NCBI GenBank assembly: GCA_017404265.1
Contig: JAFRCS010000014.1
Location: forward strand, 1 to 64,000
Reading direction: 5' to 3'
Length of the DNA stretch: 64,000 bases
Source of the DNA: Mogibacterium sp.
GTDB taxonomy: Bacteria > Bacillota > Clostridia > Peptostreptococcales > Anaerovoracaceae
Shown here: piece after piece, positions 1 through 64,000 of the stretch
Layout: the number at the start of each line of letters is the position of its first letter
How positions within the stretch are numbered: the stretch's first letter is position 1
Position numbers and translations under genes: made by a program
The notes under the pieces: generated by a model
Database searches by the model: none
The model's input: only the letters and a program-made list of their open reading frames with translations
What the model was told of the DNA's origin: nothing

Positions 1-16
1 GCTGACACTCAGCCAT

Positions 17-133
<117 letters not shown>

Positions 134-153
134 TTTTCTTTGTTAAAAACAGT

Positions 154-191
154 ACGGTCTTCGGAGGATAAACCTCCGGGACCGTTTTTTA
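154..191 (+). terminator. Rho-independent terminator of the rRNA operon
   Basis: A GC-rich hairpin (ACGGTC-TCGGAGG against CCTCCG-GACCGT, with one bulge on each side) is followed by six T residues. It lies directly after the 5S rRNA. From here to the next gene (about 200 nt, AT-rich) I see no gene and no promoter I can place with confidence. Confidence 0.9.
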
Positions 192-396
192 TATACATAA
201 ACAATATGGAGCAGTATTATTTGTAATCAAATGCAATGTTTTAAAATTAGTACATAAAACTCTCTGCGAATCTTAACATTTGTTATGTTTTAGGATACTG
301 AAAATGGTAAAATAGTTTCAGCATTATGGGTGCTGGCTTTGCTACGCCCAATCGCAACTACTTATATGTTAATCTTGTTATAGAGAGGGAATAAAA

Positions 397-2163
397 ATGA
401 AAAAAGCATTAAGCGTTCTTCTCGTAGCTGCAGCGTTATTCGGATTTTACGGCAGTGCTGTAACCGTAAACGATCTTCTCGCTTGCAAGGACTACTGGGA
501 AGAGGCAGGTGAAAAGTCCACAGCTGACATGAACAAGCTTGAGGACGGACTCAACCAGCTCAAGGAGAACGAGCAGGCTTACCTCGATGGTAAGGATCAG
601 CTCGCTGATGCGGAAGTACAGCTCGCTGAAGGCGAAGCGACACTTGCACAGGGCGAGGCAGATTATGCAGCAGCTCCTGGCAAGCTCGCAGCAGCAAGAA
701 CAGCTATCGCTAACGGCGAAAAAGAGCTTGCAAAAGGTAAGAGCACTCTTGATGGAGCAAAGGCTCTGCTGAAGCAGCTCAAGGATGGAGTTAAAGAACT
801 TCAGGATAAGCAAAAGGGATATCCGGCATGGAAGAGCGGCTTCGATAAGGCCTGCAGCACAGCTCCGGATACAGTTAATGCTCTGAGCACAGACGGATCG
901 CTCGATGCCGACAAGATCAATGCTCAGAAGAGTGCGCTTGAAAGCAACAAGGCAACTCTCGAGACTCTGATAGGCTATCAGGATTCTCTTGACAATGCAA
1001 AAGCAGTACTTGAAAATGCAGATGCTCCTGATGCTTATAAAGTTCAGGCTATAAAGGGCGTAAATCAGATCGGAGCAGGCCTCCAGGGAGAAGAGTGGAC
1101 TAACATTCCTGAAACAGCAGCTGCAGCAAGCGTTGCAGCCGGTGCATGTGAACAGCTCAAAACAGGTATTGATGCAAAAGCTACTGATAACGATCAGGCA
1201 AGGGCTATGGGCATCACTACAGCATCAGGCATGCTTGCCTTTGTAAATGGAAGCATCGAAAGCCTGAACGGCCTCCTTCAGCTCGTTGAAGGCAAGAAGA
1301 CGATCCAGGACAAGCTCCTGCCGCTTCTTGACAAGGATGCTGTTAAGAACAACGACGTTATCAAGCAGCAGCTTGGCGATGTCAACAAGATCATCAAGGG
1401 CCTCAAGGCTGATGACAAGACATTCGAAGCAACCATGGATCAGATCATGCAGAAAGCTCCTGCTCTTGTAGCCGCTGTAGAGAAGGCTGTCAACAAAGGT
1501 CAGAACGACTACGATGCTGGAAAGAAGAAGCTCGCAGCAGGTAAGGCTCAGTACAGACAGGGTCTTGCGGATTACGCAGCAGCTCCTGGAAAGCTTGCAG
1601 ACGGACGTCAGCAGCTTGCAGATGGATACAAGCAGTATGAAGACGGTAAGGCTCAGCTTGCTCAGTACGAAGACGGTGAGCAGCAGATCAGAGATGGTCT
1701 TGCAACACTCTTCAACACTGAGGCTGATCTCGACCTCGTTAGCATCGCTGACAGACTGAACGGCGACGGCGACTTCGACAATGGTGACAAACACCTCGAG
1801 ATCGAAGAGGGTCTCAACGCTGTAGAAGTTGGTAGAGGATATCAGGCTGAAGACGGCGATCTGATCACTACTGAGATCATGGGCAGAGCAGTCGCTACAG
1901 GCGGCCTCCTTGCAGCAGCAGTACTCGCAGTACTGGCAGCCATCCTGTCCTTCCTGAATAAGAACAAGGGCGCAGGCGTCTTCGCGATACTCGCAGCAGC
2001 AGCAGGCGCATTCGGTGCATTCTTCGGACCTGCTCAGGGAACATACTTCTCTGAGATCGCTGGTTCGACAATTGGCACACTGACATGGGTCGCTGCCGGA
2101 GTTCTCGGCGCAGTTGCACTCGTACATGCGATCGTTCACTTCGCAGCTCCTAAGAACGCTTAG
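397..2163 (+). CDS. Coiled-coil membrane protein with repeated alanine/glycine-rich segments
   Basis: Function not recognised. 588 residues. A hydrophobic N-terminus (residues 3-25) looks like a signal anchor. A long, mostly alpha-helical extracytoplasmic region follows, rich in Gln, Ala, Lys and Asp, with repeats of the type 'LADGxxQLADG'. The motif ADYAAAPGKLA occurs twice, near residues 90 and 390, so the coiled-coil module seems duplicated. About three hydrophobic segments close the protein (roughly 500-585). The composition recalls the periplasmic coiled coils of YhgE/Pip- and MMPL-type proteins, but the usual transport domain is absent. The ribosome-binding site GAGAGGG precedes the ATG. 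Codon use (CTC, AAG, GCA) is strongly biased, suggesting high expression. It stands alone between the rRNA operon and ylxM. Confidence 0.75.
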   Translation: MKKALSVLLVAAALFGFYGSAVTVNDLLACKDYWEEAGEKSTADMNKLEDGLNQLKENEQAYLDGKDQLADAEVQLAEGEATLAQGEADYAAAPGKLAAARTAIANGEKELAKGKSTLDGAKALLKQLKDGVKELQDKQKGYPAWKSGFDKACSTAPDTVNALSTDGSLDADKINAQKSALESNKATLETLIGYQDSLDNAKAVLENADAPDAYKVQAIKGVNQIGAGLQGEEWTNIPETAAAASVAAGACEQLKTGIDAKATDNDQARAMGITTASGMLAFVNGSIESLNGLLQLVEGKKTIQDKLLPLLDKDAVKNNDVIKQQLGDVNKIIKGLKADDKTFEATMDQIMQKAPALVAAVEKAVNKGQNDYDAGKKKLAAGKAQYRQGLADYAAAPGKLADGRQQLADGYKQYEDGKAQLAQYEDGEQQIRDGLATLFNTEADLDLVSIADRLNGDGDFDNGDKHLEIEEGLNAVEVGRGYQAEDGDLITTEIMGRAVATGGLLAAAVLAVLAAILSFLNKNKGAGVFAILAAAAGAFGAFFGPAQGTYFSEIAGSTIGTLTWVAAGVLGAVALVHAIVHFAAPKNA

Positions 2164-2317
2164 TTCATAGAGCACAGTTGAACAACTGAATAGACAAGGG
2201 AGGTGAGGAAACTCGCCTCCCTGTTCATTTGCAAAGAAAAACGGACGGTGTCAAAGAAAATGTTTGACAGCAACTCAAAGAGATGTTATTATATGGCGGT
2301 GTGATTGGAGATCCGCT

Positions 2318-2662
2318 ATGAAAGATGACATCGAAAGAGTTGAATACGCGAGCATGCTCTATGACTTCTATGGCGCGCTTCTGAATGAGGCGCAGAGCGA
2401 GGTAATGGCGCTGTATCACGAAGACAATTTGTCGCTTTCCGAGATCGCCGAAGAACTCGGTCAGACCCGCCAGGCTGTTCACTACACACTCAGGAAAGCC
2501 GAGAAGGCTCTCGAGTCGTATGAGGAGAAACTGAAGCTGGTTGCCTCATACAAAGAGAACCAGAAACTGGCTGAAAAAGCATGTAAGATAATTGATTCTG
2601 CAGGCATAGTTGAGCCATACGCAGATAAGATCAAAAGGATCATAGAGAAGATAACAGAGTAG
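2318..2662 (+). CDS. ylxM: YlxM family SRP-associated DNA-binding-like protein
   Basis: 114 residues with a sigma-70 region-4-like helix-turn-helix in the middle ('LSLSEIAEELGQTRQAVHYT'). It matches the YlxM/p13 (UPF0122) family, which is encoded before ffh in most Firmicutes and is linked to the signal recognition particle; in streptococci YlxM binds SRP components. An upstream in-frame start at 2264 is possible, but the ATG at 2318 has the better ribosome-binding site (GGAG, 2307-2310) and gives the usual family length. ffh starts 4 nt after its stop, so the two are an operon. Confidence 0.92.
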   Translation: MKDDIERVEYASMLYDFYGALLNEAQSEVMALYHEDNLSLSEIAEELGQTRQAVHYTLRKAEKALESYEEKLKLVASYKENQKLAEKACKIIDSAGIVEPYADKIKRIIEKITE

Positions 2663-2666
2663 AAAC

Positions 2667-4010
2667 ATGGCATTCGAAGGATTATCCGAAAAATTACAGG
2701 GAGCGTTCAAGGACCTGCGCGGCCAGGGCGTTGTATCTGAGAAGGACTTTGAGGACGCGATGCGCGTCGTCAAGATGGCACTTCTTGAGGCTGACGTCAA
2801 CTTCAAGGTCGTAAAGGAATTTGTAGCGACCGTAAAAGAAAAGGCGCTTGGCGCCGGCGTTCTGAAGAGCCTGACTCCTGACCAGATGGTCATCAAGATC
2901 GTAAAAGATGAGCTGGTCGAGATGATGGGCGGCACGGCAAGCAAGCTGACGTTCAACCCTAGCGGCTTCACAGTCATCATGCTGGTAGGCCTCCAGGGTA
3001 CTGGTAAGACTACGACAGCAGGCAAGCTTGCGGCATGGCTCAAGCAGACGGGCAAGCACCCTATGCTGGCAGCCTGCGATGTCTACAGACCTGCGGCTAT
3101 AGATCAGCTGGAGATAGTCGGCAAGGCGGTCAACACGCCTGTCTATGTCAACAGGGACACGAAGGACGCGGAGCAGATCGCAAGCGAGGCTGTAAGAGAA
3201 GCCCAGAGACGCGGCTGCAACGTGCTGATTGTGGATACTGCCGGACGTCTTCAGATCGACCAGGAGCTCATGGACGAGCTCAAGATCCTGAAGGCATCGG
3301 TCAGGCCTCACGAGATACTCCTCGTGGTAGACGCGCTTACAGGTCAGGATGCTGTAAACATCGCGGATGGATTCAATCAGGCGCTCGGAGTCGATGGAAT
3401 CATCATGACCAAGATGGACGGCGACTCAAGAGGCGGTGCGGCTCTATCAGTAAAGTCAGTGACCGGCAAGCCTATCAAGTTCATGGGTACAGGTGAGAAG
3501 TACAACGCTCTTGAACCTTTCCACCCTGACAGGATAGCTTCCAGGATACTCGGCATGGGCGATGTGATGTCGCTGATCGAGCAGGCAGAGAGCGCTTTCG
3601 ATGAAGAGGAATCCAGAAAGCTGGAGGAGAAGATCCGCCGCAACAAATATGACCTTGAGGACTTCCTCAACCAGATGAGACAGATCAACAAGCTGGGAGG
3701 AATCAGCAAGCTCATAGACATGATCCCGGGAATCAGCGCGGCTCAGAAGAAGGACATCGATTTTGAACAGGGCAGGGCCGAACTCAGAAAGTGGGAGGCC
3801 ATCATCCTCTCGATGACACCGTTCGAAAGAGCAAAGCCAAACGTGCTTAACGCTTCGAGGCGTAAGCGAATCGCTAAGGGATCAGGCGTTACGGTCACAG
3901 ACGTCAATCAGCTCGTCAAGAAATACGAAGAGATGAAGAAGATGACCAAAGTTATTGCTAATCCGGATTCGAAAAAGGCGCGCAGCATGATGCGCAACCT
4001 CGGATTCTAA
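2667..4010 (+). CDS. ffh: Signal recognition particle protein Ffh (SRP54)
   Basis: 447 residues, normal for Ffh. The N-terminal helical bundle is residues 1-85. The GTPase domain has the P-loop GLQGTGKT (108-115), the G3 motif DTAGR and the G4-type motif TKMDGDSRGG. The C-terminal methionine-rich M domain (from about 300) binds 4.5S RNA and signal peptides and ends in KARSMMRNLGF. With 4.5S RNA it delivers nascent membrane and secreted proteins to FtsY. It lies in the conserved ylxM-ffh-rpsP-khpA-rimM-trmD order. The start is the first ATG after the ylxM stop. Confidence 0.98.
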   Translation: MAFEGLSEKLQGAFKDLRGQGVVSEKDFEDAMRVVKMALLEADVNFKVVKEFVATVKEKALGAGVLKSLTPDQMVIKIVKDELVEMMGGTASKLTFNPSGFTVIMLVGLQGTGKTTTAGKLAAWLKQTGKHPMLAACDVYRPAAIDQLEIVGKAVNTPVYVNRDTKDAEQIASEAVREAQRRGCNVLIVDTAGRLQIDQELMDELKILKASVRPHEILLVVDALTGQDAVNIADGFNQALGVDGIIMTKMDGDSRGGAALSVKSVTGKPIKFMGTGEKYNALEPFHPDRIASRILGMGDVMSLIEQAESAFDEEESRKLEEKIRRNKYDLEDFLNQMRQINKLGGISKLIDMIPGISAAQKKDIDFEQGRAELRKWEAIILSMTPFERAKPNVLNASRRKRIAKGSGVTVTDVNQLVKKYEEMKKMTKVIANPDSKKARSMMRNLGF

Positions 4011-4052
4011 AAAAGATATAAAAAACTAATACTTATAAATGGAGGAAAGAAA

Positions 4053-4295
4053 ATGGTAAAGATCAGACTTAAGAGAGTTGGAGCTCACAAGAAGCCTTTC
4101 TACAGAGTAGTTGTTGCTGATTCGAGAACACCGAGAAACGGCAAGTTCATCGAGGAGATCGGCACATACGATCCACTGAAGGATCCAAGCGAGATCATCA
4201 TCGACAACGAAGCTGCAAAGAAGTGGCTCGCAAACGGAGCACAGCCGACTGATACAGTCAGAGCGCTTCTCAAGAAGTCCGGCGCTATCGAATAA
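4053..4295 (+). CDS. rpsP: 30S ribosomal protein S16
   Basis: 80 residues. The N-terminus [20 protein letters not shown] and the motif [17 protein letters not shown] are diagnostic of bS16, which helps assemble the 5' domain of 16S rRNA in the small subunit. A strong ribosome-binding site (GGAGG) precedes the ATG. The 42-nt AT-rich gap after ffh may hold a separate promoter, but I could not place one. Confidence 0.98.
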
Positions 4296-4306
4296 GGAGG
4301 CACGGA

Positions 4307-4543
4307 ATGGGAAGTCTGGTAGAAGTAATCGCGAAAGCGCTGGTCACTAAGCCGGACGAGGTCCTTGTCACCGAAGAGACTGACGGAAGAGACATAATAG
4401 TCAAGCTTAAAGTAGCCGACGAAGATATCGGCAAGATAATAGGCAAGTCGGGAAGAATAGCAAAGGCGATCAGGACCGTGGTAAAGGCTGCGGCGATCAA
4501 GAAGAATCTCAGAGTGTCGGTGGAGATAGTTGAAGAAGACTGA
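4307..4543 (+). CDS. khpA: KH-domain RNA-binding protein KhpA
   Basis: 78 residues forming one KH domain, with the GKIIGKSGRIAKAIR loop (GxxG) that grips single-stranded RNA. It is the KhpA/YlqC family, which pairs with KhpB/Jag and affects cell division and small-RNA biology in Firmicutes. It starts 12 nt after rpsP with the ribosome-binding site AAGGAGG, and its last 14 nt overlap rimM, implying translational coupling. Confidence 0.95.
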   Translation: MGSLVEVIAKALVTKPDEVLVTEETDGRDIIVKLKVADEDIGKIIGKSGRIAKAIRTVVKAAAIKKNLRVSVEIVEED

Positions 4544-5063
4544 CGTATCTCAGGAGAAAGTCCTGATAGGCAAGGTCGGAAGCCCTGTGGGTATAAAAGG
4601 CGAATTCAGAGTCAATCTGTACTCGCAGGATTCCGGTAATCTGAAGGAGGGCAAGGTCCTCCTTCTTGAGCGTGCGGAAAAAAGCGTGAGCGGAGCCATT
4701 GAGAAGGTCAGATACCAGAAAGACAAGCCTGTGGTAAGGCTTGCCGGTATCGAAGACAGGAATGCTGCTGAGGATATCAGGGGCATGGACGTCAGCATCT
4801 ATGCAAAAGACATGGAAGAGCTTCCTGAGGGCGAGCATTATGTGCGCGACCTCATTGGCTGCAGCGTAGTGGACACAGCGCAGGGCGGAGCAGAGATCGG
4901 CGTGCTCAGAGACGTTATACAGAACACGGCTCAGAGCGTGCTCGATGTCAGCACGCCTGACGGAAAGCAGGTCCTCATACCTGCTGTCGACGCCTTCCTG
5001 AGAAGCATCGATGAAGAGGCCGGAGTCATTGAGGTCGAGCTTATCCCGGGATTCCTGGACTGA
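4530..5063 (+). CDS. rimM: Ribosome maturation factor RimM
   Basis: 177 residues. The N-terminal RimM domain has GKVGSPVGIKGEFRV near residue 14, and the C-terminal PRC-barrel domain has GEHYVRDLIGCSVVD. RimM binds S19 and helps mature the 3' domain of 16S rRNA. The start is a TTG inside khpA, 7 nt after GGTGGAG; no ATG or GTG fits better, so the 14-nt overlap looks real. Confidence 0.95.
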   Translation: MKKTDVSQEKVLIGKVGSPVGIKGEFRVNLYSQDSGNLKEGKVLLLERAEKSVSGAIEKVRYQKDKPVVRLAGIEDRNAAEDIRGMDVSIYAKDMEELPEGEHYVRDLIGCSVVDTAQGGAEIGVLRDVIQNTAQSVLDVSTPDGKQVLIPAVDAFLRSIDEEAGVIEVELIPGFLD

Positions 5064-5078
5064 AAACGCGTATAAGAA

Positions 5079-5804
5079 ATGAAGATCAATATCCTTACGA
5101 TCTTCCCGGAGATGTTTGCTCCGCTTCGCATGAGCATGCTGGGAAGAGCGATAGACAATGGAATTATCGAGCTGAACGTCACGGATATCCGCGACTACAC
5201 GACTGACAGGCACAACCGTGTCGACGATACGCCTTACGGCGGCGGAGCCGGCATGGTGATGCAGGTGCAGCCTATTCTTGACGCGTTCGAAGGCAGCGGA
5301 TACGGCGGAGAGGTCATCTACATGTCGCCGCGCGGGGAGATGCTCTCGGGCGATATGGCCAGAGAACTCTCCGAAAAGGACGAGATCACCATACTCTGCG
5401 GCCACTACGAGGGCGTGGACCAGCGCGCTCTCGACAGACTTGGCGCGAGAGAGGTCTCCATAGGCGACTATGTGCTGACCGGCGGTGAACTGCCTGCGAT
5501 GGTGCTCATTGACACGGTTGCGAGGTTCATCGACGGTGTGCTGGCGGGCGATGAGTCGGTGAACGACGAGTCCATTTACTCAGGCTTGCTGGAGTATCCG
5601 CATTATTCGAAGCCCAGAGAATATGACGGCGACGAGGTGCCTGAGATACTGCTTTCAGGCAACCACGGCGAGATAGATCTCTGGCGCTGGGAACAGGCAC
5701 TGGCGCTCACAAAGGAGAGACGTCCGGATCTCTTTGAGGCGTACCTCAAAAGCGAGCCGGAGCTGTCAAAAAAGCAGAAGACCATACTGCAGAAGTATCT
5801 GTAA
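5079..5804 (+). CDS. trmD: tRNA (guanine-N1)-methyltransferase TrmD
   Basis: 241 residues, normal length. TrmD methylates G37 of tRNAs that have G36, using S-adenosylmethionine and preventing +1 frameshifting. The trefoil-knot SAM-binding motifs are visible: LCGHYEGVDQRALD and the segment around SIGDYVLTGGELPAM. The N-terminus MKINILTIFPEMF is typical. It follows rimM in the usual order. rplS (bL19), normally next, is absent; a terminator follows instead. Confidence 0.98.
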   Translation: MKINILTIFPEMFAPLRMSMLGRAIDNGIIELNVTDIRDYTTDRHNRVDDTPYGGGAGMVMQVQPILDAFEGSGYGGEVIYMSPRGEMLSGDMARELSEKDEITILCGHYEGVDQRALDRLGAREVSIGDYVLTGGELPAMVLIDTVARFIDGVLAGDESVNDESIYSGLLEYPHYSKPREYDGDEVPEILLSGNHGEIDLWRWEQALALTKERRPDLFEAYLKSEPELSKKQKTILQKYL

Positions 5805-5844
5805 AAAACCTGCGGACAAAAATACACAAAATGTAGGCATATCA

Positions 5845-5886
5845 AGCCTCTGACACAAATATATATTGTGTTATGAGGCTTTTTTG
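5845..5886 (+). terminator. Rho-independent terminator after trmD
   Basis: AAGCCTC and GAGGCTT form the outer stem, with ACACAAATATATATTGTGT as an inner inverted repeat, followed by six T residues. It ends the ffh-trmD operon and overlaps the likely promoter of the next operon. Confidence 0.85.
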
Positions 5887-5895
5887 TTGTATAAT
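5866..5895 (+). promoter_or_regulatory. Putative sigma-A promoter of the HlyD-YggS-SepF-DivIVA operon
   Basis: TTGTGT (5866-5871), an 18-nt spacer, then a perfect TATAAT (5890-5895). Transcription would begin near 5902, only about 5 nt before the ATG at 5907, so the first gene may be read from a nearly leaderless mRNA; no ribosome-binding site is visible before that ATG. Confidence 0.6.
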
Positions 5896-5906
5896 CGGCT
5901 TGAACT

Positions 5907-7106
5907 ATGGAAACTGATCGAAAAGGCCTTTTAACAAGGAAGTGGATATTCGCGATCCTCTTATATTTAGGGCTGATCGCGCTGTGTTGTATAGTCGTCT
6001 ATGCCATCCCTTCTGTAAAGGGCATGCTCGAGAAGACATATATAGCACAATATGGAAGTATAGACGTCACTGATGAGGTCTCTGCTTTTATCGTGAGAGA
6101 CGAGACAGTCTACGCTGCCGGTCAGAAGAGCATGATCAACAGGCTCGCGGAGACCGACAAGCTGATCAAGGCCTACACACAGATCGTTGAACTGACCCCG
6201 ACAGATGTCGACATGGAAATGATCGACGGATCGGAAAGCGACAATCCGGTGATCAGGGGCGCATGGGATGCCTTGCCTAAGACAGAGGAGCCGGCTCCTG
6301 CTGAAGGCGAAGCCGCCGAGGGAGAGGCCGCTGAAGGTGAAACTGCCGAAGAACCTGAGGAAAAGGAGCGCGCCGGCAGATATACCAAGATCATGGAGGA
6401 ACTCGGCGACAATGTGGTGGTCACCGAGGATGGCGTCGCCGTAGACTCGGGTTACATCAGCTACTATGTCGACGGAGCCGAGGCCAAGCTTAGCACCGGC
6501 GCGATCGATTCTCTCACTGAAAAAGATCTCAAGTCGCTCACGGGACGCAGGGCTATAGAGGTGCCTGACAACCACTGCGGCAAAGGCTACCCTATATTCA
6601 AGGTAGTACGCAACAGCAAGTGGTATCTGGTCTATTATCTGGACAACGAATCCGCGGCCAAGTATTACGAAGGCGAGACCGTAAACATAACCATAAATGA
6701 TGAAGAGGTTCCGGTAAGAGTCAGCCGCATAGAGAGCGGCACAAAGACTTCGAAGATAATACTTTCGTGTAAGACATTCTTCCCGGGTTTCCTGGAGATC
6801 CGCAATCTGGATACAACGGTCACCGTCAACGAGGCGGAGGGTCTGGTGCTTGATGATTCCAGCATCGTGACCGCACCGGACGGGATGCGCGGAGTCTTTG
6901 TAAAGAACAAGCTGGGAGAGCACGTATTCAAGCCTGTAAGCGCCAAGGCGGATGACGGCAAGAAGTGCGTGGTTTTCTCGGATATATATGTTGACGCAGA
7001 CGGCAATTTCGTTGAGACCATACGTACATACGACGAGATAGTCGCGGAACCGACAGAAGAAGACATAGCCGGTCTTGAAAAATCGCATCCGGCAAAGAAA
7101 CCATGA
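5907..7106 (+). CDS. HlyD-like single-pass membrane protein of the sepF operon
   Basis: 399 residues. A short cytoplasmic N-terminus precedes one membrane segment (residues 14-35), then a large outside domain resembling HlyD/membrane-fusion adaptors, the usual annotation for proteins at this position in Clostridia. Around residues 130-155 is an acidic low-complexity linker built from EGEAAEGE repeats. The C-terminal part (from about 225) is rich in beta-strand-like sequence. It overlaps yggS by 4 nt (ATGA) and heads the operon with sepF and divIVA, so a role in division or septal envelope assembly is inferred from context; the exact function is unknown. Confidence 0.75.
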   Translation: METDRKGLLTRKWIFAILLYLGLIALCCIVVYAIPSVKGMLEKTYIAQYGSIDVTDEVSAFIVRDETVYAAGQKSMINRLAETDKLIKAYTQIVELTPTDVDMEMIDGSESDNPVIRGAWDALPKTEEPAPAEGEAAEGEAAEGETAEEPEEKERAGRYTKIMEELGDNVVVTEDGVAVDSGYISYYVDGAEAKLSTGAIDSLTEKDLKSLTGRRAIEVPDNHCGKGYPIFKVVRNSKWYLVYYLDNESAAKYYEGETVNITINDEEVPVRVSRIESGTKTSKIILSCKTFFPGFLEIRNLDTTVTVNEAEGLVLDDSSIVTAPDGMRGVFVKNKLGEHVFKPVSAKADDGKKCVVFSDIYVDADGNFVETIRTYDEIVAEPTEEDIAGLEKSHPAKKP

Positions 7107-7801
7107 CCATAGCTGAACGATTCAAAGAAGTCAAAAAACGGGTCGATGACGCCGCGGTAAGAAGCGGCAGGGATCCGGAAGATATAAAGCTGGTCGCCGT
7201 CACCAAGACGCATCCGGCATCAGAGATCAATGAGGCGATAGCCGCGGGAGCCACGGACATAGGTGAGAACCGCGTCCAGGAGATCCTTGAGAAGATCGAC
7301 GATGTATCACCGGTCAGATGGCACCTTATAGGGCACCTTCAAACCAACAAGGTAAGGCAGGTAATAGACAAGGTGGTGATGATCCACTCGGTCGATTCCC
7401 TCAAGCTGGCACGCGAGATTGACAAGCGGGCCGCGGCCGCAGGGCTGAAGATGGACGTCCTGATAGAGATCAATTCCGCGATGGAAGAGACCAAGTCGGG
7501 CATCGCGGCAGGCGACCTTAAGCAGCTGGTGACGGACATTACCGCTGAGTGCGAAAACGTGAGGGTATGCGGCATCATGTGCATACCGCCGATAGCAGCG
7601 GATCCTGAGGATTCAAGGCCGTATTTCAAGGAAGCGGCAGAGCTCTTCGAAGACATGAAGAGCTGGCAACTCCCGCCTGAGAGGTTCGCGCCGACCGAGC
7701 TCTCCATGGGCATGTCGGGCGACTTCGAGGTCGCTGTGGAAGAGGGAGCAACGATAGTCAGAGTAGGCAGTTCGATATTCGGACCGCGCAATTACAGATA
7801 G
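7103..7801 (+). CDS. yggS: YggS/PLPBP family pyridoxal 5'-phosphate-binding protein
   Basis: 232 residues. The N-terminal half has the PLP lysine in KLVAVTKTHP and the motif IGENRVQE. Later motifs are WHLIGHLQTNK and LSMGMSGDFEVAVEEGAT, all diagnostic of the YggS/YlmE/PROSC family, a fold-type III homolog without known enzyme activity that keeps PLP and amino-acid pools balanced. It sits before sepF, as ylmE does in Bacillus. Confidence 0.96.
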   Translation: MTIAERFKEVKKRVDDAAVRSGRDPEDIKLVAVTKTHPASEINEAIAAGATDIGENRVQEILEKIDDVSPVRWHLIGHLQTNKVRQVIDKVVMIHSVDSLKLAREIDKRAAAAGLKMDVLIEINSAMEETKSGIAAGDLKQLVTDITAECENVRVCGIMCIPPIAADPEDSRPYFKEAAELFEDMKSWQLPPERFAPTELSMGMSGDFEVAVEEGATIVRVGSSIFGPRNYR

Positions 7802-7816
7802 AGGAGGAACAAGCAA

Positions 7817-8356
7817 ATGGGTTTCATGGATAAAATGAAAGACCTGGTCGGGATCACCGATGAGTATGAAGATGATTACGATATAACGCAGGATGAGATC
7901 GACGCTTACAAGAACGAACTGAACAGGGCAGCAGCAGCCGCAGCACCTGAGGCTCCGGCAAACACCGGCATCAGCCCGCTCGCGTTCAACGAGGTGGCAC
8001 CGCCGCAGAAGTTCACGGAGAAGCAGCAGGTACAGGCGGACAGAGCATCACGCAACGATTCCGGCGCGTTCAAGATGGTAGTCATCGAGCCTAAGAGCAT
8101 CGAGGAATGCCGCAAGCTGATCGACAATCTCAGAAACAACAAGCCGGTCATCATCAATCTCGAAAAGGTCGAGACAGATCTGGCCCGCAAGATGTTCGAC
8201 TTCCTGAGCGGCGCGACATATGCGCTCCAGGGCAACATCCAGAGAATCAACCAGAATATCTACCTTTTTGCCCCTCGTAATGTTAACATTAAGGCAATGG
8301 TAGACAGGACCACAGAGTCCGGTAAGACGATTTCGAAAGAAAGTCCGTGGAAATAA
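7817..8356 (+). CDS. sepF: Cell division protein SepF
   Basis: 179 residues. The N-terminus MGFMDKMKDLVGI is the amphipathic membrane-targeting helix. A disordered acidic/alanine linker follows, then the C-terminal DUF552 core with KPVIINLEKVETDLARKMFD and the 'DFLSGATYALQG' segment. SepF anchors FtsZ to the membrane and aligns the Z ring. A good ribosome-binding site (GAGGAGGAA) precedes the ATG. Confidence 0.96.
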   Translation: MGFMDKMKDLVGITDEYEDDYDITQDEIDAYKNELNRAAAAAAPEAPANTGISPLAFNEVAPPQKFTEKQQVQADRASRNDSGAFKMVVIEPKSIEECRKLIDNLRNNKPVIINLEKVETDLARKMFDFLSGATYALQGNIQRINQNIYLFAPRNVNIKAMVDRTTESGKTISKESPWK

Positions 8357-8420
8357 ACAGTCCGCAGATAAAATATAACAATGATAATGTAAATCAATAG
8401 GAAAGGTGAGGTAAGACACT

Positions 8421-9092
8421 ATGATAATGCCGATTGATATCGATAAGAAAGAATTCAGCCGTGACAAGAAGGGATACAACTCCAGAGAAGTTGACGAGTT
8501 CCTGGATCTCATAGTCGCAGATTATGAGAAGGTACTCAACGACAACAGGACAATGGCTCACAAGATCAAGGCGCTCGAGAAGCAGCTCGAAGAAGCTCAG
8601 AAGGATGACAATGCCATGGTCGAGACACTCGAGACTGCAAAGAAGCTGATGGCAGACATCTCCGCAAGCGCAGAGAGAAGAGCAGAGCTCATGATGAGAG
8701 ACGCTGAGCTCGAGGCAGAGAACATGCTGCTTGACGCAAAGGTCAACGTAAGAAAGCTGACAGACGAGCATGCTGTACTCAGCACAAAGGTCAGAAGACT
8801 CAAGGACAACTTCCGCAAGATGCTCGAGGCTGAACTGGCACGCATCGATGAGGACGATTTCGATCTGATCAGAGATCTTGCAGAGATAGAACTCCCTAAG
8901 GCAGAGGAGCCTGTTAAGGAAGAGACCATAGATAAGGCGCAGACTCTCGTTTTCGACAAGATTGAAGATGAGGGATCGCTTGAGGTCGACTTCAGCGCTC
9001 CAACTGAGCCTGCAACACTTTCGGATCTTTCCGACAGCCTCAAGGCTATGGCAGAAGAGACTTCGATCGATAACACTATCATCCTGAAGTAA
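8421..9092 (+). CDS. divIVA: DivIVA domain-containing protein
   Basis: 223 residues. The N-terminus holds the DivIVA membrane-curvature motif (FSRDKKGYNSREVDEFLD, about residues 12-29), followed by a long coiled coil (35-150) and an acidic tail. DivIVA proteins gather at strongly curved membrane such as the septum. It ends the yggS-sepF-divIVA operon and is closed by the terminator at 9122. The ATG at 8421 has AGGTGAGG upstream; an ATG two codons later is possible. Confidence 0.93.
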   Translation: MIMPIDIDKKEFSRDKKGYNSREVDEFLDLIVADYEKVLNDNRTMAHKIKALEKQLEEAQKDDNAMVETLETAKKLMADISASAERRAELMMRDAELEAENMLLDAKVNVRKLTDEHAVLSTKVRRLKDNFRKMLEAELARIDEDDFDLIRDLAEIELPKAEEPVKEETIDKAQTLVFDKIEDEGSLEVDFSAPTEPATLSDLSDSLKAMAEETSIDNTIILK

Positions 9093-9121
9093 GAGCCTAT
9101 CCTTTCTCATTAACACGATAA

Positions 9122-9158
9122 AAAACGCTTTACCATTCGTGGTAAAGCGTTTTGTTGT
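9122..9158. terminator. Bidirectional terminator between divIVA and the DtxR-type gene
   Basis: A near-perfect hairpin, AAAACGCTTTACC / GGTAAAGCGTTTT, has A residues before it and T residues after it, so it can end transcription from both convergent sides. Confidence 0.9.
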
Positions 9159-9178
9159 TTTGATTTCAGCTGGACCTC

Positions 9179-9577
9179 TTATTCGAAGTCGTAGCTTCCA
9201 AGCTTTTCTTCGCGGCCTTCGTTCAGATAGTCGCAGATGGCCACATATGTCTCATAGGAGATGTCGTGCTCTATCTTGCACGCGTCTTCTTCGGCTTGCT
9301 CGCTGCTTACTCCAAGTTTCTCAAGGAAAGCTGTAAGAGCTTTATGCCTTTCATAGATCCTCTTCGCGATCTTGTAGCCTGCCGGAGCCAGTGTGATAGG
9401 CCCATTGGCATCCATATTGATATATCCGTTCTCTCTGAGGCGCTTTACCGCGTATGAGACGCTCGGCTTGGTGACTCCGAGCTTCTTTGCGATATCTATG
9501 GAGCGGATGTATCCGTGCTCCTCCTGCAGGATGAGCATTGCCTCAAGATAGTCTTCCGCGGATTGCCTGATCTTCAT
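9179..9577 (-). CDS. DtxR/MntR family metal-dependent transcriptional regulator
   Basis: 132 residues. The N-terminal winged helix (SAEDYLEAMLILQEEHGYIR, then 'DIAKKLGVTKPSVSYAVKRL') and the metal-sensing/dimerisation helices (ERHKALTAFLEKLGV, CKIEHDIS) match the DtxR family. The C-terminal SH3-like domain of long members is missing, so it has the two-domain MntR-like form. Such proteins repress metal uptake or storage genes when Fe2+ or Mn2+ is bound. The divergent neighbour is a rubrerythrin, so control of iron or peroxide defence is possible but not shown. Confidence 0.9.
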   Translation of the reverse strand: MKIRQSAEDYLEAMLILQEEHGYIRSIDIAKKLGVTKPSVSYAVKRLRENGYINMDANGPITLAPAGYKIAKRIYERHKALTAFLEKLGVSSEQAEEDACKIEHDISYETYVAICDYLNEGREEKLGSYDFE

Positions 9578-9619
9578 GATGGATTCTCCTTACGTGCAGG
9601 TCATCTCTTTTGCCCCCTA

Positions 9620-9648
9620 ACAATATCACATTACGGATGCATATTCAA
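9620..9648 (-). promoter_or_regulatory. Putative promoter of the DtxR-type gene
   Basis: On the minus strand TTGAAT, a 17-nt spacer and TATTGT lie about 45-70 nt before the start codon. Confidence 0.45.
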
Positions 9649-9819
9649 TGAAATGTGGTTTACAATCAAGCTTTCAATACATCATATGAATTTCATGTGA
9701 AATTGTATCAAAATAGGTGCAAGCCTGTCGTGGATGTGCTATCATAACGTCGTTGACAAGCAAGAGGCGGCAAAGCCCGCTCTTACAAATCAAAATGTAA
9801 TTACAAGGAGGAAATTATT

Positions 9820-10362
9820 ATGGCAAAATGGGTTTGCAGCGTATGCGGTTATGTACATGAGGGAGATACACCTCCGGAAAAGTGCCCTGTATGCAAGGTT
9901 CCTGCAGAGAAGTTCATCAAGCAGGAAGAGGAGATGACATGGGCTGCTGAGCACGTTCTCGGCGTTGCGCAGGGAGTGGACCCTGAGATCATCGCTGATC
10001 TGAGAGCAAATTTCGAGGGCGAGTGCTCCGAGGTAGGTATGTATCTGGCTATGTCCAGAGTCGCTTTCAGAGAGGGATATCCTGAGATCGGCGAGTACTG
10101 GAAGACTGCCGCTTTTGAAGAAGCAGAGCACGCTGCTAAGTTTGCGGAGCTCCTCGGTGAAGTCCTCACAGACAGCACAGAGAAGAACCTCAGAATGAGA
10201 GTAGAGGCCGAGAACGGCGCAACACTCGGAAAGACAATGCTCGCTAAGAAGGCTAAAGAGCAGAATCTCGACGCTATCCATGACACAGTTCACGAGATGG
10301 CAAGAGACGAGGCAAGACACGGCAAGGCATTTGCTGGTCTTCTGAAGAGATACTTCGGCTAA
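9820..10362 (+). CDS. Reverse rubrerythrin (rubredoxin-ferritin-like peroxidase)
   Basis: 180 residues with the domains in reverse order. An N-terminal rubredoxin Fe(Cys)4 site uses Cys6, Cys9, Cys22 and Cys25. The C-terminal four-helix ferritin-like domain has the diiron motifs EEAEH and DEARH. Reverse rubrerythrins of Clostridia reduce hydrogen peroxide, and in some cases O2, with electrons from NADH via a rubredoxin reductase. This fits a strict anaerobe. The start has a strong ribosome-binding site (AAGGAGG). The 240-nt gap upstream contains several AT-rich inverted repeats but no operator I can name. Confidence 0.94.
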
Positions 10363-10380
10363 AAGCTTGTCTTTTTCATC

Positions 10381-10464
10381 CACAGCTTTGTCAGCTGCGC
10401 GGCGCTTCGGTGCTCACTTACCATAAGTAAGCTCCGCTCCTCGCCCGCTTGCTTTCGCGCTGTG
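10381..10464. repeat. REP-like palindromic intergenic element
   Basis: An 84-bp GC-rich segment bounded by CACAGC and GCTGTG, with an inner inverted repeat CTTAC-CATAA-GTAAG (about 10417-10431). It includes the phrase CGGTGCTCACTTACC ... GTAAGCTCCGCTCCTCGCC. It encodes no protein. The composition is unlike the surrounding AT-rich spacer and resembles the short palindromic elements scattered downstream of genes in some bacterial genomes. Copy number cannot be judged from one window. Confidence 0.5.
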
Positions 10465-10490
10465 AACGAAAAATCCTGCGCTTTTGATGA

Positions 10491-10527
10491 AGAGGTCAGA
10501 GTATATGCTCTGACCTCTTTTTCTTTT
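10491..10527 (+). terminator. Rho-independent terminator after rubrerythrin
   Basis: A perfect 11-bp stem AGAGGTCAGAG / CTCTGACCTCT is followed by TTTTCTTTT. The rest of the 372-nt gap up to nrdD holds only the REP-like element and the nrdD promoter. Confidence 0.92.
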
Positions 10528-10588
10528 GGGGATCCGAGAAAACCGGCACGATCCGGGCAAAAAAACATAATTAGTACATAACAACATA

Positions 10589-10627
10589 TTGACACTAAAA
10601 ACCCGTATGACTACAATATATAGTGTT
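10589..10627 (+). promoter_or_regulatory. nrdD promoter with overlapping NrdR box
   Basis: TTGACA (10589-10594), exactly 17 nt, then TACAAT (10612-10617): a near-ideal sigma-A promoter. The -10 lies inside TACAATATATAGTGTT (10612-10627), a good match to the published NrdR-box consensus ACACWATATATWGTGT. NrdR bound here would block polymerase. The usual second NrdR box 31-32 bp away is not convincing. Confidence 0.85.
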
Positions 10628-10734
10628 CGGAACGGAACATCTTTTTTTACGCTCTAAAAAGAAAAGGGCGTCCAAAACCAGTCAAATCAACATTTTTCAT
10701 ACATACAATAAAATAAGAATAACGGAGAGAGAAT

Positions 10735-13011
10735 ATGAAAAGCATTGTAAAGAGAGACGGCAAGGAGATGCCGTTCGATGAGTCTAAGATCTTCAACGCC
10801 ATATACGCTGCTAACAAGGCAGTCGACGGCGAGAAGATGACGAGCATCGACTTCACTTACCTTACCAAGAAGGTCGTTGAGCAGCTTGAAGGCGACACAT
10901 GCACAGTCGAGCAGGTGCAGGATATCGTCGAGGCAATGCTCATCAAGTATGACTGGGAAAAGACCGCCAAGGCATACATCCTCTACCGCGCTGAGCACGC
11001 AAAGATCAGAGAGGCTGAGTCCGATCTGATGAACATCTACAACGAGCTCACTTACTCCTACTCCAAGGATGCGGACATCAAGAGAGAGAACGCCAACATC
11101 GACGGCGACACCTCGATGGGCACCATGCTCAAGTACGGTTCCGAGGGCGCAAAGTACTTCGTAGACAACTACGTACTGCCTAAGGACATCGCAAAGGCAC
11201 ATATCAACGGTGACATCCATATCCACGATAAGGATTTCTATATGCTCACCGAGACATGCTGCCAGATCGACCTTATCAAGCTTTTCAAGGACGGATTCTG
11301 CACAGGCCACGGCTACCTCAGAGAGCCGCAGTCGATCATGAGCTATGCTTCACTGGCATGCATCGCGATCCAGGCCAACCAGAACGAGATGCACGGCGGC
11401 CAGTCGGTACCAAACTTCGACTACGCTATGGCGCCGGGTATCGCAAGGACATATATAAAGGAATACTTCTCTGCGCTGACTGAGATAATCGCCGCGAAGC
11501 TCGACGTGGCGTATGCGGACGCTAAGGCTATCGCTGACAAGATCAAGGCTGAAGCTGAGGCTCCGACTCTGGCGACTAACGGCTCGTACGGCGAAGTGCT
11601 GGGCGAGTGGTTCGATAAGTCAGGCTGGGCCGGCGGACTCACAAGAGATCAGCTGGTAAGATGCAGCGCTCAGGCCGCCGAGGCAGCATGGGCAAGGACG
11701 GACAAGATGACCTACCAGGCTATGGAGGCTCTTATCCACAACCTCAACACCATGAACTCGAGAGCCGGCGCTCAGGTGCCGTTCAGCTCGGTCAACTTCG
11801 GAACAGACACGACTCCTGAAGGCCGCATGGTCATCAAGAACTTCCTGCTCGCCACAGAGGCGGGACTCGGAAACGGCGAGACTCCGATCTTCCCGGTTTC
11901 GATCTTCAAGGTCAAGGAAGGCGTCAACTACAACGAGGGAGATCCTAACTACGATCTCTTCAAGCTGGCCATCAGATGCAGCGCAAAGAGGCTGTTCCCT
12001 AACTTCAGTTTCCTGGATGCTCCGTTCAATCTGAAGTTCTACGAGGAAGGCAACTACAATAAGGAAGTTGCCTACATGGGATGCCGTACAAGAGTTATGG
12101 CCAACAGCCATGATCCTTCAAAGGCGGTCGTATGCGGCAGAGGAAACCTCAGCTTTACATCGATCAACCTGCCAAGACTCGCGATCGAGGCTAACAGAGA
12201 CTTCGACGTGTTCTACAAAAAGCTGGATGCTATGATGGAACTCGTTGCAAGACAGCTGCTGCACAGATTCAGGATCCAGTGCACAAAGAAGGGCCGTAAC
12301 TATCCGTTCCTGATGGGACAGGGTATCTGGATCGACTCCGACAACCTCGGACCTGATGACAGCGTAGCTGAGATCCTCAAGCACGGAACTCTTTCCATAG
12401 GATTCATCGGACTTGCGGAGACCATGAAAGCTCTCACGGGCAAGCATCACGGCGAGGACGAGAGAGTCAGAGAGCAGGCATTCGAAGTCATCAAGCACAT
12501 GAGAGAGTTCTGCGACAGAAAGAGCGCAGAGACCGGCCTCAACTTCACTCTGCTGGCTACACCGGCTGAGGGACTTTCCGGCAGATTCGTCAAGATAGAC
12601 AGAGAGAAGTACGGCAAGCTGCCTGGCATCACTGACAGGGATTACTATACAAACTCCTTCCACGTGCCGGTATACTTCCCGATCGGAGCTTTCGAGAAGA
12701 TCGCGATCGAGGCGCCGTATCATGACCTCACAAACGCGGGACACATCAGCTATGTAGAGCTGGACGGCGATACCGCCAAGAACCCTGAGGCCTTCGAATC
12801 TGTCATCAGATTCATGAAGGAAGCAGGAGTCGGCTACGGCAGCGTAAACCATCCTGTAGACAGAGACCCTGTCTGCGGATACACGGGAGTCATCGATGAC
12901 GTTTGCCCAAGATGCGGAAGACGCGAGGGCGAGCCTGTCACTATCGAGAGACTGAACGAGCTTCGCATGAGGTACCCAAGCGTACCTGTTCCTTGCGACT
13001 GCACACACTAG
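10735..13011 (+). CDS. nrdD: Anaerobic (class III) ribonucleoside-triphosphate reductase, large chain lacking the glycyl-radical segment
   Basis: 758 residues. An N-terminal ATP-cone domain (about 1-90, starting MKSIVKRDGKEMPFDESKI) senses ATP/dATP. The catalytic ten-stranded barrel has the candidate thiyl-radical cysteine Cys450 in YMGCRT and the loop CGRGNLSFTSINLPRLA. The C-terminus has a zinc-ribbon remnant: Cys714, then Cys724 and Cys727 in CPRCGR, with Asp711 where the fourth cysteine is expected, and a novel tail ending CDCTH. The expected glycyl-radical motif (RxxGYL) is absent. It is found instead in the separate ORF at 13184. The enzyme makes dNTPs without oxygen. Expression is likely under NrdR control. 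Confidence 0.93.
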   Translation: MKSIVKRDGKEMPFDESKIFNAIYAANKAVDGEKMTSIDFTYLTKKVVEQLEGDTCTVEQVQDIVEAMLIKYDWEKTAKAYILYRAEHAKIREAESDLMNIYNELTYSYSKDADIKRENANIDGDTSMGTMLKYGSEGAKYFVDNYVLPKDIAKAHINGDIHIHDKDFYMLTETCCQIDLIKLFKDGFCTGHGYLREPQSIMSYASLACIAIQANQNEMHGGQSVPNFDYAMAPGIARTYIKEYFSALTEIIAAKLDVAYADAKAIADKIKAEAEAPTLATNGSYGEVLGEWFDKSGWAGGLTRDQLVRCSAQAAEAAWARTDKMTYQAMEALIHNLNTMNSRAGAQVPFSSVNFGTDTTPEGRMVIKNFLLATEAGLGNGETPIFPVSIFKVKEGVNYNEGDPNYDLFKLAIRCSAKRLFPNFSFLDAPFNLKFYEEGNYNKEVAYMGCRTRVMANSHDPSKAVVCGRGNLSFTSINLPRLAIEANRDFDVFYKKLDAMMELVARQLLHRFRIQCTKKGRNYPFLMGQGIWIDSDNLGPDDSVAEILKHGTLSIGFIGLAETMKALTGKHHGEDERVREQAFEVIKHMREFCDRKSAETGLNFTLLATPAEGLSGRFVKIDREKYGKLPGITDRDYYTNSFHVPVYFPIGAFEKIAIEAPYHDLTNAGHISYVELDGDTAKNPEAFESVIRFMKEAGVGYGSVNHPVDRDPVCGYTGVIDDVCPRCGRREGEPVTIERLNELRMRYPSVPVPCDCTH

Positions 13012-13024
13012 TTGAATGGGAGCC

Positions 13025-13078
13025 TGTGGGTTTTCCACATGGTTATCCACAGGCTTATCCACAACATGATGTGGTTCT
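13025..13078. promoter_or_regulatory. Cluster of DnaA-box-like sites
   Basis: Two perfect TTATCCACA boxes (13043-13051 and 13055-13063) lie 12 bp apart, next to TTTTCCACA (13031-13039) and two weaker inverse matches (TGTGGGTTT at 13025, TGTGGTTCT at 13070). They sit between nrdD and its detached glycyl-radical gene, so DnaA could act on the downstream promoter. No origin genes are nearby. Confidence 0.6.
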
Positions 13079-13112
13079 AAGTAAAAAAAACAACAATATA
13101 CATTAATATTGC

Positions 13113-13140
13113 TTCACAAATACGTGAATTGAGATATAAT
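13113..13140 (+). promoter_or_regulatory. Putative promoter of the glycyl-radical ORF and nrdG
   Basis: TTCACA (13113-13118), 16 nt, then a perfect TATAAT (13135-13140). The -35 is part of an inverted repeat TTCAC-AAATAC-GTGAA (13113-13128). A second inverted repeat CAATAT-ACATTA-ATATTG lies just upstream (13094-13111). Both could be operators. Confidence 0.6.
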
Positions 13141-13183
13141 AAACGGGCATGAAAAAGAGAAGTGAGAGGTACGGAGGTACGTT

Positions 13184-13351
13184 ATGAATAACAAGGCAGT
13201 AAAGAACATCAACGGCAAGGTCGGAGAAGGTGTGGAATTCGAAAGAATCAGAAGGATCACAGGATATCTCGTAGGCACACTCGACAGATTCAACAACGGC
13301 AAGAGAGCCGAGGTAGAGGACAGAGTCAAGCACGGTCTGTCCCATAATTAA
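13184..13351 (+). CDS. Stand-alone glycyl-radical domain of class III ribonucleotide reductase
   Basis: 55 residues. The sequence contains FERIRRITGYLVGTLDRFNN (from residue 19) and then KRAEVEDRVKH. This is the C-terminal glycyl-radical region that normally ends NrdD; Gly27 in RITGYL is the predicted radical site, made by NrdG. The ATG is preceded by GGAGGT at 5 nt, and a promoter lies upstream, so it reads as an independent gene and not a sequencing break. No frame of the 172-nt gap joins it to nrdD. Its first residues (GEGVEFER) resemble the tail of the large chain (GEPVTIER), suggesting origin by duplication of the 3' end of nrdD. It presumably binds the large chain to place the radical near Cys450. 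Confidence 0.88.
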   Translation: MNNKAVKNINGKVGEGVEFERIRRITGYLVGTLDRFNNGKRAEVEDRVKHGLSHN

Positions 13352-13370
13352 TCGACCGTTATGATCTTAC

Positions 13371-13410
13371 ATAGCCGCCAGGCCCGGAAAGCGGTCGGCG
13401 GCTATTTTTA
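13371..13410 (+). terminator. Terminator/attenuator-like hairpin between the glycyl-radical ORF and nrdG
   Basis: ATAGCCGCC (13371-13379) pairs perfectly with GGCGGCTAT (13397-13405), followed by TTTTT. CGACCG (13353-13358) could instead pair with CGGTCG (13392-13397), which overlaps the terminator stem by one base. Partial read-through would lower nrdG relative to the upstream ORF. Confidence 0.6.
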
Positions 13411-13429
13411 TGAAAGAAGAGGCGCAGCC

Positions 13430-13999
13430 ATGGAAGAGATGGATACGAGCAAAGTCATAAGGGTATGCGGCATAGAGCCTGAGTCCATAGTCGATGGGCC
13501 GGGATTCAGGTACGTCCTTTTTGTGCAGGGGTGCCCTCATCACTGCAAAGGCTGCCACAACCCTGAGTCATGGGATCCAAACGGCGGATACGACATGACC
13601 GTCAGGGATATACTCGACGAGATAAAGGCAAAGCCTAACATCAAGGGCGTCACTTTCTCAGGCGGCGAGCCGTTTGAGCAGGCGAGAGCACTCGTCGATC
13701 TGGCCCGCTATCTTAAAGGCATGCGCTATAGCCTCATGAGCTACAGCGGTTATACTCTTGAGGAGCTTGAGGCCAAAGCGGAGAGCGATTCTGCGGTCGG
13801 AGAGCTGCTGGGTATGATCGACATACTGGTGGACGGCCGTTATGAGGAAAAACTCCGCAACCTTACGCTTGTATACTGCGGCTCTGAGAACCAGCGTGTC
13901 ATAGACATGAACAAGACGCGCGAGGCAAGGGCTGCCGGCAAGGGCGATGAAGTAGTGCTGTACAAGTCGGACTTCGATTTTGAGATAAAGATAATCTAG
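13430..13999 (+). CDS. nrdG: Anaerobic ribonucleoside-triphosphate reductase activating protein (radical SAM)
   Basis: 189 residues. The CxxxCxxC cluster motif CPHHCKGC binds the [4Fe-4S] that cleaves S-adenosylmethionine. SIVDGPGFRYVLFVQGC before it and TFSGGEPFEQ after it are typical of NrdG. The enzyme abstracts hydrogen from the NrdD glycine; here the target glycine would be on the separate 55-residue chain. A longer ORF from 13361 is open but runs through the hairpin; the ATG at 13430 fits the family, and an ATG at 13439 is also possible. Confidence 0.94.
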   Translation: MEEMDTSKVIRVCGIEPESIVDGPGFRYVLFVQGCPHHCKGCHNPESWDPNGGYDMTVRDILDEIKAKPNIKGVTFSGGEPFEQARALVDLARYLKGMRYSLMSYSGYTLEELEAKAESDSAVGELLGMIDILVDGRYEEKLRNLTLVYCGSENQRVIDMNKTREARAAGKGDEVVLYKSDFDFEIKII

Positions 14000-14013
14000 G
14001 CAAGGAGGCCCCA

Positions 14014-15198
14014 ATGAAACTGGAGCTGGTCGCGACGGCGACCTTCGGTCTCGAAGCCGTGGTAAGGCGTGAGATCGAAGCGCTTGGATACAAGATAATA
14101 AAGACCGAGGACGGGCGCGTCACCTACATGGGTGATGAACGCGCTGTCGTGAGGTCGAATCTCTGGCTCAGGTGCGCTGACAGGGTATATGTCCGCATGG
14201 GCGAGTTCAAGGCTACGGACTTTGAAGAACTCTTTCAGCAGACAAAGGCGCTGGAATGGGAGAGCATCATACCGCTTGAGGGAGCATTTCCGGTGGTGGG
14301 AGGCTCGGTCAAGTCCGTGCTGCACAGCGTGCCCGCCTGCCAGAAGATAATAAAAAAGGCAGTCTCAATGAGGCTGTCCGAGTTTTATTGCAGAGAAACC
14401 ATGCCGGAGACCGGTCCGGAATACAGGATAAGATTCATCGCGCATAAGGATGAATTCCTGATGCTGCTGGATACCAGCGGCGTGGGGCTTCATAAAAGGG
14501 GATACAGAGTGAGTGATGTGGCAGCGCCTATGAAGGAGACGCTTGCTGCTGCGCTGGTGCAGCTAAGCTTCTACAGAAAAGACCGCGTGCTTGTCGATCC
14601 GTGCTGCGGATCCGGGACAATCCCTATCGAGGCTGCCATGATAGCCCGCAATATTGCGCCGGGCCTTGGAAGGCCGTTCGCCGCGGAAGGATGGGACATC
14701 ATCCCGGCTGAGATCTGGCGAGAAGAAAAACGTCTGGCCTTTGAGGCTGCGGACTTCGACACAGAGCTGAATATAGCCGCGATAGATATAGACAGGCGTG
14801 CCATCAAAGCGGCAAAGGACAACGCGGAAGAAGCCGGGGTCATCGATGACATCGATTTCATCTGCATGGACATGACGCAGTGGAGGCCGGGAGCAGGCAT
14901 ACCTAAGGGCGTACAGGCGGGTGAGCACGGCGTTGTCATTTCCAATCTTCCGTACGGTGTGCGCATAGGCGACGAAAGATCCATAAAAAGGATATACAGC
15001 CACTTTGCGGACCTCATGACGGAGTGTCCTGAATGGTCGTTCTTCCTTATCACTTCGGATAAAGAGATAGAAAAGGATATAATGAAGAGGACAGGGCGCA
15101 AGGCCGACAGGAGGCGCAAGCTCTACAACGGTACGATAGAGACGCAGTTCTATCAGTATCACGGAGAGCGGCCGCCGAAGACAAATTTGAGTAGATAG
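14014..15198 (+). CDS. THUMP-domain class I SAM-dependent rRNA methyltransferase (RlmL/YpsC-like)
   Basis: 394 residues. The N-terminal THUMP/ferredoxin-like RNA-binding region (about 1-160) starts MKLELVATATFGLEAVVRREIE. The Rossmann methyltransferase domain has the SAM loop DPCCGSGTIPIEAAMIA and the motif SNLPYG in place of the common N-P-P-Y. The family makes N2-methylguanosine in 23S rRNA (G2445 in E. coli). Length matches the one-domain Firmicute form, without the RlmK part. A ribosome-binding site (AAGGAGG) precedes the ATG. Confidence 0.92.
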   Translation: MKLELVATATFGLEAVVRREIEALGYKIIKTEDGRVTYMGDERAVVRSNLWLRCADRVYVRMGEFKATDFEELFQQTKALEWESIIPLEGAFPVVGGSVKSVLHSVPACQKIIKKAVSMRLSEFYCRETMPETGPEYRIRFIAHKDEFLMLLDTSGVGLHKRGYRVSDVAAPMKETLAAALVQLSFYRKDRVLVDPCCGSGTIPIEAAMIARNIAPGLGRPFAAEGWDIIPAEIWREEKRLAFEAADFDTELNIAAIDIDRRAIKAAKDNAEEAGVIDDIDFICMDMTQWRPGAGIPKGVQAGEHGVVISNLPYGVRIGDERSIKRIYSHFADLMTECPEWSFFLITSDKEIEKDIMKRTGRKADRRRKLYNGTIETQFYQYHGERPPKTNLSR

Positions 15199-15261
15199 AC
15201 CTACAGGCAAAATGATATACTCGCTATAGTTAAGTTGATCAAAAAGCGAAGAGGTGTGGAC

Positions 15262-16197
15262 ATGACGAAAAAAGAATTCTACTATCCATCGACAGACGGC
15301 AAGACACAGATCCACGCGATCAGATGGGATCCGGAAGGCAAGCCGAAGGCGGTTTTCCAGATCATCCACGGCATGGTCGAGTTCATTGACAGATACGACG
15401 GTTTCGCTTCATATCTGGCTGACCACGGCTATCTGGTCTGCGGTGAAGATCACCTGGGACACGGAGCTTCGGTACAGTCCGATGAATACCACGGCTACTT
15501 CGGCAAGGAGGGCAACGCGTGGGTCATCGCCGACATCCATCATCTGAGAGAGATGATGCAGAAGGAGTTTCCTGACCTGCCGTACCTGATGATGGGTCAC
15601 AGCATGGGATCGTTCCTGATCCGTCAGTACATCACCGAGAACGGCGCTGACTATGCAAAGGGGCTTTCCGGTGTCATCATCATGGGAACAGGCTGGCAGC
15701 CGGGCGCGGTGCTTGCGGCAGGCAAGATGGTCGCGAAGATGCTCGGCACAAAAAAGGTGGGAAAGTCTGCAAAACTGATCGACGGGATGTCGTTCGGCAG
15801 TTATCTTAAGAGGATACCGAACGCCCGCACCATATCGGACTGGCTAACGAAGGACGAGGCTGTCGTGGACTGGTACCGCAACGAGCCTTGGTGTACCTTC
15901 CACTTCACGCCTAACGCGTATTACCATATGTTCTCGGGCATGCAGAAGGCCCATGACATAGACCGGATGAAGAAGCTCCCTAAAGGGCTGCCTATCCTCA
16001 TCACGTCCGGAGCCGAGGACCCTGTCGGAGCATGGGGAGAGGGTGTCCGCAAGACGTTCATGGTCTACAAGGACAACACCGAGTGCGATGTTTCGATCAA
16101 GATCTACGATGACGACAGACACGAGATCCTCAATGAGACTGACAAGGATCAGGTTTACGCCGACATGCTGGAATTCCTTGACAGCTGCATCAAATAG
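15262..16197 (+). CDS. Alpha/beta hydrolase, monoacylglycerol lipase/lysophospholipase-like
   Basis: 311 residues. The nucleophile elbow GHSMG holds the catalytic serine; Asp in GAEDPVG and His in DDRHEIL complete the triad. The HGMVEFIDRYDGFA and GEDHLGHG motifs match the serine aminopeptidase S33/Hydrolase_4 group, which includes monoacylglycerol lipases. The substrate cannot be told. The start at 15262 has GAGGTG just upstream; a TTG start at 15235 is less likely. Confidence 0.88.
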   Translation: MTKKEFYYPSTDGKTQIHAIRWDPEGKPKAVFQIIHGMVEFIDRYDGFASYLADHGYLVCGEDHLGHGASVQSDEYHGYFGKEGNAWVIADIHHLREMMQKEFPDLPYLMMGHSMGSFLIRQYITENGADYAKGLSGVIIMGTGWQPGAVLAAGKMVAKMLGTKKVGKSAKLIDGMSFGSYLKRIPNARTISDWLTKDEAVVDWYRNEPWCTFHFTPNAYYHMFSGMQKAHDIDRMKKLPKGLPILITSGAEDPVGAWGEGVRKTFMVYKDNTECDVSIKIYDDDRHEILNETDKDQVYADMLEFLDSCIK

Positions 16198-16216
16198 AAA
16201 TACAGCCGGATACTGA

Positions 16217-16972
16217 ATGGAATACAGTGCCGCACTCATAGCACGAATAGTGACCGCTGCCGTTCTGGCCATATTGTTTGGCAACGGCAGTGTTGTCGCG
16301 TTTAACCGCATAAAACCCCAGTGGTTCGAAGACTGGGATGAGACAGCGCCTAAAGACGCGCCGAGAAAGATACTGCCGATCAAACTGGTTGAAGCCGACG
16401 CGGACGGAAGACAGAGACTGCCGAGCAGTCCGTGGAAGTACGCATTTACGGGATATTTTGCCCTCACAGGGCTTTATCTGGCCGTAAGGGGTTCCGGTCT
16501 GCTCTTTGAGATATCTGTGCTCTGTGTGCTGTTTATCGTCCTTGAGATGGCTATATCCGACCAGCTCTACCGGGTGGTGCCGGATGAGTTCAGCATAATG
16601 CTGGCGATAGCCGCGACCGCTTTTGTGGAGTATCACGAGAAGTGGTGGGAACCCGCCGCCGGAGCAGCTTTGGGCTTTGGCATATCCGCGGCCGTACTGC
16701 TACTTGGCATGCTGCTTTTCAAAACAGGCAGCATAGGCGGAGCCGACATCAAGTTCTTCACATGCATGGGGCTCATAACCGGCCGTACGGGCATAGTCCT
16801 GATATACATACTGACGACACTGCTGTTTGCTGTGCATTCAGCGGTCCTCATAGCGACAAAAAAGAGCACCATAAAGGACCGCAATCCGATGCTGCCGGCA
16901 GCCTGCGCTGCGGTAACGGTTTACTTCCTGTTCCTGTGGAACATAGGGGACATGTTATTCATAGAACTGTAA
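16217..16972 (+). CDS. Prepilin-peptidase-like A24 membrane protease
   Basis: 251 residues, about seven hydrophobic segments. The two aspartates of A24 aspartyl proteases are present: one in SDQLYRVVPDE after a membrane helix and one in GGADIKFF (GxxD-type motif). Family members trim leader peptides of type IV pilin-like proteins. No pilin or pilus genes are in the window and the N-terminal methyltransferase domain of classic PilD is lacking, so the target is unknown. The stop shares one base with truA. Confidence 0.82.
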   Translation: MEYSAALIARIVTAAVLAILFGNGSVVAFNRIKPQWFEDWDETAPKDAPRKILPIKLVEADADGRQRLPSSPWKYAFTGYFALTGLYLAVRGSGLLFEISVLCVLFIVLEMAISDQLYRVVPDEFSIMLAIAATAFVEYHEKWWEPAAGAALGFGISAAVLLLGMLLFKTGSIGGADIKFFTCMGLITGRTGIVLIYILTTLLFAVHSAVLIATKKSTIKDRNPMLPAACAAVTVYFLFLWNIGDMLFIEL

Positions 16973-17742
16973 TGGCCAAAAACGTTCTTATCAAAATCGA
17001 ATACGACGGCACAAATTTCAGCGGCTGGCAGATCCAGCCCGAAGCCCGCACGGTGCAGGGCGAGATAGAGCACGTGCTGAAATACATTGCCGGCCATGAT
17101 GTACACATCCACGGCACCAGCCGCACAGACGCGGGCGTCCATGCCCTGGGCCAGTGCGCGACTTTCGACTGGGATTCGAACATGCCTGTTGAGAAGCTGC
17201 CTGAGGTCATGAACCGCAGGTTCGGCGCGGGCGGAGAAGGAAGGAGCGGGGCTCCCGGAGACATCCGCATACTTTCGGCGGATGTTATGCCTGAGGATTT
17301 CCACGCGAGATACTCGTGCAAGGGCAAGACCTACAGATATGTCATTGACAAGACCGGAGATATTTTTGCCAGGAACCGTGCGCTGCAGTATCCGGGCGCA
17401 GATAAGCTGGATGTGGATATCATGCGCGAGGCAGCGTCTCACATAATAGGCACTCACGATTTCAAGTGCTTTGAGACCGCGGGCGGCACTCCGAGGGAGT
17501 CGACCGTACGCACGGTATCCGCGCTGGATATCACGGACGGTGAAAGTTCAATAACGATAGAGATAACGGGGGACGGCTTCCTGTATAATATGGTAAGGAT
17601 AATCGTCGGCACGCTGATAGAAGCCGGCGAGGGACGCAGGACAGCCGCGAGCGTCGCTGAGGCGATAGAGAGCCGGGACCGCTCAAGGGCGGGATTCACG
17701 GCTCCGCCGCAGGGACTGTACCTCAAAGAGATATATTTTTAG
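16972..17742 (+). CDS. truA: tRNA pseudouridine(38-40) synthase TruA
   Basis: 256 residues. The catalytic aspartate is in GTSRTDAGVHALGQ. The N-terminus NVLIKIEYDGTNFSGWQIQP and the motif FLYNMVRIIVGTLIEAGEG are diagnostic. It modifies U38-U40 in the anticodon arm. The ATG overlaps the preceding stop by one base (TAATG), so translation is coupled. The same frame stays open upstream, but only from 16972 does the sequence look like TruA. Confidence 0.96.
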   Translation: MAKNVLIKIEYDGTNFSGWQIQPEARTVQGEIEHVLKYIAGHDVHIHGTSRTDAGVHALGQCATFDWDSNMPVEKLPEVMNRRFGAGGEGRSGAPGDIRILSADVMPEDFHARYSCKGKTYRYVIDKTGDIFARNRALQYPGADKLDVDIMREAASHIIGTHDFKCFETAGGTPRESTVRTVSALDITDGESSITIEITGDGFLYNMVRIIVGTLIEAGEGRRTAASVAEAIESRDRSRAGFTAPPQGLYLKEIYF

Positions 17743-17757
17743 AAAAGGAAAACACTG

Positions 17758-18636
17758 TTGTATAAAGTCAGGATAGACAAATTCGAAGGCCCGTTCGACC
17801 TGCTCATATACCTCCTCGAGAACGCAAGGATGGACATTTATGACATAAAGGTCGCGGAGATAACGGAGCAGTATATCGGCTACCTCAAGGAGATGGAATC
17901 TCTCAACATCGAGGTGGACACCGAGTTCATAGTGCTCGCGGCTATTCTCATACGCCTTAAATCGCGCATGCTGCTGCCGAGGATAAACACTGATGGCGAA
18001 CTCGAGATCGTAGAGGACCCGAGAGTCGAGCTCCGCGGAAGGCTGCTTGATTACATGCGCATCAAAAGGGCGGCCGAGGCTCTGCAGGCGGCAGAAGAAT
18101 ACAATCTGGCTGTCCATGAGAAGCCGGCAGAAGATATGTCGGTTTACATCGACGATCCTGACGAGATACTGCGCGTGAGTGACGAGCAGCTGGTAAACGC
18201 CTTCATACTCTTCCTGACCAGACGCAAAAAGGTAGAAGAGGTGACAAGGCGCTACCAGAGAGTGCGCAGGCGCAAGGAGACTATAGAGGCGCGCATAAAG
18301 GATATGGCGGTCCTGCTGGGACAGAAACTGAAACCGGGGACAGACGGGATATCCTTTGCGGAGCTGCTGCCTGAGAAACCTGACAGATATGATATAACAC
18401 TCTCGTTCATGTCGCTGCTGTCGATGATCAAGAACATGGATTACGATGCCATGCAGGACAAGAACTTCGGAGAGATCACGGTGGTCAGAAAGGACCCTGA
18501 GATACTGGCCGCGCAGGCCGATGCCGAGGCGGCAGGAGTCATAGAATACGCCGATGATGAATTCGACGATGAGTTCAGCGATGAATTCAATGATGAGATC
18601 TATACAGAAACGGAGATTTCGGATGTACAGCAATAA
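17758..18636 (+). CDS. scpA: Segregation and condensation protein ScpA
   Basis: 292 residues. The start YKVRIDKFEGPFDLLIYLLEN and the sequence LAAILIRLKSRMLLPR are typical of the ScpA kleisin, which links the Smc heads and, with ScpB, condenses and segregates the chromosome. The C-terminus carries an extra acidic tail rich in DDEFDDEF-type repeats. The start is a TTG after AAAAGGAAAA. Confidence 0.95.
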   Translation: MYKVRIDKFEGPFDLLIYLLENARMDIYDIKVAEITEQYIGYLKEMESLNIEVDTEFIVLAAILIRLKSRMLLPRINTDGELEIVEDPRVELRGRLLDYMRIKRAAEALQAAEEYNLAVHEKPAEDMSVYIDDPDEILRVSDEQLVNAFILFLTRRKKVEEVTRRYQRVRRRKETIEARIKDMAVLLGQKLKPGTDGISFAELLPEKPDRYDITLSFMSLLSMIKNMDYDAMQDKNFGEITVVRKDPEILAAQADAEAAGVIEYADDEFDDEFSDEFNDEIYTETEISDVQQ

Positions 18637-19216
18637 AACAATGAAATCCGCGCTTGAGACCATGATGTTCATGTGGGGAGAGCCTCTCGAGGTCAAGGAC
18701 GCCGCGGAGGTGCTCGAAGCGGAAAAAGCTGAGGTAAGAGAGCTCTTCAGAGAGCTTCAGGCAGAATATGAGCAGGAGGGCAGAGGCATCAGGATACGTG
18801 AAGTAGACGACGCTTTCGGTTTTGTCACGCTTGCGGAAAACGACATGTTTCTGCAGAAGCTCTGCACACCTGTAAGGGTAAGAAGACTGTCGCAGGCTGC
18901 TCTTGAGGTGCTTGCCATAATCGCGTACCGCCAGCCGGTCACCAGATCCGAGATCGACTCGATCAGAGGAATCAAGAGCGAGCGCGTCATAGACGGACTT
19001 ATCGACAAGGGCCTAATCGAGGTCACCGGAAGATCGGAAGGCGTCGGCAGACCGCTCATCTACGCGACCACAAAGGAATTTCTGAAGAAGTTCGGATTCG
19101 CTTCGCTAAAAGACCTGCCTGAGGTGCCTGAGTACGAGGAACTGAGACGGGAAAGAGAAGAGGAAGGCTACGGCCAGATGTCGATCGACTTTGAGGACAA
19201 GGAAAGCGAAGAGTAA
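18623..19216 (+). CDS. scpB: Segregation and condensation protein ScpB
   Basis: 197 residues, two winged-helix domains. EVLAIIAYRQPVTRSEID and 'VGRPLIYATTKEFLKKFG' are diagnostic. ScpB dimers bind ScpA in the Smc complex. The chosen ATG has CGGAG upstream and gives a 14-nt overlap with scpA; the open frame reaches further left but those residues are not ScpB-like. Confidence 0.95.
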   Translation: MYSNKTMKSALETMMFMWGEPLEVKDAAEVLEAEKAEVRELFRELQAEYEQEGRGIRIREVDDAFGFVTLAENDMFLQKLCTPVRVRRLSQAALEVLAIIAYRQPVTRSEIDSIRGIKSERVIDGLIDKGLIEVTGRSEGVGRPLIYATTKEFLKKFGFASLKDLPEVPEYEELRREREEEGYGQMSIDFEDKESEE

Positions 19217-19223
19217 ACTGACG

Positions 19224-19931
19224 ATGAGGATCAATCAATACATAGCGTCGGCGGGAGTTACGAGCCGCCGCAAGGCAGATGAACTGATAGCAGAGGGCCG
19301 GGTGAAAGTCAATGGCGCAGTGCTGACTTCGCCCGGTTATCATGTGGAAGAAGGCGACATAGTAGAGGTGGACGGCGCGCGAATCGAGCCGGCCGGTAAA
19401 AAGGTCTATTACCTGCTGAACAAGCCTGCGGGTTATGTGACATCCACGGCAGACAAAGAAGGAAGACCGTTGGTAACAGAACTGGTGCCGGACAGCGTCA
19501 GGGTCTTTCCTGTGGGAAGGCTCGACTACAATACGACAGGACTTCTTATCATGACAAACGACGGAGAACTCGCCAACGCGCTGATGCACCCGTCAAAGGA
19601 GTTCGACAAGAAGTACCTCGTCCGCGCCCAGGGCATAGTGACCCGCGATGAGGTAAAGCGCCTTGAAGCGGGCGTTGACATCGGGGGCTTCGTTACTTCG
19701 CCTGCCGAGGTGCATCTGGCAAAGCATGACCGCAATTCCACATTAGCTGAGATAATAATCCATGAGGGCAAGAACCGTCAGGTACGCCGCATGTTTGAAG
19801 CCATAGGACACCCGGTGCTGGAGCTTTGCCGTACGGGCCTTGGCGATCTCACGATAGGAAAGCTTGCCATTGGGCAGTGCAGAAAGCTGAGCCCGGCGGA
19901 AGTCGAAAACCTTAGAAGGGCAGTAAAATAG
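19224..19931 (+). CDS. rluB: rRNA large-subunit pseudouridine synthase, RluB/RsuA family
   Basis: 235 residues. An N-terminal S4 RNA-binding domain (MRINQYIASAGVTSRRKADE) is followed by the catalytic domain with the active-site aspartate in VGRLDYNTTGLLIMTNDG. RluB makes a pseudouridine in helix 90 of 23S rRNA (position 2605 in E. coli). Clustering with scpAB is common in Firmicutes. The ATG is 8 nt after the scpB stop. Confidence 0.93.
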   Translation: MRINQYIASAGVTSRRKADELIAEGRVKVNGAVLTSPGYHVEEGDIVEVDGARIEPAGKKVYYLLNKPAGYVTSTADKEGRPLVTELVPDSVRVFPVGRLDYNTTGLLIMTNDGELANALMHPSKEFDKKYLVRAQGIVTRDEVKRLEAGVDIGGFVTSPAEVHLAKHDRNSTLAEIIIHEGKNRQVRRMFEAIGHPVLELCRTGLGDLTIGKLAIGQCRKLSPAEVENLRRAVK

Positions 19932-19943
19932 GGGATAAAAAAA

Positions 19944-19976
19944 CAAGACCGGAAGGATGATCCTTCCGGTCTTTTG
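19944..19976. terminator. Terminator between rluB and the liv operon
   Basis: A perfect hairpin AAGACCGGAAGGA / TCCTTCCGGTCTT with A residues before and T residues after; it serves both converging transcription units. Confidence 0.93.
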
Positions 19977-19995
19977 TGTTTGTTTAAATGCGGGT

Positions 19996-20700
19996 CTATT
20001 CTCCCAGATACGCCTGCTGGACACGTTCGTCTACAAGCAGGGCCTTGCCCGGGCCGGCCATCGTGATGACTCCGGTCTCCATTACGTACGCGTAATCGGA
20101 GATGTCCAGGGCCGCCTTGGCGTTCTGCTCGATCAGCAGGATGTTTACGCCGTCCTCTTTTATCTTCTGGATACACGCGAATATGTCCTTGATGACAAGC
20201 GGCGCGAGTCCCAGTGAAGGCTCGTCCAGCATGAGGAGCTTAGGCTTTGACATGAGGGCCCTTGCTACCGCCAGCATCTGCTGTTCTCCTCCGGAGAGGG
20301 TGGCGCCCAGCTGCCAGGTCCTCTCCGCGATCCTTGGAAAAAGCTCGTAGACCCAGTCTCTGTCTCTGGCTATCTCGGCCTTGTCCTTGCGGAGATAAGC
20401 TCCTGCCGCGATGTTCTCATCGACTGTCAGGTCAGGGAAGATCCTGCGCCCTTCAGGGCAGAGGATAATGCCTTCTCCGACTATGTCCTTTGTCTTCAGC
20501 GAGCTGATGTCCTTGTCATCCCAGTAAACGTGACCGTCACTTTTCGGGACCAGTCCCATGATCGCCTTCAGCGTGGTCGACTTGCCGGCTCCATTGGCGC
20601 CGATCAGCGAGATGATCTTTCCGTCAGGCACGTCTATGTCTATTCCTCTGAGAGCGTGGATTCCTCCGTAATGTACATTCAGATTTCTGATCGCAAGCAT
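19996..20700 (-). CDS. livF: Branched-chain amino acid ABC transporter ATP-binding protein LivF
   Basis: 234 residues. Walker A GANGAGKST, signature LSGGEQQMLAVARAL and Walker B LLMLDEPSLGLAP mark an ABC ATPase; the short form and the HYGGIHALRGID start match LivF. One of two ATPases that power uptake of leucine, isoleucine and valine or related amino acids. It overlaps livG by one base and is last in the operon. Confidence 0.95.
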   Translation of the reverse strand: MLAIRNLNVHYGGIHALRGIDIDVPDGKIISLIGANGAGKSTTLKAIMGLVPKSDGHVYWDDKDISSLKTKDIVGEGIILCPEGRRIFPDLTVDENIAAGAYLRKDKAEIARDRDWVYELFPRIAERTWQLGATLSGGEQQMLAVARALMSKPKLLMLDEPSLGLAPLVIKDIFACIQKIKEDGVNILLIEQNAKAALDISDYAYVMETGVITMAGPGKALLVDERVQQAYLGE

Positions 20701-21554
20701 TATTCGTCACCTCCCAGATAAGCTTCTATTACTGCAGGGTTGGCCTGGATCTCGGCTGCCGTGCCGTCCGCGATCTGTCCGCCGTAGTTGAGCACGTAGA
20801 TGTGCTCGCATATTCCCATGATGACCTGCATGTGATGCTCTATCATGAGAATGGACAGGTCGAACTCGTCACGGATGCGTCCGATGAACTTCATCAGGTC
20901 ATCGGATTCCTGAGGGTTCATGCCGGCTGCAGGCTCGTCGAGCAGCAGGATCGAAGGGTGGGTAGCGAGAGCGCGGGCGATCTCAAGATGTCTCTGCTTG
21001 CCGTAAGGAAGCGAGGTGGCGAGGTCATCCCTGTTCTCGTAAAGGTCTACCTTGCGAAGCAGCTCTTCGGCTTCAGCCCTCATGGCCGCTTCCTCTGTCC
21101 GAGCTTTTTTGCTTCTGAAAGTGGCTCCGAACACAGACTCCGTCTGGTTCATGTGCATGCCCACCAGTACGTTCTCAAGAACGGTCATGCCCTTGAAGAG
21201 CCTGATGTTCTGGAAAGTACGCGCCACGCCCAGCTTTGTCACCTTGTCAGGCAGCATGGTAAGAGCCTTGGTGTACTTGCCCGCGTTGCGGCCTTTGTAC
21301 GTATCTTTCATCTTGCCCTGCGGGTAGTTTTCTATGACGACTTCACCGTTTATCTCGATGGAGCCGTTCGTCGGTTCATATACGCCCGTGATGCAGTTGA
21401 ATGCTGTCGTCTTTCCGGCGCCGTTAGGTCCGATAAGGCCCACGATCTCGTTCTTGTGGACTACAAGGTTGAGGTTGTCTACGGCGACGACTCCGCCAAA
21501 CTGCATGGTTATGTCGGAAAGCCTTAATACGACTTCTCTTTTGTCTTCAGCCAT
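20700..21554 (-). CDS. livG: Branched-chain amino acid ABC transporter ATP-binding protein LivG
   Basis: 284 residues. Walker A GPNGAGKTT, a family-specific insertion after it, signature LPYGKQRHLEIARAL and Walker B LLLDEPAAGMNP identify LivG, the second ATPase of the LivHMGF system. One nucleotide separates it from the livM stop. Confidence 0.95.
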   Translation of the reverse strand: MAEDKREVVLRLSDITMQFGGVVAVDNLNLVVHKNEIVGLIGPNGAGKTTAFNCITGVYEPTNGSIEINGEVVIENYPQGKMKDTYKGRNAGKYTKALTMLPDKVTKLGVARTFQNIRLFKGMTVLENVLVGMHMNQTESVFGATFRSKKARTEEAAMRAEAEELLRKVDLYENRDDLATSLPYGKQRHLEIARALATHPSILLLDEPAAGMNPQESDDLMKFIGRIRDEFDLSILMIEHHMQVIMGICEHIYVLNYGGQIADGTAAEIQANPAVIEAYLGGDE

Positions 21555-21555
21555 A

Positions 21556-22863
21556 TCACTTGCCCTCCTTGTCGAATACCATCACGGTGTCGGAAACCGG
21601 GAGCGGGGTAAAGAGAGCTTCGCCCGAAGCTTTCTTCGCATCGCTGGCATCCTTTGCTTCCTTCGCTCTTGCCTTTGCGGCAGCTGCAGCGGCCTTTGCC
21701 TCGCGTTTTGCGGCAGCTTTTGCCTTGCGTCTTTCAGGCCATGCCCTGAGGTTGGAAGGAAGGTTCTTCCACCAGCCTATGAACCTGTCCCAGCTGAACT
21801 CCTTGTCTCCCATGATGCCGCGAGAATAGAAGAGCACGATCAGCATGATCAGTACCGCGAAGACTACTTTTCTGAATCCAGGCCTCATGAAGCTTGCGGA
21901 GATGCCCAGCCAGCGTCCGGCGTCGAGACCTCTGAGCCACCATTCGGATGCGGCTGTGAAGAGGAATGCGCCGATCACGGAGCCTGTGATTGATCCGATG
22001 CCGCCGATGACGACTATGAGAAGGATCTCATAAGTCATGACCGTGTTGAACGGCGTGGCGTTGATCGTGGTCTGGAACATCGCCAGAAGCGCTCCGCTTA
22101 TGCCTGCGAAGAATGAAGAAATGACGAAGGATATTTCCTTGTGCTTGAAGAGATTGATGCCCATCGCCTCGGCTGCTATCTCGTCATCGCGGATCGCGCG
22201 GAAGGCGCGCCCGTAGGTGGAGTTGATCAGCAGCAGTATTATGGCGATGCATATGCCTGCGATCAGCACAGGGAATACCGCGTTTCCGTATGTCGTGTAC
22301 TTACGCAGCACATTGGATCCGTTGGTGACAGGGCCGAGGGTGTTCCATTGGAAGAAAGCTCTCAGAATCTCTGCAAATCCGAGTGTCGCTATCGCGAGGT
22401 AGTCGGACTTGAGCCTCAGCACCGGTATACCGATGAGGAAGGCGATGACCGCGACTATTAGTCCGGCTCCCAGCATAGGGATGAGCATTCCCAGATAGTG
22501 TCCGAAGACACCGAGACTGCCCTCGAGCGCCTCGACTATGGACCACTTTATTACGCCGCCTTCAAAGTACTGATAGACAGTATCGTGCGAAGCGGCAGGT
22601 ATGGTGAATATGGCGTAAGTGTATGCTCCGATGAGCATGAATCCCGCCTGACCGAGTGAGAACAGGCCTGTGAAGCCGTTCAGCAGGTTCATCGACGCCG
22701 CGACTAAGGCGTAGATGGAGCCTTTCTCGATGACGGTTATGAGCATCTTCCAGCTTGAACCTGCCGGTATGACGATGTCGCCCAGATATACCAGCACCAG
22801 GAAGAGCGCTATTGCGGCTACGGAGAGGGCCGACTTGGTCTTCTTGTTCAATGTCGTTGCCAT
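21556..22863 (-). CDS. livM: Branched-chain amino acid ABC transporter permease LivM
   Basis: 435 residues with 9-10 hydrophobic segments. GYLAIATLGFAEI-type sequence (here SDYLAIATLGFAEILRAFF) and GRAFRAIRDDEIAAEAMGIN are the LivM coupling region. The C-terminus has an unusual alanine/lysine-rich cytoplasmic extension of about 45 residues (AKAAAKREAKAAAAAAKA...), not seen in short LivM proteins. Confidence 0.94.
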   Translation of the reverse strand: MATTLNKKTKSALSVAAIALFLVLVYLGDIVIPAGSSWKMLITVIEKGSIYALVAASMNLLNGFTGLFSLGQAGFMLIGAYTYAIFTIPAASHDTVYQYFEGGVIKWSIVEALEGSLGVFGHYLGMLIPMLGAGLIVAVIAFLIGIPVLRLKSDYLAIATLGFAEILRAFFQWNTLGPVTNGSNVLRKYTTYGNAVFPVLIAGICIAIILLLINSTYGRAFRAIRDDEIAAEAMGINLFKHKEISFVISSFFAGISGALLAMFQTTINATPFNTVMTYEILLIVVIGGIGSITGSVIGAFLFTAASEWWLRGLDAGRWLGISASFMRPGFRKVVFAVLIMLIVLFYSRGIMGDKEFSWDRFIGWWKNLPSNLRAWPERRKAKAAAKREAKAAAAAAKARAKEAKDASDAKKASGEALFTPLPVSDTVMVFDKEGK

Positions 22864-22872
22864 GGCGCCCTC

Positions 22873-23751
22873 CTATACCTTGTCGATGTTCTTCTCGCCG
22901 AAGAGTCCCGTAGGTTTTACCATGAGGATGACGATGAGAAGCACGAATGTGAATGCGTCCGAGAAGGTAGTCCAGCCCGCGCCCTTGATGAGGTTCTCGC
23001 AGACACCTATTACAAAGGCTCCGACGACAGCGCCCGGAACGGATCCGATACCTCCGAATACTGCAGCGACGAAAGCCTTGAGGCCCGGCATTGCGCCGGA
23101 CATCGGGTTGATGCCCGTGTAGTTGGAGAAGTAAAGGACCGAGCCGATGGCGGCAAGTCCGCAGCCTATTACGAACGTGACTGTTATTACCCTGTTGATG
23201 TCTATGCCCATGAGCGAGCTCGTTTCGAAGTCACGCGAAACCGCGCGCATCGCCATTCCGATCTTGGTATGTCTTATCAGCATGACGAGCAGGAATACGA
23301 GCACTATGGTAAGGACCGGAGTGATGAGCGTAACCATTTTTGTGGTCGCCGATCCGATCTTTACAGTCTTCTGAAGGAAGCTAATCTCAGGGTATGTCTT
23401 TGTCAGACCTCCGGTGATGTACAGCGCAAAGTTCTGCAGCAGGTACGATACGCCGATCGCGGATATCATGATGGACATTCTCGGCGCTGACCTCAGAGGC
23501 CTGTATGCGACTTTTTCTATCGTGGTTCCGAGGACTATCGCGAAGATTATTACCAGTATGACCGAGAGCCAGAGAGGCAGTACGGTGATAAGGTAAACCA
23601 TGATGAGTCCCGACCACATGAATACATCGCCGTGCGCAAAGTTGATGAGCCTGAGGATACCGTACACCATCGTATATCCTATGGCTATCAGCGCGTATTG
23701 ACCGCCGACCGCGATGCCGGCGAGTATGTATGGTAACCAGGTTTGTAACAT
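22873..23751 (-). CDS. livH: Branched-chain amino acid ABC transporter permease LivH
   Basis: 292 residues, about eight membrane segments. ALIAIGYTMVYGILRLINFAHGD at the start and AMRAVSRDFETSSLMGIDIN as the coupling loop are typical of LivH. It forms the channel with LivM. Confidence 0.95.
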   Translation of the reverse strand: MLQTWLPYILAGIAVGGQYALIAIGYTMVYGILRLINFAHGDVFMWSGLIMVYLITVLPLWLSVILVIIFAIVLGTTIEKVAYRPLRSAPRMSIMISAIGVSYLLQNFALYITGGLTKTYPEISFLQKTVKIGSATTKMVTLITPVLTIVLVFLLVMLIRHTKIGMAMRAVSRDFETSSLMGIDINRVITVTFVIGCGLAAIGSVLYFSNYTGINPMSGAMPGLKAFVAAVFGGIGSVPGAVVGAFVIGVCENLIKGAGWTTFSDAFTFVLLIVILMVKPTGLFGEKNIDKV

Positions 23752-23833
23752 GTTTTGTCCCTTTTTACAAAATCGCGGGAAGCCGCGAGGGCTTCCCGCT
23801 TGTGTTTATTATGCCGTTAAACTGTTGAGCGGA

Positions 23834-25009
23834 TCAGTCCGCAGACTGTGTCTTAAGGAACTCCCAGGATCCTGTCTCTGTGTTGCATTTCTTTACGAAT
23901 GCCTCTGTCTTGTTGGCGTCTCCGACTTCATTGAAGGATACGTCTCCGCAGACGAGACCTGATACCTCGAGGCTTGGCAGAGCAGCGAGGATGTCGGCAG
24001 GAGCTGTCGAACCTGCAGCCTTCATTGCTTCGAGAGCTACGAAGTAAGCGTCATAACCCATTGCCGTTACAGCAGCGAGGTCTGTGTTGCCGCCGTTGTT
24101 TGTCTTGGCTTCTGCATTCTCTTCCATCCATGCCTTGATGCCTTCGTCGAATTCAGGGTTTCCGCCTTCCTGATAGAAGGTAGTAACGGTGATATCTACG
24201 TTCTTGCCCTTGGCAGCCTCGGTGATAACGTTGGAGTCCCATGTGTCTCCCGCGAGGATAGGCATACCGAGCGACTGAGCCTCAGCCTGGTCGATGATGA
24301 GAGCCGCGGCCTCTGTGGATACAGGTGCGAAGAATACGTCGCAGCCGGCCTTCTTGGCATTTGCTACATAAGATGTGAAGTCTGAGTTCTTGTCAGGGAA
24401 CTGCTCTTCGACGACTTCGCCGCCGAGTCCCTTGAACGCTTCTACGAAGTAGTTTACAAGACCTACAGAGTAGTCATCGCCCAGCTTGGAGAGGCAGTAT
24501 GCCTTCTTGCAGCCGCTCTCCCACGCGTAGTTGGCGAGTACCGTTCCCTGGAAAGGATCCAGGAAGCAGATCCTGAAGTACTGTTCGCAGTCAGCTGTTA
24601 CCTGAGGGTTCGTGCATGTTACGCCGATAGCAGGCACTCCCGCGTCAGCGAATACATCGGCAGCGGCGATCGAAACGCCGGAGCCGTATGATCCGAGTAC
24701 TATGGATACGTTCTGGGATACGAGGTTCTGAGCCGCTGTTACGGCCTTTGCATTATCGGACTCGTTGTCTACGATCTCGAGCTTGACGGTGTATTCCTTG
24801 TCGCCAATGGTAACCGTCGGCTGCATCTCGTTAGCGTACTGGATGCCGAGTGTTTCCTGCTTGCCGCCTGCCCCGTTGTCTCCGGAAGCCGGTTCAAATA
24901 CACCGATCTTGATGACATCGCCATCAGCGCTTCCGCCACCGCCGCCGCATCCTGCGAGCGCCAGCATTGCGAGCACCAGAGAAAGCGCAAGGACTAAAAT
25001 CTTTTTCAT
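23834..25009 (-). CDS. livJ: Branched-chain amino acid ABC transporter substrate-binding lipoprotein LivJ-like
   Basis: 391 residues. A lipoprotein signal peptide ends in the lipobox LALAGC; a glycine/serine linker follows, then a two-lobed periplasmic-binding fold (IKIGVFEPASGDNGAGGKQ...). It captures the amino acid outside the membrane for LivHMGF. First gene of the operon. The start at 25009 has GGAGGA at a proper distance; the frame is open 7 codons further. Confidence 0.95.
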   Translation of the reverse strand: MKKILVLALSLVLAMLALAGCGGGGGSADGDVIKIGVFEPASGDNGAGGKQETLGIQYANEMQPTVTIGDKEYTVKLEIVDNESDNAKAVTAAQNLVSQNVSIVLGSYGSGVSIAAADVFADAGVPAIGVTCTNPQVTADCEQYFRICFLDPFQGTVLANYAWESGCKKAYCLSKLGDDYSVGLVNYFVEAFKGLGGEVVEEQFPDKNSDFTSYVANAKKAGCDVFFAPVSTEAAALIIDQAEAQSLGMPILAGDTWDSNVITEAAKGKNVDITVTTFYQEGGNPEFDEGIKAWMEENAEAKTNNGGNTDLAAVTAMGYDAYFVALEAMKAAGSTAPADILAALPSLEVSGLVCGDVSFNEVGDANKTEAFVKKCNTETGSWEFLKTQSAD

Positions 25010-25090
25010 TTTGGTTCCTCCATTAAACATTTTCTTACAATACGCGGCGGTCCCAAAGCCGCCGTAGAAAAAGTTAACAAATATGGTAAA

Positions 25091-25118
25091 ATTCTACACT
25101 AAATAATCGAGAATTCAA
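25091..25118 (-). promoter_or_regulatory. Putative promoter of the liv operon
   Basis: On the minus strand TTGAAT, 16 nt, TAGAAT. A hairpin (GGCGGC...GCCGCC-type, 25045-25067) lies in the leader between the promoter and the livJ start; it lacks a T-run, so it is not an obvious terminator. Confidence 0.5.
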
Positions 25119-25140
25119 GGCGTGCGGGGCTTTGCGCAAA

Positions 25141-25187
25141 TAAAAAACGGGAGGATTCCGCCGCACACGCACATTGAACCCTCCCGT
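25141..25187 (-). terminator. Rho-independent terminator of the cytidylate-kinase-like gene
   Basis: Read on the minus strand, ACGGGAGG (25187-25180) pairs with CCTCCCGT (25154-25147) across a 25-nt loop and is followed by TTTTTTA. Confidence 0.75.
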
Positions 25188-25217
25188 GTCCGTGACACGC
25201 TGACAAGAGTGTTTTTA

Positions 25218-25862
25218 CTATTTCTGAAGGTCGGACATCAGGTCTTTATCCTTGCCGCCTTTTATGTATGCTTCGATGATGTCTACGGCTCCTTCGACAC
25301 CCGCCCGGCTGGTGTTGATCAGAAGGTCGTACTCGTCGCGGCCGCCCCATTTATTGTCGGTGTAGAACTCGTAGTATCTGCGGCGCTGCTTGTCGATCTG
25401 TCTGACAGCCTTCTCTGCGGTCGGTACATCAAAGAGGTTCTCCGGCTCGGCTGTGTTGTGGATCTGCAGTTTTCTTCTGACTCTGTCCTCAAACGGGGCA
25501 AAGAGGAATATGCTGACATGTCTTTCTTCGGAGAGGATGTAGTCCGCCGCGCGTCCGACTATCACGCAGCTTCCTTCAGCCGCGATCTCTCTGATGATGT
25601 TGAACTCCTCTTCCTGGATCTTCGCGAAAGGAGAGGCCTGGAAATTATCGAATCCGGAGAACATGGTGTTGAAGGAAAGCTCCGGAGCCTTCTCGTCATT
25701 ATCGCGTATATATTCTTCCTGATAGCCGGTGTTGGCGGCTGCCCTGGCGATGATCTCCTCATCATAGAAAGGGATGCCCAGCCTTTCAGCTACGCGCTTT
25801 GCCACCTCGTGGCCGCCGCTTCCGAATTCACGGTCGATAGTTACGATGACTTTATCTTCCAT
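25218..25862 (-). CDS. Cytidylate kinase-like family protein
   Basis: 214 residues. The P-loop region IDREFGSGGHEVAKRVAERLG and VIVGRAADYIL match the 'cytidylate kinase-like' group common in Clostridia, separate from the true Cmk. ATP-dependent phosphorylation of a nucleotide or similar is likely; the substrate is unknown. It is a single gene with its own terminator. Confidence 0.85.
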   Translation of the reverse strand: MEDKVIVTIDREFGSGGHEVAKRVAERLGIPFYDEEIIARAAANTGYQEEYIRDNDEKAPELSFNTMFSGFDNFQASPFAKIQEEEFNIIREIAAEGSCVIVGRAADYILSEERHVSIFLFAPFEDRVRRKLQIHNTAEPENLFDVPTAEKAVRQIDKQRRRYYEFYTDNKWGGRDEYDLLINTSRAGVEGAVDIIEAYIKGGKDKDLMSDLQK

Positions 25863-25917
25863 ATCTTTTCTCCATTCTCCGTTAAGTCGTTTTCAAAATT
25901 ATATCACTTCAGGGGCC

Positions 25918-27147
25918 TTAATGCGAAGCGCAAACAGCGTCCGCGAACGCCTGCATGTCACTGAGGCTGGTGAATATGGCCCTTGCGTTGTCCGGACGGC
26001 CGCCTCCGCGCCCGTTGAACCTCTGAGCGTATTCCTTTACCAGCTGCCCGCACTTGTATTCATCGCTCGATGAAAGCAGCAGGCAGGTACTGGCAGACGG
26101 ATGCTTCATTATCAGGAAGAGGCCCGGAATCTCGTTGATCACTGTAAAGCCGAGCTTCAGCAGATCGTCCGTGCTGAAAAGATCGGACTCGTAAACGTAA
26201 TGTTCAAGGCCGCTGGCCCTGACAGCGTCTTCGATCTTTGCGGCCTCAATATCCTTCACGTATGAACTCAGGCCTGCAAGGCGTGCCTTGAGCGCGGACA
26301 CGTTCTCCGCTTCGGCATCGAGCCTCGAGACGAGGTCGGCAGGGGAGCAGGAGTAGCGCTTTGCCGCGTCGGACAGCAGCGCCGAGTCGGCGCTCAGTTT
26401 TTCGAATGCCGCCTTGCCGCAGTCAAAGTAGATGCGGTTCATGCCCTTGTTAGGTTCGCACTTGTAGATGGCGACCAGTCCGACTTCTGCCGAGCTTGAA
26501 GGGTGGGTGCCGCAGCAGGCTATGCAGTCGAAAGGGTCGCCTGTGTCACCTACGGTGACGACGGACACGCGTCCGTCATGCGGCACCTGCTTTCTTACAG
26601 GAAGAGCCAGAGATGATTCGTAGTCGTCAAACCATGTGACTGTGACAGGAAGATCTGCCCACACAGCCTCGTTGACCATGCTCTGAGCCAGATCGAGCTC
26701 CTCATCTGTAAGCATGCGGCCGTCCAGGTCAATATCTATGGTGATGTACTCCGCGCCCATGTGAAAGCCCTTGTTTGTACCTCCGAAAAGAGAGTACATG
26801 GCTCCGCTCAGCATGTGCTCGCCGCAGTGGCGCTGCATGTGACGGAAGCGAAGATCCCAGTTGATAGTAAGAACGACCTTGTCGCCGACCTTGAACGTGC
26901 CTGCAGGGGCATCGGTCTCGTGCCAGACGTCGCCAAACAGGTCATCATCAGAGGCGCGGACTATCTCATATATCGCGTCCCCGGCGGATACCGTGCCTTC
27001 GTCCGAAGGCTGTCCGCCGCCCTCAGGATAGAAGACGGAAATGTCGCAGGCTATCACATCGCAGCCGTTTTTCTCGCGGACCGCGGTGATAACGGCCTCG
27101 TTTTCGGTGGCATATTGGTCTGTTCTGTAGATCCTTTCAGTGCTCAT
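25918..27147 (-). CDS. Alanyl-tRNA editing protein, AlaX long form
   Basis: 409 residues. The Zn-binding motifs of the AlaRS editing domain are present: HCGEH and CCGTH. The N-terminal barrel carries FYPEGGGQPSDEG. A C-terminal DHHA1-like region ends in the glycine-rich FNGRGGGRPDNARA. The protein hydrolyses mischarged Ser- or Gly-tRNA(Ala) in trans. The ATG at 27147 follows AAAGGAAC; the open frame reaches 27192 without a better ribosome-binding site. Confidence 0.92.
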   Translation of the reverse strand: MSTERIYRTDQYATENEAVITAVREKNGCDVIACDISVFYPEGGGQPSDEGTVSAGDAIYEIVRASDDDLFGDVWHETDAPAGTFKVGDKVVLTINWDLRFRHMQRHCGEHMLSGAMYSLFGGTNKGFHMGAEYITIDIDLDGRMLTDEELDLAQSMVNEAVWADLPVTVTWFDDYESSLALPVRKQVPHDGRVSVVTVGDTGDPFDCIACCGTHPSSSAEVGLVAIYKCEPNKGMNRIYFDCGKAAFEKLSADSALLSDAAKRYSCSPADLVSRLDAEAENVSALKARLAGLSSYVKDIEAAKIEDAVRASGLEHYVYESDLFSTDDLLKLGFTVINEIPGLFLIMKHPSASTCLLLSSSDEYKCGQLVKEYAQRFNGRGGGRPDNARAIFTSLSDMQAFADAVCASH

Positions 27148-27464
27148 CAATGTTCCTTTCCCATGTTTCACGCGTTTCACGAAATCGAACAAAACGCGTG
27201 CTCAAAAATTTTTTAAAAACTGTGGATAAATCCTGTTGACACAGGGAAAAACCTCGTTCTAGCGTTGAAATTCCAACGATACAGGTTGCGGACTTTTCCA
27301 CATGCATAAGTGGAAAAGATTGTATACGATTTTTAAAATCTTTGTGGAAAAGTCGCAGACCTTGAAAAATAAGGCATTTTGGTTTTGTTGAAAAATATGT
27401 GACAAAAAAACGAACATAATGTGAAGATGCACGTTTTATGTTTTTTAAAAAGTATAAACTGCTG
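27148..27464. other. AT-rich intergenic region with DnaA-box-like inverted repeats
   Basis: 317 nt without a gene. It holds TGTGGATAA (27221-27229, a perfect inverse DnaA box), TTTTCCACA (27294-27302) and TGTGGAAAA (27343-27351). The last two belong to a near-perfect 19-bp inverted repeat (27284-27302 and 27343-27361), within which lies a second hairpin CTTTTCCACA-TGCATAAG-TGGAAAAG. No T-run follows. CACGCGTTTC...AAACGCGTG near 27170-27200 is another small inverted repeat. Confidence 0.6.
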
Positions 27465-28757
27465 TCATTCGCCCTCAGGCTCCACCAGCTCGTCGAACAT
27501 TGCGCCCGGCACGCGGCAGAGCGTCTGGAAAACGGACGAATCTATCCTGTATCTCCCCTTGGTGCTGAGGAAAGGCGCGTATAGCGAGAAGATGGTGGAG
27601 TCATCAAGCATCGAAATGTTCCGAAGATCGTTGCTCATCAGCACCAGCTCACCGGCTATGGTCAGCACCGCGTATCCGTACACGTCGTCGTTCAGCCTGT
27701 AGGCGGATGTGTCGACGTGATTGTTGTTTCCTTTATAAGCTGTATACAGCCATCCGTTAGGAACCATAGTCGCGGCCGAGTTGGCAAACGGCAATATATA
27801 CTTCGGATCGAATCCCTTAAGCATATCGTCCTTGCAGTCAAAGACCGTGAGGTATTCCGGCCTGCTTACCTGCATGGCCGCCTCGTAATCCGAAAGCTTT
27901 ATGATGGATCCCGCCTTTATATCCCTTACGACCGGGTTGGTGGTCCGCTGGCTACCGCTCAGCCATATGACGAGGGTCGCGTGGTAGTACGCGTCCCTGG
28001 CAAGCGTGGTTATCCTGCAGCGGAAAGGGAAGGACAGGCTGTCCCCGGAAGGATCCTTTTTCCTGTCGCTTTTCTCTATGTCCGTGCGCACCAGCGTCTG
28101 TATTCCTGCATCCGTGAGACCTGTCTCGCGCAGAGCGTCCTCGCTCATCGACGAAAGATACGATGCAGCAGGATAGTCGCAGTCAACGAGCCTCATTATG
28201 AAGTAGTTTATGGTCTCGAAGGCTGACAGCTTGAGCGGCGAAGTCTCCTCTATGGCGTCGCGGCTGCTGCAGTCTGCCGATGTGATGCCTCTTGAATTGA
28301 GGGTATCTGTCATGAAACCGAGCCTCATCTTCGCGTAGGCGCGGAACTCCTTGTTTTCGTCGTCATCGTATTCCCGCTGCATATCCTCAGAGGCAAGCGG
28401 CAGGGCATCCTCGATCAGCCTCAGCATGACCGGAGCATCTATATCCCTTAAGCCGCTTCCCATGACAGCGACGAAGCGGTTGAACAGGCCGTTCATCTCT
28501 TCTCTGTTATCGGCAAAGTCTTCCTCACCCGGCGTGCAGATGAATTCCTGATACTCATCGACCCCGTATTCGGAGTAGTCGAGATGCATCACCTGATAGA
28601 GCCTGGACCTGCGGTTCTCTTTTCCGCGCCAGGTCACTTTAAGAGCCACGACACCCATGAGCCTCGCGCAGACAGCGCGGCAGGACTCAAAGTCGTAGTC
28701 GCTGAAGTGGTTGTATTTCTCTGACTTTTTTCCGTGTATGAGTTCCAGTTCCGCCAT
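27465..28757 (-). CDS. Conserved-looking hypothetical protein
   Basis: Not recognised. 430 residues, soluble, acidic, no signal peptide or membrane segment. The N-terminal part has a region of mixed alpha/beta character (HFSDYDFESCRAVCARLMG, then HLDYSEYGVDEYQEF); the C-terminal half is mostly strand-like (YAVLTIAGELVLMSNDL). No catalytic motif stands out. It is a lone minus-strand gene divergent from the SAM-riboswitch/metK unit. The start at 28757 is chosen because MAELELIHGKK reads as a natural N-terminus; the frame is open nine codons further. Confidence 0.7.
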   Translation of the reverse strand: MAELELIHGKKSEKYNHFSDYDFESCRAVCARLMGVVALKVTWRGKENRRSRLYQVMHLDYSEYGVDEYQEFICTPGEEDFADNREEMNGLFNRFVAVMGSGLRDIDAPVMLRLIEDALPLASEDMQREYDDDENKEFRAYAKMRLGFMTDTLNSRGITSADCSSRDAIEETSPLKLSAFETINYFIMRLVDCDYPAASYLSSMSEDALRETGLTDAGIQTLVRTDIEKSDRKKDPSGDSLSFPFRCRITTLARDAYYHATLVIWLSGSQRTTNPVVRDIKAGSIIKLSDYEAAMQVSRPEYLTVFDCKDDMLKGFDPKYILPFANSAATMVPNGWLYTAYKGNNNHVDTSAYRLNDDVYGYAVLTIAGELVLMSNDLRNISMLDDSTIFSLYAPFLSTKGRYRIDSSVFQTLCRVPGAMFDELVEPEGE

Positions 28758-28814
28758 GGCTAAAGTATAGCAGATAAAGGGCAATATTTTCAGATAATTG
28801 TCACGCGCAGGCTG

Positions 28815-28842
28815 TTGACTTTGCGCCCGGCAGAGCTATAAT
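28815..28842 (+). promoter_or_regulatory. Promoter of the SAM riboswitch-metK unit
   Basis: TTGACT (28815-28820), 16 nt, perfect TATAAT (28837-28842), just upstream of the riboswitch aptamer. Confidence 0.8.
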
Positions 28843-28848
28843 AAATAC

Positions 28849-28997
28849 GACCTTATCAAGAGCGGGGGAGGGAATGGGCCCTTCGATCCCGCGGCAACCT
28901 CACAGGCAGTGAAGGTGCCAATTCCCACGGGGCGAAGGCCATGCCCCGGCAGATGAGAGTCTTGGGTTCTCTCTGCGTGCGGCAGAGAGTTTTTTAT
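28849..28997 (+). ncRNA. SAM-I (S-box) riboswitch with terminator
   Basis: The conserved S-box core is present: CTTATCAAGAG at the 5' strand of P1, the GGGCCC/GATCCCGCGGCAACC region, GGTGCCAATTCC and the 3' strand AGATGAGAG. A terminator hairpin CTCTCTGC / GCAGAGAG followed by seven T residues (28969-28996) comes next. High SAM favours termination and shuts off metK. Confidence 0.95.
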
Positions 28998-29027
28998 TGG
29001 CCTGGTACGAAAGGAATTTATATATAA

Positions 29028-30215
29028 ATGAAGAAGTTATTTACATCAGAATCAGTTACTGAAGGACATCCTGACAAGCTCTGCGACCAGGTGTCCGACG
29101 CTATCCTCGACGCCATACTCGCTCAGGATCCGAAGGCTCACGTAGCCTGCGAATGCGCTGCGAAGACCGGCCGTTTCTTCATATTCGGCGAGGCCTCCGG
29201 CAACTTCAACGTCGACTACGAAGCGATCGCCCGCAAGGTGATCTGCGAGATCGGATACGACAGCGACGACGCGTGCTTCAACGGCAACACATGTGAAATG
29301 TTCGTGCACATGGAGGCGCAGTCAGCGGACATCGCGATGGGAGTCAACGAATCGCATGAGGTAAAGACCGGCAGCAGCACCGACGAGTTCGCGCTCATAG
29401 GCGCGGGCGATCAGGGTATGATGTTCGGCTACGCCAACTCAGAGACGGAAGAGCTGATGCCTCTTTCGGTCAAGTACGCTCAGGTGCTGGCCATGAGGCT
29501 GGCTGAGGTCAGAAAGGACGGCACTCTGCCTTACCTCAGACCGGACGGCAAAACGCAGGTCACGGTCGAGTACGAGGACGGCAAGGTCACAAGGATAGAC
29601 ACCATAGTGGTATCCACGCAGCACAGCGCGGACGTCAGTCTCGACCAGATAAGATCGGACGTAATGACCTATGTCATCGACCCTGTGGTGCCGTCGGATC
29701 TCATCGATGAGAAGACCAGATATTTCATCAACCCGACAGGCAGATTCGTCATAGGCGGACCGATGGGCGATTCAGGCCTCACGGGGCGCAAGATAATAGT
29801 AGACACTTACGGCGGGCATTCGTCGCACGGCGGCGGAGCCTTTTCCGGAAAGGACCCTACAAAGGTCGACAGATCCGGAGCCTACATGGCGCGCTACATC
29901 GCAAAGAACATCGTGGCAGCGGGCATCGCGACAGAGTGCGAGGTGCAGCTTGCATACGCGATCGGAGTCGCCGAGCCGGTATCGGTAAGTGTAGACACGT
30001 TCGGCACCAGCAGGATGGATTCCGAGCAGATCGCTAAGCTTATCTACGATCACTTCGACATGAGGCCGGCCGCCATCATCAGAAAGCTTCAGCTGGACAA
30101 GCCTCAGTACAGAGCGCTCGCGGCCTATGGACACATGGGCAGAACGGCGCTTGGGGTCAAGTGGGAAGACACGGACAAGGCGGAGGAGCTCAGAAAAGCA
30201 GCCGCCAACTACTAG
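29028..30215 (+). CDS. metK: S-adenosylmethionine synthetase MetK
   Basis: 395 residues, full length. [15 protein letters not shown] at the start, [12 protein letters not shown] in the middle and [19 protein letters not shown] near residue 265 are the ATP, methionine and metal motifs. It makes SAM from methionine and ATP, matching the SAM riboswitch in front. Confidence 0.98.
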
Positions 30216-30245
30216 AGAGCGCGCGGCGCATACAGAGGAGTATAA

Positions 30246-30746
30246 ATGTCTCATTTTGAGAAAGTTTCATTTGAACAGTGGAAGGCCGACTGCGGCATAA
30301 AAGGTCTCAGCGATGAGATGCTGAGAAAATGGTACGATGCCATAAAGCTGCCTAAGCAGGCGACGGCCGCATCTGCGGGCTGCGACTTTTTCATGCCGTT
30401 CAACTTAAACTTCGAGGGCGGCAGCAGCTTCAGGATAGCGACAGGCGTGCGCTGGGTCTGCGAAGAGGGCGATAGAGGAAAGGTCCTGCTGATAGTCCCG
30501 CGCAGCGGACTTGGCTTCAAGTATGGGATCAGGCTGTCCAACACCGTGGGCGTCATAGACGCAGATTACTGCGACTCGGATAACGAGGGGCATATCATCA
30601 TCAGCCTCATAAATCCATCGGATGTTGCCGTTCCGCTTGAAGAGTGCAAGCCTTTCGCGCAGGGCATAGTCGTAAAGTACGAGGTGCCTGACGGAGCTGA
30701 GTCCGAAGAGGCCAGAAACGGCGGCTTCGGCAGCACGGACAGGTAG
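30246..30746 (+). CDS. dut: Deoxyuridine triphosphatase (dUTPase)
   Basis: 166 residues. Trimeric-dUTPase motifs are visible: SAGCDF (motif 1), PRSGLGFKYGIRLSNTVGVIDADY (motifs 2-3, here quoted as adjoining pieces PRSGLGFK and GVIDADY) and the C-terminal GGFGSTDR (motif 5). It hydrolyses dUTP to dUMP and pyrophosphate. An N-terminal extension of about 35 residues is longer than in E. coli Dut. Confidence 0.9.
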   Translation: MSHFEKVSFEQWKADCGIKGLSDEMLRKWYDAIKLPKQATAASAGCDFFMPFNLNFEGGSSFRIATGVRWVCEEGDRGKVLLIVPRSGLGFKYGIRLSNTVGVIDADYCDSDNEGHIIISLINPSDVAVPLEECKPFAQGIVVKYEVPDGAESEEARNGGFGSTDR

Positions 30747-30757
30747 ACGGAGAACAG

Positions 30758-32092
30758 ATGGAAAAAGAGACGAGAGTAGCTGACGTAGTAATAATCGGCG
30801 GCGGAGCTTCGGGACTTGCGGCCGCGATAGAGCTGGGGATGAAGGTCCCGGCTCTTGACGTGCTCGTAATAGAAAAGATGCCCGAGCCGGGGCGCAAGAT
30901 AAGGGCTACCGGAAGCGGCCGCTGCAATATAACCAATACGGAGGCTGCCGGGTTCAACCGTATAATGGAGTTCTTCAGGGAGATAGGCCTGGTCACAAGG
31001 ACTTACGAGAACGGCCTTGTCTATCCGTACTCGGAGTCGGCGGCAGACGTCGTGGCTCTGCTTTTGGAGCGCGCGGCTTCGCTGGGGATCCGCTTCGCCT
31101 GCGGAGAAGAACTCATGTCCATAAAGCACATGCCTGCATCGCTGGTTTCAGATCCTCTGCCGGGAAGCAGCAATGTCTTCCAGATGGAAACGGTCATAAA
31201 GGACCGCGACGGCATGCACAGCATAGTCACGCAGGCTTCGTTCGTTATAATGGCGATGGGCGGCAAGGCAGGACCGACTTACGGCACCATAGGCGACGGC
31301 TACAGGATAGCCAGGAACCTTGGTCACAGCGTGGTCACACCTGCGCCGGCTCTTACAGGCATAGAGTGCGAAGAGTGGGATGAAGGCCGCGAGCCTTGCG
31401 GCATCACTCTGGGCGGCACAAGAAGCGCGGGCGTGGTCTCGCTCTACAAGGATCCTAAGCATGTGTTCGGAGAGGATACTAAGATATTCGAAGAAGCCGG
31501 CGAGATACAGTTCACCAGGTACGGGCTTTCAGGCATCTGCGTCTTCAACATGTCAAGACACATGAGATACGACAGGCGCATGGGAGAGGGACTCGATCAG
31601 TTCCTGGTCAGGGCGGATCTTTTCCCGGATGGCGATATCGCTGAGTACATAAGAGACAGACAAAACGGCAAATTCTCCGGGACACCGGCGGGAGAGATCC
31701 TGCGCACGGTCCTGAAGGAGCCGCTCGCGGACTACGTGATCAAGGCAGCAGATGATGGACCTGATGAAGAGGGGCGAGTCATCGCGGACAGACCGGTATC
31801 TTCGCTCACTGATGAAGAAATCAAAACGATAGCCCGCAACGTGCACGCTCTTGAGTTTAGCCCTAAGCAGATACGCGGATGGAACGACGCTCAGGTAACG
31901 ATGGGCGGTGTTTCTCTAGATGAGATAGACGGGGCGACATCAGAATCGCTCCTGGTGAAGGGACTGTATATAACGGGAGAGCTGGCCGACAGAGACTATC
32001 AGTGCGGAGGATTCAACCTCAGCAACGCGTGGCTCACGGGCCTTTCGGCCGCAGATGATATAGCCGCTGCCGTAAGCAGCAAAGGAGAATGA
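30758..32092 (+). CDS. HI0933/YhiN-type FAD-dependent oxidoreductase
   Basis: 444 residues. An FAD-binding Rossmann motif GGGASGLAAAIEL near residue 13, then EPGRKIRATGSGRCNITN, the hallmark of the HI0933 family, and a C-terminal CGGFNLSNAWLTGLSAADDIA. Related BaiN reduces bile-acid intermediates, but most members have no known substrate. It is between dut and an ArsC/Spx-like gene with tight spacing. Confidence 0.88.
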   Translation: MEKETRVADVVIIGGGASGLAAAIELGMKVPALDVLVIEKMPEPGRKIRATGSGRCNITNTEAAGFNRIMEFFREIGLVTRTYENGLVYPYSESAADVVALLLERAASLGIRFACGEELMSIKHMPASLVSDPLPGSSNVFQMETVIKDRDGMHSIVTQASFVIMAMGGKAGPTYGTIGDGYRIARNLGHSVVTPAPALTGIECEEWDEGREPCGITLGGTRSAGVVSLYKDPKHVFGEDTKIFEEAGEIQFTRYGLSGICVFNMSRHMRYDRRMGEGLDQFLVRADLFPDGDIAEYIRDRQNGKFSGTPAGEILRTVLKEPLADYVIKAADDGPDEEGRVIADRPVSSLTDEEIKTIARNVHALEFSPKQIRGWNDAQVTMGGVSLDEIDGATSESLLVKGLYITGELADRDYQCGGFNLSNAWLTGLSAADDIAAAVSSKGE

Positions 32093-32094
32093 TC

Positions 32095-32445
32095 ATGATA
32101 AAAGTGTATTGCTATTCAAAATGCTCTACCTGCAAGAAAGCGCTCAAATGGCTTGATGACAGGGGCGTAGCGTATGAGAAGATAGATCTGAAGGAAAATA
32201 ACCCGGGCGAGGCAGAACTCAGGGAGTATCACACAAAAAGCGGACTGCCTCTCAAGAGGTTCTTCAATACGAGCGGGATGATCTACAGGGATATGGAACT
32301 GTCAAAGAAGCTTCCTTCCATGAGCGACGATGAACAGTTTGCTCTTCTCGCGTCGGACGGCATGCTGGTAAAGAGACCGCTCCTTGTAAAGGACGATACC
32401 GTACTCACAGGCTTCAGAGAAAAAGAGTGGGAAGAGATCATTTAG
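32095..32445 (+). CDS. ArsC/Spx family thioredoxin-fold protein
   Basis: 116 residues. A thioredoxin-like N-terminus with CSTCKK (CxxC) and the family sequence VKRPLLVKDDTVLTGFREKEW. Such proteins are labelled arsenate reductases, but YffB/Spx-like members may have other redox or regulatory roles; no ars genes are nearby. The start at 32095 has AAAGGAG at the right distance; an ATG two codons earlier overlaps the previous stop. Confidence 0.88.
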   Translation: MIKVYCYSKCSTCKKALKWLDDRGVAYEKIDLKENNPGEAELREYHTKSGLPLKRFFNTSGMIYRDMELSKKLPSMSDDEQFALLASDGMLVKRPLLVKDDTVLTGFREKEWEEII

Positions 32446-32471
32446 GCGGGATCCGCAGAATTAAACATCAA

Positions 32472-32499
32472 GAAAAAGACCGGTCATTCCGGTCTTTTG
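32472..32499. terminator. Bidirectional terminator
   Basis: AAAGACCGG / CCGGTCTTT around a TCATT loop. The stop codon of the minus-strand flavoprotein lies in the loop, so the hairpin serves both convergent units. Confidence 0.88.
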
Positions 32500-34103
32500 T
32501 ATTTCTCTATTATATGCCAGGCGGCTCTTATACCGTCGCAGGCTGCCGATGTTATGCCGCCCGCGTAGCCTGCGCCTTCTCCGGCAGGGTACAGGCCCTT
32601 TATATTGCTTTCGCCGCCGGCGTCTCTTAGTATCTTTACCGGTGATGAGCTTCTGGTCTCAACTGCAGTGACTATTGCGTCCGGGTCATCATAGCCTTTG
32701 ATCTTTCGCGCAAAGTCAGGGACAGCCTCGCGTATGGCTTCAGCCGCGAAGTCAGGGAGTGAGGCAATGACACGCTCTGCGGGGCTCAAGGCTGCGAGGA
32801 ACTCCTTCATGGAGCAGCTTGGCGGAGCAAAACTGCTGCCTCCGTTCCGGAACGCGAGTCTCTCGTATTTTTCCTGGAACCTGACTCCGGCCAGCACGTC
32901 GTCCGAGCCGAAGTCGGAAGTCCTCACATCGCAGAGTATGCCGCTGTTGGCTGTCCCGCTGTCGCGTTTTCTGTTGCTCATGCCGTTGACGCAAAGCTCG
33001 CCGTCCTTTGTGGAGCAGACGACGACTTCTCCGCCCGGGCACATGCAAAACGAGTATACTCCGCGGCCGTTTGAGGCTTTGTAATTGATGCTGTAATCCG
33101 CAGGCGGAAGATTTCCGGTCTGTGCCGACGCGCTGAGCGCGTCCGTGACACGCGAAAGGTTTTCTTCACCATACTGCGAAGCGTCGATCAGGCTCTGAGG
33201 ATGCTCCATGCGGACTCCTATCGAGAAAGGTTTCTGCGCCATCACGACGGCTTCTTCATTAAGCATCTCGAAAGTGTCTCTGGCGCTGTGGCCGACGGCA
33301 AGAATGACGGCGTCTGCGGATATGCGGTACTCAGAAAGCTTTCCTGTTTCAGGATGAGGGCCATAAAGATCCAGCGCCTGCAGTCTGCCATCGCTTTTAA
33401 TGATGCAATCGACTCTGGTTTCGAATCTTACCTCACCGCACAGCTCGATTATCTTTTTTCTTATATTGACTATCACAGAGCGGAGGACGTCGGTGCCTAT
33501 GTGCGGCTTTGCCAGATACATTATGTCATCGCCGGCCCCGGCATCCCTGAACTCGGCCAGGACCTTTCTGATCAGCCCGTCCTTTATGCCTGTCGCGAGC
33601 TTGCCGTCCGAGAAAGTGCCTGCTCCGCCCTCGCCAAAGAGCATGTTGGCCTCAGGGTCGAGTAAACGGTCTTTCCTGAATCTCTCTACCGCTTCGACAC
33701 GGCCGGACATGGCAGGACCACGCTCGATGAGAAGAGGCCTGTAGCCTGCCTTTGCGAGTTCGAGAGCCGCGAAAAGCCCGCACGGACCTGCGCCGATGAC
33801 CACCGGTCTGCTTTCGAGCGGCTCCGTTCCGTTTTCCGGCGGCCTTACCGCAGCGGCTTCCGCTTCTTCATCGACCTCGGCCAGGTTCTTTATCCTGCGG
33901 CTGCTCAGTTTTTTATCTGTAACGAAATCTACCGCATATACGAATTGTATATGCGGCTTTTTTCTGCTGTCGATGGATCTCTTTCTTATCTCAAAGAAAC
34001 TGATGTCTGATTCCCTGATGCCCGCTTTCTTCGCAGTGATGCGGGGCAGATTTTCCATCGGCTCGTCTATATCTGTTTTGATCCCGCTCAGCCTGTATTT
34101 CAT
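32484..34103 (-). CDS. FAD-dependent dehydrogenase-like protein (COG2509 type)
   Basis: 539 residues. A small N-terminal domain (about 1-95) with KKPHIQFVYAVDF precedes an FAD-binding motif VVIGAGPCGLFAALELAKAG. FGEGGAGTFSDGKLAT and 'MCPGGEVVVCST' are typical of this uncharacterised family. A C-terminal GLYPAGEGAGYAGGITSAA closes the FAD site. Substrate unknown. Confidence 0.9.
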   Translation of the reverse strand: MKYRLSGIKTDIDEPMENLPRITAKKAGIRESDISFFEIRKRSIDSRKKPHIQFVYAVDFVTDKKLSSRRIKNLAEVDEEAEAAAVRPPENGTEPLESRPVVIGAGPCGLFAALELAKAGYRPLLIERGPAMSGRVEAVERFRKDRLLDPEANMLFGEGGAGTFSDGKLATGIKDGLIRKVLAEFRDAGAGDDIMYLAKPHIGTDVLRSVIVNIRKKIIELCGEVRFETRVDCIIKSDGRLQALDLYGPHPETGKLSEYRISADAVILAVGHSARDTFEMLNEEAVVMAQKPFSIGVRMEHPQSLIDASQYGEENLSRVTDALSASAQTGNLPPADYSINYKASNGRGVYSFCMCPGGEVVVCSTKDGELCVNGMSNRKRDSGTANSGILCDVRTSDFGSDDVLAGVRFQEKYERLAFRNGGSSFAPPSCSMKEFLAALSPAERVIASLPDFAAEAIREAVPDFARKIKGYDDPDAIVTAVETRSSSPVKILRDAGGESNIKGLYPAGEGAGYAGGITSAACDGIRAAWHIIEKYKRPE

Positions 34104-34904
34104 CTATAAGCCCATTGACTCGCGGATGCCGTAGAGACCGATAGGTTTATCTGCCAGCCATATGCAGGCATTGACAGCGCCCTTTGCGCATCCTTTCCAG
34201 TTGAGGCAGTGGTGGGTGATCTCAAGGCGCTCGCCGTCGCCGAAGAAGTAGACGGTGTGGCTGGACGGGGTGTCGCCTCCGCGTATGGCATGAAAAGTGA
34301 CTTTGCCTTTCTCGCGTGGATGTCTGCCGAGCGGCCTGCCGTATACGGCATCGTCGACCAGATCGACGCCGACCGCTTCGCCCATGCTCTCGATCAGCTC
34401 GCGGGCGGTGCCGCTCGGAGCGTCGAGTTTCGTGTTGTCGTGCATGTCCACTATCTCGATGTCGGTATCTTCATAGAGTTCTTTGGCCGCGTCCATCAGC
34501 AGCTTTCTCATCACGTTCACCATGCGGTCCGTGTTTGCGGCAATAAGGATAGGGATCTCGCTTGCCGCGGCTTCAAGGCGGGCGCGCTGCTCGGCATTGA
34601 AGCCCGTGGTACCTATAACAAGAGCCTTTTTATGTCTGATGCATGCGTCGAGGACTTCCATGCCGAGCTCGACTCTTGAAAAATCGCAGACGACGTCGGC
34701 GCCGTCGATCACGGATTCAAGGTCATCGACGACGGGCGCGCCCACGGTCTTTCCGATCATGGCCACCTCGCCTATATCCTTACCGATATAATCCCTGCCT
34801 TTAGGGCCGATGCCGGCTACTATCTCGACATCATCTCTTGCCGCGGCATCGGCAACTATAAGGCTTGCCATCTTGCCGCGAGGAGCGGTTATTATCAGCT
34901 TCAT
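34104..34904 (-). CDS. dapB: 4-hydroxy-tetrahydrodipicolinate reductase DapB
   Basis: 266 residues. The NAD(P)-binding N-terminus is atypical (APRGKMASLIVADA in place of GxxGxMG). VIGTTGF, HDNTKLDAPSGTA and GRHPREKGKVTFHAIRGGD with the catalytic His/Lys region are diagnostic. It makes tetrahydrodipicolinate for lysine and diaminopimelate, needed in peptidoglycan. It directly abuts the flavoprotein gene. Confidence 0.94.
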   Translation of the reverse strand: MKLIITAPRGKMASLIVADAAARDDVEIVAGIGPKGRDYIGKDIGEVAMIGKTVGAPVVDDLESVIDGADVVCDFSRVELGMEVLDACIRHKKALVIGTTGFNAEQRARLEAAASEIPILIAANTDRMVNVMRKLLMDAAKELYEDTDIEIVDMHDNTKLDAPSGTARELIESMGEAVGVDLVDDAVYGRPLGRHPREKGKVTFHAIRGGDTPSSHTVYFFGDGERLEITHHCLNWKGCAKGAVNACIWLADKPIGLYGIRESMGL

Positions 34905-34916
34905 CTTTATATCTCC

Positions 34917-35408
34917 TTACTTTGCCACCCTGAAGTCGAGGACCAGTTCATCCAGCTCAGGCTCCATCTGTTTAAGCTTCACGCCGGCTGTCTTCAGCAT
35001 CAGCTTTGAAGCCTGTGTCGCCGGCGTGTCGGCATACTTGTCTGAGAGGTAGATGACCTCCTTGATGCCGGACTGGATTATCGCCTTGGCGCACTCGTTG
35101 CAAGGGAAGAGGGCGACATACAGTCTGGATCCGCTGAGGTCCTTGCCGGAAGCGTTCAGTATGGCATTGAGCTCAGCGTGTACCACGAACGGGTACTTTG
35201 TCACTTCGCCTTCGCGGTCCCACGGAAACTCGTCGTCCGAGCATCCCTTAGGAAAGCCGTTATAACCGGTGGTGAGTATCACGTTGTTCTTATCTACTAT
35301 GCACGCGCCCACCTGTGTGTTAGGGTCCTTGCTGCGCTTGGCTGCCAGCAGGGCTACGCCCATGAAGTACTCATCCCAGGATATGTAATCTTCTCTTTTC
35401 TTTACCAT
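34917..35408 (-). CDS. dCMP deaminase family protein (ComEB-like)
   Basis: 163 residues. Zinc-deaminase motifs HAELNAI (His and catalytic Glu) and PCNEC (two Cys) are intact, and DPNTQVGACIVD is typical of deoxycytidylate deaminases, which feed dUMP synthesis. A GTG 8 codons upstream is open, but the ATG at 35408 follows GGAGGGA. Confidence 0.92.
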   Translation of the reverse strand: MVKKREDYISWDEYFMGVALLAAKRSKDPNTQVGACIVDKNNVILTTGYNGFPKGCSDDEFPWDREGEVTKYPFVVHAELNAILNASGKDLSGSRLYVALFPCNECAKAIIQSGIKEVIYLSDKYADTPATQASKLMLKTAGVKLKQMEPELDELVLDFRVAK

Positions 35409-35516
35409 GTCTCCCTCCGAAAAACCCGGCACGGGGCCGGTCTCATGTGCTTGTCTGATGTGATTTTACGACACGCGAACGCTCTTAATCAAGCCTGTGT
35501 GACAGGCTCTCCGCAC

Positions 35517-35546
35517 TTGAATAAACAGGCCTTAAAGTGTTAAAAT
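35517..35546 (+). promoter_or_regulatory. Putative extended -10 promoter of the DUF2207 gene
   Basis: TTGAAT (35517-35522), 18 nt, TAAAAT (35541-35546) preceded by TG at the extended -10 position. Confidence 0.55.
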
Positions 35547-35577
35547 ATCTCTAACTATGGCTTCAAAAGAGGAAAAG

Positions 35578-37503
35578 ATGACACTTAGAAAAAAAGACAG
35601 CAAAAACAACACAAATAACAGCATTTACCGCAGGGCTGCAATGTGCCTCATGGCCGTGCTTATCCTTTGCGTTTTTACATTTTTCGGCATCAGCAAGGTG
35701 TACGCCGACCCGAATGACGCTGAAGCTGCCGAATCGACCGAATCAGTTGAGACTACCGACGCTCTTGAAGCGACGGACGCATCAGAAACAACGGAAACCC
35801 CTGTGACGGAGAACGGCGCCTTCGAGGTCACCGGATATGACATGACAGCCGCAGTGGGCAAGGACCATTCGTATACCGTAGAGGAGAAGATCAGCGTCAA
35901 TATCCCTGCACAGCTCGACAAGATGGAGTTCGCGATCCCGAGCGGCAGATTCCGCATAGAGGGCATCGAGGTGGAAAACGTGGCCTACGAGACAAAGAAG
36001 GCTTCGGAAGCGAGCAAGGTAGCGATAACCGAAGCCGACAAACTGTCCGAGGGAGCTCATGAATACACCATCAAATACAGGATACGCGAGTATGAAGACG
36101 GGGATGCTGCAAAAGACATGTTCTACTTCAACGTGCTTCTGCCTGAGTGGAAGCAGCCGATAGGCAAGGTCAATATCAGCGTCAGCTTCCCGGAGGACTT
36201 CCCGTTCGATGACATGCATTGCTATGCCGGCCAGTTCGGCGTTCAGGATGTAGATAACAAGATCACTTTCAAGGCGAAGGATTCCGATCACACTGTGACA
36301 GTCACGGGCGAGAAGATCCCGGAAAACTTCGGTATCACGCTCAAGGCCCAGCTGCCTGAAGGCTACTGGGAGAACGAGCTTGACGGAAGCTGGTCGCTGA
36401 TCGCGATCACACTCGTGATGACGGTGGTGTCGCTCATACTCCTCCTGCTTTGGATCATCGGAGGAAAGGACCCTAAGGTAAAAAAGCAGACCGTGACGAA
36501 GCCTATCGAGGGCATCACGCCGGTCGAGCTCGGATACGCCTTTAACAGCGAGGTCCGAATCAGAGACGTGCTGCACATGATACTGCAGTTCGCTCAGAAA
36601 GGCTACCTCAGCATAAGCGAGTACGAACCTAAGAGATACAGGATAATCAAGGGCAAGCGCCCGGTAGGCGAAGAGAAGATGTACAGGAACGCCTACAGCA
36701 TACTCTTTGAGGACGTATACAAGGGAAGAGCCATCGACATGGATAAGATCCCTACCAGACTGGAGAGGATACGCGCGTCCATAGAAAACGACGTAGCGGC
36801 GGGATTCACGTCAAACGACGACTCGCCGTTCACTCCAATATCCCGCACTTTCAGATACGTAGGCGCAGCTGTGCTTGGAGCGGGGCTTGCGCTCTCGAAC
36901 GGCCTCTCGTATTTCTACGGTTACCAGAGCCCTAACTACGTAGAGAGCGCCATCGTTGGTGTCGCGGCAGCCTTAGCTTCGCTGCTGCTCTGCAATGTGA
37001 TAGACCGGAAGGACTCGTCGTCGACTTCCGCGGGAGTCTTCGCGGAGGCGATGAGCTCGCTGCTGCTTGCGCTGCCGGTCCTCTACGCTGCATACAGGGT
37101 ATCTGTCAATACCGGAAAGCCTATCATAGGGCTTCCGCTGGTAGCGGCATCTGCCTTCGCAGCATTCCTCATAGTCATCATGAGAGCCAGAGGAAAGAAC
37201 AACGCCGTGCTGGTCAGCAGGATCCGCCGCCTCAGGAACTTCATCTACCATCCGACACCAAAGGAACTCCTGGAGAACCACCTGGCGGACGATCAGTACT
37301 ACTACGACATGATGCTGTACGCGCTGGCATTCGGAGCCGAGGAATCGTGGGCGATATCCTTCCTCACGCTCGAGGTGCCGGAGCCTGAGTGGTACATAGA
37401 TGACATAGAGGGGCAGGCCTTCAGCAATCTGAGGGGCACGCCTTCAACAATAGATTACGCAAGAGATTTCAGATCGTTCATCAGAACGTTCGAGAACATA
37501 TAG
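35578..37503 (+). CDS. DUF2207 domain membrane protein
   Basis: 641 residues. A signal/anchor helix at about 23-43 ends in VYADP; a Glu/Thr-rich spacer follows, then an extracytoplasmic beta-rich DUF2207 domain (about 85-270; YTVEEKISVNIPAQLDKMEF). A transmembrane segment at about 280-300, a cytoplasmic region with AFNSEVRIRDVLHMILQFAQKGYL, and four more hydrophobic segments (roughly 425-550) complete it. The role of DUF2207 proteins is unknown. The ATG at 35578 has GAGGA before it; an ATG at 35557 lies just after the predicted transcription start. Confidence 0.82.
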   Translation: MTLRKKDSKNNTNNSIYRRAAMCLMAVLILCVFTFFGISKVYADPNDAEAAESTESVETTDALEATDASETTETPVTENGAFEVTGYDMTAAVGKDHSYTVEEKISVNIPAQLDKMEFAIPSGRFRIEGIEVENVAYETKKASEASKVAITEADKLSEGAHEYTIKYRIREYEDGDAAKDMFYFNVLLPEWKQPIGKVNISVSFPEDFPFDDMHCYAGQFGVQDVDNKITFKAKDSDHTVTVTGEKIPENFGITLKAQLPEGYWENELDGSWSLIAITLVMTVVSLILLLLWIIGGKDPKVKKQTVTKPIEGITPVELGYAFNSEVRIRDVLHMILQFAQKGYLSISEYEPKRYRIIKGKRPVGEEKMYRNAYSILFEDVYKGRAIDMDKIPTRLERIRASIENDVAAGFTSNDDSPFTPISRTFRYVGAAVLGAGLALSNGLSYFYGYQSPNYVESAIVGVAAALASLLLCNVIDRKDSSSTSAGVFAEAMSSLLLALPVLYAAYRVSVNTGKPIIGLPLVAASAFAAFLIVIMRARGKNNAVLVSRIRRLRNFIYHPTPKELLENHLADDQYYYDMMLYALAFGAEESWAISFLTLEVPEPEWYIDDIEGQAFSNLRGTPSTIDYARDFRSFIRTFENI

Positions 37504-37510
37504 AAGAAAA

Positions 37511-39397
37511 ATGGCAGAAAAACAGAAGATAATAAACATAGCAGTAATAGCGCATGTAGACGCGGGCAAGTCCACACTGGTGGACGCGCTTTTGGCGCAG
37601 TCACATGTTTTCCGTGAGAACGAGCAGATAGTGGACTGCGTGATGGATTCCGATGCGATCGAAAGGGAGCGCGGCATCACCATCTACTCCAAGAACTGCT
37701 CCATCATGTACAAGGACTATAAGATCAACATAGTCGACACCCCGGGACATGCGGACTTCAGCTCCGAAGTAGAGCGCATCATGAAGACTGTCGACACGGT
37801 CATCCTTCTTGTGGATTCAAGCGAGGGACCTATGCCTCAGACGAGGTTCGTACTCAGTAAGTCGCTCGCCCAGGGAGTCAACCCTATCCTGTTCATCAAC
37901 AAGATAGACAAGAAGGACGCGCGCATAGACGAGGTTGTAGACGAGGTCTACGAACTCTTCATGGACCTTGAAGCAAATGACGATCAGCTCGACTTCCCGA
38001 TCCTCTACGGCATTGCCAGGCAGGGTATCGCGGTATGGGATCCGTCCGAGGTCGAAGGCATCAACATAGGAGAAGGCACGCAGAAGATCCATAAGTCTCC
38101 TAAGGGCTACGAGGGATTCAGCATCGAGCCGCTTCTGGAGTGCATCACCAAGCACTGCGACCCGTATCCTGACAGGGATGATGAACCGCTGCAGCTTCAG
38201 GTCTCGACGCTCGCTTACGATGACTATATCGGGCGCCTTGGCATAGGCCGCGTAACCAGGGGAACCATCAAGGAAGCCCAGATGGTATCGGTCACCAGGT
38301 CAGACGGCAGCGTCACCAAAAACAAGATCAACCAGGTATTCGTATACAGAGGCCTCAGCCGCACGACTGTAGCTGAAGCCGGCTCCGGCGACATCGTGGT
38401 CGTATCCGGCATATCCGATATCTCCATAGGCGATACCATATGCGATCCGGATCACCCTGAGTCGCTCGGCACCATAAGCATAGAGGAGCCGACGCTCTCC
38501 ATGAACTTCATGGTCAACACCTCTCCGTTCGCCGGAAAATCCGGCAAGTATGTCACGTCAAGACATATAAAGGAGAGACTCGAGAAAGAGCTTGAGGTAA
38601 ACGTCGGACTGCTGGTTGAGCCGACAGATACCACCGACTCGTTCAAGGTATCCGGCAGGGGAGAACTCCACCTCTCGATACTCATCGAGAACATGCGCCG
38701 CGAGGGCTACGAGCTGGCGGTATCCAAGCCTGAGGTAGTCGTAAAGCGCGGACCGAACGGAGAGAAGCTCGAACCGGTAGAAGAGGTAGTCGTGAGCGTG
38801 CCTGATGAATACACAGGTCCGGTCATCTCGAAACTGAATCTCAGAAAGGGCCTCATGACAGCCATGATGTCCGAGGGCAACGGATGGTCGCGCATCATCT
38901 TCACGGCTCCGACCAGAGGCCTCATGGGCTACCGCTCCGAGTTCATAAACGACACAAGAGGCGAGGGCACTATGGTAAGACGCTTTTCCGGCTTTGAGCC
39001 GTGGAAGGGCGACATACAGGGACGAATCAACGGAGTCGCTGTCGCCCAGGAAGAGGGCAACTGCACCGCTTACGCGATCTTCACTATACAGGAGAGAGTG
39101 CAGATGTTTGTCAAGCCTCAGGACCACGTATACGAAGGCCAGCTGGTAGGTATGAACGCCAGGTCTGATGACATGGTGGTGAATCCGTGCCGCGCCAAGA
39201 AGGCAACAAACATGAGGGCAGCGGGATCAGACGATACGATAAAACTGACGCCTCCAAGGGTATTCACGCTCGAGGAAGCGCTGGAATTCATTGACGACGA
39301 CGAGCTGGTCGAAGTGACGCCGACGGACATCCGCCTGCGCAAAAAACTGTTGACCGAGCTCGAACGCCGCAAATACAATAATCGTATGAACAGGTGA
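37511..39397 (+). CDS. typA: Translational GTPase TypA/BipA
   Basis: 628 residues. GTPase motifs [22 protein letters not shown] and NKIDKKDAR are followed by EF-G-like domains. The C-terminal domain has [21 protein letters not shown], typical of BipA. It binds ribosomes and helps 50S assembly under stress. Starts 7 nt after the DUF2207 stop. Confidence 0.96.
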
Positions 39398-39419
39398 TCA
39401 TACCGAAAGGAGAATTATA

Positions 39420-40487
39420 ATGAAGATCCTAGTAATCAATCCGGGCGCTACTTCCACAAAGATCTGCGTATTCGAAGATGAAGAAGAAGTGATGCGCGTG
39501 GGCATCGACCATGACGCGGCAGAGATAGCCAAGTATCCTCATGTGGTAGACCAGGCTCCGTTCAGAAAGGCGGCGATCCTTGAGACCATAGAGAAGAACG
39601 GCTACAAGCTTGAGGACTTTGATGCCATCTGCGGAAGAGGTGGTCTCTTCAAGCACATACCGTCGGGTACATATAAAGTAAATGACGCGGTCATCCATGA
39701 TATCGAGAACCCCCCGTATGGTGAGCACGCAGCCAACCTCGGAGCGTATATCTCGAAGGAGCTCGCGGACTCTGTAGGCATCCCGGCGTTCTTCGTTGAC
39801 CCGGTATGCGTTGATGAGATGGAGCCTCTCGCGAGATATTCCGGGCTCGGACTCGAGGGATTTGAAAGACAGTCGTTCTTCCATCCGCTCAACCACAAGT
39901 CGGTTGCCAGAAAGGCCGCGAAGCACCTCGGAAAGGCTTATGAAGAACTCAATCTCATCGTATGCCATCTGGGCGGCGGCGTTTCGGTAGCGGCCCACAA
40001 GAAGGGCAGAGTCGTTGACGTGAACAACGTCAAGGATGACGGAGCTATGGGCATGGACAGAGGCGGAGCCCTGCCTGCCAACGCTCTTGTAAATCTCTGC
40101 TTCAAGGAAGGCATGACAAAGGCCGATGTAAAGAGGATCATCGGACAGGAAGCCGGAGTGTATTCCTATACGGGCACAAAGGACTTCAGAGACGTAGAGA
40201 ATGCTGCTTTCAATGACGGCAATGAGAAGATGCTGATGGCATTCAAGGCTATTGCTTATCAGCTGGCAAAGGATATAGGCGCCATGTCGGCAGTCCTTCG
40301 CTACAATGTGGACGCCATCATCTTCACGGGCGGAATGGCATACTCGGAGAGATTCTGCGACGAGATCGCATCGTATGTAAGCAAGATCGCTCCTATCATG
40401 AGATTCCCGGGCGAAGAGGAGATGAGAGCCCTCGCAGAGGGTGCTTTAAAGGCGCTCAGAACCGGACACTGGGAGACTTACGAATAA
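39420..40487 (+). CDS. buk: Butyrate kinase
   Basis: 355 residues. The acetokinase-family ATP and phosphate motifs are present: INPGATSTKI at the start, CHLGGGVSVAAHKKGRVVDVNN, and FTGGMAYSERF. Length and sequence match butyrate kinase better than acetate kinase. It interconverts butyryl phosphate/ADP and butyrate/ATP. A phosphotransbutyrylase gene is not in the window, so the pathway is split or branched-chain acyl phosphates are used. Ribosome-binding site AAAGGAG. Confidence 0.93.
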   Translation: MKILVINPGATSTKICVFEDEEEVMRVGIDHDAAEIAKYPHVVDQAPFRKAAILETIEKNGYKLEDFDAICGRGGLFKHIPSGTYKVNDAVIHDIENPPYGEHAANLGAYISKELADSVGIPAFFVDPVCVDEMEPLARYSGLGLEGFERQSFFHPLNHKSVARKAAKHLGKAYEELNLIVCHLGGGVSVAAHKKGRVVDVNNVKDDGAMGMDRGGALPANALVNLCFKEGMTKADVKRIIGQEAGVYSYTGTKDFRDVENAAFNDGNEKMLMAFKAIAYQLAKDIGAMSAVLRYNVDAIIFTGGMAYSERFCDEIASYVSKIAPIMRFPGEEEMRALAEGALKALRTGHWETYE

Positions 40488-40491
40488 ACAA

Positions 40492-41433
40492 TTGAAGAAC
40501 AGAAGCATAAGGACAGCGGCAATAGTGTTATTTACAACGGCATTATTTGCCGCTTCTTGCTTACTGTGTTTTGCGGATGACGATGTCGTCTATCATGATA
40601 ACGCGGAAGACGCTGTAGCCGTGCTCCGCGAGGCCATGAAGCAGCGAAAGAGCCACGTCGCGATAGGCATTCTGGGAAGCACTGATGAGGAAGGCCTGAA
40701 GCAGGTGATCGGCAGGATGCTGAAACTTGCCACGGAACATACCGGAAAGCCTGATGAGGGAGATTATATAAATTTCCAGTATGAATCATATAAAGGCGAG
40801 GCTCAGACGACGCATTACGGCACCAGCCCCGCCGTGGAAGTCAACTACGAGCTTACGTATTATGACAGCGCGGAGCAGGAAGCCGAAGTAAGCAGCAAGA
40901 TAGTGGAAACTCTTGCCGGGCTTGACCTGGAACGCAAGACCGACTATGAGAAAGTGCTGGCCATACACGATTACATCTGCAGAAACACGGAGTACAGATC
41001 GGCAGAGGATCTGGGTGACACAGGGCGGACCGCGTACGGAGCCCTTGTTAACGGCAAGGCCGTATGCCAGGGATACTGCGTCCTGTTATACAGGATGCTG
41101 CTCGAGGCAGGCGTAGACAACAGGATGGTATTCGGCACCGGAGTCGGACCTGACGGTACGACCGCTTCACACACATGGAATATCGTTGACCTGTACGGAC
41201 ACTATTACTATGTCGACATCACCTGGGATGATGCCGGCGGTAATCATGATTACTTCCTGATCCCGGCCGGAGCAGGATTTGAGGATGAACACATACCGGG
41301 CGAGGAGTTCGGTGAAAGAGCTTTTGCTGAAAAGTATATAGTGACGACAAACCCGTTCCGCGGAGACGTGCTGGGGACCGTGGACAAGATAAAATGGGCG
41401 GCTGAAGATATGGCAGCTGCCGTAATGAACTAG
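40492..41433 (+). CDS. Secreted transglutaminase-like cysteine protease-fold protein
   Basis: 313 residues. An N-terminal signal peptide (about 1-28, ending LLCFAD) is followed by a transglutaminase-core domain (about 150-260). The Cys-His-Asp triad is visible in NGKAVCQGYC, ASHTWNIV and VDITWDD. Such exported proteins may act as peptidases or cross-linkers on the envelope; the substrate is unknown. The start is TTG with a weak ribosome-binding site, 4 nt after buk. Confidence 0.88.
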   Translation: MKNRSIRTAAIVLFTTALFAASCLLCFADDDVVYHDNAEDAVAVLREAMKQRKSHVAIGILGSTDEEGLKQVIGRMLKLATEHTGKPDEGDYINFQYESYKGEAQTTHYGTSPAVEVNYELTYYDSAEQEAEVSSKIVETLAGLDLERKTDYEKVLAIHDYICRNTEYRSAEDLGDTGRTAYGALVNGKAVCQGYCVLLYRMLLEAGVDNRMVFGTGVGPDGTTASHTWNIVDLYGHYYYVDITWDDAGGNHDYFLIPAGAGFEDEHIPGEEFGERAFAEKYIVTTNPFRGDVLGTVDKIKWAAEDMAAAVMN

Positions 41434-41448
41434 AGGGGCATAGGGAAA

Positions 41449-43020
41449 ATGGAAAAAGAAGAAAAGATCGCGAGTCTGGCCAAACCGGTAAAAAAGGGAA
41501 TACTGAGACTCATATTCAGCAGATTCTTTCTGATCGCGCTGCTCCTGATACTGCAGGTGGGTCTGGCAGTATCAGGATTCCTGTGGTTCAGAAAAGCGCT
41601 GCCTGCCATTCTCTATATCCAGACGGCATTCATTTTCGCGATGGTCGTATATCTGTTCAACTGCAGCATGGATTCATCCGCCAAGCTGACATGGATATTC
41701 ATCATATCCATAATTCCTCTGGCAGGAGCAGCCATGCTTCTCTTTACACAGATGAATATCGGCCACCGCATGGAGACGGAGCTGGTAAAGAAACAGATAA
41801 ACGACACCCTCAAAAAGCTGGATAAGGATGGACGTGTGCTGAAGGCGGTCGAGCATGACGGCTCAGGAACCGACGACCTCTGCAGATACCTTAACAAGAC
41901 GGGCTGTTTCCCGCTTTACGACAAGACTCAGGTGACATACTTTCCGCTCGGAGAAAAGAAGTTTGAGGCGATGCTGGAAGAACTGGAGAAAGCGGAGAAG
42001 TATATCTTCATGGAGTATTTCATCGTAGAGGAAGGGTACATGTGGGGACGCATCCTGGACATACTGCTTCGCAAAGCAAACGAAGGAGTCGAGGTGCGTG
42101 TGATGTACGACGGCATGTGCGAGATGTCCACGCTCCCTCCGGACTACTGGAAGCTCCTTGAGGCAAAGGGAATACACGCAAGAGCGTTCTCTGCCATAAA
42201 GCCGGTAGTTTCCTCTCATTACAATTACCGTGACCACCGCAAGATCCTCGTGATAGACGGAAAAGTCGCCTTTAACGGAGGAGTCAACCTGGCTGATGAA
42301 TATATCAACCGCAGGGAGAGGTTCGGGCACTGGAAGGACACGGCGGTCATGCTCAAAGGCCCTGCGGCAAAGAGCTTTGCGCTGATGTTCCTGCAGATGT
42401 GGTACATAGGCGTTGATAACCCTGACTATGATACATGGCTTTCGATGCCGGCAGAAGAAGTGCCGGACGCCAAAGGATGCGTTATGCCGTACTGCGACTG
42501 CCCGCTTGATGAGTACAAGGCAGGAGAGGCGGTATATATCGACATCCTGTACCGCGCAACGGATTATGTTCACATCATGTCGCCGTATCTGATACTCGAC
42601 GGAGAGCTGGAGACGGCCCTTCGCTTCGCGGCTCAGAGGGGAGTGGACGTAAAACTGATATTGCCGGGCATCCCGGACAAGAAGGTCGCGTACTCGCTTG
42701 CAAAGACACATTACAAGTCGCTTGATGAGGCAGGAGTAAAGATATATGAATACACACCGGGCTTTGTTCACGCCAAGGTATTTGTAAGCGATGATACAAA
42801 GGCTGTCGTCGGGACCATCAACCTCGACTACAGGAGCCTTTACCATCACTTTGAATGCGCTACATACATGTACAAAACTGATTGCGTGACCGAAATAGAA
42901 AAGGACTACCAGGAGACCCTCAGAAAGTGCAGACCGGTCACCACGGAAACCATAAAGAAAGAGAAACTCTTTTACAAGATAGTCGGAAGTCTGGCAAAGA
43001 TGATATCCCCACTGATGTAA
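41449..43020 (+). CDS. cls: Cardiolipin synthase
   Basis: 523 residues. Two N-terminal membrane helices (about 24-65) and two phospholipase D (HKD) motifs: HRKILVIDGKVAFNGG near residue 263 and HAKVFVSDDTKAVVGT near 442. It condenses phosphatidylglycerol molecules to cardiolipin. It begins an envelope cluster running to 48.1 kb. Confidence 0.95.
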   Translation: MEKEEKIASLAKPVKKGILRLIFSRFFLIALLLILQVGLAVSGFLWFRKALPAILYIQTAFIFAMVVYLFNCSMDSSAKLTWIFIISIIPLAGAAMLLFTQMNIGHRMETELVKKQINDTLKKLDKDGRVLKAVEHDGSGTDDLCRYLNKTGCFPLYDKTQVTYFPLGEKKFEAMLEELEKAEKYIFMEYFIVEEGYMWGRILDILLRKANEGVEVRVMYDGMCEMSTLPPDYWKLLEAKGIHARAFSAIKPVVSSHYNYRDHRKILVIDGKVAFNGGVNLADEYINRRERFGHWKDTAVMLKGPAAKSFALMFLQMWYIGVDNPDYDTWLSMPAEEVPDAKGCVMPYCDCPLDEYKAGEAVYIDILYRATDYVHIMSPYLILDGELETALRFAAQRGVDVKLILPGIPDKKVAYSLAKTHYKSLDEAGVKIYEYTPGFVHAKVFVSDDTKAVVGTINLDYRSLYHHFECATYMYKTDCVTEIEKDYQETLRKCRPVTTETIKKEKLFYKIVGSLAKMISPLM

Positions 43021-43038
43021 AAAGGCTAGCAGCACAGA

Positions 43039-43629
43039 ATGAGAACACCGTATTACGAAAGCACGATACACAGACAAATAAGAGAAAAGAGAGAAAACCG
43101 CAAGGAGAGGATCAGGGGCGATCTGGAGCTTTACGGCGGCGAAGTGCTGCAGTCCGATGAGATGAAGCAGGCTTATGATCAGACCCACCACAAGTGGTCG
43201 ACACTGGGCGAACATACGATGAGAGTCGCCATGTCCAGCGTCATGATCTGCTATGCCCTCAGAAAACTGAACATTAAGGTCAACATACCTTTGGTTGTCG
43301 TAGCGTCTCTCTGTCACGACCTTGGCATGCTGGACAGGGGAAAGTTCGCGTCACTGAAGGAGTCCAATACGGAGCATCCTAAGGAATCCGTTTCGGTAGC
43401 AAAAGAGCTTGTAAAAGACCTTCCGGAGGAAGCCGAGAGCATCATCGAACGCCACATGTGGCCGATAGGAGAAACCGAGGCTCCGGATTCGCTGGAAGGC
43501 GCTATAGTGTCAGTTGCTGACAAATACAACGCTGTCAAGGATATAGTAAAAGGCAGCGAAGTTAAGCACACAAATGCAAAGAGCTATGTGCTGGATGAAA
43601 AAGAAAAAATACTGGAAAAGGTAAGATAG
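43039..43629 (+). CDS. HD-domain phosphohydrolase
   Basis: 196 residues. The metal-binding His-Asp pair is in LCHDLGML; upstream HHKWSTLGEHTMRVA and downstream ERHMWPIG and VADKYNAVK complete a minimal HD fold. Substrate unknown; nucleotide or phosphate-ester hydrolysis is typical. Between cls and the C11 peptidase. Confidence 0.85.
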   Translation: MRTPYYESTIHRQIREKRENRKERIRGDLELYGGEVLQSDEMKQAYDQTHHKWSTLGEHTMRVAMSSVMICYALRKLNIKVNIPLVVVASLCHDLGMLDRGKFASLKESNTEHPKESVSVAKELVKDLPEEAESIIERHMWPIGETEAPDSLEGAIVSVADKYNAVKDIVKGSEVKHTNAKSYVLDEKEKILEKVR

Positions 43630-43645
43630 GACAGGAGGAAAAAAT

Positions 43646-46270
43646 ATGCTCGCTACGTATTTGTTCAGGAATCCCGCAGTCTGGGTCGTTCCTCTGCTGA
43701 TACAGATCCTGAGTTACTGGAAGATACTCGGGAAGATGGGCAAGAGGAAGTGGTGCGCCATTATCCCTATTCTTGGTGAAATGGAGATGTCGACAGATCT
43801 CTTTTATCTGATGAGGTCATTCTGGCGTCCTGCCATGATAACTATAGCCATGTTCCTTACTTCGCGTTACCTGGGGATGGACAATATGTATTCTCTGGTA
43901 ATGGCTTTAGCAGCCCTGATAGTTTACGGCATTTTTCTCATACGTCTATATATCAGGCTTGCGAGGCAGTTCGGAAAAGGCAAGGGATTTACATTCGGAC
44001 TCATAATGATGCCGCTCCTTTTCCTTCCTTTACTCGGCTTCGGAAAGAGCAAGTATCTGGGCAGACCGGTATTCAGGCAGGATACGACACTCAGCCCAAG
44101 AGCCAAAAGACTCAGACAGGTGCTCGCAGCCATCGCTTCGGTGGTAGAACTCGTCGTTCTTGTGGTCGGATGCTTCTTCATAACGATGATGGTGCATCCG
44201 TTCAGGCCTGTAGCGCAGTACATGTTGGACGATAACATTAAAAAGCTTTCATCGGTCACAGACTCAGATGAAATAGTGAGCCGTGAGGATACTTTAGGCG
44301 CTGACTACAAAGCGGTCATCGACGGGCAGCGTACCAGAGACTACTTCTTCCCTGATCATTCAGCGGATCAGAAGGTCGTCGTCATTGAGCACGTAATAGG
44401 CTCCAACCTTGAGGACGGAAGAGGCATGGCCTCTTTAAACATAGCGCAGATGCTGGACGCCACCGCAAAGGGCGAGCATCTTGACTTTGTTGTGGAAGCC
44501 GGCGGATCAGACCGCTGGTTCACGAAGGGGATAGATGACTCCACCGTAGGAAGGTACCTTATAAGCGGAGGTGAGCTGGAGACAGTAGAGCTCCTTGACC
44601 CTACGACCTGCATGTCCGAACCTCAGAACCTTACGGACTTCATTGTCTGGGCAAAAGACAAGTACCCTGCGGACAGATACATTCTGGTGCTGTGGGATCA
44701 CGGCGGCGGATTCGCCAGCGGCTATGGCGCTGATGATCTTAATAAACGAGCGGACGGAGAAACCATAATGTCTGCGAATGAGATCATCGGTGCGATAAAA
44801 GATGCCGGCATGAAGTTCGACGTCATAGGATTCGACGCCTGCCTGATGCAGAATATAGAATACGCCAACGCTCTGGAGCCATACGCGGATTACTATCTGG
44901 CATCAGAGGAGACCGAGCCGGGCACGGGCTGGTTCTACACAGCGGGATTCGGCAAACTGGCGGAAGACCCTACGATCAGCACCGAGGAATTCGGAAAGGC
45001 TATGATAAGCTCGTATGATCAGAGTATGCGCGCTACACACGAAGGTGAGCCGCAGCACGACTGCACGCTCTCGCTTGTAGACCTCACACTCGTAAAGCCT
45101 GTCTATGAGAAACTGACAGACCTTTACTCAAAGTCAACACTGGAGATCACAGACAGCCCTGCGGTATTTGCCAACATGTCGGCCGGCCGCGCCAAATCCT
45201 ACCAGTTTACCGACAAGGAACAGGTAGATATGGTGAGCTTCCTTACCAATCTTAAGAACGCTGATTACAAGCAGCAGGTCGCTGCCGATGAGGAGCTGGA
45301 CGAGATAGCGAAAGCAGCAAAGGCCTGCGTGGTATGGCACAACAGCGACTCTGCCGAGGGTGTCAACGGACTGGCGATAGACTTCCCGTACAGTGATCTC
45401 AGTTATTATGATTTTGAGCATGAACAGCTCGAGTTTGCAGAATACAGCAGAGAGATGGACTTCTTTGACCGGTTCTGCAGCATTATGGCAAGCCAGGAAA
45501 TGGCTGCCAATAAAGAATCGGACAGCACCTGGGGCAAGCTAATGGCTGTGGATTACACGGACAAGGAGTGGTATATAGAGGGCTTTGAGAACTACGACAC
45601 CACCGACCTTTTCATAGATATCCCTGTGACAGAGACTGAAGCCGGATACCTGCCTCAGCTTCCGGACAAGACATGGGACACGATACTCGACTGCGAGATC
45701 GCCGCTTACATCGCAACGGAAGATGGCATGATGTATATCGGTCAGGAACACTTCTATGACGAGGACGAGGAAGGACATCCGCTCGTCAGTATGGACGGAG
45801 TATGGTCGCACATCAACGGACATGTCGTATGCTATGAGGCAGAGGAACCTCTGGTTACAGAAGAGGGCACGATCTACCGCGGCCTTGTCAAGGCAAAACT
45901 CAACGGCATAGAGAACATCACCCTGCACATCGAGTGGGATCCTATAGCTGATGATACGGAAGGTGAAGTCACAGGCCGTGTGACCGGATACAGCAGGGAC
46001 AATGAAAAAGAATTCTTCTTCATGAAGAAGGGCCTTGAACAGTTTGAGACCGGCGATACCATAGAATTCCTCTTCGACTTCTATGATGAAGAAGGCAACC
46101 TGATAAAGACAGACACTTATGGAAATAAGCTGCGAATCATAACAGACGATATGCTTACGGTCAGTGACGAGCTGCTCCCGTCAGGCACAGAGGTGCAGTA
46201 CTTTGGAGTGCTCACTGACATATATCAGAGAGAGCTTATGACTGAGGAGATCAGAGAGCAGGTTCAGTAA
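43646..46270 (+). CDS. Membrane-anchored clostripain-family (C11) cysteine peptidase
   Basis: 874 residues. About five N-terminal hydrophobic segments (1-180; the first part resembles small membrane proteins with 'WKILGKMGKRKW'), then an outside peptidase C11 domain (about 235-620) with the His of WDHGGGFASGYG and the Cys of GFDACLMQNIEYA. A beta-rich C-terminal region (about 640-874) follows. C11 enzymes cleave after Arg or Lys, often after self-processing. The fusion to a multi-pass membrane segment is unusual. Ribosome-binding site AGGAGGAAA. Confidence 0.87.
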   Translation: MLATYLFRNPAVWVVPLLIQILSYWKILGKMGKRKWCAIIPILGEMEMSTDLFYLMRSFWRPAMITIAMFLTSRYLGMDNMYSLVMALAALIVYGIFLIRLYIRLARQFGKGKGFTFGLIMMPLLFLPLLGFGKSKYLGRPVFRQDTTLSPRAKRLRQVLAAIASVVELVVLVVGCFFITMMVHPFRPVAQYMLDDNIKKLSSVTDSDEIVSREDTLGADYKAVIDGQRTRDYFFPDHSADQKVVVIEHVIGSNLEDGRGMASLNIAQMLDATAKGEHLDFVVEAGGSDRWFTKGIDDSTVGRYLISGGELETVELLDPTTCMSEPQNLTDFIVWAKDKYPADRYILVLWDHGGGFASGYGADDLNKRADGETIMSANEIIGAIKDAGMKFDVIGFDACLMQNIEYANALEPYADYYLASEETEPGTGWFYTAGFGKLAEDPTISTEEFGKAMISSYDQSMRATHEGEPQHDCTLSLVDLTLVKPVYEKLTDLYSKSTLEITDSPAVFANMSAGRAKSYQFTDKEQVDMVSFLTNLKNADYKQQVAADEELDEIAKAAKACVVWHNSDSAEGVNGLAIDFPYSDLSYYDFEHEQLEFAEYSREMDFFDRFCSIMASQEMAANKESDSTWGKLMAVDYTDKEWYIEGFENYDTTDLFIDIPVTETEAGYLPQLPDKTWDTILDCEIAAYIATEDGMMYIGQEHFYDEDEEGHPLVSMDGVWSHINGHVVCYEAEEPLVTEEGTIYRGLVKAKLNGIENITLHIEWDPIADDTEGEVTGRVTGYSRDNEKEFFFMKKGLEQFETGDTIEFLFDFYDEEGNLIKTDTYGNKLRIITDDMLTVSDELLPSGTEVQYFGVLTDIYQRELMTEEIREQVQ

Positions 46271-46278
46271 ACAATTAG

Positions 46279-46305
46279 GCGCTCTGCATCCGCAGAGCGC
46301 CCGCT
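46279..46305 (+). terminator. Intercistronic hairpin before the GDPD gene
   Basis: GCGCTCTGC / GCAGAGCGC (about 46280-46301), followed by CCGCTTTT, ending only a few nt before the ATG of the next gene. It may partly terminate or mask translation starts. Confidence 0.5.
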
Positions 46306-46308
46306 TTT

Positions 46309-48075
46309 ATGGGAATGGAAAAAGAGGGAAAGATCAAGACAATACTGGGGCCGTATACTCAGGCGCTGCCGGACATACTGAACTACCAGATAGTTACAAA
46401 GATCATCATAGCGATCTGGATTTTTCTGCTCGGCAGGATATTTCAGGCACTGCTGAAAAGCAGCGGCAGAGTGGCGGTCACTACAGGCGACTGGAAATTC
46501 CTGTTTACTACCTGGCAGGGCATACTTATAGTGCTGCTCGGACTCGGATCGCTCTTTATTTACGTGGCCTTCGACCTCAATTCAAAGATAGTGCTGAGCA
46601 GGAACCTCATATCCGAGCAGCAGGAAACTCTGGAAGACACTATAAAAGAAGGGTTCTATTCTGTCGGAAAGCTGATCAATGTCCGCGGTCTGCTGGTCGT
46701 TTTGTATATTGCGCTCATCGCGCCTATCATCGGCCTCGGCGTATCTATTTCCGCGACAGAAGGGCTGTATATCCCGACGTTCATATCATCTGTCATCGAA
46801 GGCTCCGTACTTTACTCCGCGCTTTCCTTGGTCGCTGTCCTGGTCTTCCTGTCCATAGGAATAGCCAACCTGTTCATACTTCATGGCATGATCATAGATG
46901 GTCTTTCCATAAAAGAAGCAGGCAAGCAGTCGAGAGCTCTTGTCCGTGCAAACTGGAAGGACTACATAAAACAGAATGTGATATTCGTCTTTCTGATAGT
47001 CATCTCGCTGATAGGCATGGCTATTATATGCCTGTTCATTCCGCTCAAGCTGATCACACTGCTTCCGGCAGGCCCGGTCAGCCGCATCCTGACCATATTC
47101 TTCGTTACAGTAGGTACGATAATCTCCATGCTTACCGCGTTGCAGGGCATTCCGCTCTATATCCTGAAAATGACCCAGCTGTTCTATACATACAAGCAGG
47201 GGAGCGAATTCGAGTTCACCGGGATAAAACGCGACAAGCCAATAGAATACAAGAAGGGAATAGCAGCGGTACTGATAATAGCGCTCATCGCAGTTGCTGT
47301 GATGTATACGCATTTCGATCAGTTCTTCCCGCTCGAGACCAATGTGAAAATAATCGCTCACCGCGCAGGAGGCAATGAAGGAAGGGAGAATACCCTGTCC
47401 GGCCTTGAGACAGCCTGGAACGCAGGCGCGTACGGCAGCGAGATAGACATACAGAGGACCAAGGACGGTTATTATGTGCTGAACCATGACGGAACGTTCA
47501 AGAGAGTGGCCGGTGACAACAGAAGACCTGAGGAGATGACTCTGAGGGAAGTAAAGAAGCTGTCCATCGACGGCGAGCCTGTGCCGACATATGAAGAAAT
47601 GCTGATAGCGAGCAGGGACAGGATTGTGCTGTTTACCGAGCTCAAGGGAAACACTGCAGACATACAGATGGCCGATGACGCCGTAAGCCTTATAAAGCAG
47701 TACCAGATGGAGGATGGGTGCGTACTGATCTCGCTTCAGTACGATGTTATAGACTACATCGAGACAAATTATCCGGAGATACAGACAGGATTTCTGACTT
47801 TCGCATCATTCGGCAACACGGCAGCCCTCAACTGTGATTACATAGGATTAGAGGAAGAGTCCGCGACATCCGATGCTATAGACGCGATCCACAAGGAAGG
47901 CAAAAAAGTGCTGGTATGGACAGCCAATGAAGAGGGCTCCCAGAAGCACTTCCTTTGCACGGATGCTGACGGTCTCATCACAGACAATGTGAGTCAGGCG
48001 ATAAGGCTTACAGCAGCGCTTGAGCAGAGATCGGATCTTGACCGTATGGTCGACAAGATAAAAACAATCTTTTAA
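46309..48075 (+). CDS. Membrane glycerophosphodiester phosphodiesterase
   Basis: 588 residues. The N-terminal half (about 1-340) has about seven membrane helices of the GDPD membrane-domain type; the C-terminal catalytic barrel has IIAHRAGGNEGRENT, EIDIQRTKDGYYVLNHD and LFTELKG. It hydrolyses glycerophosphodiesters to glycerol 3-phosphate and an alcohol, or acts on lipoteichoic-acid or lipid head groups. Together with cls it suggests phospholipid turnover. An ATG two codons later is a possible start. Confidence 0.9.
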   Translation: MGMEKEGKIKTILGPYTQALPDILNYQIVTKIIIAIWIFLLGRIFQALLKSSGRVAVTTGDWKFLFTTWQGILIVLLGLGSLFIYVAFDLNSKIVLSRNLISEQQETLEDTIKEGFYSVGKLINVRGLLVVLYIALIAPIIGLGVSISATEGLYIPTFISSVIEGSVLYSALSLVAVLVFLSIGIANLFILHGMIIDGLSIKEAGKQSRALVRANWKDYIKQNVIFVFLIVISLIGMAIICLFIPLKLITLLPAGPVSRILTIFFVTVGTIISMLTALQGIPLYILKMTQLFYTYKQGSEFEFTGIKRDKPIEYKKGIAAVLIIALIAVAVMYTHFDQFFPLETNVKIIAHRAGGNEGRENTLSGLETAWNAGAYGSEIDIQRTKDGYYVLNHDGTFKRVAGDNRRPEEMTLREVKKLSIDGEPVPTYEEMLIASRDRIVLFTELKGNTADIQMADDAVSLIKQYQMEDGCVLISLQYDVIDYIETNYPEIQTGFLTFASFGNTAALNCDYIGLEEESATSDAIDAIHKEGKKVLVWTANEEGSQKHFLCTDADGLITDNVSQAIRLTAALEQRSDLDRMVDKIKTIF

Positions 48076-48095
48076 AAAGGCAGCGCTGAATATTG

Positions 48096-48124
48096 TTGTA
48101 ATTCAGCACTGCTTGTGCTATTAT
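48096..48124 (+). promoter_or_regulatory. Promoter of the disrupted tRNA-Ser copy
   Basis: TTGTAA, 17 nt, TATTAT. The -10 region (TGCTATTATTACCGAGCTG) is nearly the same as that before the intact copy at 59.4 kb. It overlaps an imperfect hairpin GCAGCGCTGAAT / ATTCAGCACTGC (48080-48112) after the GDPD stop. Confidence 0.55.
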
Positions 48125-48139
48125 TACCGAGCTGGCCGT

Positions 48140-48211
48140 GGAGGATTGACCGAGTGGCTAAGGAGCCTGATTGGAAATCAGGTAAGGCGTAACAGCCCCG
48201 TGGGTTCGAGT
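48140..48211 (+). pseudogene. 3'-truncated tRNA-Ser(GGA); left attachment site of the integrated element
   Basis: Identical to the intact tRNA-Ser at 59432 from the 5' end to the T-loop (GGGTTCGAGT); identity begins 5 bp before the tRNA and totals 77 bp. After 48211 the sequence becomes TCTCAACAAGG, which cannot complete the T-stem or the acceptor stem, and no CCA follows. So it is a broken copy made by integration at the tRNA. Confidence 0.92.
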
Positions 48212-48234
48212 TCTCAACAAGGCTAGATACACAT

Positions 48235-48267
48235 CCTTGGAATTGCAGCTATTCCAAGGGTTTTTTA
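48235..48267 (+). terminator. Terminator inside the left end of the element
   Basis: CCTTGGAAT / ATTCCAAGG followed by GTTTTTT. It would stop transcription from the disrupted tRNA promoter before it reaches the integrase gene in antisense. Confidence 0.85.
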
Positions 48268-48278
48268 TTGTTGAGATC

Positions 48279-48297
48279 TGTTAACAGCTGTTAACAC
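48279..48297. repeat. Arm-type integrase sites, left end
   Basis: TGTTAACAG (48279-48287) and TGTTAACAC (48289-48297), start to start 10 bp, between the integrase stop and the core site. Matching sites occur at the right end (59183, 59195). Confidence 0.6.
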
Positions 48298-48310
48298 TTT
48301 TAGCCATATT

Positions 48311-49594
48311 TTAGCCTGCTGACCTGCTTAATGAATTGCTTATAAGCTGGTAGCGGGCAGCCTTTTCCTTGCGATCGAAGCAGTAATTCTCATAGGTAGT
48401 ACGCTCATCCTTCTGACCCATCATCTCTCTTATAGTGTTTATGTTCACACCATTGTCGATGAGAGTTGATATGACAGTCTTGCGTGATTTATGAGAACTC
48501 CTTGGAGCAATACCGGCCTTGTTGCAGTACTTTTCGAAGGTCCTGCGGAGCTCATCATAGTACAGCGGATCGTCTGTCATGGAGAAGATATAACCGCTGT
48601 CTGACACGCCTTCTTCCTGCTGCCTCTCTCGTGCAGTATCTATGAGCATCATGGCAGTGTCGGTAAGAGGAACGAAACGGTCTCCAAAGCGACCCTTGGT
48701 ATCATCCTTGACCCTCTTTTCATAATCATCATACATTCTCTGCACATGGAGTTCATTGCCTTCGATATCTCCATACCTGACAGCGCAAATCTCAGAGATG
48801 CGCATTCCTGTCTGGAAGAAGAACATTACTGCCAGCGGGATAAGCTGGTGCTTACGATTTCTGCGTGAATGAAAGGCTTCCCATGCGACAGCATGCAGCT
48901 TGTCGACTTCTTCCGAAGTGAATACCTGAGTTTCACTAGGCGGCTTAGGTTTCTTACGGAACAGTTTGACATCGACTCTGACTCTGTCGAATTCACTTTC
49001 AGATATGATCCTTTTATCAACAGCATAGTGTAAGACCTGACGCAGGATCATAGTAGTGTTGTAATACTGCTTCTTAGTCATATTGTTGTCCTTGATCAGA
49101 CTGTGCGCCCAGATATCGAGCGTCAGTTTATCAAGATCGACGATAGGGACTTTGACTATGCTTGTACCTTTGTAATACTTTTTCCATTCAGTTTCGATTC
49201 TGTTGATATACGCTTCTGAATTTGTATGGAGTTTCTTGTACTCCAGCCAATCCGGGTAGAGTTTCTCGGTCGTTATTCTGTTGTTTTGATCCTCCTCATT
49301 TCCATAGTGTTCGACGATAGCATCATGCAGATCGTCCAATGTGGTTTTCGCGATATGACGACGGCCGTCTTTTTTCGAATCATCCTTGAAGCAGGTGTGC
49401 CACCTGCCGTCTTTTCCCTGGAATATTTTGTAAGGATGGCTTGCGATGATCTTCTTTCGTTCGGCTTTTTTCATGTCGAAAAGCACATCATCCAGAGTGA
49501 GATTATCACGCTCCAGAACAAATCGCAACATATCCTCCTGGCAGAAAGATGCCGAAGACGGCATCATCTGCTGCAGGGTATTGGTTTCTGCCAT
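48311..49594 (-). CDS. int: Tyrosine recombinase/integrase
   Basis: 427 residues. An N-terminal AP2-like/SAM-like DNA-binding region precedes the catalytic domain with the first Arg in QTGMRISEICAVRYGD, the HxxR box in SSHKSRKTVIS and the nucleophile Tyr in TTYENYCFDRKE. It should recombine the element with the T-arm region of tRNA-Ser. A strong ribosome-binding site AAAGGAGGT precedes the ATG at 49594; the GTG three codons upstream lies inside that site. Confidence 0.93.
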   Translation of the reverse strand: MAETNTLQQMMPSSASFCQEDMLRFVLERDNLTLDDVLFDMKKAERKKIIASHPYKIFQGKDGRWHTCFKDDSKKDGRRHIAKTTLDDLHDAIVEHYGNEEDQNNRITTEKLYPDWLEYKKLHTNSEAYINRIETEWKKYYKGTSIVKVPIVDLDKLTLDIWAHSLIKDNNMTKKQYYNTTMILRQVLHYAVDKRIISESEFDRVRVDVKLFRKKPKPPSETQVFTSEEVDKLHAVAWEAFHSRRNRKHQLIPLAVMFFFQTGMRISEICAVRYGDIEGNELHVQRMYDDYEKRVKDDTKGRFGDRFVPLTDTAMMLIDTARERQQEEGVSDSGYIFSMTDDPLYYDELRRTFEKYCNKAGIAPRSSHKSRKTVISTLIDNGVNINTIREMMGQKDERTTYENYCFDRKEKAARYQLISNSLSRSAG

Positions 49595-49619
49595 CTCCGG
49601 CACCTCCTTTCCTTAAAGT

Positions 49620-49646
49620 CAAAACGGAGGCGTGCCACGCCTCCGT
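49620..49646 (-). terminator. Terminator of the mob operon
   Basis: On the minus strand, ACGGAGGCG-TGGCA-CGCCTCCGT followed by TTT, between the mobilization genes and int. Confidence 0.7.
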
Positions 49647-49670
49647 AAGTTCCACAAGGGATAATTATTG

Positions 49671-49904
49671 TTAATAACGGAAATCCTCCGGGACTCCGAC
49701 ACGGTCAAGATACTCTTTTCTTGCAGCTTCTCGATCTGCTTCTGTCTCAGCTGTTTTGCTGTCAGAATAGAGCTTTCGCAACTGCATCCGATTCATCTTT
49801 TCTTTCAGCCTGGCTGTGATCACATCGTGATTTGATCTTTCTCCATAGATGAAATAATCATAGAGATAGAAGAACAGCACAACAGAAATGTTCACCGACT
49901 TCAT
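49671..49904 (-). CDS. Small hypothetical protein downstream of the relaxase
   Basis: 77 residues, not recognised. A hydrophobic N-terminus (ISVVLFFYLYDYFIYG) is followed by a charged helical part (ARLKEKMNRMQLRKLYSDS...). It overlaps the relaxase stop by 4 nt (ATGA), so the two are co-translated; an accessory mobilization role is only inferred. Confidence 0.65.
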   Translation of the reverse strand: MKSVNISVVLFFYLYDYFIYGERSNHDVITARLKEKMNRMQLRKLYSDSKTAETEADREAARKEYLDRVGVPEDFRY

Positions 49905-50869
49905 CTCACGTCACGCTCCTTCGGTTTCTTCCCCTGACGAAGCTCGTCCTGGATCTCCTTTGGCAGCATATTCAAAAGACCGACCAGCTTTTTTTGCTTG
50001 TACTCGAGCTGCATGACTTTGCTTCTTTCTTCATATAGAGCAAGATCCTTCGCGTTCAGTTCAGCATTCTTGCCTTCGATTACCGCGTCACTGCAACTCA
50101 ATCTGCCCTCAAGAACCTTGATATATTCCTGAGTTGAGTCGAGCTGCGACTGAATCTTTGCGAGATCCGGCGCGTATCTTCCGAGAAGTTCGATCGCTTC
50201 TTCCTTCGCTTTCGCGTTGCCTATCATGCCGATTGCGTTGATCGCATCAAGGATCTGGTCGTAATGCTCGTATAATGCTGCCGCCTGTTTATACATCTGC
50301 GGTGAAATATGTCTGCGCTTCGTGATCTTTTTTGAGATCCCGCGTGTCAGATCCGGATATTTCCGTACCATATGTTCATGGAAATCATCCTGAAGCTTTT
50401 CCATTCCTTTCGGTCCACCCATCAGAATTTTTGACGATAGTTTTCCTTCAGGTGTGATCGGAACGAACACCATATGCATATGCGGATGAGCCTCGTCCAT
50501 GTGAACGACAGCGGATAAAATGTTGTCCCTGCCGTAGCGATTTGCTATGAAATCAAAAGCATGATCGAAGTATTCGACTTGCTCTTCATACGACTTCGCA
50601 TCGATCCAGTCGGGCGATGCCGTTATCAAAACGTCCTGCATTATCACGCTGTCCTTGCGTCTTTTCGCTCCGACTTCTTCGATTCTTTCCAATGCTTTTT
50701 GTCTGTACTTGCCCTCAGGTTCGACGAGATGGTAGTTGAGATGCGTCCGCTCCGGATCAATATCTTCGTTGCTTTTATACTTTTCTTTGAGTCTTTCGTG
50801 ATGATTATTGATCGGAGTAACGCTCCCAAGCTTCCGTTTTTCGATCCTTAGTATCGCAAAACTTGCCAT
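49901..50869 (-). CDS. mobV: MobV/Pre family plasmid mobilization relaxase
   Basis: 322 residues. The N-terminal relaxase domain has the motif HMDEAHPHMHMVFVPI (HxDE..PHxH) that binds the metal, plus NYHLVEPEG near residue 50. A coiled-coil C-terminus (about 205-320) follows. MobV relaxases nick at oriT and pilot single-strand transfer using a helper conjugation system. Start ATG at 50869 after GAAGGAGAGAG. Confidence 0.92.
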   Translation of the reverse strand: MASFAILRIEKRKLGSVTPINNHHERLKEKYKSNEDIDPERTHLNYHLVEPEGKYRQKALERIEEVGAKRRKDSVIMQDVLITASPDWIDAKSYEEQVEYFDHAFDFIANRYGRDNILSAVVHMDEAHPHMHMVFVPITPEGKLSSKILMGGPKGMEKLQDDFHEHMVRKYPDLTRGISKKITKRRHISPQMYKQAAALYEHYDQILDAINAIGMIGNAKAKEEAIELLGRYAPDLAKIQSQLDSTQEYIKVLEGRLSCSDAVIEGKNAELNAKDLALYEERSKVMQLEYKQKKLVGLLNMLPKEIQDELRQGKKPKERDVR

Positions 50870-51226
50870 GAATTCTCTCTCCTTTCTTCCGCTTACAACC
50901 ACGCAACAACACATAGGTATACCCCTCTTTGCGCGGTAGCTGCGGATGCTCCGTTAACAAATTGCCGTCCGAGAGAATAAAAATACACTGCTCCGGATGC
51001 TACGGTCCTCACGGCGATCCACGTTTTACCGCATGATCGCCATTGCGGAAAGACAGACACCGAATATGCTCCTCCATGAGCGAGGAGCATATTACGGAGC
51101 CTGTCTGCATCCGATGCAGTGTAACCCACTACACCTTGCAAGCAAGATACGTGGGCCAGATGTTCCCTCTGGACTCCTTGTGGCAACACTTACAATGTCC
51201 GGTGACCCCGCAAAAGGGGTATCACC
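50870..51226. other. Structured intergenic region, candidate oriT
   Basis: 357 nt upstream of mobV with no gene. It contains a perfect 12-bp stem AATATGCTCCTC / GAGGAGCATATT (51063-51093) extended by an imperfect stem to about 51050-51108. Another inverted repeat, GGTGACCCCG...AGGGGTATCACC (51201-51225), follows the AAA ATPase stop. Position just before a MobV gene makes this the best oriT candidate in the element. Confidence 0.5.
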
Positions 51227-52246
51227 CTACATTGTTGCGTCGTTGCCATCTGGCCTATCGGCAAGCGTCCAATAAGACATATTGCCAATACGGTATGTCT
51301 TAATCGGCAGCTTGGCCTTGGCCAGTTCGCAAGTGCGCTGGCTTATGCCCAGCTCACTCATTCTCGCCATGATCTCCCTCTGAGACTTCGGCCCTTTGGA
51401 GAGTATGTCCAGAAGCTCGCGACTTGCGACAGCTTGCTTCGTCTCTCCGACTTTGCCTGACCCGAGAGCCTTCACAAGTTGATCAGCTGTGATGTCGATC
51501 GTGTCGATGAACTCCACTACTCCATCACTGAGCGAGAAGAGGATCGACGGTCCGAGTGGCGCGAGGTTGCACTTGCTGTGCGCCATGACTCTGTGATCGG
51601 GATCTTCACACCCAGGCGGTCTACCGATGGTCAGCACGCTCCTTGGCGCGGCGGTCATATCGACCGAGCCGTTCATCCTGTACTTCACGCTCTGGCCCTC
51701 AGCCTTGTTCATGTGCGCGATAGGGATGATCGCGCAGCCGGTGTCTCTCCCGACTTCGATCAGTGACTCATATCGAGGTCTGACTTCATTCGCCAGATTC
51801 ATCGAGACATCCGATCCGAGGTACGCTGCGACCGGATCAAGTATGCACGCCTTCGCTCCGGTACTCTCGATCGCTTCTCTGATCCTCTCGTCCGAGAAGT
51901 TGAGCCGCTTCTCACTTTCGGAAATAAAAATGAGATGACTCCGCACTCCGTTCGCTTTCATGAAGCGAGGTACTACAGTGTCATCTGCGTCATCTTCCGC
52001 GTTGAGATAGATTACCTTCATTGGCTCATGTGACTCTTCCGTGAACGGAAGAGTGCCTCCCCGGGTAAGAAGAGCTGCGAGGTTGAGAGCGAAAGTGCTC
52101 TTGCCATCACCGGAGTCTCCCTGAATGGCTGTCACCTTCCCGAATGGGATATACGGATACCAGAGCCATTTGATTTCTTTCGGTTCGACATCTTCAGCAG
52201 TGAACATCTCAAGCGGTGCTCGTATAAGATTGTTGTTATTTTCCAT
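51227..52246 (-). CDS. RepA-like AAA ATPase (AAA_25 family)
   Basis: 339 residues. RecA-fold ATPase with Walker A GDSGDGKST near residue 41 and a Walker B-like hydrophobic strand ending in D (KACILDPVAAYLG); IPIAHMNKAEG follows. A C-terminal winged-helix part has SQREIMARMSELGISQRTCE. Such proteins act as replicative helicases or helicase-like factors in mobile elements and phages. A start at 52246 follows AAAGGAAT. It lies next to the repeat array, which it might recognise. Confidence 0.85.
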   Translation of the reverse strand: MENNNNLIRAPLEMFTAEDVEPKEIKWLWYPYIPFGKVTAIQGDSGDGKSTFALNLAALLTRGGTLPFTEESHEPMKVIYLNAEDDADDTVVPRFMKANGVRSHLIFISESEKRLNFSDERIREAIESTGAKACILDPVAAYLGSDVSMNLANEVRPRYESLIEVGRDTGCAIIPIAHMNKAEGQSVKYRMNGSVDMTAAPRSVLTIGRPPGCEDPDHRVMAHSKCNLAPLGPSILFSLSDGVVEFIDTIDITADQLVKALGSGKVGETKQAVASRELLDILSKGPKSQREIMARMSELGISQRTCELAKAKLPIKTYRIGNMSYWTLADRPDGNDATM

Positions 52247-52865
52247 TTTGCTGATTCCTTTCTTGCTTCTTTCTGCTTTTCCTTTCAAATGGGCAATCAA
52301 TGATGATAGCTCTGAAGCTCTGCTTGCATTCTCTTTCGCACTTCTTGCAGAGATCGTTATACTTCATACGATTGCGATCATCGAGAAAGAAAGCCCATTC
52401 CTGTTTATACTTCTTGCTTAGCCTAGGGCATTATATTATCCTCCTATCTACCCATCACATCACCGCAAAACGCGATTCTCGGGGCGTATTTTTGTATTTT
52501 TCGATGTCGTAACATGCTTTTTTGAATACAAAGAACAATAGTGATCATATAGTTCATTTGCATTTGTAAAATGGCATTTTATGATCGTTCAGATAGAGAG
52601 ACGGCGAACTCTCTCATAGGGCATTACCCCTCTCCGCAGATCTTACGGAGCCGCCCCCATTGCGATGTCTGTGGCTGGACGGAAGTATCATTGTACCCTG
52701 AGACTGTCATCGCACATTGCAGCTGCCACGCTGCCTTTCGGAACTTCAGTTTTATCGCTCGTACGCTTTTGCGTAGTCATGGCGCACCGGCCCTGCATGC
52801 TTACGGTTTTGCCGATATCTCAGGGAAAGTACCTGATAGATCTTTTATTAAGTTGTGATAGCCCC
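52247..52865. other. Intergenic region with no supported gene
   Basis: About 620 nt left of the repeat array. Between about 52590 and 52850 the sequence is GC-richer and rich in small inverted repeats, such as AGAGAG-ACGGCGA-ACTCTCT region and CTCCG-CAGATCTTA-CGGAG (52634-52652). A 95-codon open frame at 52571 has no ribosome-binding site or recognisable domain. A structured RNA or origin-like DNA is possible; nothing is proven. Confidence 0.4.
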
Positions 52866-53456
52866 CCTCTACTTATGAGCAATGATTGTTACTTTTGTGG
52901 GGTATGATTGATTGTTCTTTCAGCTGTTCCTGATAAAGCCCTTCACCTATAGCCCAGGAAAGAGACCTAAATATCAGGGCTTTTGATGTTCCAAATGAAA
53001 AACAATATTGAAGCCTCTCACCTGTAGGCCACGAAATGGCTCGAAATATGGCATTCTTTCAAGTTTTTCAGAGAAAGATACTTGACTCGCGCCTTCTACT
53101 TATGAGCAATGGAATCTGTGTTTGACACCCTGTTTACGTTTATGTTTTTTCATAAAAGCAAGCTGGTTCATATTAAGTCCCTCTACTAGTGGGAAGTAGA
53201 ATCAGGGTTTGTTACCCATATCCGAAAACGCTTTTTATGGACACCTCTCACCTATAGCCAGGAGAGAGGCGAAAAAGTGAGCGTCTTTCCTGCACAGAAT
53301 GAAAAACAGTGTTGAAGCCTCTCACCTTATGTCACGAGAGAGGGCAAAAATTAACCTATTGGGAAAAAACACATCTCACTAGTGAGAAATAGATTTTGAA
53401 AATGGACACCCATATTGTTTATTCTTTTTTGATTCCTTCACCTTTAGGTCGCGGGA
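52866..53456. repeat. Array of nine degenerate repeats, about 70-bp period
   Basis: Repeat units start at about 52866, 52939, 53014, 53092, 53179, 53244, 53318, 53372 and 53435. Type A reads close to CCTCTCACCTATAGCCA, often followed by GAGAGAGG that pairs with the start. Type B reads close to CCTCTACTTATGAGCAATG or CTCTACTAGTGGGA. The order is B-A-A-B-B-A-A-B-A, and units 2/6 and 3/7 share spacer sequence (ATGAAAAACA.T.TTGAAG before units 3 and 7), so a four-unit block of about 305 bp was duplicated. No cas, tas or toxin gene is in the window. Iterons, protein-binding sites or a non-coding RNA are all possible. Confidence 0.65.
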
Positions 53457-53906
53457 ATAGCAATTTGACATAGTGTTTTTGCAGTGCTTTTACAAGAGAG
53501 CAAACAGCTGTTCCTGCGGCGCCCAGATTATACAGATACTTGCTTGAAAAATGTTGACTGCCCCAGACCGATTGATTTTGTACAATGGAGTACAATATTG
53601 CAGGGGATGAAGTCTTTCTGATGTGCGGATTATATGCACTTGACGGCAAAAAGTACGGACTGGCTCAGACCGATTGATTTTGTACAAAAAAGAACACTAG
53701 TGAGGAAGCCTCACTAGTGGGGGAATACGGCCTTTAACGGTCGCAGTAAGCAGTTATTTATATATGCAAAGATTCTTTTAGGGATAAGGTTTTATAAAGG
53801 AATACATTACAAATAATCATCTGTAGAGTTGGGTATAACGGTAGGAGCAAGGTGTCTCCTAGTACGAGAGCTTTCACGGTCAGCATCCCGCCTTTGCACC
53901 TTGAAA
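53457..53906. other. Intergenic region right of the array, with direct and inverted repeats
   Basis: A 22-bp direct repeat beginning CAGACCGATTGATTTTGTAC occurs at 53564-53585 and 53666-53687. A perfect inverted repeat of 11-bp arms (CACTAGTGAGG / CCTCACTAGTG, loop AAG) is at 53695-53719 and resembles type-B array units. The rest is AT-rich without a supported gene. Confidence 0.6.
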
Positions 53907-55028
53907 TCATTTCTTCCTCAATGAAATGTCTATAATTGTTCCTGCAGCGATCTCATCTCCAGCCGGAACGCTCTGATAATAGACCTCCGCATCACTCTCA
54001 TCTGAGGTATCATAATAGCTTATATTACCAAGCATAAGTCCTGCATCTTTCAAAGCAGCCGTTGCCTCGTCCCGGGACAAACCACTCAGATCTGGCACCT
54101 CAACCACTTCTTCTCCCGCCTGATCAAAGCGTACAGTGACTATTACACTGTAATCAGCTCCTGATGGGTTGTCATCATGATTAATAAGCGCTTCTACAGG
54201 ATCGGCTGAACTTATCTCATTTTTACCAAAGTAATAGCCGCAGATAGCATACTCACGCCCCGGGATGATGTTCTCCTCATGTCCGGATTCAGAAGTTGCC
54301 ATGCCATATTCATCAAAGTCCCTGATATCTGTTCCTGTTTCCTGTTCTGCACTGACTTTGCTTGAAGCATTGGTGACGAGAAGTTTCATTTTGTGATTTC
54401 GATAATCCATGATAACAGCAATCGTCCCCTTGCCCTCATGAATCTCTTTGCCGTTCTCATCAAACGATGTGAGCTCAGTATCCAGTGTCTGAACTTCTGA
54501 TATTTGCTCTCCGTCCTTGAATTTATAGGTGGTAAGAGTCACGCTCTTGAAACTGTTGTCTACAGAGTAGTGAAATGGGCTCGCTTGTCCAGGCTCCAGA
54601 AGAATGGTTGCCGTGTTATATTCGTCGGATGACTTGTCGTATGGCTCAAGGTAATTGTTTCGGAAGAATCCCTGACTATTCAGAAACCAGAAGATCGTGC
54701 CGATCAACAGAACGGCAAGAATCGCTATGATGGCTTTAAGGCGGCGGCCTCTTGCCTTGCCATCATGAGAAACGCCCAAAATATTCTTTTCGGATTGTTC
54801 GATGATTTCTTCCGGTTCAAGATCCTCTCCGGCAAGGAACTCATTCAGCGAGATGTTCAGCACAGAACACAAATCCTCGTATACAGATACATCCGGAAGG
54901 CAGACTCCGCGTTCCCATTTTGAGACAGACTTGTTACTCATACCAAGCTTCTCTGCTAGCTGCATTTGCGTCATATCTAACGCTTTGCGCTTATTTGCAA
55001 TGTAGTTGCCTATTTTTATCTGATCCAT
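53907..55028 (-). CDS. HTH-transmembrane-PASTA domain protein
   Basis: 373 residues. An XRE-type helix-turn-helix (about 5-60; MTQMQLAEKLGMSNKSVSKWERG), a cytoplasmic linker, one transmembrane helix (about 97-116) and an extracytoplasmic region ending in a PASTA domain (about 305-371; VPDLSGLSRDEATAALKDAG). PASTA domains bind muropeptides or beta-lactams, so it could relay a cell-wall signal to DNA directly. The ATG at 55028 has GAGGAGGT upstream. AT-richer than the host genes. Confidence 0.85.
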   Translation of the reverse strand: MDQIKIGNYIANKRKALDMTQMQLAEKLGMSNKSVSKWERGVCLPDVSVYEDLCSVLNISLNEFLAGEDLEPEEIIEQSEKNILGVSHDGKARGRRLKAIIAILAVLLIGTIFWFLNSQGFFRNNYLEPYDKSSDEYNTATILLEPGQASPFHYSVDNSFKSVTLTTYKFKDGEQISEVQTLDTELTSFDENGKEIHEGKGTIAVIMDYRNHKMKLLVTNASSKVSAEQETGTDIRDFDEYGMATSESGHEENIIPGREYAICGYYFGKNEISSADPVEALINHDDNPSGADYSVIVTVRFDQAGEEVVEVPDLSGLSRDEATAALKDAGLMLGNISYYDTSDESDAEVYYQSVPAGDEIAAGTIIDISLRKK

Positions 55029-55142
55029 GAGCAAACCTCCTCAAGACTACTTTACTCAATGATACCTGCTCATGCAAAAAGAAACAGCCCTTCAAAGTAG
55101 AATTGCTAGTTCATACAGATGCTGGTATGCTACTATCTTTTT

Positions 55143-55170
55143 TGTAACGTTTTTTCATTTCGGGAGTCTA
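55143..55170 (+). promoter_or_regulatory. Putative ECF-type promoter of the sigma-factor operon
   Basis: TGTAAC followed by a T-tract (55143-55148), 17 nt, then GTCTA (55166-55170). This looks like promoters of ECF sigma factors that recognise an AAC-type -35 and a GTC-type -10, so the sigma factor may drive its own operon. The ribosome-binding site AAGGAGGT follows. Confidence 0.6.
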
Positions 55171-55193
55171 ACAAACAGAAGGAGGTAAGCAGG

Positions 55194-55694
55194 ATGGATA
55201 TAGAACAGATCTATCAGGACTATTTTGTAGTTGTCTATAAATACATCCTGTCCATCTCCGGCGATCCTCTTACGGCCGAAGAGATCACCCAGGAGACCTT
55301 CTTCAAGGCTCTTAAGAGTATAGATGAATTCAGAGGGGACTCGGATATAAGGACCTGGTTATGCAGGATCGCAAGAAATCTGTATCACGATCAAAAGAAG
55401 AAACAGTCAAGACATGCTGAACTACCGGACAATTACGAGGAGTTGGCGATCGAATTGTCGGGTGGGCAACAGAAAGGTATCGAGGACAGATACATTGAAG
55501 GTGCTGAGGTCAGGAAGATCCACCGAATTCTTCATACGCTTAGAGAACCATACAAAGAAGTGTTTTCGCTTAGAGCACTGGGCGAATTGTCCTTCGCGGA
55601 TATAGGCGATCTGTTTGGAAAGACTGACAGCTGGGCGAGGGTAACATATCACCGTGCACGGCTCATGATAATGGAGGAAATGAAAGATGAGTAA
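55194..55694 (+). CDS. ECF-family RNA polymerase sigma factor
   Basis: 166 residues. Sigma region 2 (IYQDYFVVVYKYILSISGD ... EEITQETFFKALKSIDEF) and region 4 (ALGELSFADIGDLFGKTDSW) are both present, with no region 3, as in ECF sigma factors. The ATG has AAGGAGGTAAGCAGG in front; the longer frame from 55119 lacks a ribosome-binding site. It overlaps the anti-sigma gene by 8 nt. Confidence 0.93.
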   Translation: MDIEQIYQDYFVVVYKYILSISGDPLTAEEITQETFFKALKSIDEFRGDSDIRTWLCRIARNLYHDQKKKQSRHAELPDNYEELAIELSGGQQKGIEDRYIEGAEVRKIHRILHTLREPYKEVFSLRALGELSFADIGDLFGKTDSWARVTYHRARLMIMEEMKDE

Positions 55695-56475
55695 AGATCC
55701 AAAGCTGACATGCGAAGTAATAAAAGATCTATTGCCGCTATATGTAGATGATGTTCTGTCGGATGACAGCCGCGCATTAGTGGAAGCACATATAGAGTCA
55801 TGTGAAGATTGCAAAAAGTATCATGACAGGCTTCTTACATCGGAAAAAACTGTAAAAGCTGCGCAGAAAAGTGCCAACTCAAATGAAACAAATGAAAAGG
55901 CACAGGCAGCATTAAGAAAGCTCAACAACACAATCAAAACCAAGAGATTCAAGACGATACTGATCACAGCCGCTTTAATACTCGCCATCCTGTCCGGACT
56001 TTACTATACAGTATGTGTAAAGGAAAGCTACGTGCCTTATGACGAGAGTGGTATATATGTCGAAGACGGAAAGATCAGGACTGACTATTATTATGGAAGC
56101 TATGAATTTGACTGCCCTGATTGTGAGACCTTGTTCATTTTTCTTTCAAGAACGGCATTTGACAAGAAACATTCTAACAAAGGTATAACCATTGACCTTG
56201 TGAGCCTCGATGAAGAATCTCTGACTACATATGATGATGAAACATGGACTAAATCTACGATAAAAGAAATCTATTATGTACCTGAGAAGATCGCATCCGA
56301 GTATAAGAAAACCATCAGGTATGGAAAATTCTGGAATGATTCTGATCTGGATCCATACGCCGATCAGTCTGACCGTGATTACATGAAGAAGATGCATGAA
56401 GCATACGTAGAGGCAAATAAAGATAAAGCTGAACAAATCAAAAAAGATTCAGTTTTGATATGGAAAGCGGAATAA
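55687..56475 (+). CDS. Zinc-finger anti-sigma factor, single-pass membrane protein
   Basis: 262 residues. An N-terminal zf-HC2-like anti-sigma motif (CEVIKDLLPLYVDDVLSDD ... HIESCEDCKKYH; HxxxCxxC) is followed by a transmembrane helix (about 95-113) and an outside domain. It should hold the upstream sigma factor inactive at the membrane until a signal is sensed. Confidence 0.9.
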   Translation: MSKDPKLTCEVIKDLLPLYVDDVLSDDSRALVEAHIESCEDCKKYHDRLLTSEKTVKAAQKSANSNETNEKAQAALRKLNNTIKTKRFKTILITAALILAILSGLYYTVCVKESYVPYDESGIYVEDGKIRTDYYYGSYEFDCPDCETLFIFLSRTAFDKKHSNKGITIDLVSLDEESLTTYDDETWTKSTIKEIYYVPEKIASEYKKTIRYGKFWNDSDLDPYADQSDRDYMKKMHEAYVEANKDKAEQIKKDSVLIWKAE

Positions 56476-56633
56476 ATAAGATCAGCCGGATGCATACTAT
56501 TGCGGTGCAAACTGGTTTTTCGATGAAATGAGATAAAGGTGCGTCTCTAGACCTGCAAAAAAGCGAAGTATATGGTACATAGGGTGCTATTATTATTGTA
56601 AGATGGTATTGTTTCTGCGGGAGGTGAATGATC

Positions 56634-57605
56634 ATGAATACTGAAAAAACGGGAGAATTCATCGCAGAACTACGTAAAGAGAAACAGCTTACGCAGTCGC
56701 AGCTTGCAGTTGCAATACATGTTTCAGATAAAGCCATATCCAGATGGGAAACCGGCCGTGGGCTTCCTGATATCGATAATCTTGAAGCGCTTTCTGATTA
56801 TTTGGATATTTCGATAGCTGAGCTCATCAGAGGAGAGAAGATCCGTGAGCCGGTGTCTAGAGAAGAGATGCAGGCTATCACTTCAGACGGACTATCGCTC
56901 ACAAAGGTTTTCCTCGAAAAGAGAAAGCACATAAATACCCTGCTGGGCTTCGTGCTGGGATCGATTATCATAGTAATCGCGGTCATCCATATGATGAGTC
57001 CTATATACATCAAGGATCCGGGAGAAGCTTTAACGATAGAGGAGTTGTCGGACGGAAGAATAGTAGCCGTACTGGACGAAAAAGTAAGCGGATATGATCT
57101 GGAGAAGCACAAGGATCCGGATAGCGATCGGCAACTGGTCTTTATGGGCTGCTATAAAACAAGGTGGGATCAGCTTACAGGGAAGAGCAGCGAAATGCTC
57201 GTAAGCTTAGGCGACAAGGATTCAGTAGATGAGGTGTATTATTATCCTACTGACGAAGAAGATATACTTATATACGGTGATACCGGCATCACTGAGAGTG
57301 GAGGAGTTATGACACTGCCGAGACTGGTCTATAACTACTGGTTAATGATAGGTATCATCCTCTCCGCAGCCGGGCTCATAGCATACGCGGCTTGCCGCAA
57401 GAAGTATTATGCGGACAGACTTCTGAAGGCAGCTCTGGTTCCGGTAGCATTCACGGTTAGCATCCCGCTATGCCTTTTCGGAAAATTTGATGAAGTGTAT
57501 AATGCGACCTATTACTTAACAGGGATACTGCTGCTGACTGCTGCGTTATATATTGTGTTTCGATTAATAATGCTAGTAAAAAAAGCGCATGCCTTGGGAG
57601 AATGA
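56634..57605 (+). CDS. XRE-family HTH membrane protein
   Basis: 323 residues. An N-terminal helix-turn-helix (LTQSQLAVAIHVSDKAISRWETGRGLPDID, quoted in part: VSDKAISRWETGRGLPD) precedes a membrane helix (about 100-120), an outside loop, and three more hydrophobic segments at the C-terminus. A membrane-bound regulator is likely; target unknown. ATG at 56634 with GGAGGTG at 7 nt. Confidence 0.85.
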   Translation: MNTEKTGEFIAELRKEKQLTQSQLAVAIHVSDKAISRWETGRGLPDIDNLEALSDYLDISIAELIRGEKIREPVSREEMQAITSDGLSLTKVFLEKRKHINTLLGFVLGSIIIVIAVIHMMSPIYIKDPGEALTIEELSDGRIVAVLDEKVSGYDLEKHKDPDSDRQLVFMGCYKTRWDQLTGKSSEMLVSLGDKDSVDEVYYYPTDEEDILIYGDTGITESGGVMTLPRLVYNYWLMIGIILSAAGLIAYAACRKKYYADRLLKAALVPVAFTVSIPLCLFGKFDEVYNATYYLTGILLLTAALYIVFRLIMLVKKAHALGE

Positions 57606-57668
57606 GGCACTATGAATGCGCAGATCATTTTTTGAACTGAATAAAACACTGATGTTAACATTCATTGC

Positions 57669-57698
57669 TTGACGCAACGCCCGTGGCTGCCATATATT
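57669..57698 (+). promoter_or_regulatory. Putative promoter of the lipoprotein gene
   Basis: TTGACG, 18 nt, TATATT, about 30 nt before the start codon. Confidence 0.55.
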
Positions 57699-57727
57699 GG
57701 GATCACGACCTGAAGGGGAAATGAAAG

Positions 57728-58411
57728 ATGCTAAAAAGATATAGAATAATAATCATTGCACTGGTTTCAATAGCATTGTTGCTGTCGATTACAGCGTGCA
57801 CAAATAATAAGCAGAAAAGTGGTGTAACGGCAGAGACTACGACAGCAGAACTCAACGATGCAGAAATGGCATCGCTGATGAGACAGGTTGCAGATAGTGA
57901 TGTCAGCAGAAGCTATGGAGAATATCTAAAGGATGAGGCCTTTGCAGATGCGGAGGTCTTCGGTATCGAGAGAGACGGAGATCAGGGCACCGCTTATGCA
58001 TATCTGTATGACGGGGAGTATGTTGTGTTTAAAGACAAGGCATACGAGATGTCAGGTTCCGCCGGAGAGGCAATGATCAAATTCGTTTATGGAGAAGATG
58101 ATGTAACTCTGTCTGAGATCATATGGAGTGCCGATGGTGGAGAGCATGAAAACTGGATGAAAGAGAACTTCCCGGCTGAAGCCCTGAGGAGGGCAAAAAA
58201 CTATAAGGCATATGATTCAAACGGTAAAAGCATACTTGGATCAAAGGTCAATGAGACAGTCGAGGGAGCGCTAGGGGTTCCGGTCGAAACAGAAAACCTT
58301 CTCATGATCGATATAGACAACGGAACGTATGAACTCATCAAGACGATGGATGGCAATGACGGGACATTTGACACAGAAACATTGGAAACCGGAAAACTGA
58401 AGGATCTATAG
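57728..58411 (+). CDS. Hypothetical lipoprotein
   Basis: 227 residues. A lipoprotein signal peptide (about 1-23) with lipobox LSITAC. The mature part is acidic with no recognised domain. It follows the sigma/anti-sigma and HTH genes and precedes two small membrane proteins; a role in the same response is only contextual. Confidence 0.75.
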   Translation: MLKRYRIIIIALVSIALLLSITACTNNKQKSGVTAETTTAELNDAEMASLMRQVADSDVSRSYGEYLKDEAFADAEVFGIERDGDQGTAYAYLYDGEYVVFKDKAYEMSGSAGEAMIKFVYGEDDVTLSEIIWSADGGEHENWMKENFPAEALRRAKNYKAYDSNGKSILGSKVNETVEGALGVPVETENLLMIDIDNGTYELIKTMDGNDGTFDTETLETGKLKDL

Positions 58412-58443
58412 TTGAGAATAAAGCAATTAAGAAAAACTCAAAA

Positions 58444-58635
58444 ATGAAGAAACTTATATGGGCAATAATGCAAATAAGTCTTGGCTGTTATGGCATATAT
58501 ACCATAGTGGATCATTTTATTACTGGCAATGATATTCTTATATTGGGAATCATGATTTCTGTATGGATAATTCCGGGAGTGCAGACGATGCGAGAGTACT
58601 TGCAAGACCAAAGGACGGGAGATACCAAATTATGA
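58444..58635 (+). CDS. Small membrane protein
   Basis: 63 residues, two hydrophobic helices (about 5-24 and 30-48). Not recognised. Its stop overlaps the next start (ATGA), so the two are coupled. Confidence 0.6.
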   Translation: MKKLIWAIMQISLGCYGIYTIVDHFITGNDILILGIMISVWIIPGVQTMREYLQDQRTGDTKL

Positions 58636-59141
58636 AGACTAACGATAAAAGACTATATAATGTTTTATTCCCAATCTGGTTGTTGGTATTCTTTCCATCA
58701 TACCTTTGGTTGATACTGATCCCGGCGAATTACCTGATTGACAGAATAGTGCTGAAGTGGAGTCTTGGTGATACGCAAGACAAGGGAGTGTTCTGCAGAC
58801 AGAATACCTGGAAGATATGTCTGGCAGGATTTCTTGGTGACTTTGTCGGAGCGATCGCTTTGTTTTTCGTTTCGCAACTATTGTCTGGATTCGGCGGCGA
58901 TGGAACGTCTTTCCTTGAAAAAGTTGGTGATGGAATCATGTTTGATCCTTTCACAAACATACTGTCTGTTCTGATAGTAATTGGTGCAATTGCACTCTCC
59001 GCTGTCTGCATCTACAAATTAGATAAGAAGCTTTTAGGAAAAACAGAACTGAATCAAGAGCAAATAAAGCGAGCAGCAATAAGACTGGCCATATTCACTG
59101 CTCCATATGTATATTTGATACCTACGCGGTTGTTTTACTGA
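58632..59141 (+). CDS. Hypothetical multi-pass membrane protein
   Basis: 169 residues with about four hydrophobic segments (14-38, 62-84, 107-130, 150-168). Not recognised. Start at the ATGA overlap with the previous gene; the open frame extends 23 codons further left without a ribosome-binding site. Confidence 0.7.
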   Translation: MKTNDKRLYNVLFPIWLLVFFPSYLWLILIPANYLIDRIVLKWSLGDTQDKGVFCRQNTWKICLAGFLGDFVGAIALFFVSQLLSGFGGDGTSFLEKVGDGIMFDPFTNILSVLIVIGAIALSAVCIYKLDKKLLGKTELNQEQIKRAAIRLAIFTAPYVYLIPTRLFY

Positions 59142-59431
59142 TGTTAGTTAAATAATCGCAGCCATATCATAAACAATATATTTGTTAACACTTTTGTTAA
59201 CACTCGTAGAAACCGTGGATGATGTGCCTTGCCTCCTTTCCTTTAGTTTTACGGTTTCTCTGATTATCTAACAGATTCTTGATTTGAATTCGTTGCCTAG
59301 ATTTTTGCTTTTCCACAGCAGCTTGACGCAAATAGCATGCTTAAAACTGTTGAAAACAAGCCTTTTTTATGCTATTATTATCGGGCTGAGCGAAAGAGAG
59401 CAGTACAATTAACAGAACAATAATTAGCCGT
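59142..59431. other. Right end of the mobilizable element
   Basis: Gene-free. Two arm-type sites TGTTAACAC (59183-59191 and 59195-59203) match those at the left end. The segment CCTCCTTTCCTTTAG near 59229 resembles the inverse of the integrase ribosome-binding region. The promoter of the intact tRNA-Ser lies at the right side. Confidence 0.6.
59350..59378 (+). promoter_or_regulatory. Promoter of the intact tRNA-Ser gene
   Basis: TTGAAA (59350-59355), 17 nt, TATTAT (59373-59378). The -10 and following bases (TGCTATTATTATCGGGCTG) match the host-side copy closely, but about 38 extra nt separate it from the tRNA. Confidence 0.7.
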
Positions 59432-59519
59432 GGAGGATTGACCGAGTGGCTAAGGAGCCTGATTGGAAATCAGGTAAGGCGTAACAGCCCCGTGGGTTCG
59501 AGTCCCATGTCCTCCGCCA
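59432..59519 (+). tRNA. tRNA-Ser(GGA)
   Basis: 88 nt including encoded CCA. Acceptor stem GGAGGAT / GTCCTCC, anticodon arm CCTGA-TTGGAAA-TCAGG with anticodon GGA (reads UCC/UCU), a long variable arm typical of class II tRNA-Ser, and T-arm GTGGG-TTCGAGT-CCCAT. It is the only intact copy at this locus and lies between two integrated elements. Confidence 0.97.
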
Positions 59520-59562
59520 AAAAATCCCTGAAATCTCAATGGTTTCAGGGATTTTTATTTTG
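59520..59562 (+). terminator. Terminator after tRNA-Ser
   Basis: AAATCCCTGAAA / TTTCAGGGATTT-type hairpin followed by TTTATTTT. Confidence 0.88.
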
Positions 59563-59588
59563 CGAAAGGGTGAATTGGGGGTGAATTG

Positions 59589-60719
59589 CTATTCAGCAAC
59601 CAGTTCATCAAGCTCATCTGCGATGCTTCTGGAGGCTATGCTGGCGTCCTGGAAGAGGTGCGTGTAGATATTCATGGTAGTCGACATCTGCGAATGTCGA
59701 AGTTGATGTGACACTTCCACCATGTCCCTTCCGAGCCATTTGAGCATCGAGGCGTATGTGTGCCTTAAGCCATGCAGGTTTACTTCCGGAAGATCATATT
59801 TCTTCTCAAACCTCTTCAGCCGTTTATACAGCACATCCGGATTGATAGGATCTCCGTATGCACCGAGGATCAGATACTCAGGAGACGGCAAATCTTTGTC
59901 TCTGAGAGCATTTTCTTTGTGCATGGATATCAGCTCCATTATGTCATCGAAAACAAATGCAGGGAGGGATAGGATGCTGTTAGACGAAGCTGTTTTAGTC
60001 CCTTCTCCGGTAATCATCATTCCGCTGGTCCGATGCCTGGCATCTGCAACATGGACGGTCCTCCTGTCTACGTCGATGTTCTCTTCCTTGAGTCCGCAGA
60101 TCTCCGAGCGCCTCAGTCCGCAGAAGAGGGCCAGCTCTAATACGACAACGAGGTCAGGATCCTCTTCATAGTGATCCTGCAACGCTGCATAGAACGGCCG
60201 AATGTCCTCCTTCTTGAGTATGAGCCTTTCCTTGCTTATCTGTTCAGGGAGATCGGCGTGTTTGCATGGGTTCCTCGTAAGGATCTCCAGATCTACATAT
60301 CGCTGATATGCAGCAGACAGGAAGGTAACTATATTCTTGACCGTCTTCGGCTGCAGGTTTCTGCTGAGATCCTTGATCCAGTCATCGACCATCTTCCTGG
60401 TCACTTTAGCGGCGACAGGATCTCCTACGCTTTCAACAATCTTTTTCTTTATTGAATTGTATCCGGTTATGGTGGTCGTATGTACGCCTTTACGCTTCCG
60501 GCTCTCTATATACTCATCCATCATCTCGGAGAGCCTGACGTTCGACTGCTTCTTCATACCATCCAGTACTTCTCTCTCAAAGTCTCTGTACTGCTTTTCT
60601 GCATTTCGCTTTGAAGTGTATTTTACCGTCTTGTAGTATCGCAGGGGCTTGCCATACGCGTCAGATCCGGCATATACGACCAGCCGGCATTTGTCTTTGG
60701 ACTTGTATTCAATTCCCAT
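59589..60719 (-). CDS. int: Phage integrase (tyrosine recombinase)
   Basis: 376 residues. An N-terminal arm-binding domain (YKSKDKCRLVVYAGSDAYGK), a core-binding SAM-like domain (about 60-145) and a catalytic domain with FCGLRRSEICGL, LHGLRHTYASML and the Tyr in TTMNIYTHL. All catalytic residues are present. It is a different protein from the integrase at 48.3 kb but uses the same tRNA. ATG at 60719 follows GGAAAGGAG. Confidence 0.95.
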   Translation of the reverse strand: MGIEYKSKDKCRLVVYAGSDAYGKPLRYYKTVKYTSKRNAEKQYRDFEREVLDGMKKQSNVRLSEMMDEYIESRKRKGVHTTTITGYNSIKKKIVESVGDPVAAKVTRKMVDDWIKDLSRNLQPKTVKNIVTFLSAAYQRYVDLEILTRNPCKHADLPEQISKERLILKKEDIRPFYAALQDHYEEDPDLVVVLELALFCGLRRSEICGLKEENIDVDRRTVHVADARHRTSGMMITGEGTKTASSNSILSLPAFVFDDIMELISMHKENALRDKDLPSPEYLILGAYGDPINPDVLYKRLKRFEKKYDLPEVNLHGLRHTYASMLKWLGRDMVEVSHQLRHSQMSTTMNIYTHLFQDASIASRSIADELDELVAE

Positions 60720-60825
60720 CTTTGACTCCTTTCCGGGCACAATAAAAGCACCCTTGATAATAAGGCGCCTGGATGTTAACATCTTTGTAACGAGTCGGAT
60801 GCTTGCATCCAGGCTTATGTAGATC

Positions 60826-60858
60826 CGCTCCTGTGCCAGCAGGAGCGTTTCTTTTTTA
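60826..60858 (+). terminator. Hairpin with T-run between int and the Abi gene
   Basis: CGCTCCTG / CAGGAGCG followed by TTTCTTTTTT on the plus strand. Neighbouring genes are both on the minus strand, so it would stop antisense transcripts. A second inverted repeat GCCTGGATG...GCATCCAGGC lies at about 60768-60814. Confidence 0.7.
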
Positions 60859-61716
60859 TTTTGTTAGCATTTCTTTCCAATTATCTGGAAAACCTATACA
60901 TTTGAGATTGATATCATCATTATACTTTGCGATTAGACGTTCTAAAGGCTTTACAAAGTCGTTATTCCAGATAGATGCATTCTGGTGCAGTTGCTTGAGC
61001 ATATACAGCTGAGAAAAAAGACGCCTATCTGGTGCGAACGAGTCCTTCTTATCCATCTTTGGAACGGCAGGAAAAATCCAGTAATACAGCCTAGAGTAAT
61101 GTGCACATCGATTCCTTAAGTCATTAAGACACCGGAACCAGCTGTCAAGGACCTGATAGCTAGTGTTGTAGAGCTCTTTAGCAATTTTTGCTTTATCAGG
61201 GTTCAGCATATCTCTATAAAAGTGAGAAAGCATTCCAACTGAGAAGAACTCAACAATAACCCAAATCGGGTAATGGCCGTTATACTTTGCACGATGATGT
61301 TTAACTACAGGAGTCTTTGCATTTTCTGTGACGCATTTAGTAAGTCTATAGATATAGCTCTTATGATTGTGCTCTTCGTTGAAGTTCTCTTGGCGCCTGT
61401 ATCCTTCCGGCCCATAATGATGTGCGCTGTAGTATGCAAGTTGGGTCCGAAGAAACACTTCTATATCCTCAATAGTTTTAAAGATTAGAGTTCGCAGTTC
61501 TTGGTCAAAAAGGTATATGTTAACCGCCGTTTGGAAATCAACAGGGCGATATGTTTCTCCATCTGGATTTCTGAATGTAAGCAGATATGCTGTAAAGCGA
61601 TAATAATTCACTCTGAATAGAAAGCGGACAGCAGCATCTCTATCCTTAACGATAACTCCACGTGATTCCAATATTGCTACTTGTTCTTCGAAAGAAGTCG
61701 GATTCTTTACTTTCAT
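60856..61716 (-). CDS. Abi family protein (Abi_2, HEPN-type), phage-exclusion candidate
   Basis: 286 residues. VKNPTSFEEQVAILESRGV at the start and FRVNYYRFTAYLLTFR match AbiD/AbiF-type Abi_2 proteins. The RxxxxH motif RNRCAH in LNDLRNRCAHYSRLY is the HEPN RNase signature. Such proteins cause abortive infection, shielding the lysogen from other phages. The ATG at 61716 has GGAGAC before it; the frame is open to 61818. Confidence 0.88.
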   Translation of the reverse strand: MKVKNPTSFEEQVAILESRGVIVKDRDAAVRFLFRVNYYRFTAYLLTFRNPDGETYRPVDFQTAVNIYLFDQELRTLIFKTIEDIEVFLRTQLAYYSAHHYGPEGYRRQENFNEEHNHKSYIYRLTKCVTENAKTPVVKHHRAKYNGHYPIWVIVEFFSVGMLSHFYRDMLNPDKAKIAKELYNTSYQVLDSWFRCLNDLRNRCAHYSRLYYWIFPAVPKMDKKDSFAPDRRLFSQLYMLKQLHQNASIWNNDFVKPLERLIAKYNDDINLKCIGFPDNWKEMLTK

Positions 61717-61863
61717 AGTAGTCTCCAAAAAATAAAATGTGCTCTCATTTGACACTTCTTCGAGAGGTGTGAGAGCTTCTGGTAAATAGAATATAACACC
61801 TCCGGACCTGAAATGCAATTATAGATTCATTTTGTACATTGGCGTACATCGACTCAGTACCAA

Positions 61864-62094
61864 CTATATCGCCACGTGCCTCACCATCTCTATCTGATCC
61901 ACGTCCTTGTCAGCCTGGTCGAAATCACTTTCCTTCAGGTGCTGCATCTCATGTTCGTATGTCTCCCTGTTCTGCTCTGCACTGAGCCGGCTGTTGAGCA
62001 CAATGGTGTAGCACTCCTCTTCATCAAACGTCTTTACCAGCATCCCTTTTATGCGAGGAGGCAAATCCGCATATATCACATTAACTTCATCCAT
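61864..62094 (-). CDS. Very short HExxH protein (ImmA/IrrE-like?)
   Basis: 76 residues. It contains YEHEMQHLKESDF, a zinc-protease HExxH motif. ImmA/IrrE proteases are usually 150 residues or more and cut CI-type repressors; this one has the same position (beside the repressor) but only the motif-bearing core. The start at 62094 has GGAAGTGGGG in front. An independent small enzyme or a remnant are both possible. Confidence 0.65.
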   Translation of the reverse strand: MDEVNVIYADLPPRIKGMLVKTFDEEECYTIVLNSRLSAEQNRETYEHEMQHLKESDFDQADKDVDQIEMVRHVAI

Positions 62095-62139
62095 GTATCC
62101 CCACTTCCTTTGTGGGGACATAATAATACTTGAATAGGG

Positions 62140-62505
62140 CTATTTTTTGGACAGCCTGTCCAGTAGCTCTGCTGCCATCTGGACGTCCTCTGCAGTGGCG
62201 TTCCTGGACGCATCGAAGAGTACACGGATCTCCGGGCGAGCATAGAGCTCTTGCGCCATCTCAGCTGCCTCCGGGTCGAGGTAGTATGGTGCAGGTTCAT
62301 CATCTTCATCGAATCCTAATATATATGATGGCTTTACACCAAAGAGATCTGCCAGAGCCTGTATAGTGCTTCTTTTTATGTTTTCAACACGGCCATTCTC
62401 GTATTTTGCTATTGCAGATTTCTGCAGCCCAATTTTCTCACCCAACTCCTCCTGGGTGAGGCCGGCAGCAATTCTCAATTCTTTTATTCTTTCAGCCATT
62501 GACAT
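62140..62505 (-). CDS. CI-like phage repressor (XRE family)
   Basis: 121 residues. Helix-turn-helix at about 4-58 (AGLTQEELGEKIGLQKSAIAKYENG, quoted in part: LQKSAIAKYENGR) and a helical C-terminus. It should bind the GTGTC-type palindromes in the divergent region and keep the prophage silent. No peptidase domain is present, so release would need a protease or antirepressor. The ATG at 62505 is 10 nt from the AGGAGG box; an ATG at 62514 is too close to it. Confidence 0.88.
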   Translation of the reverse strand: MSMAERIKELRIAAGLTQEELGEKIGLQKSAIAKYENGRVENIKRSTIQALADLFGVKPSYILGFDEDDEPAPYYLDPEAAEMAQELYARPEIRVLFDASRNATAEDVQMAAELLDRLSKK

Positions 62506-62529
62506 ATTAGCCATTCCTCCTATCTGTAA

Positions 62530-62655
62530 GTGTCTTAATATTACCACAAAAACGGCAAAAATCAATGTTTTCGCAAAAAAGTGTCCTAAAAATACAAAAT
62601 TGTTGTTGACACTATATATTAGTAATGCTATTATGTGGGTGTCTTAAAAAGACAC
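62530..62655. promoter_or_regulatory. Divergent operator/promoter region of the prophage switch
   Basis: A perfect palindrome GTGTCTTAAAAAGACAC at 62639-62655, plus half-sites GTGTCTTA (62530) and GTGTCCTA (62581). The rightward promoter is TTGACA (62606-62611), 17 nt, TATTAT (62629-62634) with an extended-10 TG; the palindrome covers its start site. Confidence 0.85.
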
Positions 62656-62676
62656 AGAGCAGAAAAGGAGGTTGAT

Positions 62677-62889
62677 ATGAACAAAGCACTGCTAGAATCA
62701 AAAATGAAGCTTTATGGTGATACCGGCGGCTCATTAGCAGATTACCTCGGGATCTCAAGATCGACACTTTCGGCTAAAATCAACGAAAAGGCTGAATTTA
62801 CTCAAAAGGAGATGATGTCGATCAAAAAGAGATACGAGCTGACTGCGGATGATGTCGACGGTATTTTTTTTACCACGAAGGTGTCCTAA
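62677..62889 (+). CDS. Cro-like small DNA-binding protein
   Basis: 70 residues with a central helix-turn-helix (GSLADYLGISRSTLSAKINE). First gene of the rightward early operon, opposite the CI-like repressor. AAAGGAGGTTGAT precedes the ATG. Its stop codon lies inside a second operator-like palindrome (62881). Confidence 0.85.
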   Translation: MNKALLESKMKLYGDTGGSLADYLGISRSTLSAKINEKAEFTQKEMMSIKKRYELTADDVDGIFFTTKVS

Positions 62890-62897
62890 GTAGACAC
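62881..62897. promoter_or_regulatory. Second operator-like palindrome at the end of the Cro-like gene
   Basis: GTGTCCTAAGTAGACAC, a 17-bp palindrome with the same GTGTC/GACAC arms as the site at 62639. Its GTG TCC TAA are the last codons of the gene. Confidence 0.7.
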
Positions 62898-62989
62898 CAA
62901 AGCACCCTGAGAGCCCGAAATTTGCCCTGTGAGCGGTTTTATCGCCGCAGTCGATAAATTCATCGGGCAGGGGAAAGAGAGGAGGAGAA

Positions 62990-63154
62990 ATGAAACTTAT
63001 AGACAAGGAATTGCTGCTAGAAGAACTGGACGAGGCAATCAGGGACTTCATGCCGAAAAACGATGATGACAATGCATTCCTGCAGGGAGTTGTAGCAGCC
63101 AGAAGGATCGTGAAGTTTATGCCGGAAGTGCCAAAGGAGGTCTGCAATGGATAG
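62990..63154 (+). CDS. Small phage hypothetical protein
   Basis: 54 residues (starting MKLIDKELLLEELDEAI). Not recognised; helical and acidic at the start. A strong ribosome-binding site GGAGGAG precedes the ATG. Its end overlaps the next ORF by 8 nt. Confidence 0.65.
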   Translation: MKLIDKELLLEELDEAIRDFMPKNDDDNAFLQGVVAARRIVKFMPEVPKEVCNG

Positions 63155-63242
63155 AGAGGATCTGCTTGAGATCATAGGCGGCATCATAGCATGGGGAGGA
63201 CTTTTCTTCATGGTATTCATGCTGAGCGTTTTAGGAGGATAG
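63147..63242 (+). CDS. Very small phage membrane protein
   Basis: 31 residues with a single hydrophobic helix (IIGGIIAWGGLFFMVFMLSV). AAAGGAGG lies in front at a proper distance. Too short for similarity to help; the overlap with neighbours and the ribosome-binding site support it. Confidence 0.55.
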   Translation: MDREDLLEIIGGIIAWGGLFFMVFMLSVLGG

Positions 63243-63246
63243 AGAA

Positions 63247-63444
63247 ATGTACGTAACAGCAAAAGAAGTGGCCCAGCATCTGGGTGTGGCTCAGAAGACT
63301 GTATATAAGTGGGCCAGACAGGGCGAGATCCCGTGCCGGAGATTCGGCAGAACAGTCAAATTCAGTATCGAAGCAATAGAAGGAGGAATTAATGGACAAA
63401 AGAGTGATCGACCAGATGTATGCAGAGAAGAAGGCATACGTTGA
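63247..63444 (+). CDS. Excisionase-like helix-turn-helix protein
   Basis: 65 residues. MYVTAKEVAQHLGVAQKTVY and WARQGEIPCRRFGRTVKF are the winged-helix (HTH_17) pattern of excisionases and small phage regulators. Starts 4 nt after the previous stop; its 3' end overlaps the next gene by 53 nt. Confidence 0.82.
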   Translation: MYVTAKEVAQHLGVAQKTVYKWARQGEIPCRRFGRTVKFSIEAIEGGINGQKSDRPDVCREEGIR

Positions 63445-63709
63445 AGATGTGCTGTGTGGAATGCTCTGTCATATGAGCGATTTCGGAAGCATCCACTATG
63501 TCAGGGACGTCATCACCAACGAGGAGTTCGTCAAGGTCGTAGAGGCTGACGGGCGCCCGTGGTACATCAACGTTACCGGCAACAGTCTTGAGGCTATCGG
63601 CAAAGAGATCTGCCGCATGGTATGCAACCAGACGCCGCACGGAGCCATCAAGGTCAGAGAGAAGCAGATCGCCATCAACAAGCTGTTCACGAAGGAGGTG
63701 CAAGTATGA
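63392..63709 (+). CDS. Phage early hypothetical protein
   Basis: 105 residues, not recognised. No membrane segment. AGGAGGAAT precedes the ATG. It overlaps the HTH gene at its start and the Gp157-like gene at its stop (ATGA). Confidence 0.7.
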   Translation: MDKRVIDQMYAEKKAYVEDVLCGMLCHMSDFGSIHYVRDVITNEEFVKVVEADGRPWYINVTGNSLEAIGKEICRMVCNQTPHGAIKVREKQIAINKLFTKEVQV

Positions 63710-64000
63710 CTTTATTCGAGATTGACAAGGCAATACTCGATTTCGAGTTCGATATCGACGAGGAAACAGGCGAGATCCTCAATGCAAATGCACTTGATGA
63801 GCTGCACATGGCAAGGGACGCCAAGATCGAGGGGATTGGACTCTGGATAAAGAACCTCCAGGCAGAAACGGAAGCAGTCAAGAATGAAAAGGACGCTATG
63901 GCCGAAAGACAGAAGCGCCTTGAGAAGAAGGTCGAAAGCCTTAAGGGATATCTGACCTATGCGCTTGCCGGAGAGAAATTCAGCACGCCAAAAGTGGCTA
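63706..64000 (+). CDS. Siphovirus Gp157-like protein (partial, cut by window end)
   Basis: 98 residues visible. An acidic N-terminus (FDIDEETGEILN) and a long charged helix (LWIKNLQAETEAVKNEKDAM... RQKRLEKKVESLKGYL) match Gp157-type proteins of Firmicute siphoviruses, some of which are linked to phage resistance in Streptococcus thermophilus. ATGA overlap with the preceding gene. Confidence 0.8.
   Translation, partial: MTLFEIDKAILDFEFDIDEETGEILNANALDELHMARDAKIEGIGLWIKNLQAETEAVKNEKDAMAERQKRLEKKVESLKGYLTYALAGEKFSTPKVA

Follow-up and report, generated by a model that had tools for sequence, protein, structure and literature searches.

Predicted DnaA boxes overlapping a predicted NrdR operator ahead of the gene for the radical-bearing piece of a split class III ribonucleotide reductase in Mogibacterium

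Results

A class III ribonucleotide reductase encoded in two pieces

The DNA analysed here (the window) is a stretch of 64,000 nucleotides from Mogibacterium sp., whose genome was searched as a 1.83-Mb assembly of 20 contigs, 97.7% complete. Its nrd cluster contains three genes, all on the forward strand:

10735-13011, forward: nrdD large chain, 758 aa, with the ATP-cone and the catalytic and Zn part; the glycyl-radical C-terminus is absent
13184-13351, forward: small glycyl-radical chain, 55 aa (RRITGYLVG..FNNGK), completing NrdD
13430-13999, forward: nrdG activase, likely start ATG 13430

The NrdD profile NF005497 (746 positions) is matched at positions 2-711 by the ORF at 10735-13011 and at positions 709-744 by the 55-residue ORF, which has RRITGYLVGTLDRFNNGKRAEV. 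Since the glycyl-radical segment with its RITGYL motif fills out the profile in this manner, the gene products constitute a class III ribonucleotide reductase (RNR) split immediately before that segment. A PF02867 search of the source genome found no class I or II RNR large subunit, so that the split NrdD is probably the sole RNR of this organism. The same genome encodes both NrdR and a DnaA protein with its DNA-binding domain. NrdD split ahead of the glycyl-radical segment is widespread, occurring in many Bacillota and in some Fibrobacter and Desulfovibrio with gaps of about 7-300 bp (loci L127-L198); our literature searches gave no description of it, which is not proof of absence.

Three predicted DnaA boxes in a fixed register

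The region between the large and small chains holds an ordered series of predicted regulatory sites:

13031-13039, forward: DnaA box 1, TTTTCCACA, in the same 12-bp register as boxes 2 and 3
13043-13051, forward: DnaA box 2, TTATCCACA, 3-bp gap from box 1
13055-13063, forward: DnaA box 3, TTATCCACA, 3-bp gap from box 2; its last 5 bp, CCACA, form the left arm of NrdR box 1
13059-13074, forward: NrdR box 1, CCACAACATGATGTGG, 11/16 to consensus, overlapping DnaA box 3 by 5 bp
13091-13106, forward: NrdR box 2, CAACAATATACATTAA, 16-bp spacer from box 1
13113-13140, forward: small-chain promoter, TTCACA (13113-13118), 16 nt, TATAAT (13135-13140), scoring 11/12

An initial inspection of the letters (the sequence-only reading) had reported two perfect boxes 12 bp apart just upstream of this promoter; both are where it placed them, as is the promoter, and the box at 13031-13039 extends the series to three, arranged head-to-tail and 12 bp from start to start. 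Double boxes separated by 2-3 bp are preferred by E. coli DnaA in vivo, the bound sites including nrdA and nrdD (PMC11317965), and DnaA-regulated promoters are recognized by such consensus pairs beside a promoter, as found here. We predict that the three boxes form a cooperative DnaA site. The sequence TTATCCACA has just 16 copies in the whole 1.83-Mb source genome, and the double-box pattern TTWTCMACANNNTTWTCMACA occurs there only at the array, twice in overlap, with no match to the reversed control. Variants TTATCCACA, TTTTCCACA and TTATCAACA are also present around the genome's own dnaA locus.

AT-rich DNA following DnaA boxes is what a chromosomal replication origin would offer, and the array could be read as one. 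We give this almost no credence and rejected it: origin-type boxes surround dnaA (rpmH-dnaA-dnaN), the array lies away from the dnaA/dnaN region, and cumulative GC skew makes no turn at 13 kb in the 64-kb window.

Conservation of the array within one part of the genus

We compared 36 same-genus genomes, in 30 of which the small chain directly follows nrdD; two of the 30 fetched stretches hold the nrdD end only, and nearly all genomes compared are metagenome assemblies. The array is present in 14 of these 30 loci, confined to one part of the tree, and absent from 16; its hosts are gut and rumen bacteria related to Mogibacterium. In one of the 14 array loci the first box is reduced to ATTTCCACA. 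Mapped on the NrdD tree, array presence requires two changes, against 9.6 with shuffled labels, a control that asks solely whether the trait is clustered. Two changes fit one gain and one loss of the array. The expectation of the sequence-only reading that close relatives would keep the boxes thus stands for nearly half of the genus and not for split nrdD in general, as the split-nrdD loci of other genera also lack the array. Its absence from 16 of 30 same-genus loci indicates that the array is dispensable for the split enzyme.

Where the array occurs, the distribution of substitutions is uneven. Substitutions were counted for the 13 carriers with nrdD sequence, on the NrdD tree simplified to its drawn forks, where carrier L005 could not be placed. 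The 27 box columns show 11 inferred changes, nine of them at position 3 (A/T), the other two being a C-to-A change at position 6 and a change at position 1; under an even spread over the nine positions of a box, the probability that position 3 would receive nine or more of the 11 is about 1e-7. Variation is thus almost restricted to a position at which DnaA tolerates it. By the same tree count, the six gap columns show 15 changes and 12 upstream columns 58. When 12 array carriers were searched genome-wide, all 23 matches to the double-box pattern fell at the small-chain locus, and the reversed control gave none; a looser 2-bp-gap pattern had no match in nine array carriers among genomes G000-G022. 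Because changes concentrate at position 3 and pattern matches are restricted to this locus, the conservation is that of selection for a predicted DnaA-type site rather than of a chance run of boxes.

The high rate of change upstream also bears on a different reading of the region, as an RNA hairpin or terminator at the nrdD 3' end. A perfect 9-bp inverted repeat (AGCCTGTGG/CCACAGGCT, 13021-13029/13047-13055) runs into the array, and a strong fold is predicted (z = -3.5). No T-run follows it, however, and its left arm is not conserved, lying in the flank that changed so freely while the boxes stayed; we rejected this interpretation as highly improbable.

Inheritance of DnaA control from relatives with a fused nrdD was likewise considered and rejected, as no DnaA pair was found in five fused loci of other families, nor in the split-nrdD loci of other genera. 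Seven double-box loci followed in other families of the order included none at an nrdD or nrdG gene. One of another family (genome G047) has a DnaA double box just upstream of a glutaredoxin-like ORF (L034:1501-1521).

A second predicted NrdR operator beneath the array

NrdR requires paired boxes with spacers of 14-17 (or 24-27) bp (PMC12051234). Two predicted pairs of this kind occur in the nrd cluster, that of the small chain and one at nrdD:

10579-10626, forward: NrdR pair at nrdD, TAACAACATATTGACA (10579-10594) and CTACAATATATAGTGT (10611-10626), 32 bp start to start, overlapping the nrdD promoter
10589-10617, forward: nrdD promoter, TTGACA (10589-10594) and TACAAT (10612-10617), with the NrdR pair over both -35 and -10

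The sequence-only reading had NrdR at the nrdD promoter, apart from the DnaA boxes. That separation does not hold, since the second pair stands in the small-chain operator and overlaps the array. The complementary proposal, that the DnaA boxes are specific to the small-chain promoter as opposed to that of nrdD, is borne out: in none of the array carriers tested does a DnaA-like box lie within 300 bp ahead of nrdD.

The small-chain pair has the attributes of an NrdR regulon member (two boxes, a spacer within 14-17 bp, a nearby RNR promoter and an encoded NrdR), its first box being weak. Taken in the source alone, 13059-13106 is a modest match (21/32) that one in 100 mononucleotide shuffles equals, and the case for the pair rests on position and conservation. 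The same scoring, applied to E. coli, recovered the known nrdDG pair as best match; at E. coli nrdAB two pairs tied for best, the older 0+1 pair and the 1+2 pair of PMC12176259. Relatives without the array also retain a pair with a spacer near 16 bp, and in them box 2 is present and box 1 often nearly matches the consensus (ACACAATATAGAGTGT, ACACTATATAATGTGG); the box 1 score is 14-15/16 in several of these relatives, compared with 11-12/16 in array carriers. Because the array-less relatives keep the pair in this form, the NrdR operator probably came first, and the array was apparently built onto it. The weaker box 1 of array carriers may mean that NrdR affinity there is reduced or lost.

If it were lost altogether, the array would be a plain activator or repressor site for the small chain, with no NrdR interplay and a decayed NrdR box beside it. 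The degeneracy of box 1 in carriers agrees with this, as does the placement of DnaA boxes apart from NrdR boxes at E. coli nrdA and nrdD, yet the right arm of box 1, TGTGG, which lies outside any DnaA box, is invariant in 14/14 carriers, and box 2 is identical in 12/14. We consider simple decay unlikely.

The small-chain transcription unit

A promoter similar to TTCACA-16-TATAAT is found in nearly all same-genus loci that have the intergenic region. In array loci the distance from DnaA box 3 to the -35 hexamer is nearly constant, at 58 bp in 12 of 14 and 57 in the other two. Transcription is predicted to start near 13147, which sets the array at about -116 to -84 and the NrdR pair at about -88 to -41. 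One further feature follows the small chain:

13371-13409, forward: terminator-like hairpin between the small chain and nrdG, arms ATAGCCGCC (13371-13379) and GGCGGCTAT (13397-13405), then a T-run

Most relatives also have a hairpin at this position, with a different sequence; the present one was not listed by a simple terminator scan, which takes loops of 3-8 only. With such a hairpin between the two genes, the small gene looks like a short transcription unit of its own, from which nrdG would be reached by readthrough. The promoter had been proposed to drive only the small chain and nrdG; we would assign it mainly the small chain, and nrdG less directly. The hairpin suggests, in addition, that less nrdG is made than small chain. 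Readthrough from nrdD could be another source of small chain.

These spatial relationships also help to weigh the view that the array is a datA- or DARS-like site, controlling initiation by DnaA titration or nucleotide exchange and located in an nrd intergenic region by chance. Tandem double boxes are typical of E. coli DARS and datA (PMC11317965), this is the only tight array found in the source genome, and a second DnaA-box cluster lies 14 kb off. The fixed distance from box 3 to the promoter and the overlap with a probably older NrdR operator both speak for transcriptional use; moreover, the array comprises three boxes only and is missing in half of the genus. This seems to us even less likely than the decayed NrdR box.

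Discussion

A proposed composite operator setting the supply of the radical subunit

We interpret the intergenic region as a composite operator, a site shared by DnaA and NrdR that would set the supply of the radical subunit, and give this reading a probability of roughly two in three. With dATP/ATP bound, NrdR would repress the small chain along with nrdD, and array-bound DnaA would modulate the small chain alone, most likely through competition with NrdR or through contact with RNA polymerase from upstream; synthesis of the radical chain would then track DnaA-ATP/ADP status. The earlier proposal of a DnaA control over the radical chain that is independent of nrdD remains, in this amended form, the best reading. 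Because the predicted DnaA and NrdR sites both lie upstream of the -35 hexamer, the layout speaks for DnaA as an antirepressor or activator more than for DnaA occluding RNA polymerase, though sequence does not fix the sign of regulation. A more specific proposal is that DnaA and NrdR compete for the overlapping operator, which controls only the glycyl-radical chain, so that initiation would license dNTP synthesis by release of the radical subunit and not of the whole enzyme; this we put forward tentatively, as possible rather than probable.

Control of RNR by DnaA is already known. At E. coli nrdAB, high DnaA-ATP represses and DnaA-ADP or low DnaA-ATP activates (review, PMC8203912), and there too an RNR promoter with NrdR boxes is preceded by head-to-tail DnaA boxes with a 3-bp gap (TTATCCACAaagTTATGCACT; PMC11317965, PMC8203912). 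That operon, however, encodes a class Ia enzyme and has two DnaA boxes, with the NrdR pair separate from and downstream of them; in Mogibacterium there are three boxes, they overlap NrdR box 1, and they precede the radical chain only. E. coli nrdDG is closer in enzyme class, DnaA being bound in vivo at a double box (TTAAGAACAggTTATCCACA) upstream of this class III RNR (PMC11317965), but its boxes are reverse-oriented and lie between the NrdR pair and the start of nrdD, which is one intact gene. Among Bacillota, the NrdR operators of Listeria and Streptococcus (nrdDG/nrdHEF) likewise have paired 16-bp boxes, the spacer being 15-16 bp in most bacteria, and S. pneumoniae nrdHEF provides a precedent for -35 and -10 elements both downstream of NrdR box 2 (PMC12051234); the Mogibacterium locus differs from them in the DnaA array over box 1 and in having a second NrdR operator within the nrd cluster. 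For B. subtilis and Caulobacter, neither of them enteric, DnaA has also been proposed to regulate RNR genes, with no target limited to the radical subunit described in the review that covers them (PMC8203912).

The Mogibacterium layout differs in the overlap with an NrdR box, in its third DnaA box and in being limited to the radical chain. We found no literature description of a DnaA array overlapping NrdR boxes before a radical-subunit gene, and a search for DnaA together with NrdR in Clostridium gave nothing relevant. The locus appears to be a natural case of a replication initiator and a nucleotide-sensing repressor at one operator, placed before only the radical piece of the sole RNR found. 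With it, the link between initiation and dNTP supply can be tested in an anaerobe, for which same-genus relatives that lack the array offer natural controls.

Stand-alone radical chains and a second cluster of DnaA-box-like sites

GrcA (YfiD) serves as a spare radical part for pyruvate formate-lyase, and lone NrdD chains may present a parallel. Same-genus genomes (L092-L113, e.g. L113:3501-3692) contain up to four extra NrdD glycyl-radical chains per genome with no adjoining nrdD. Several are in conjugative-element modules; that of L113 adjoins a T4SS pilin-like gene, a TraG/VirD4-type coupling protein (PF02534, E 4e-66) and an ArdC-like gene. These extra chains could serve the split NrdD of the host in that way, as spare radical parts. 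Among the best 43 matches to the small chain in IMG/VR contigs (L201-L243), 39 are short lone ORFs for which no NrdD could be recognised up to 3 kb away; of these, 14 loci end at a contig edge and one (L224) has a frame of a few residues as read. The only PHROGs families in which the small-chain sequence appears are those of the NrdD large subunit, where it forms the end.

The second cluster of DnaA-box-like sequences in the window occupies 27170-27464 (27221, reverse; 27294, forward; 27343, reverse; and weaker ones), together with palindromes and TGTTTCACGCGTTTCAC. The region has no credible Rfam match and is perhaps a locus of DnaA titration or reactivation. It is intergenic and conserved within the genus, with 80-87% identity in near relatives.
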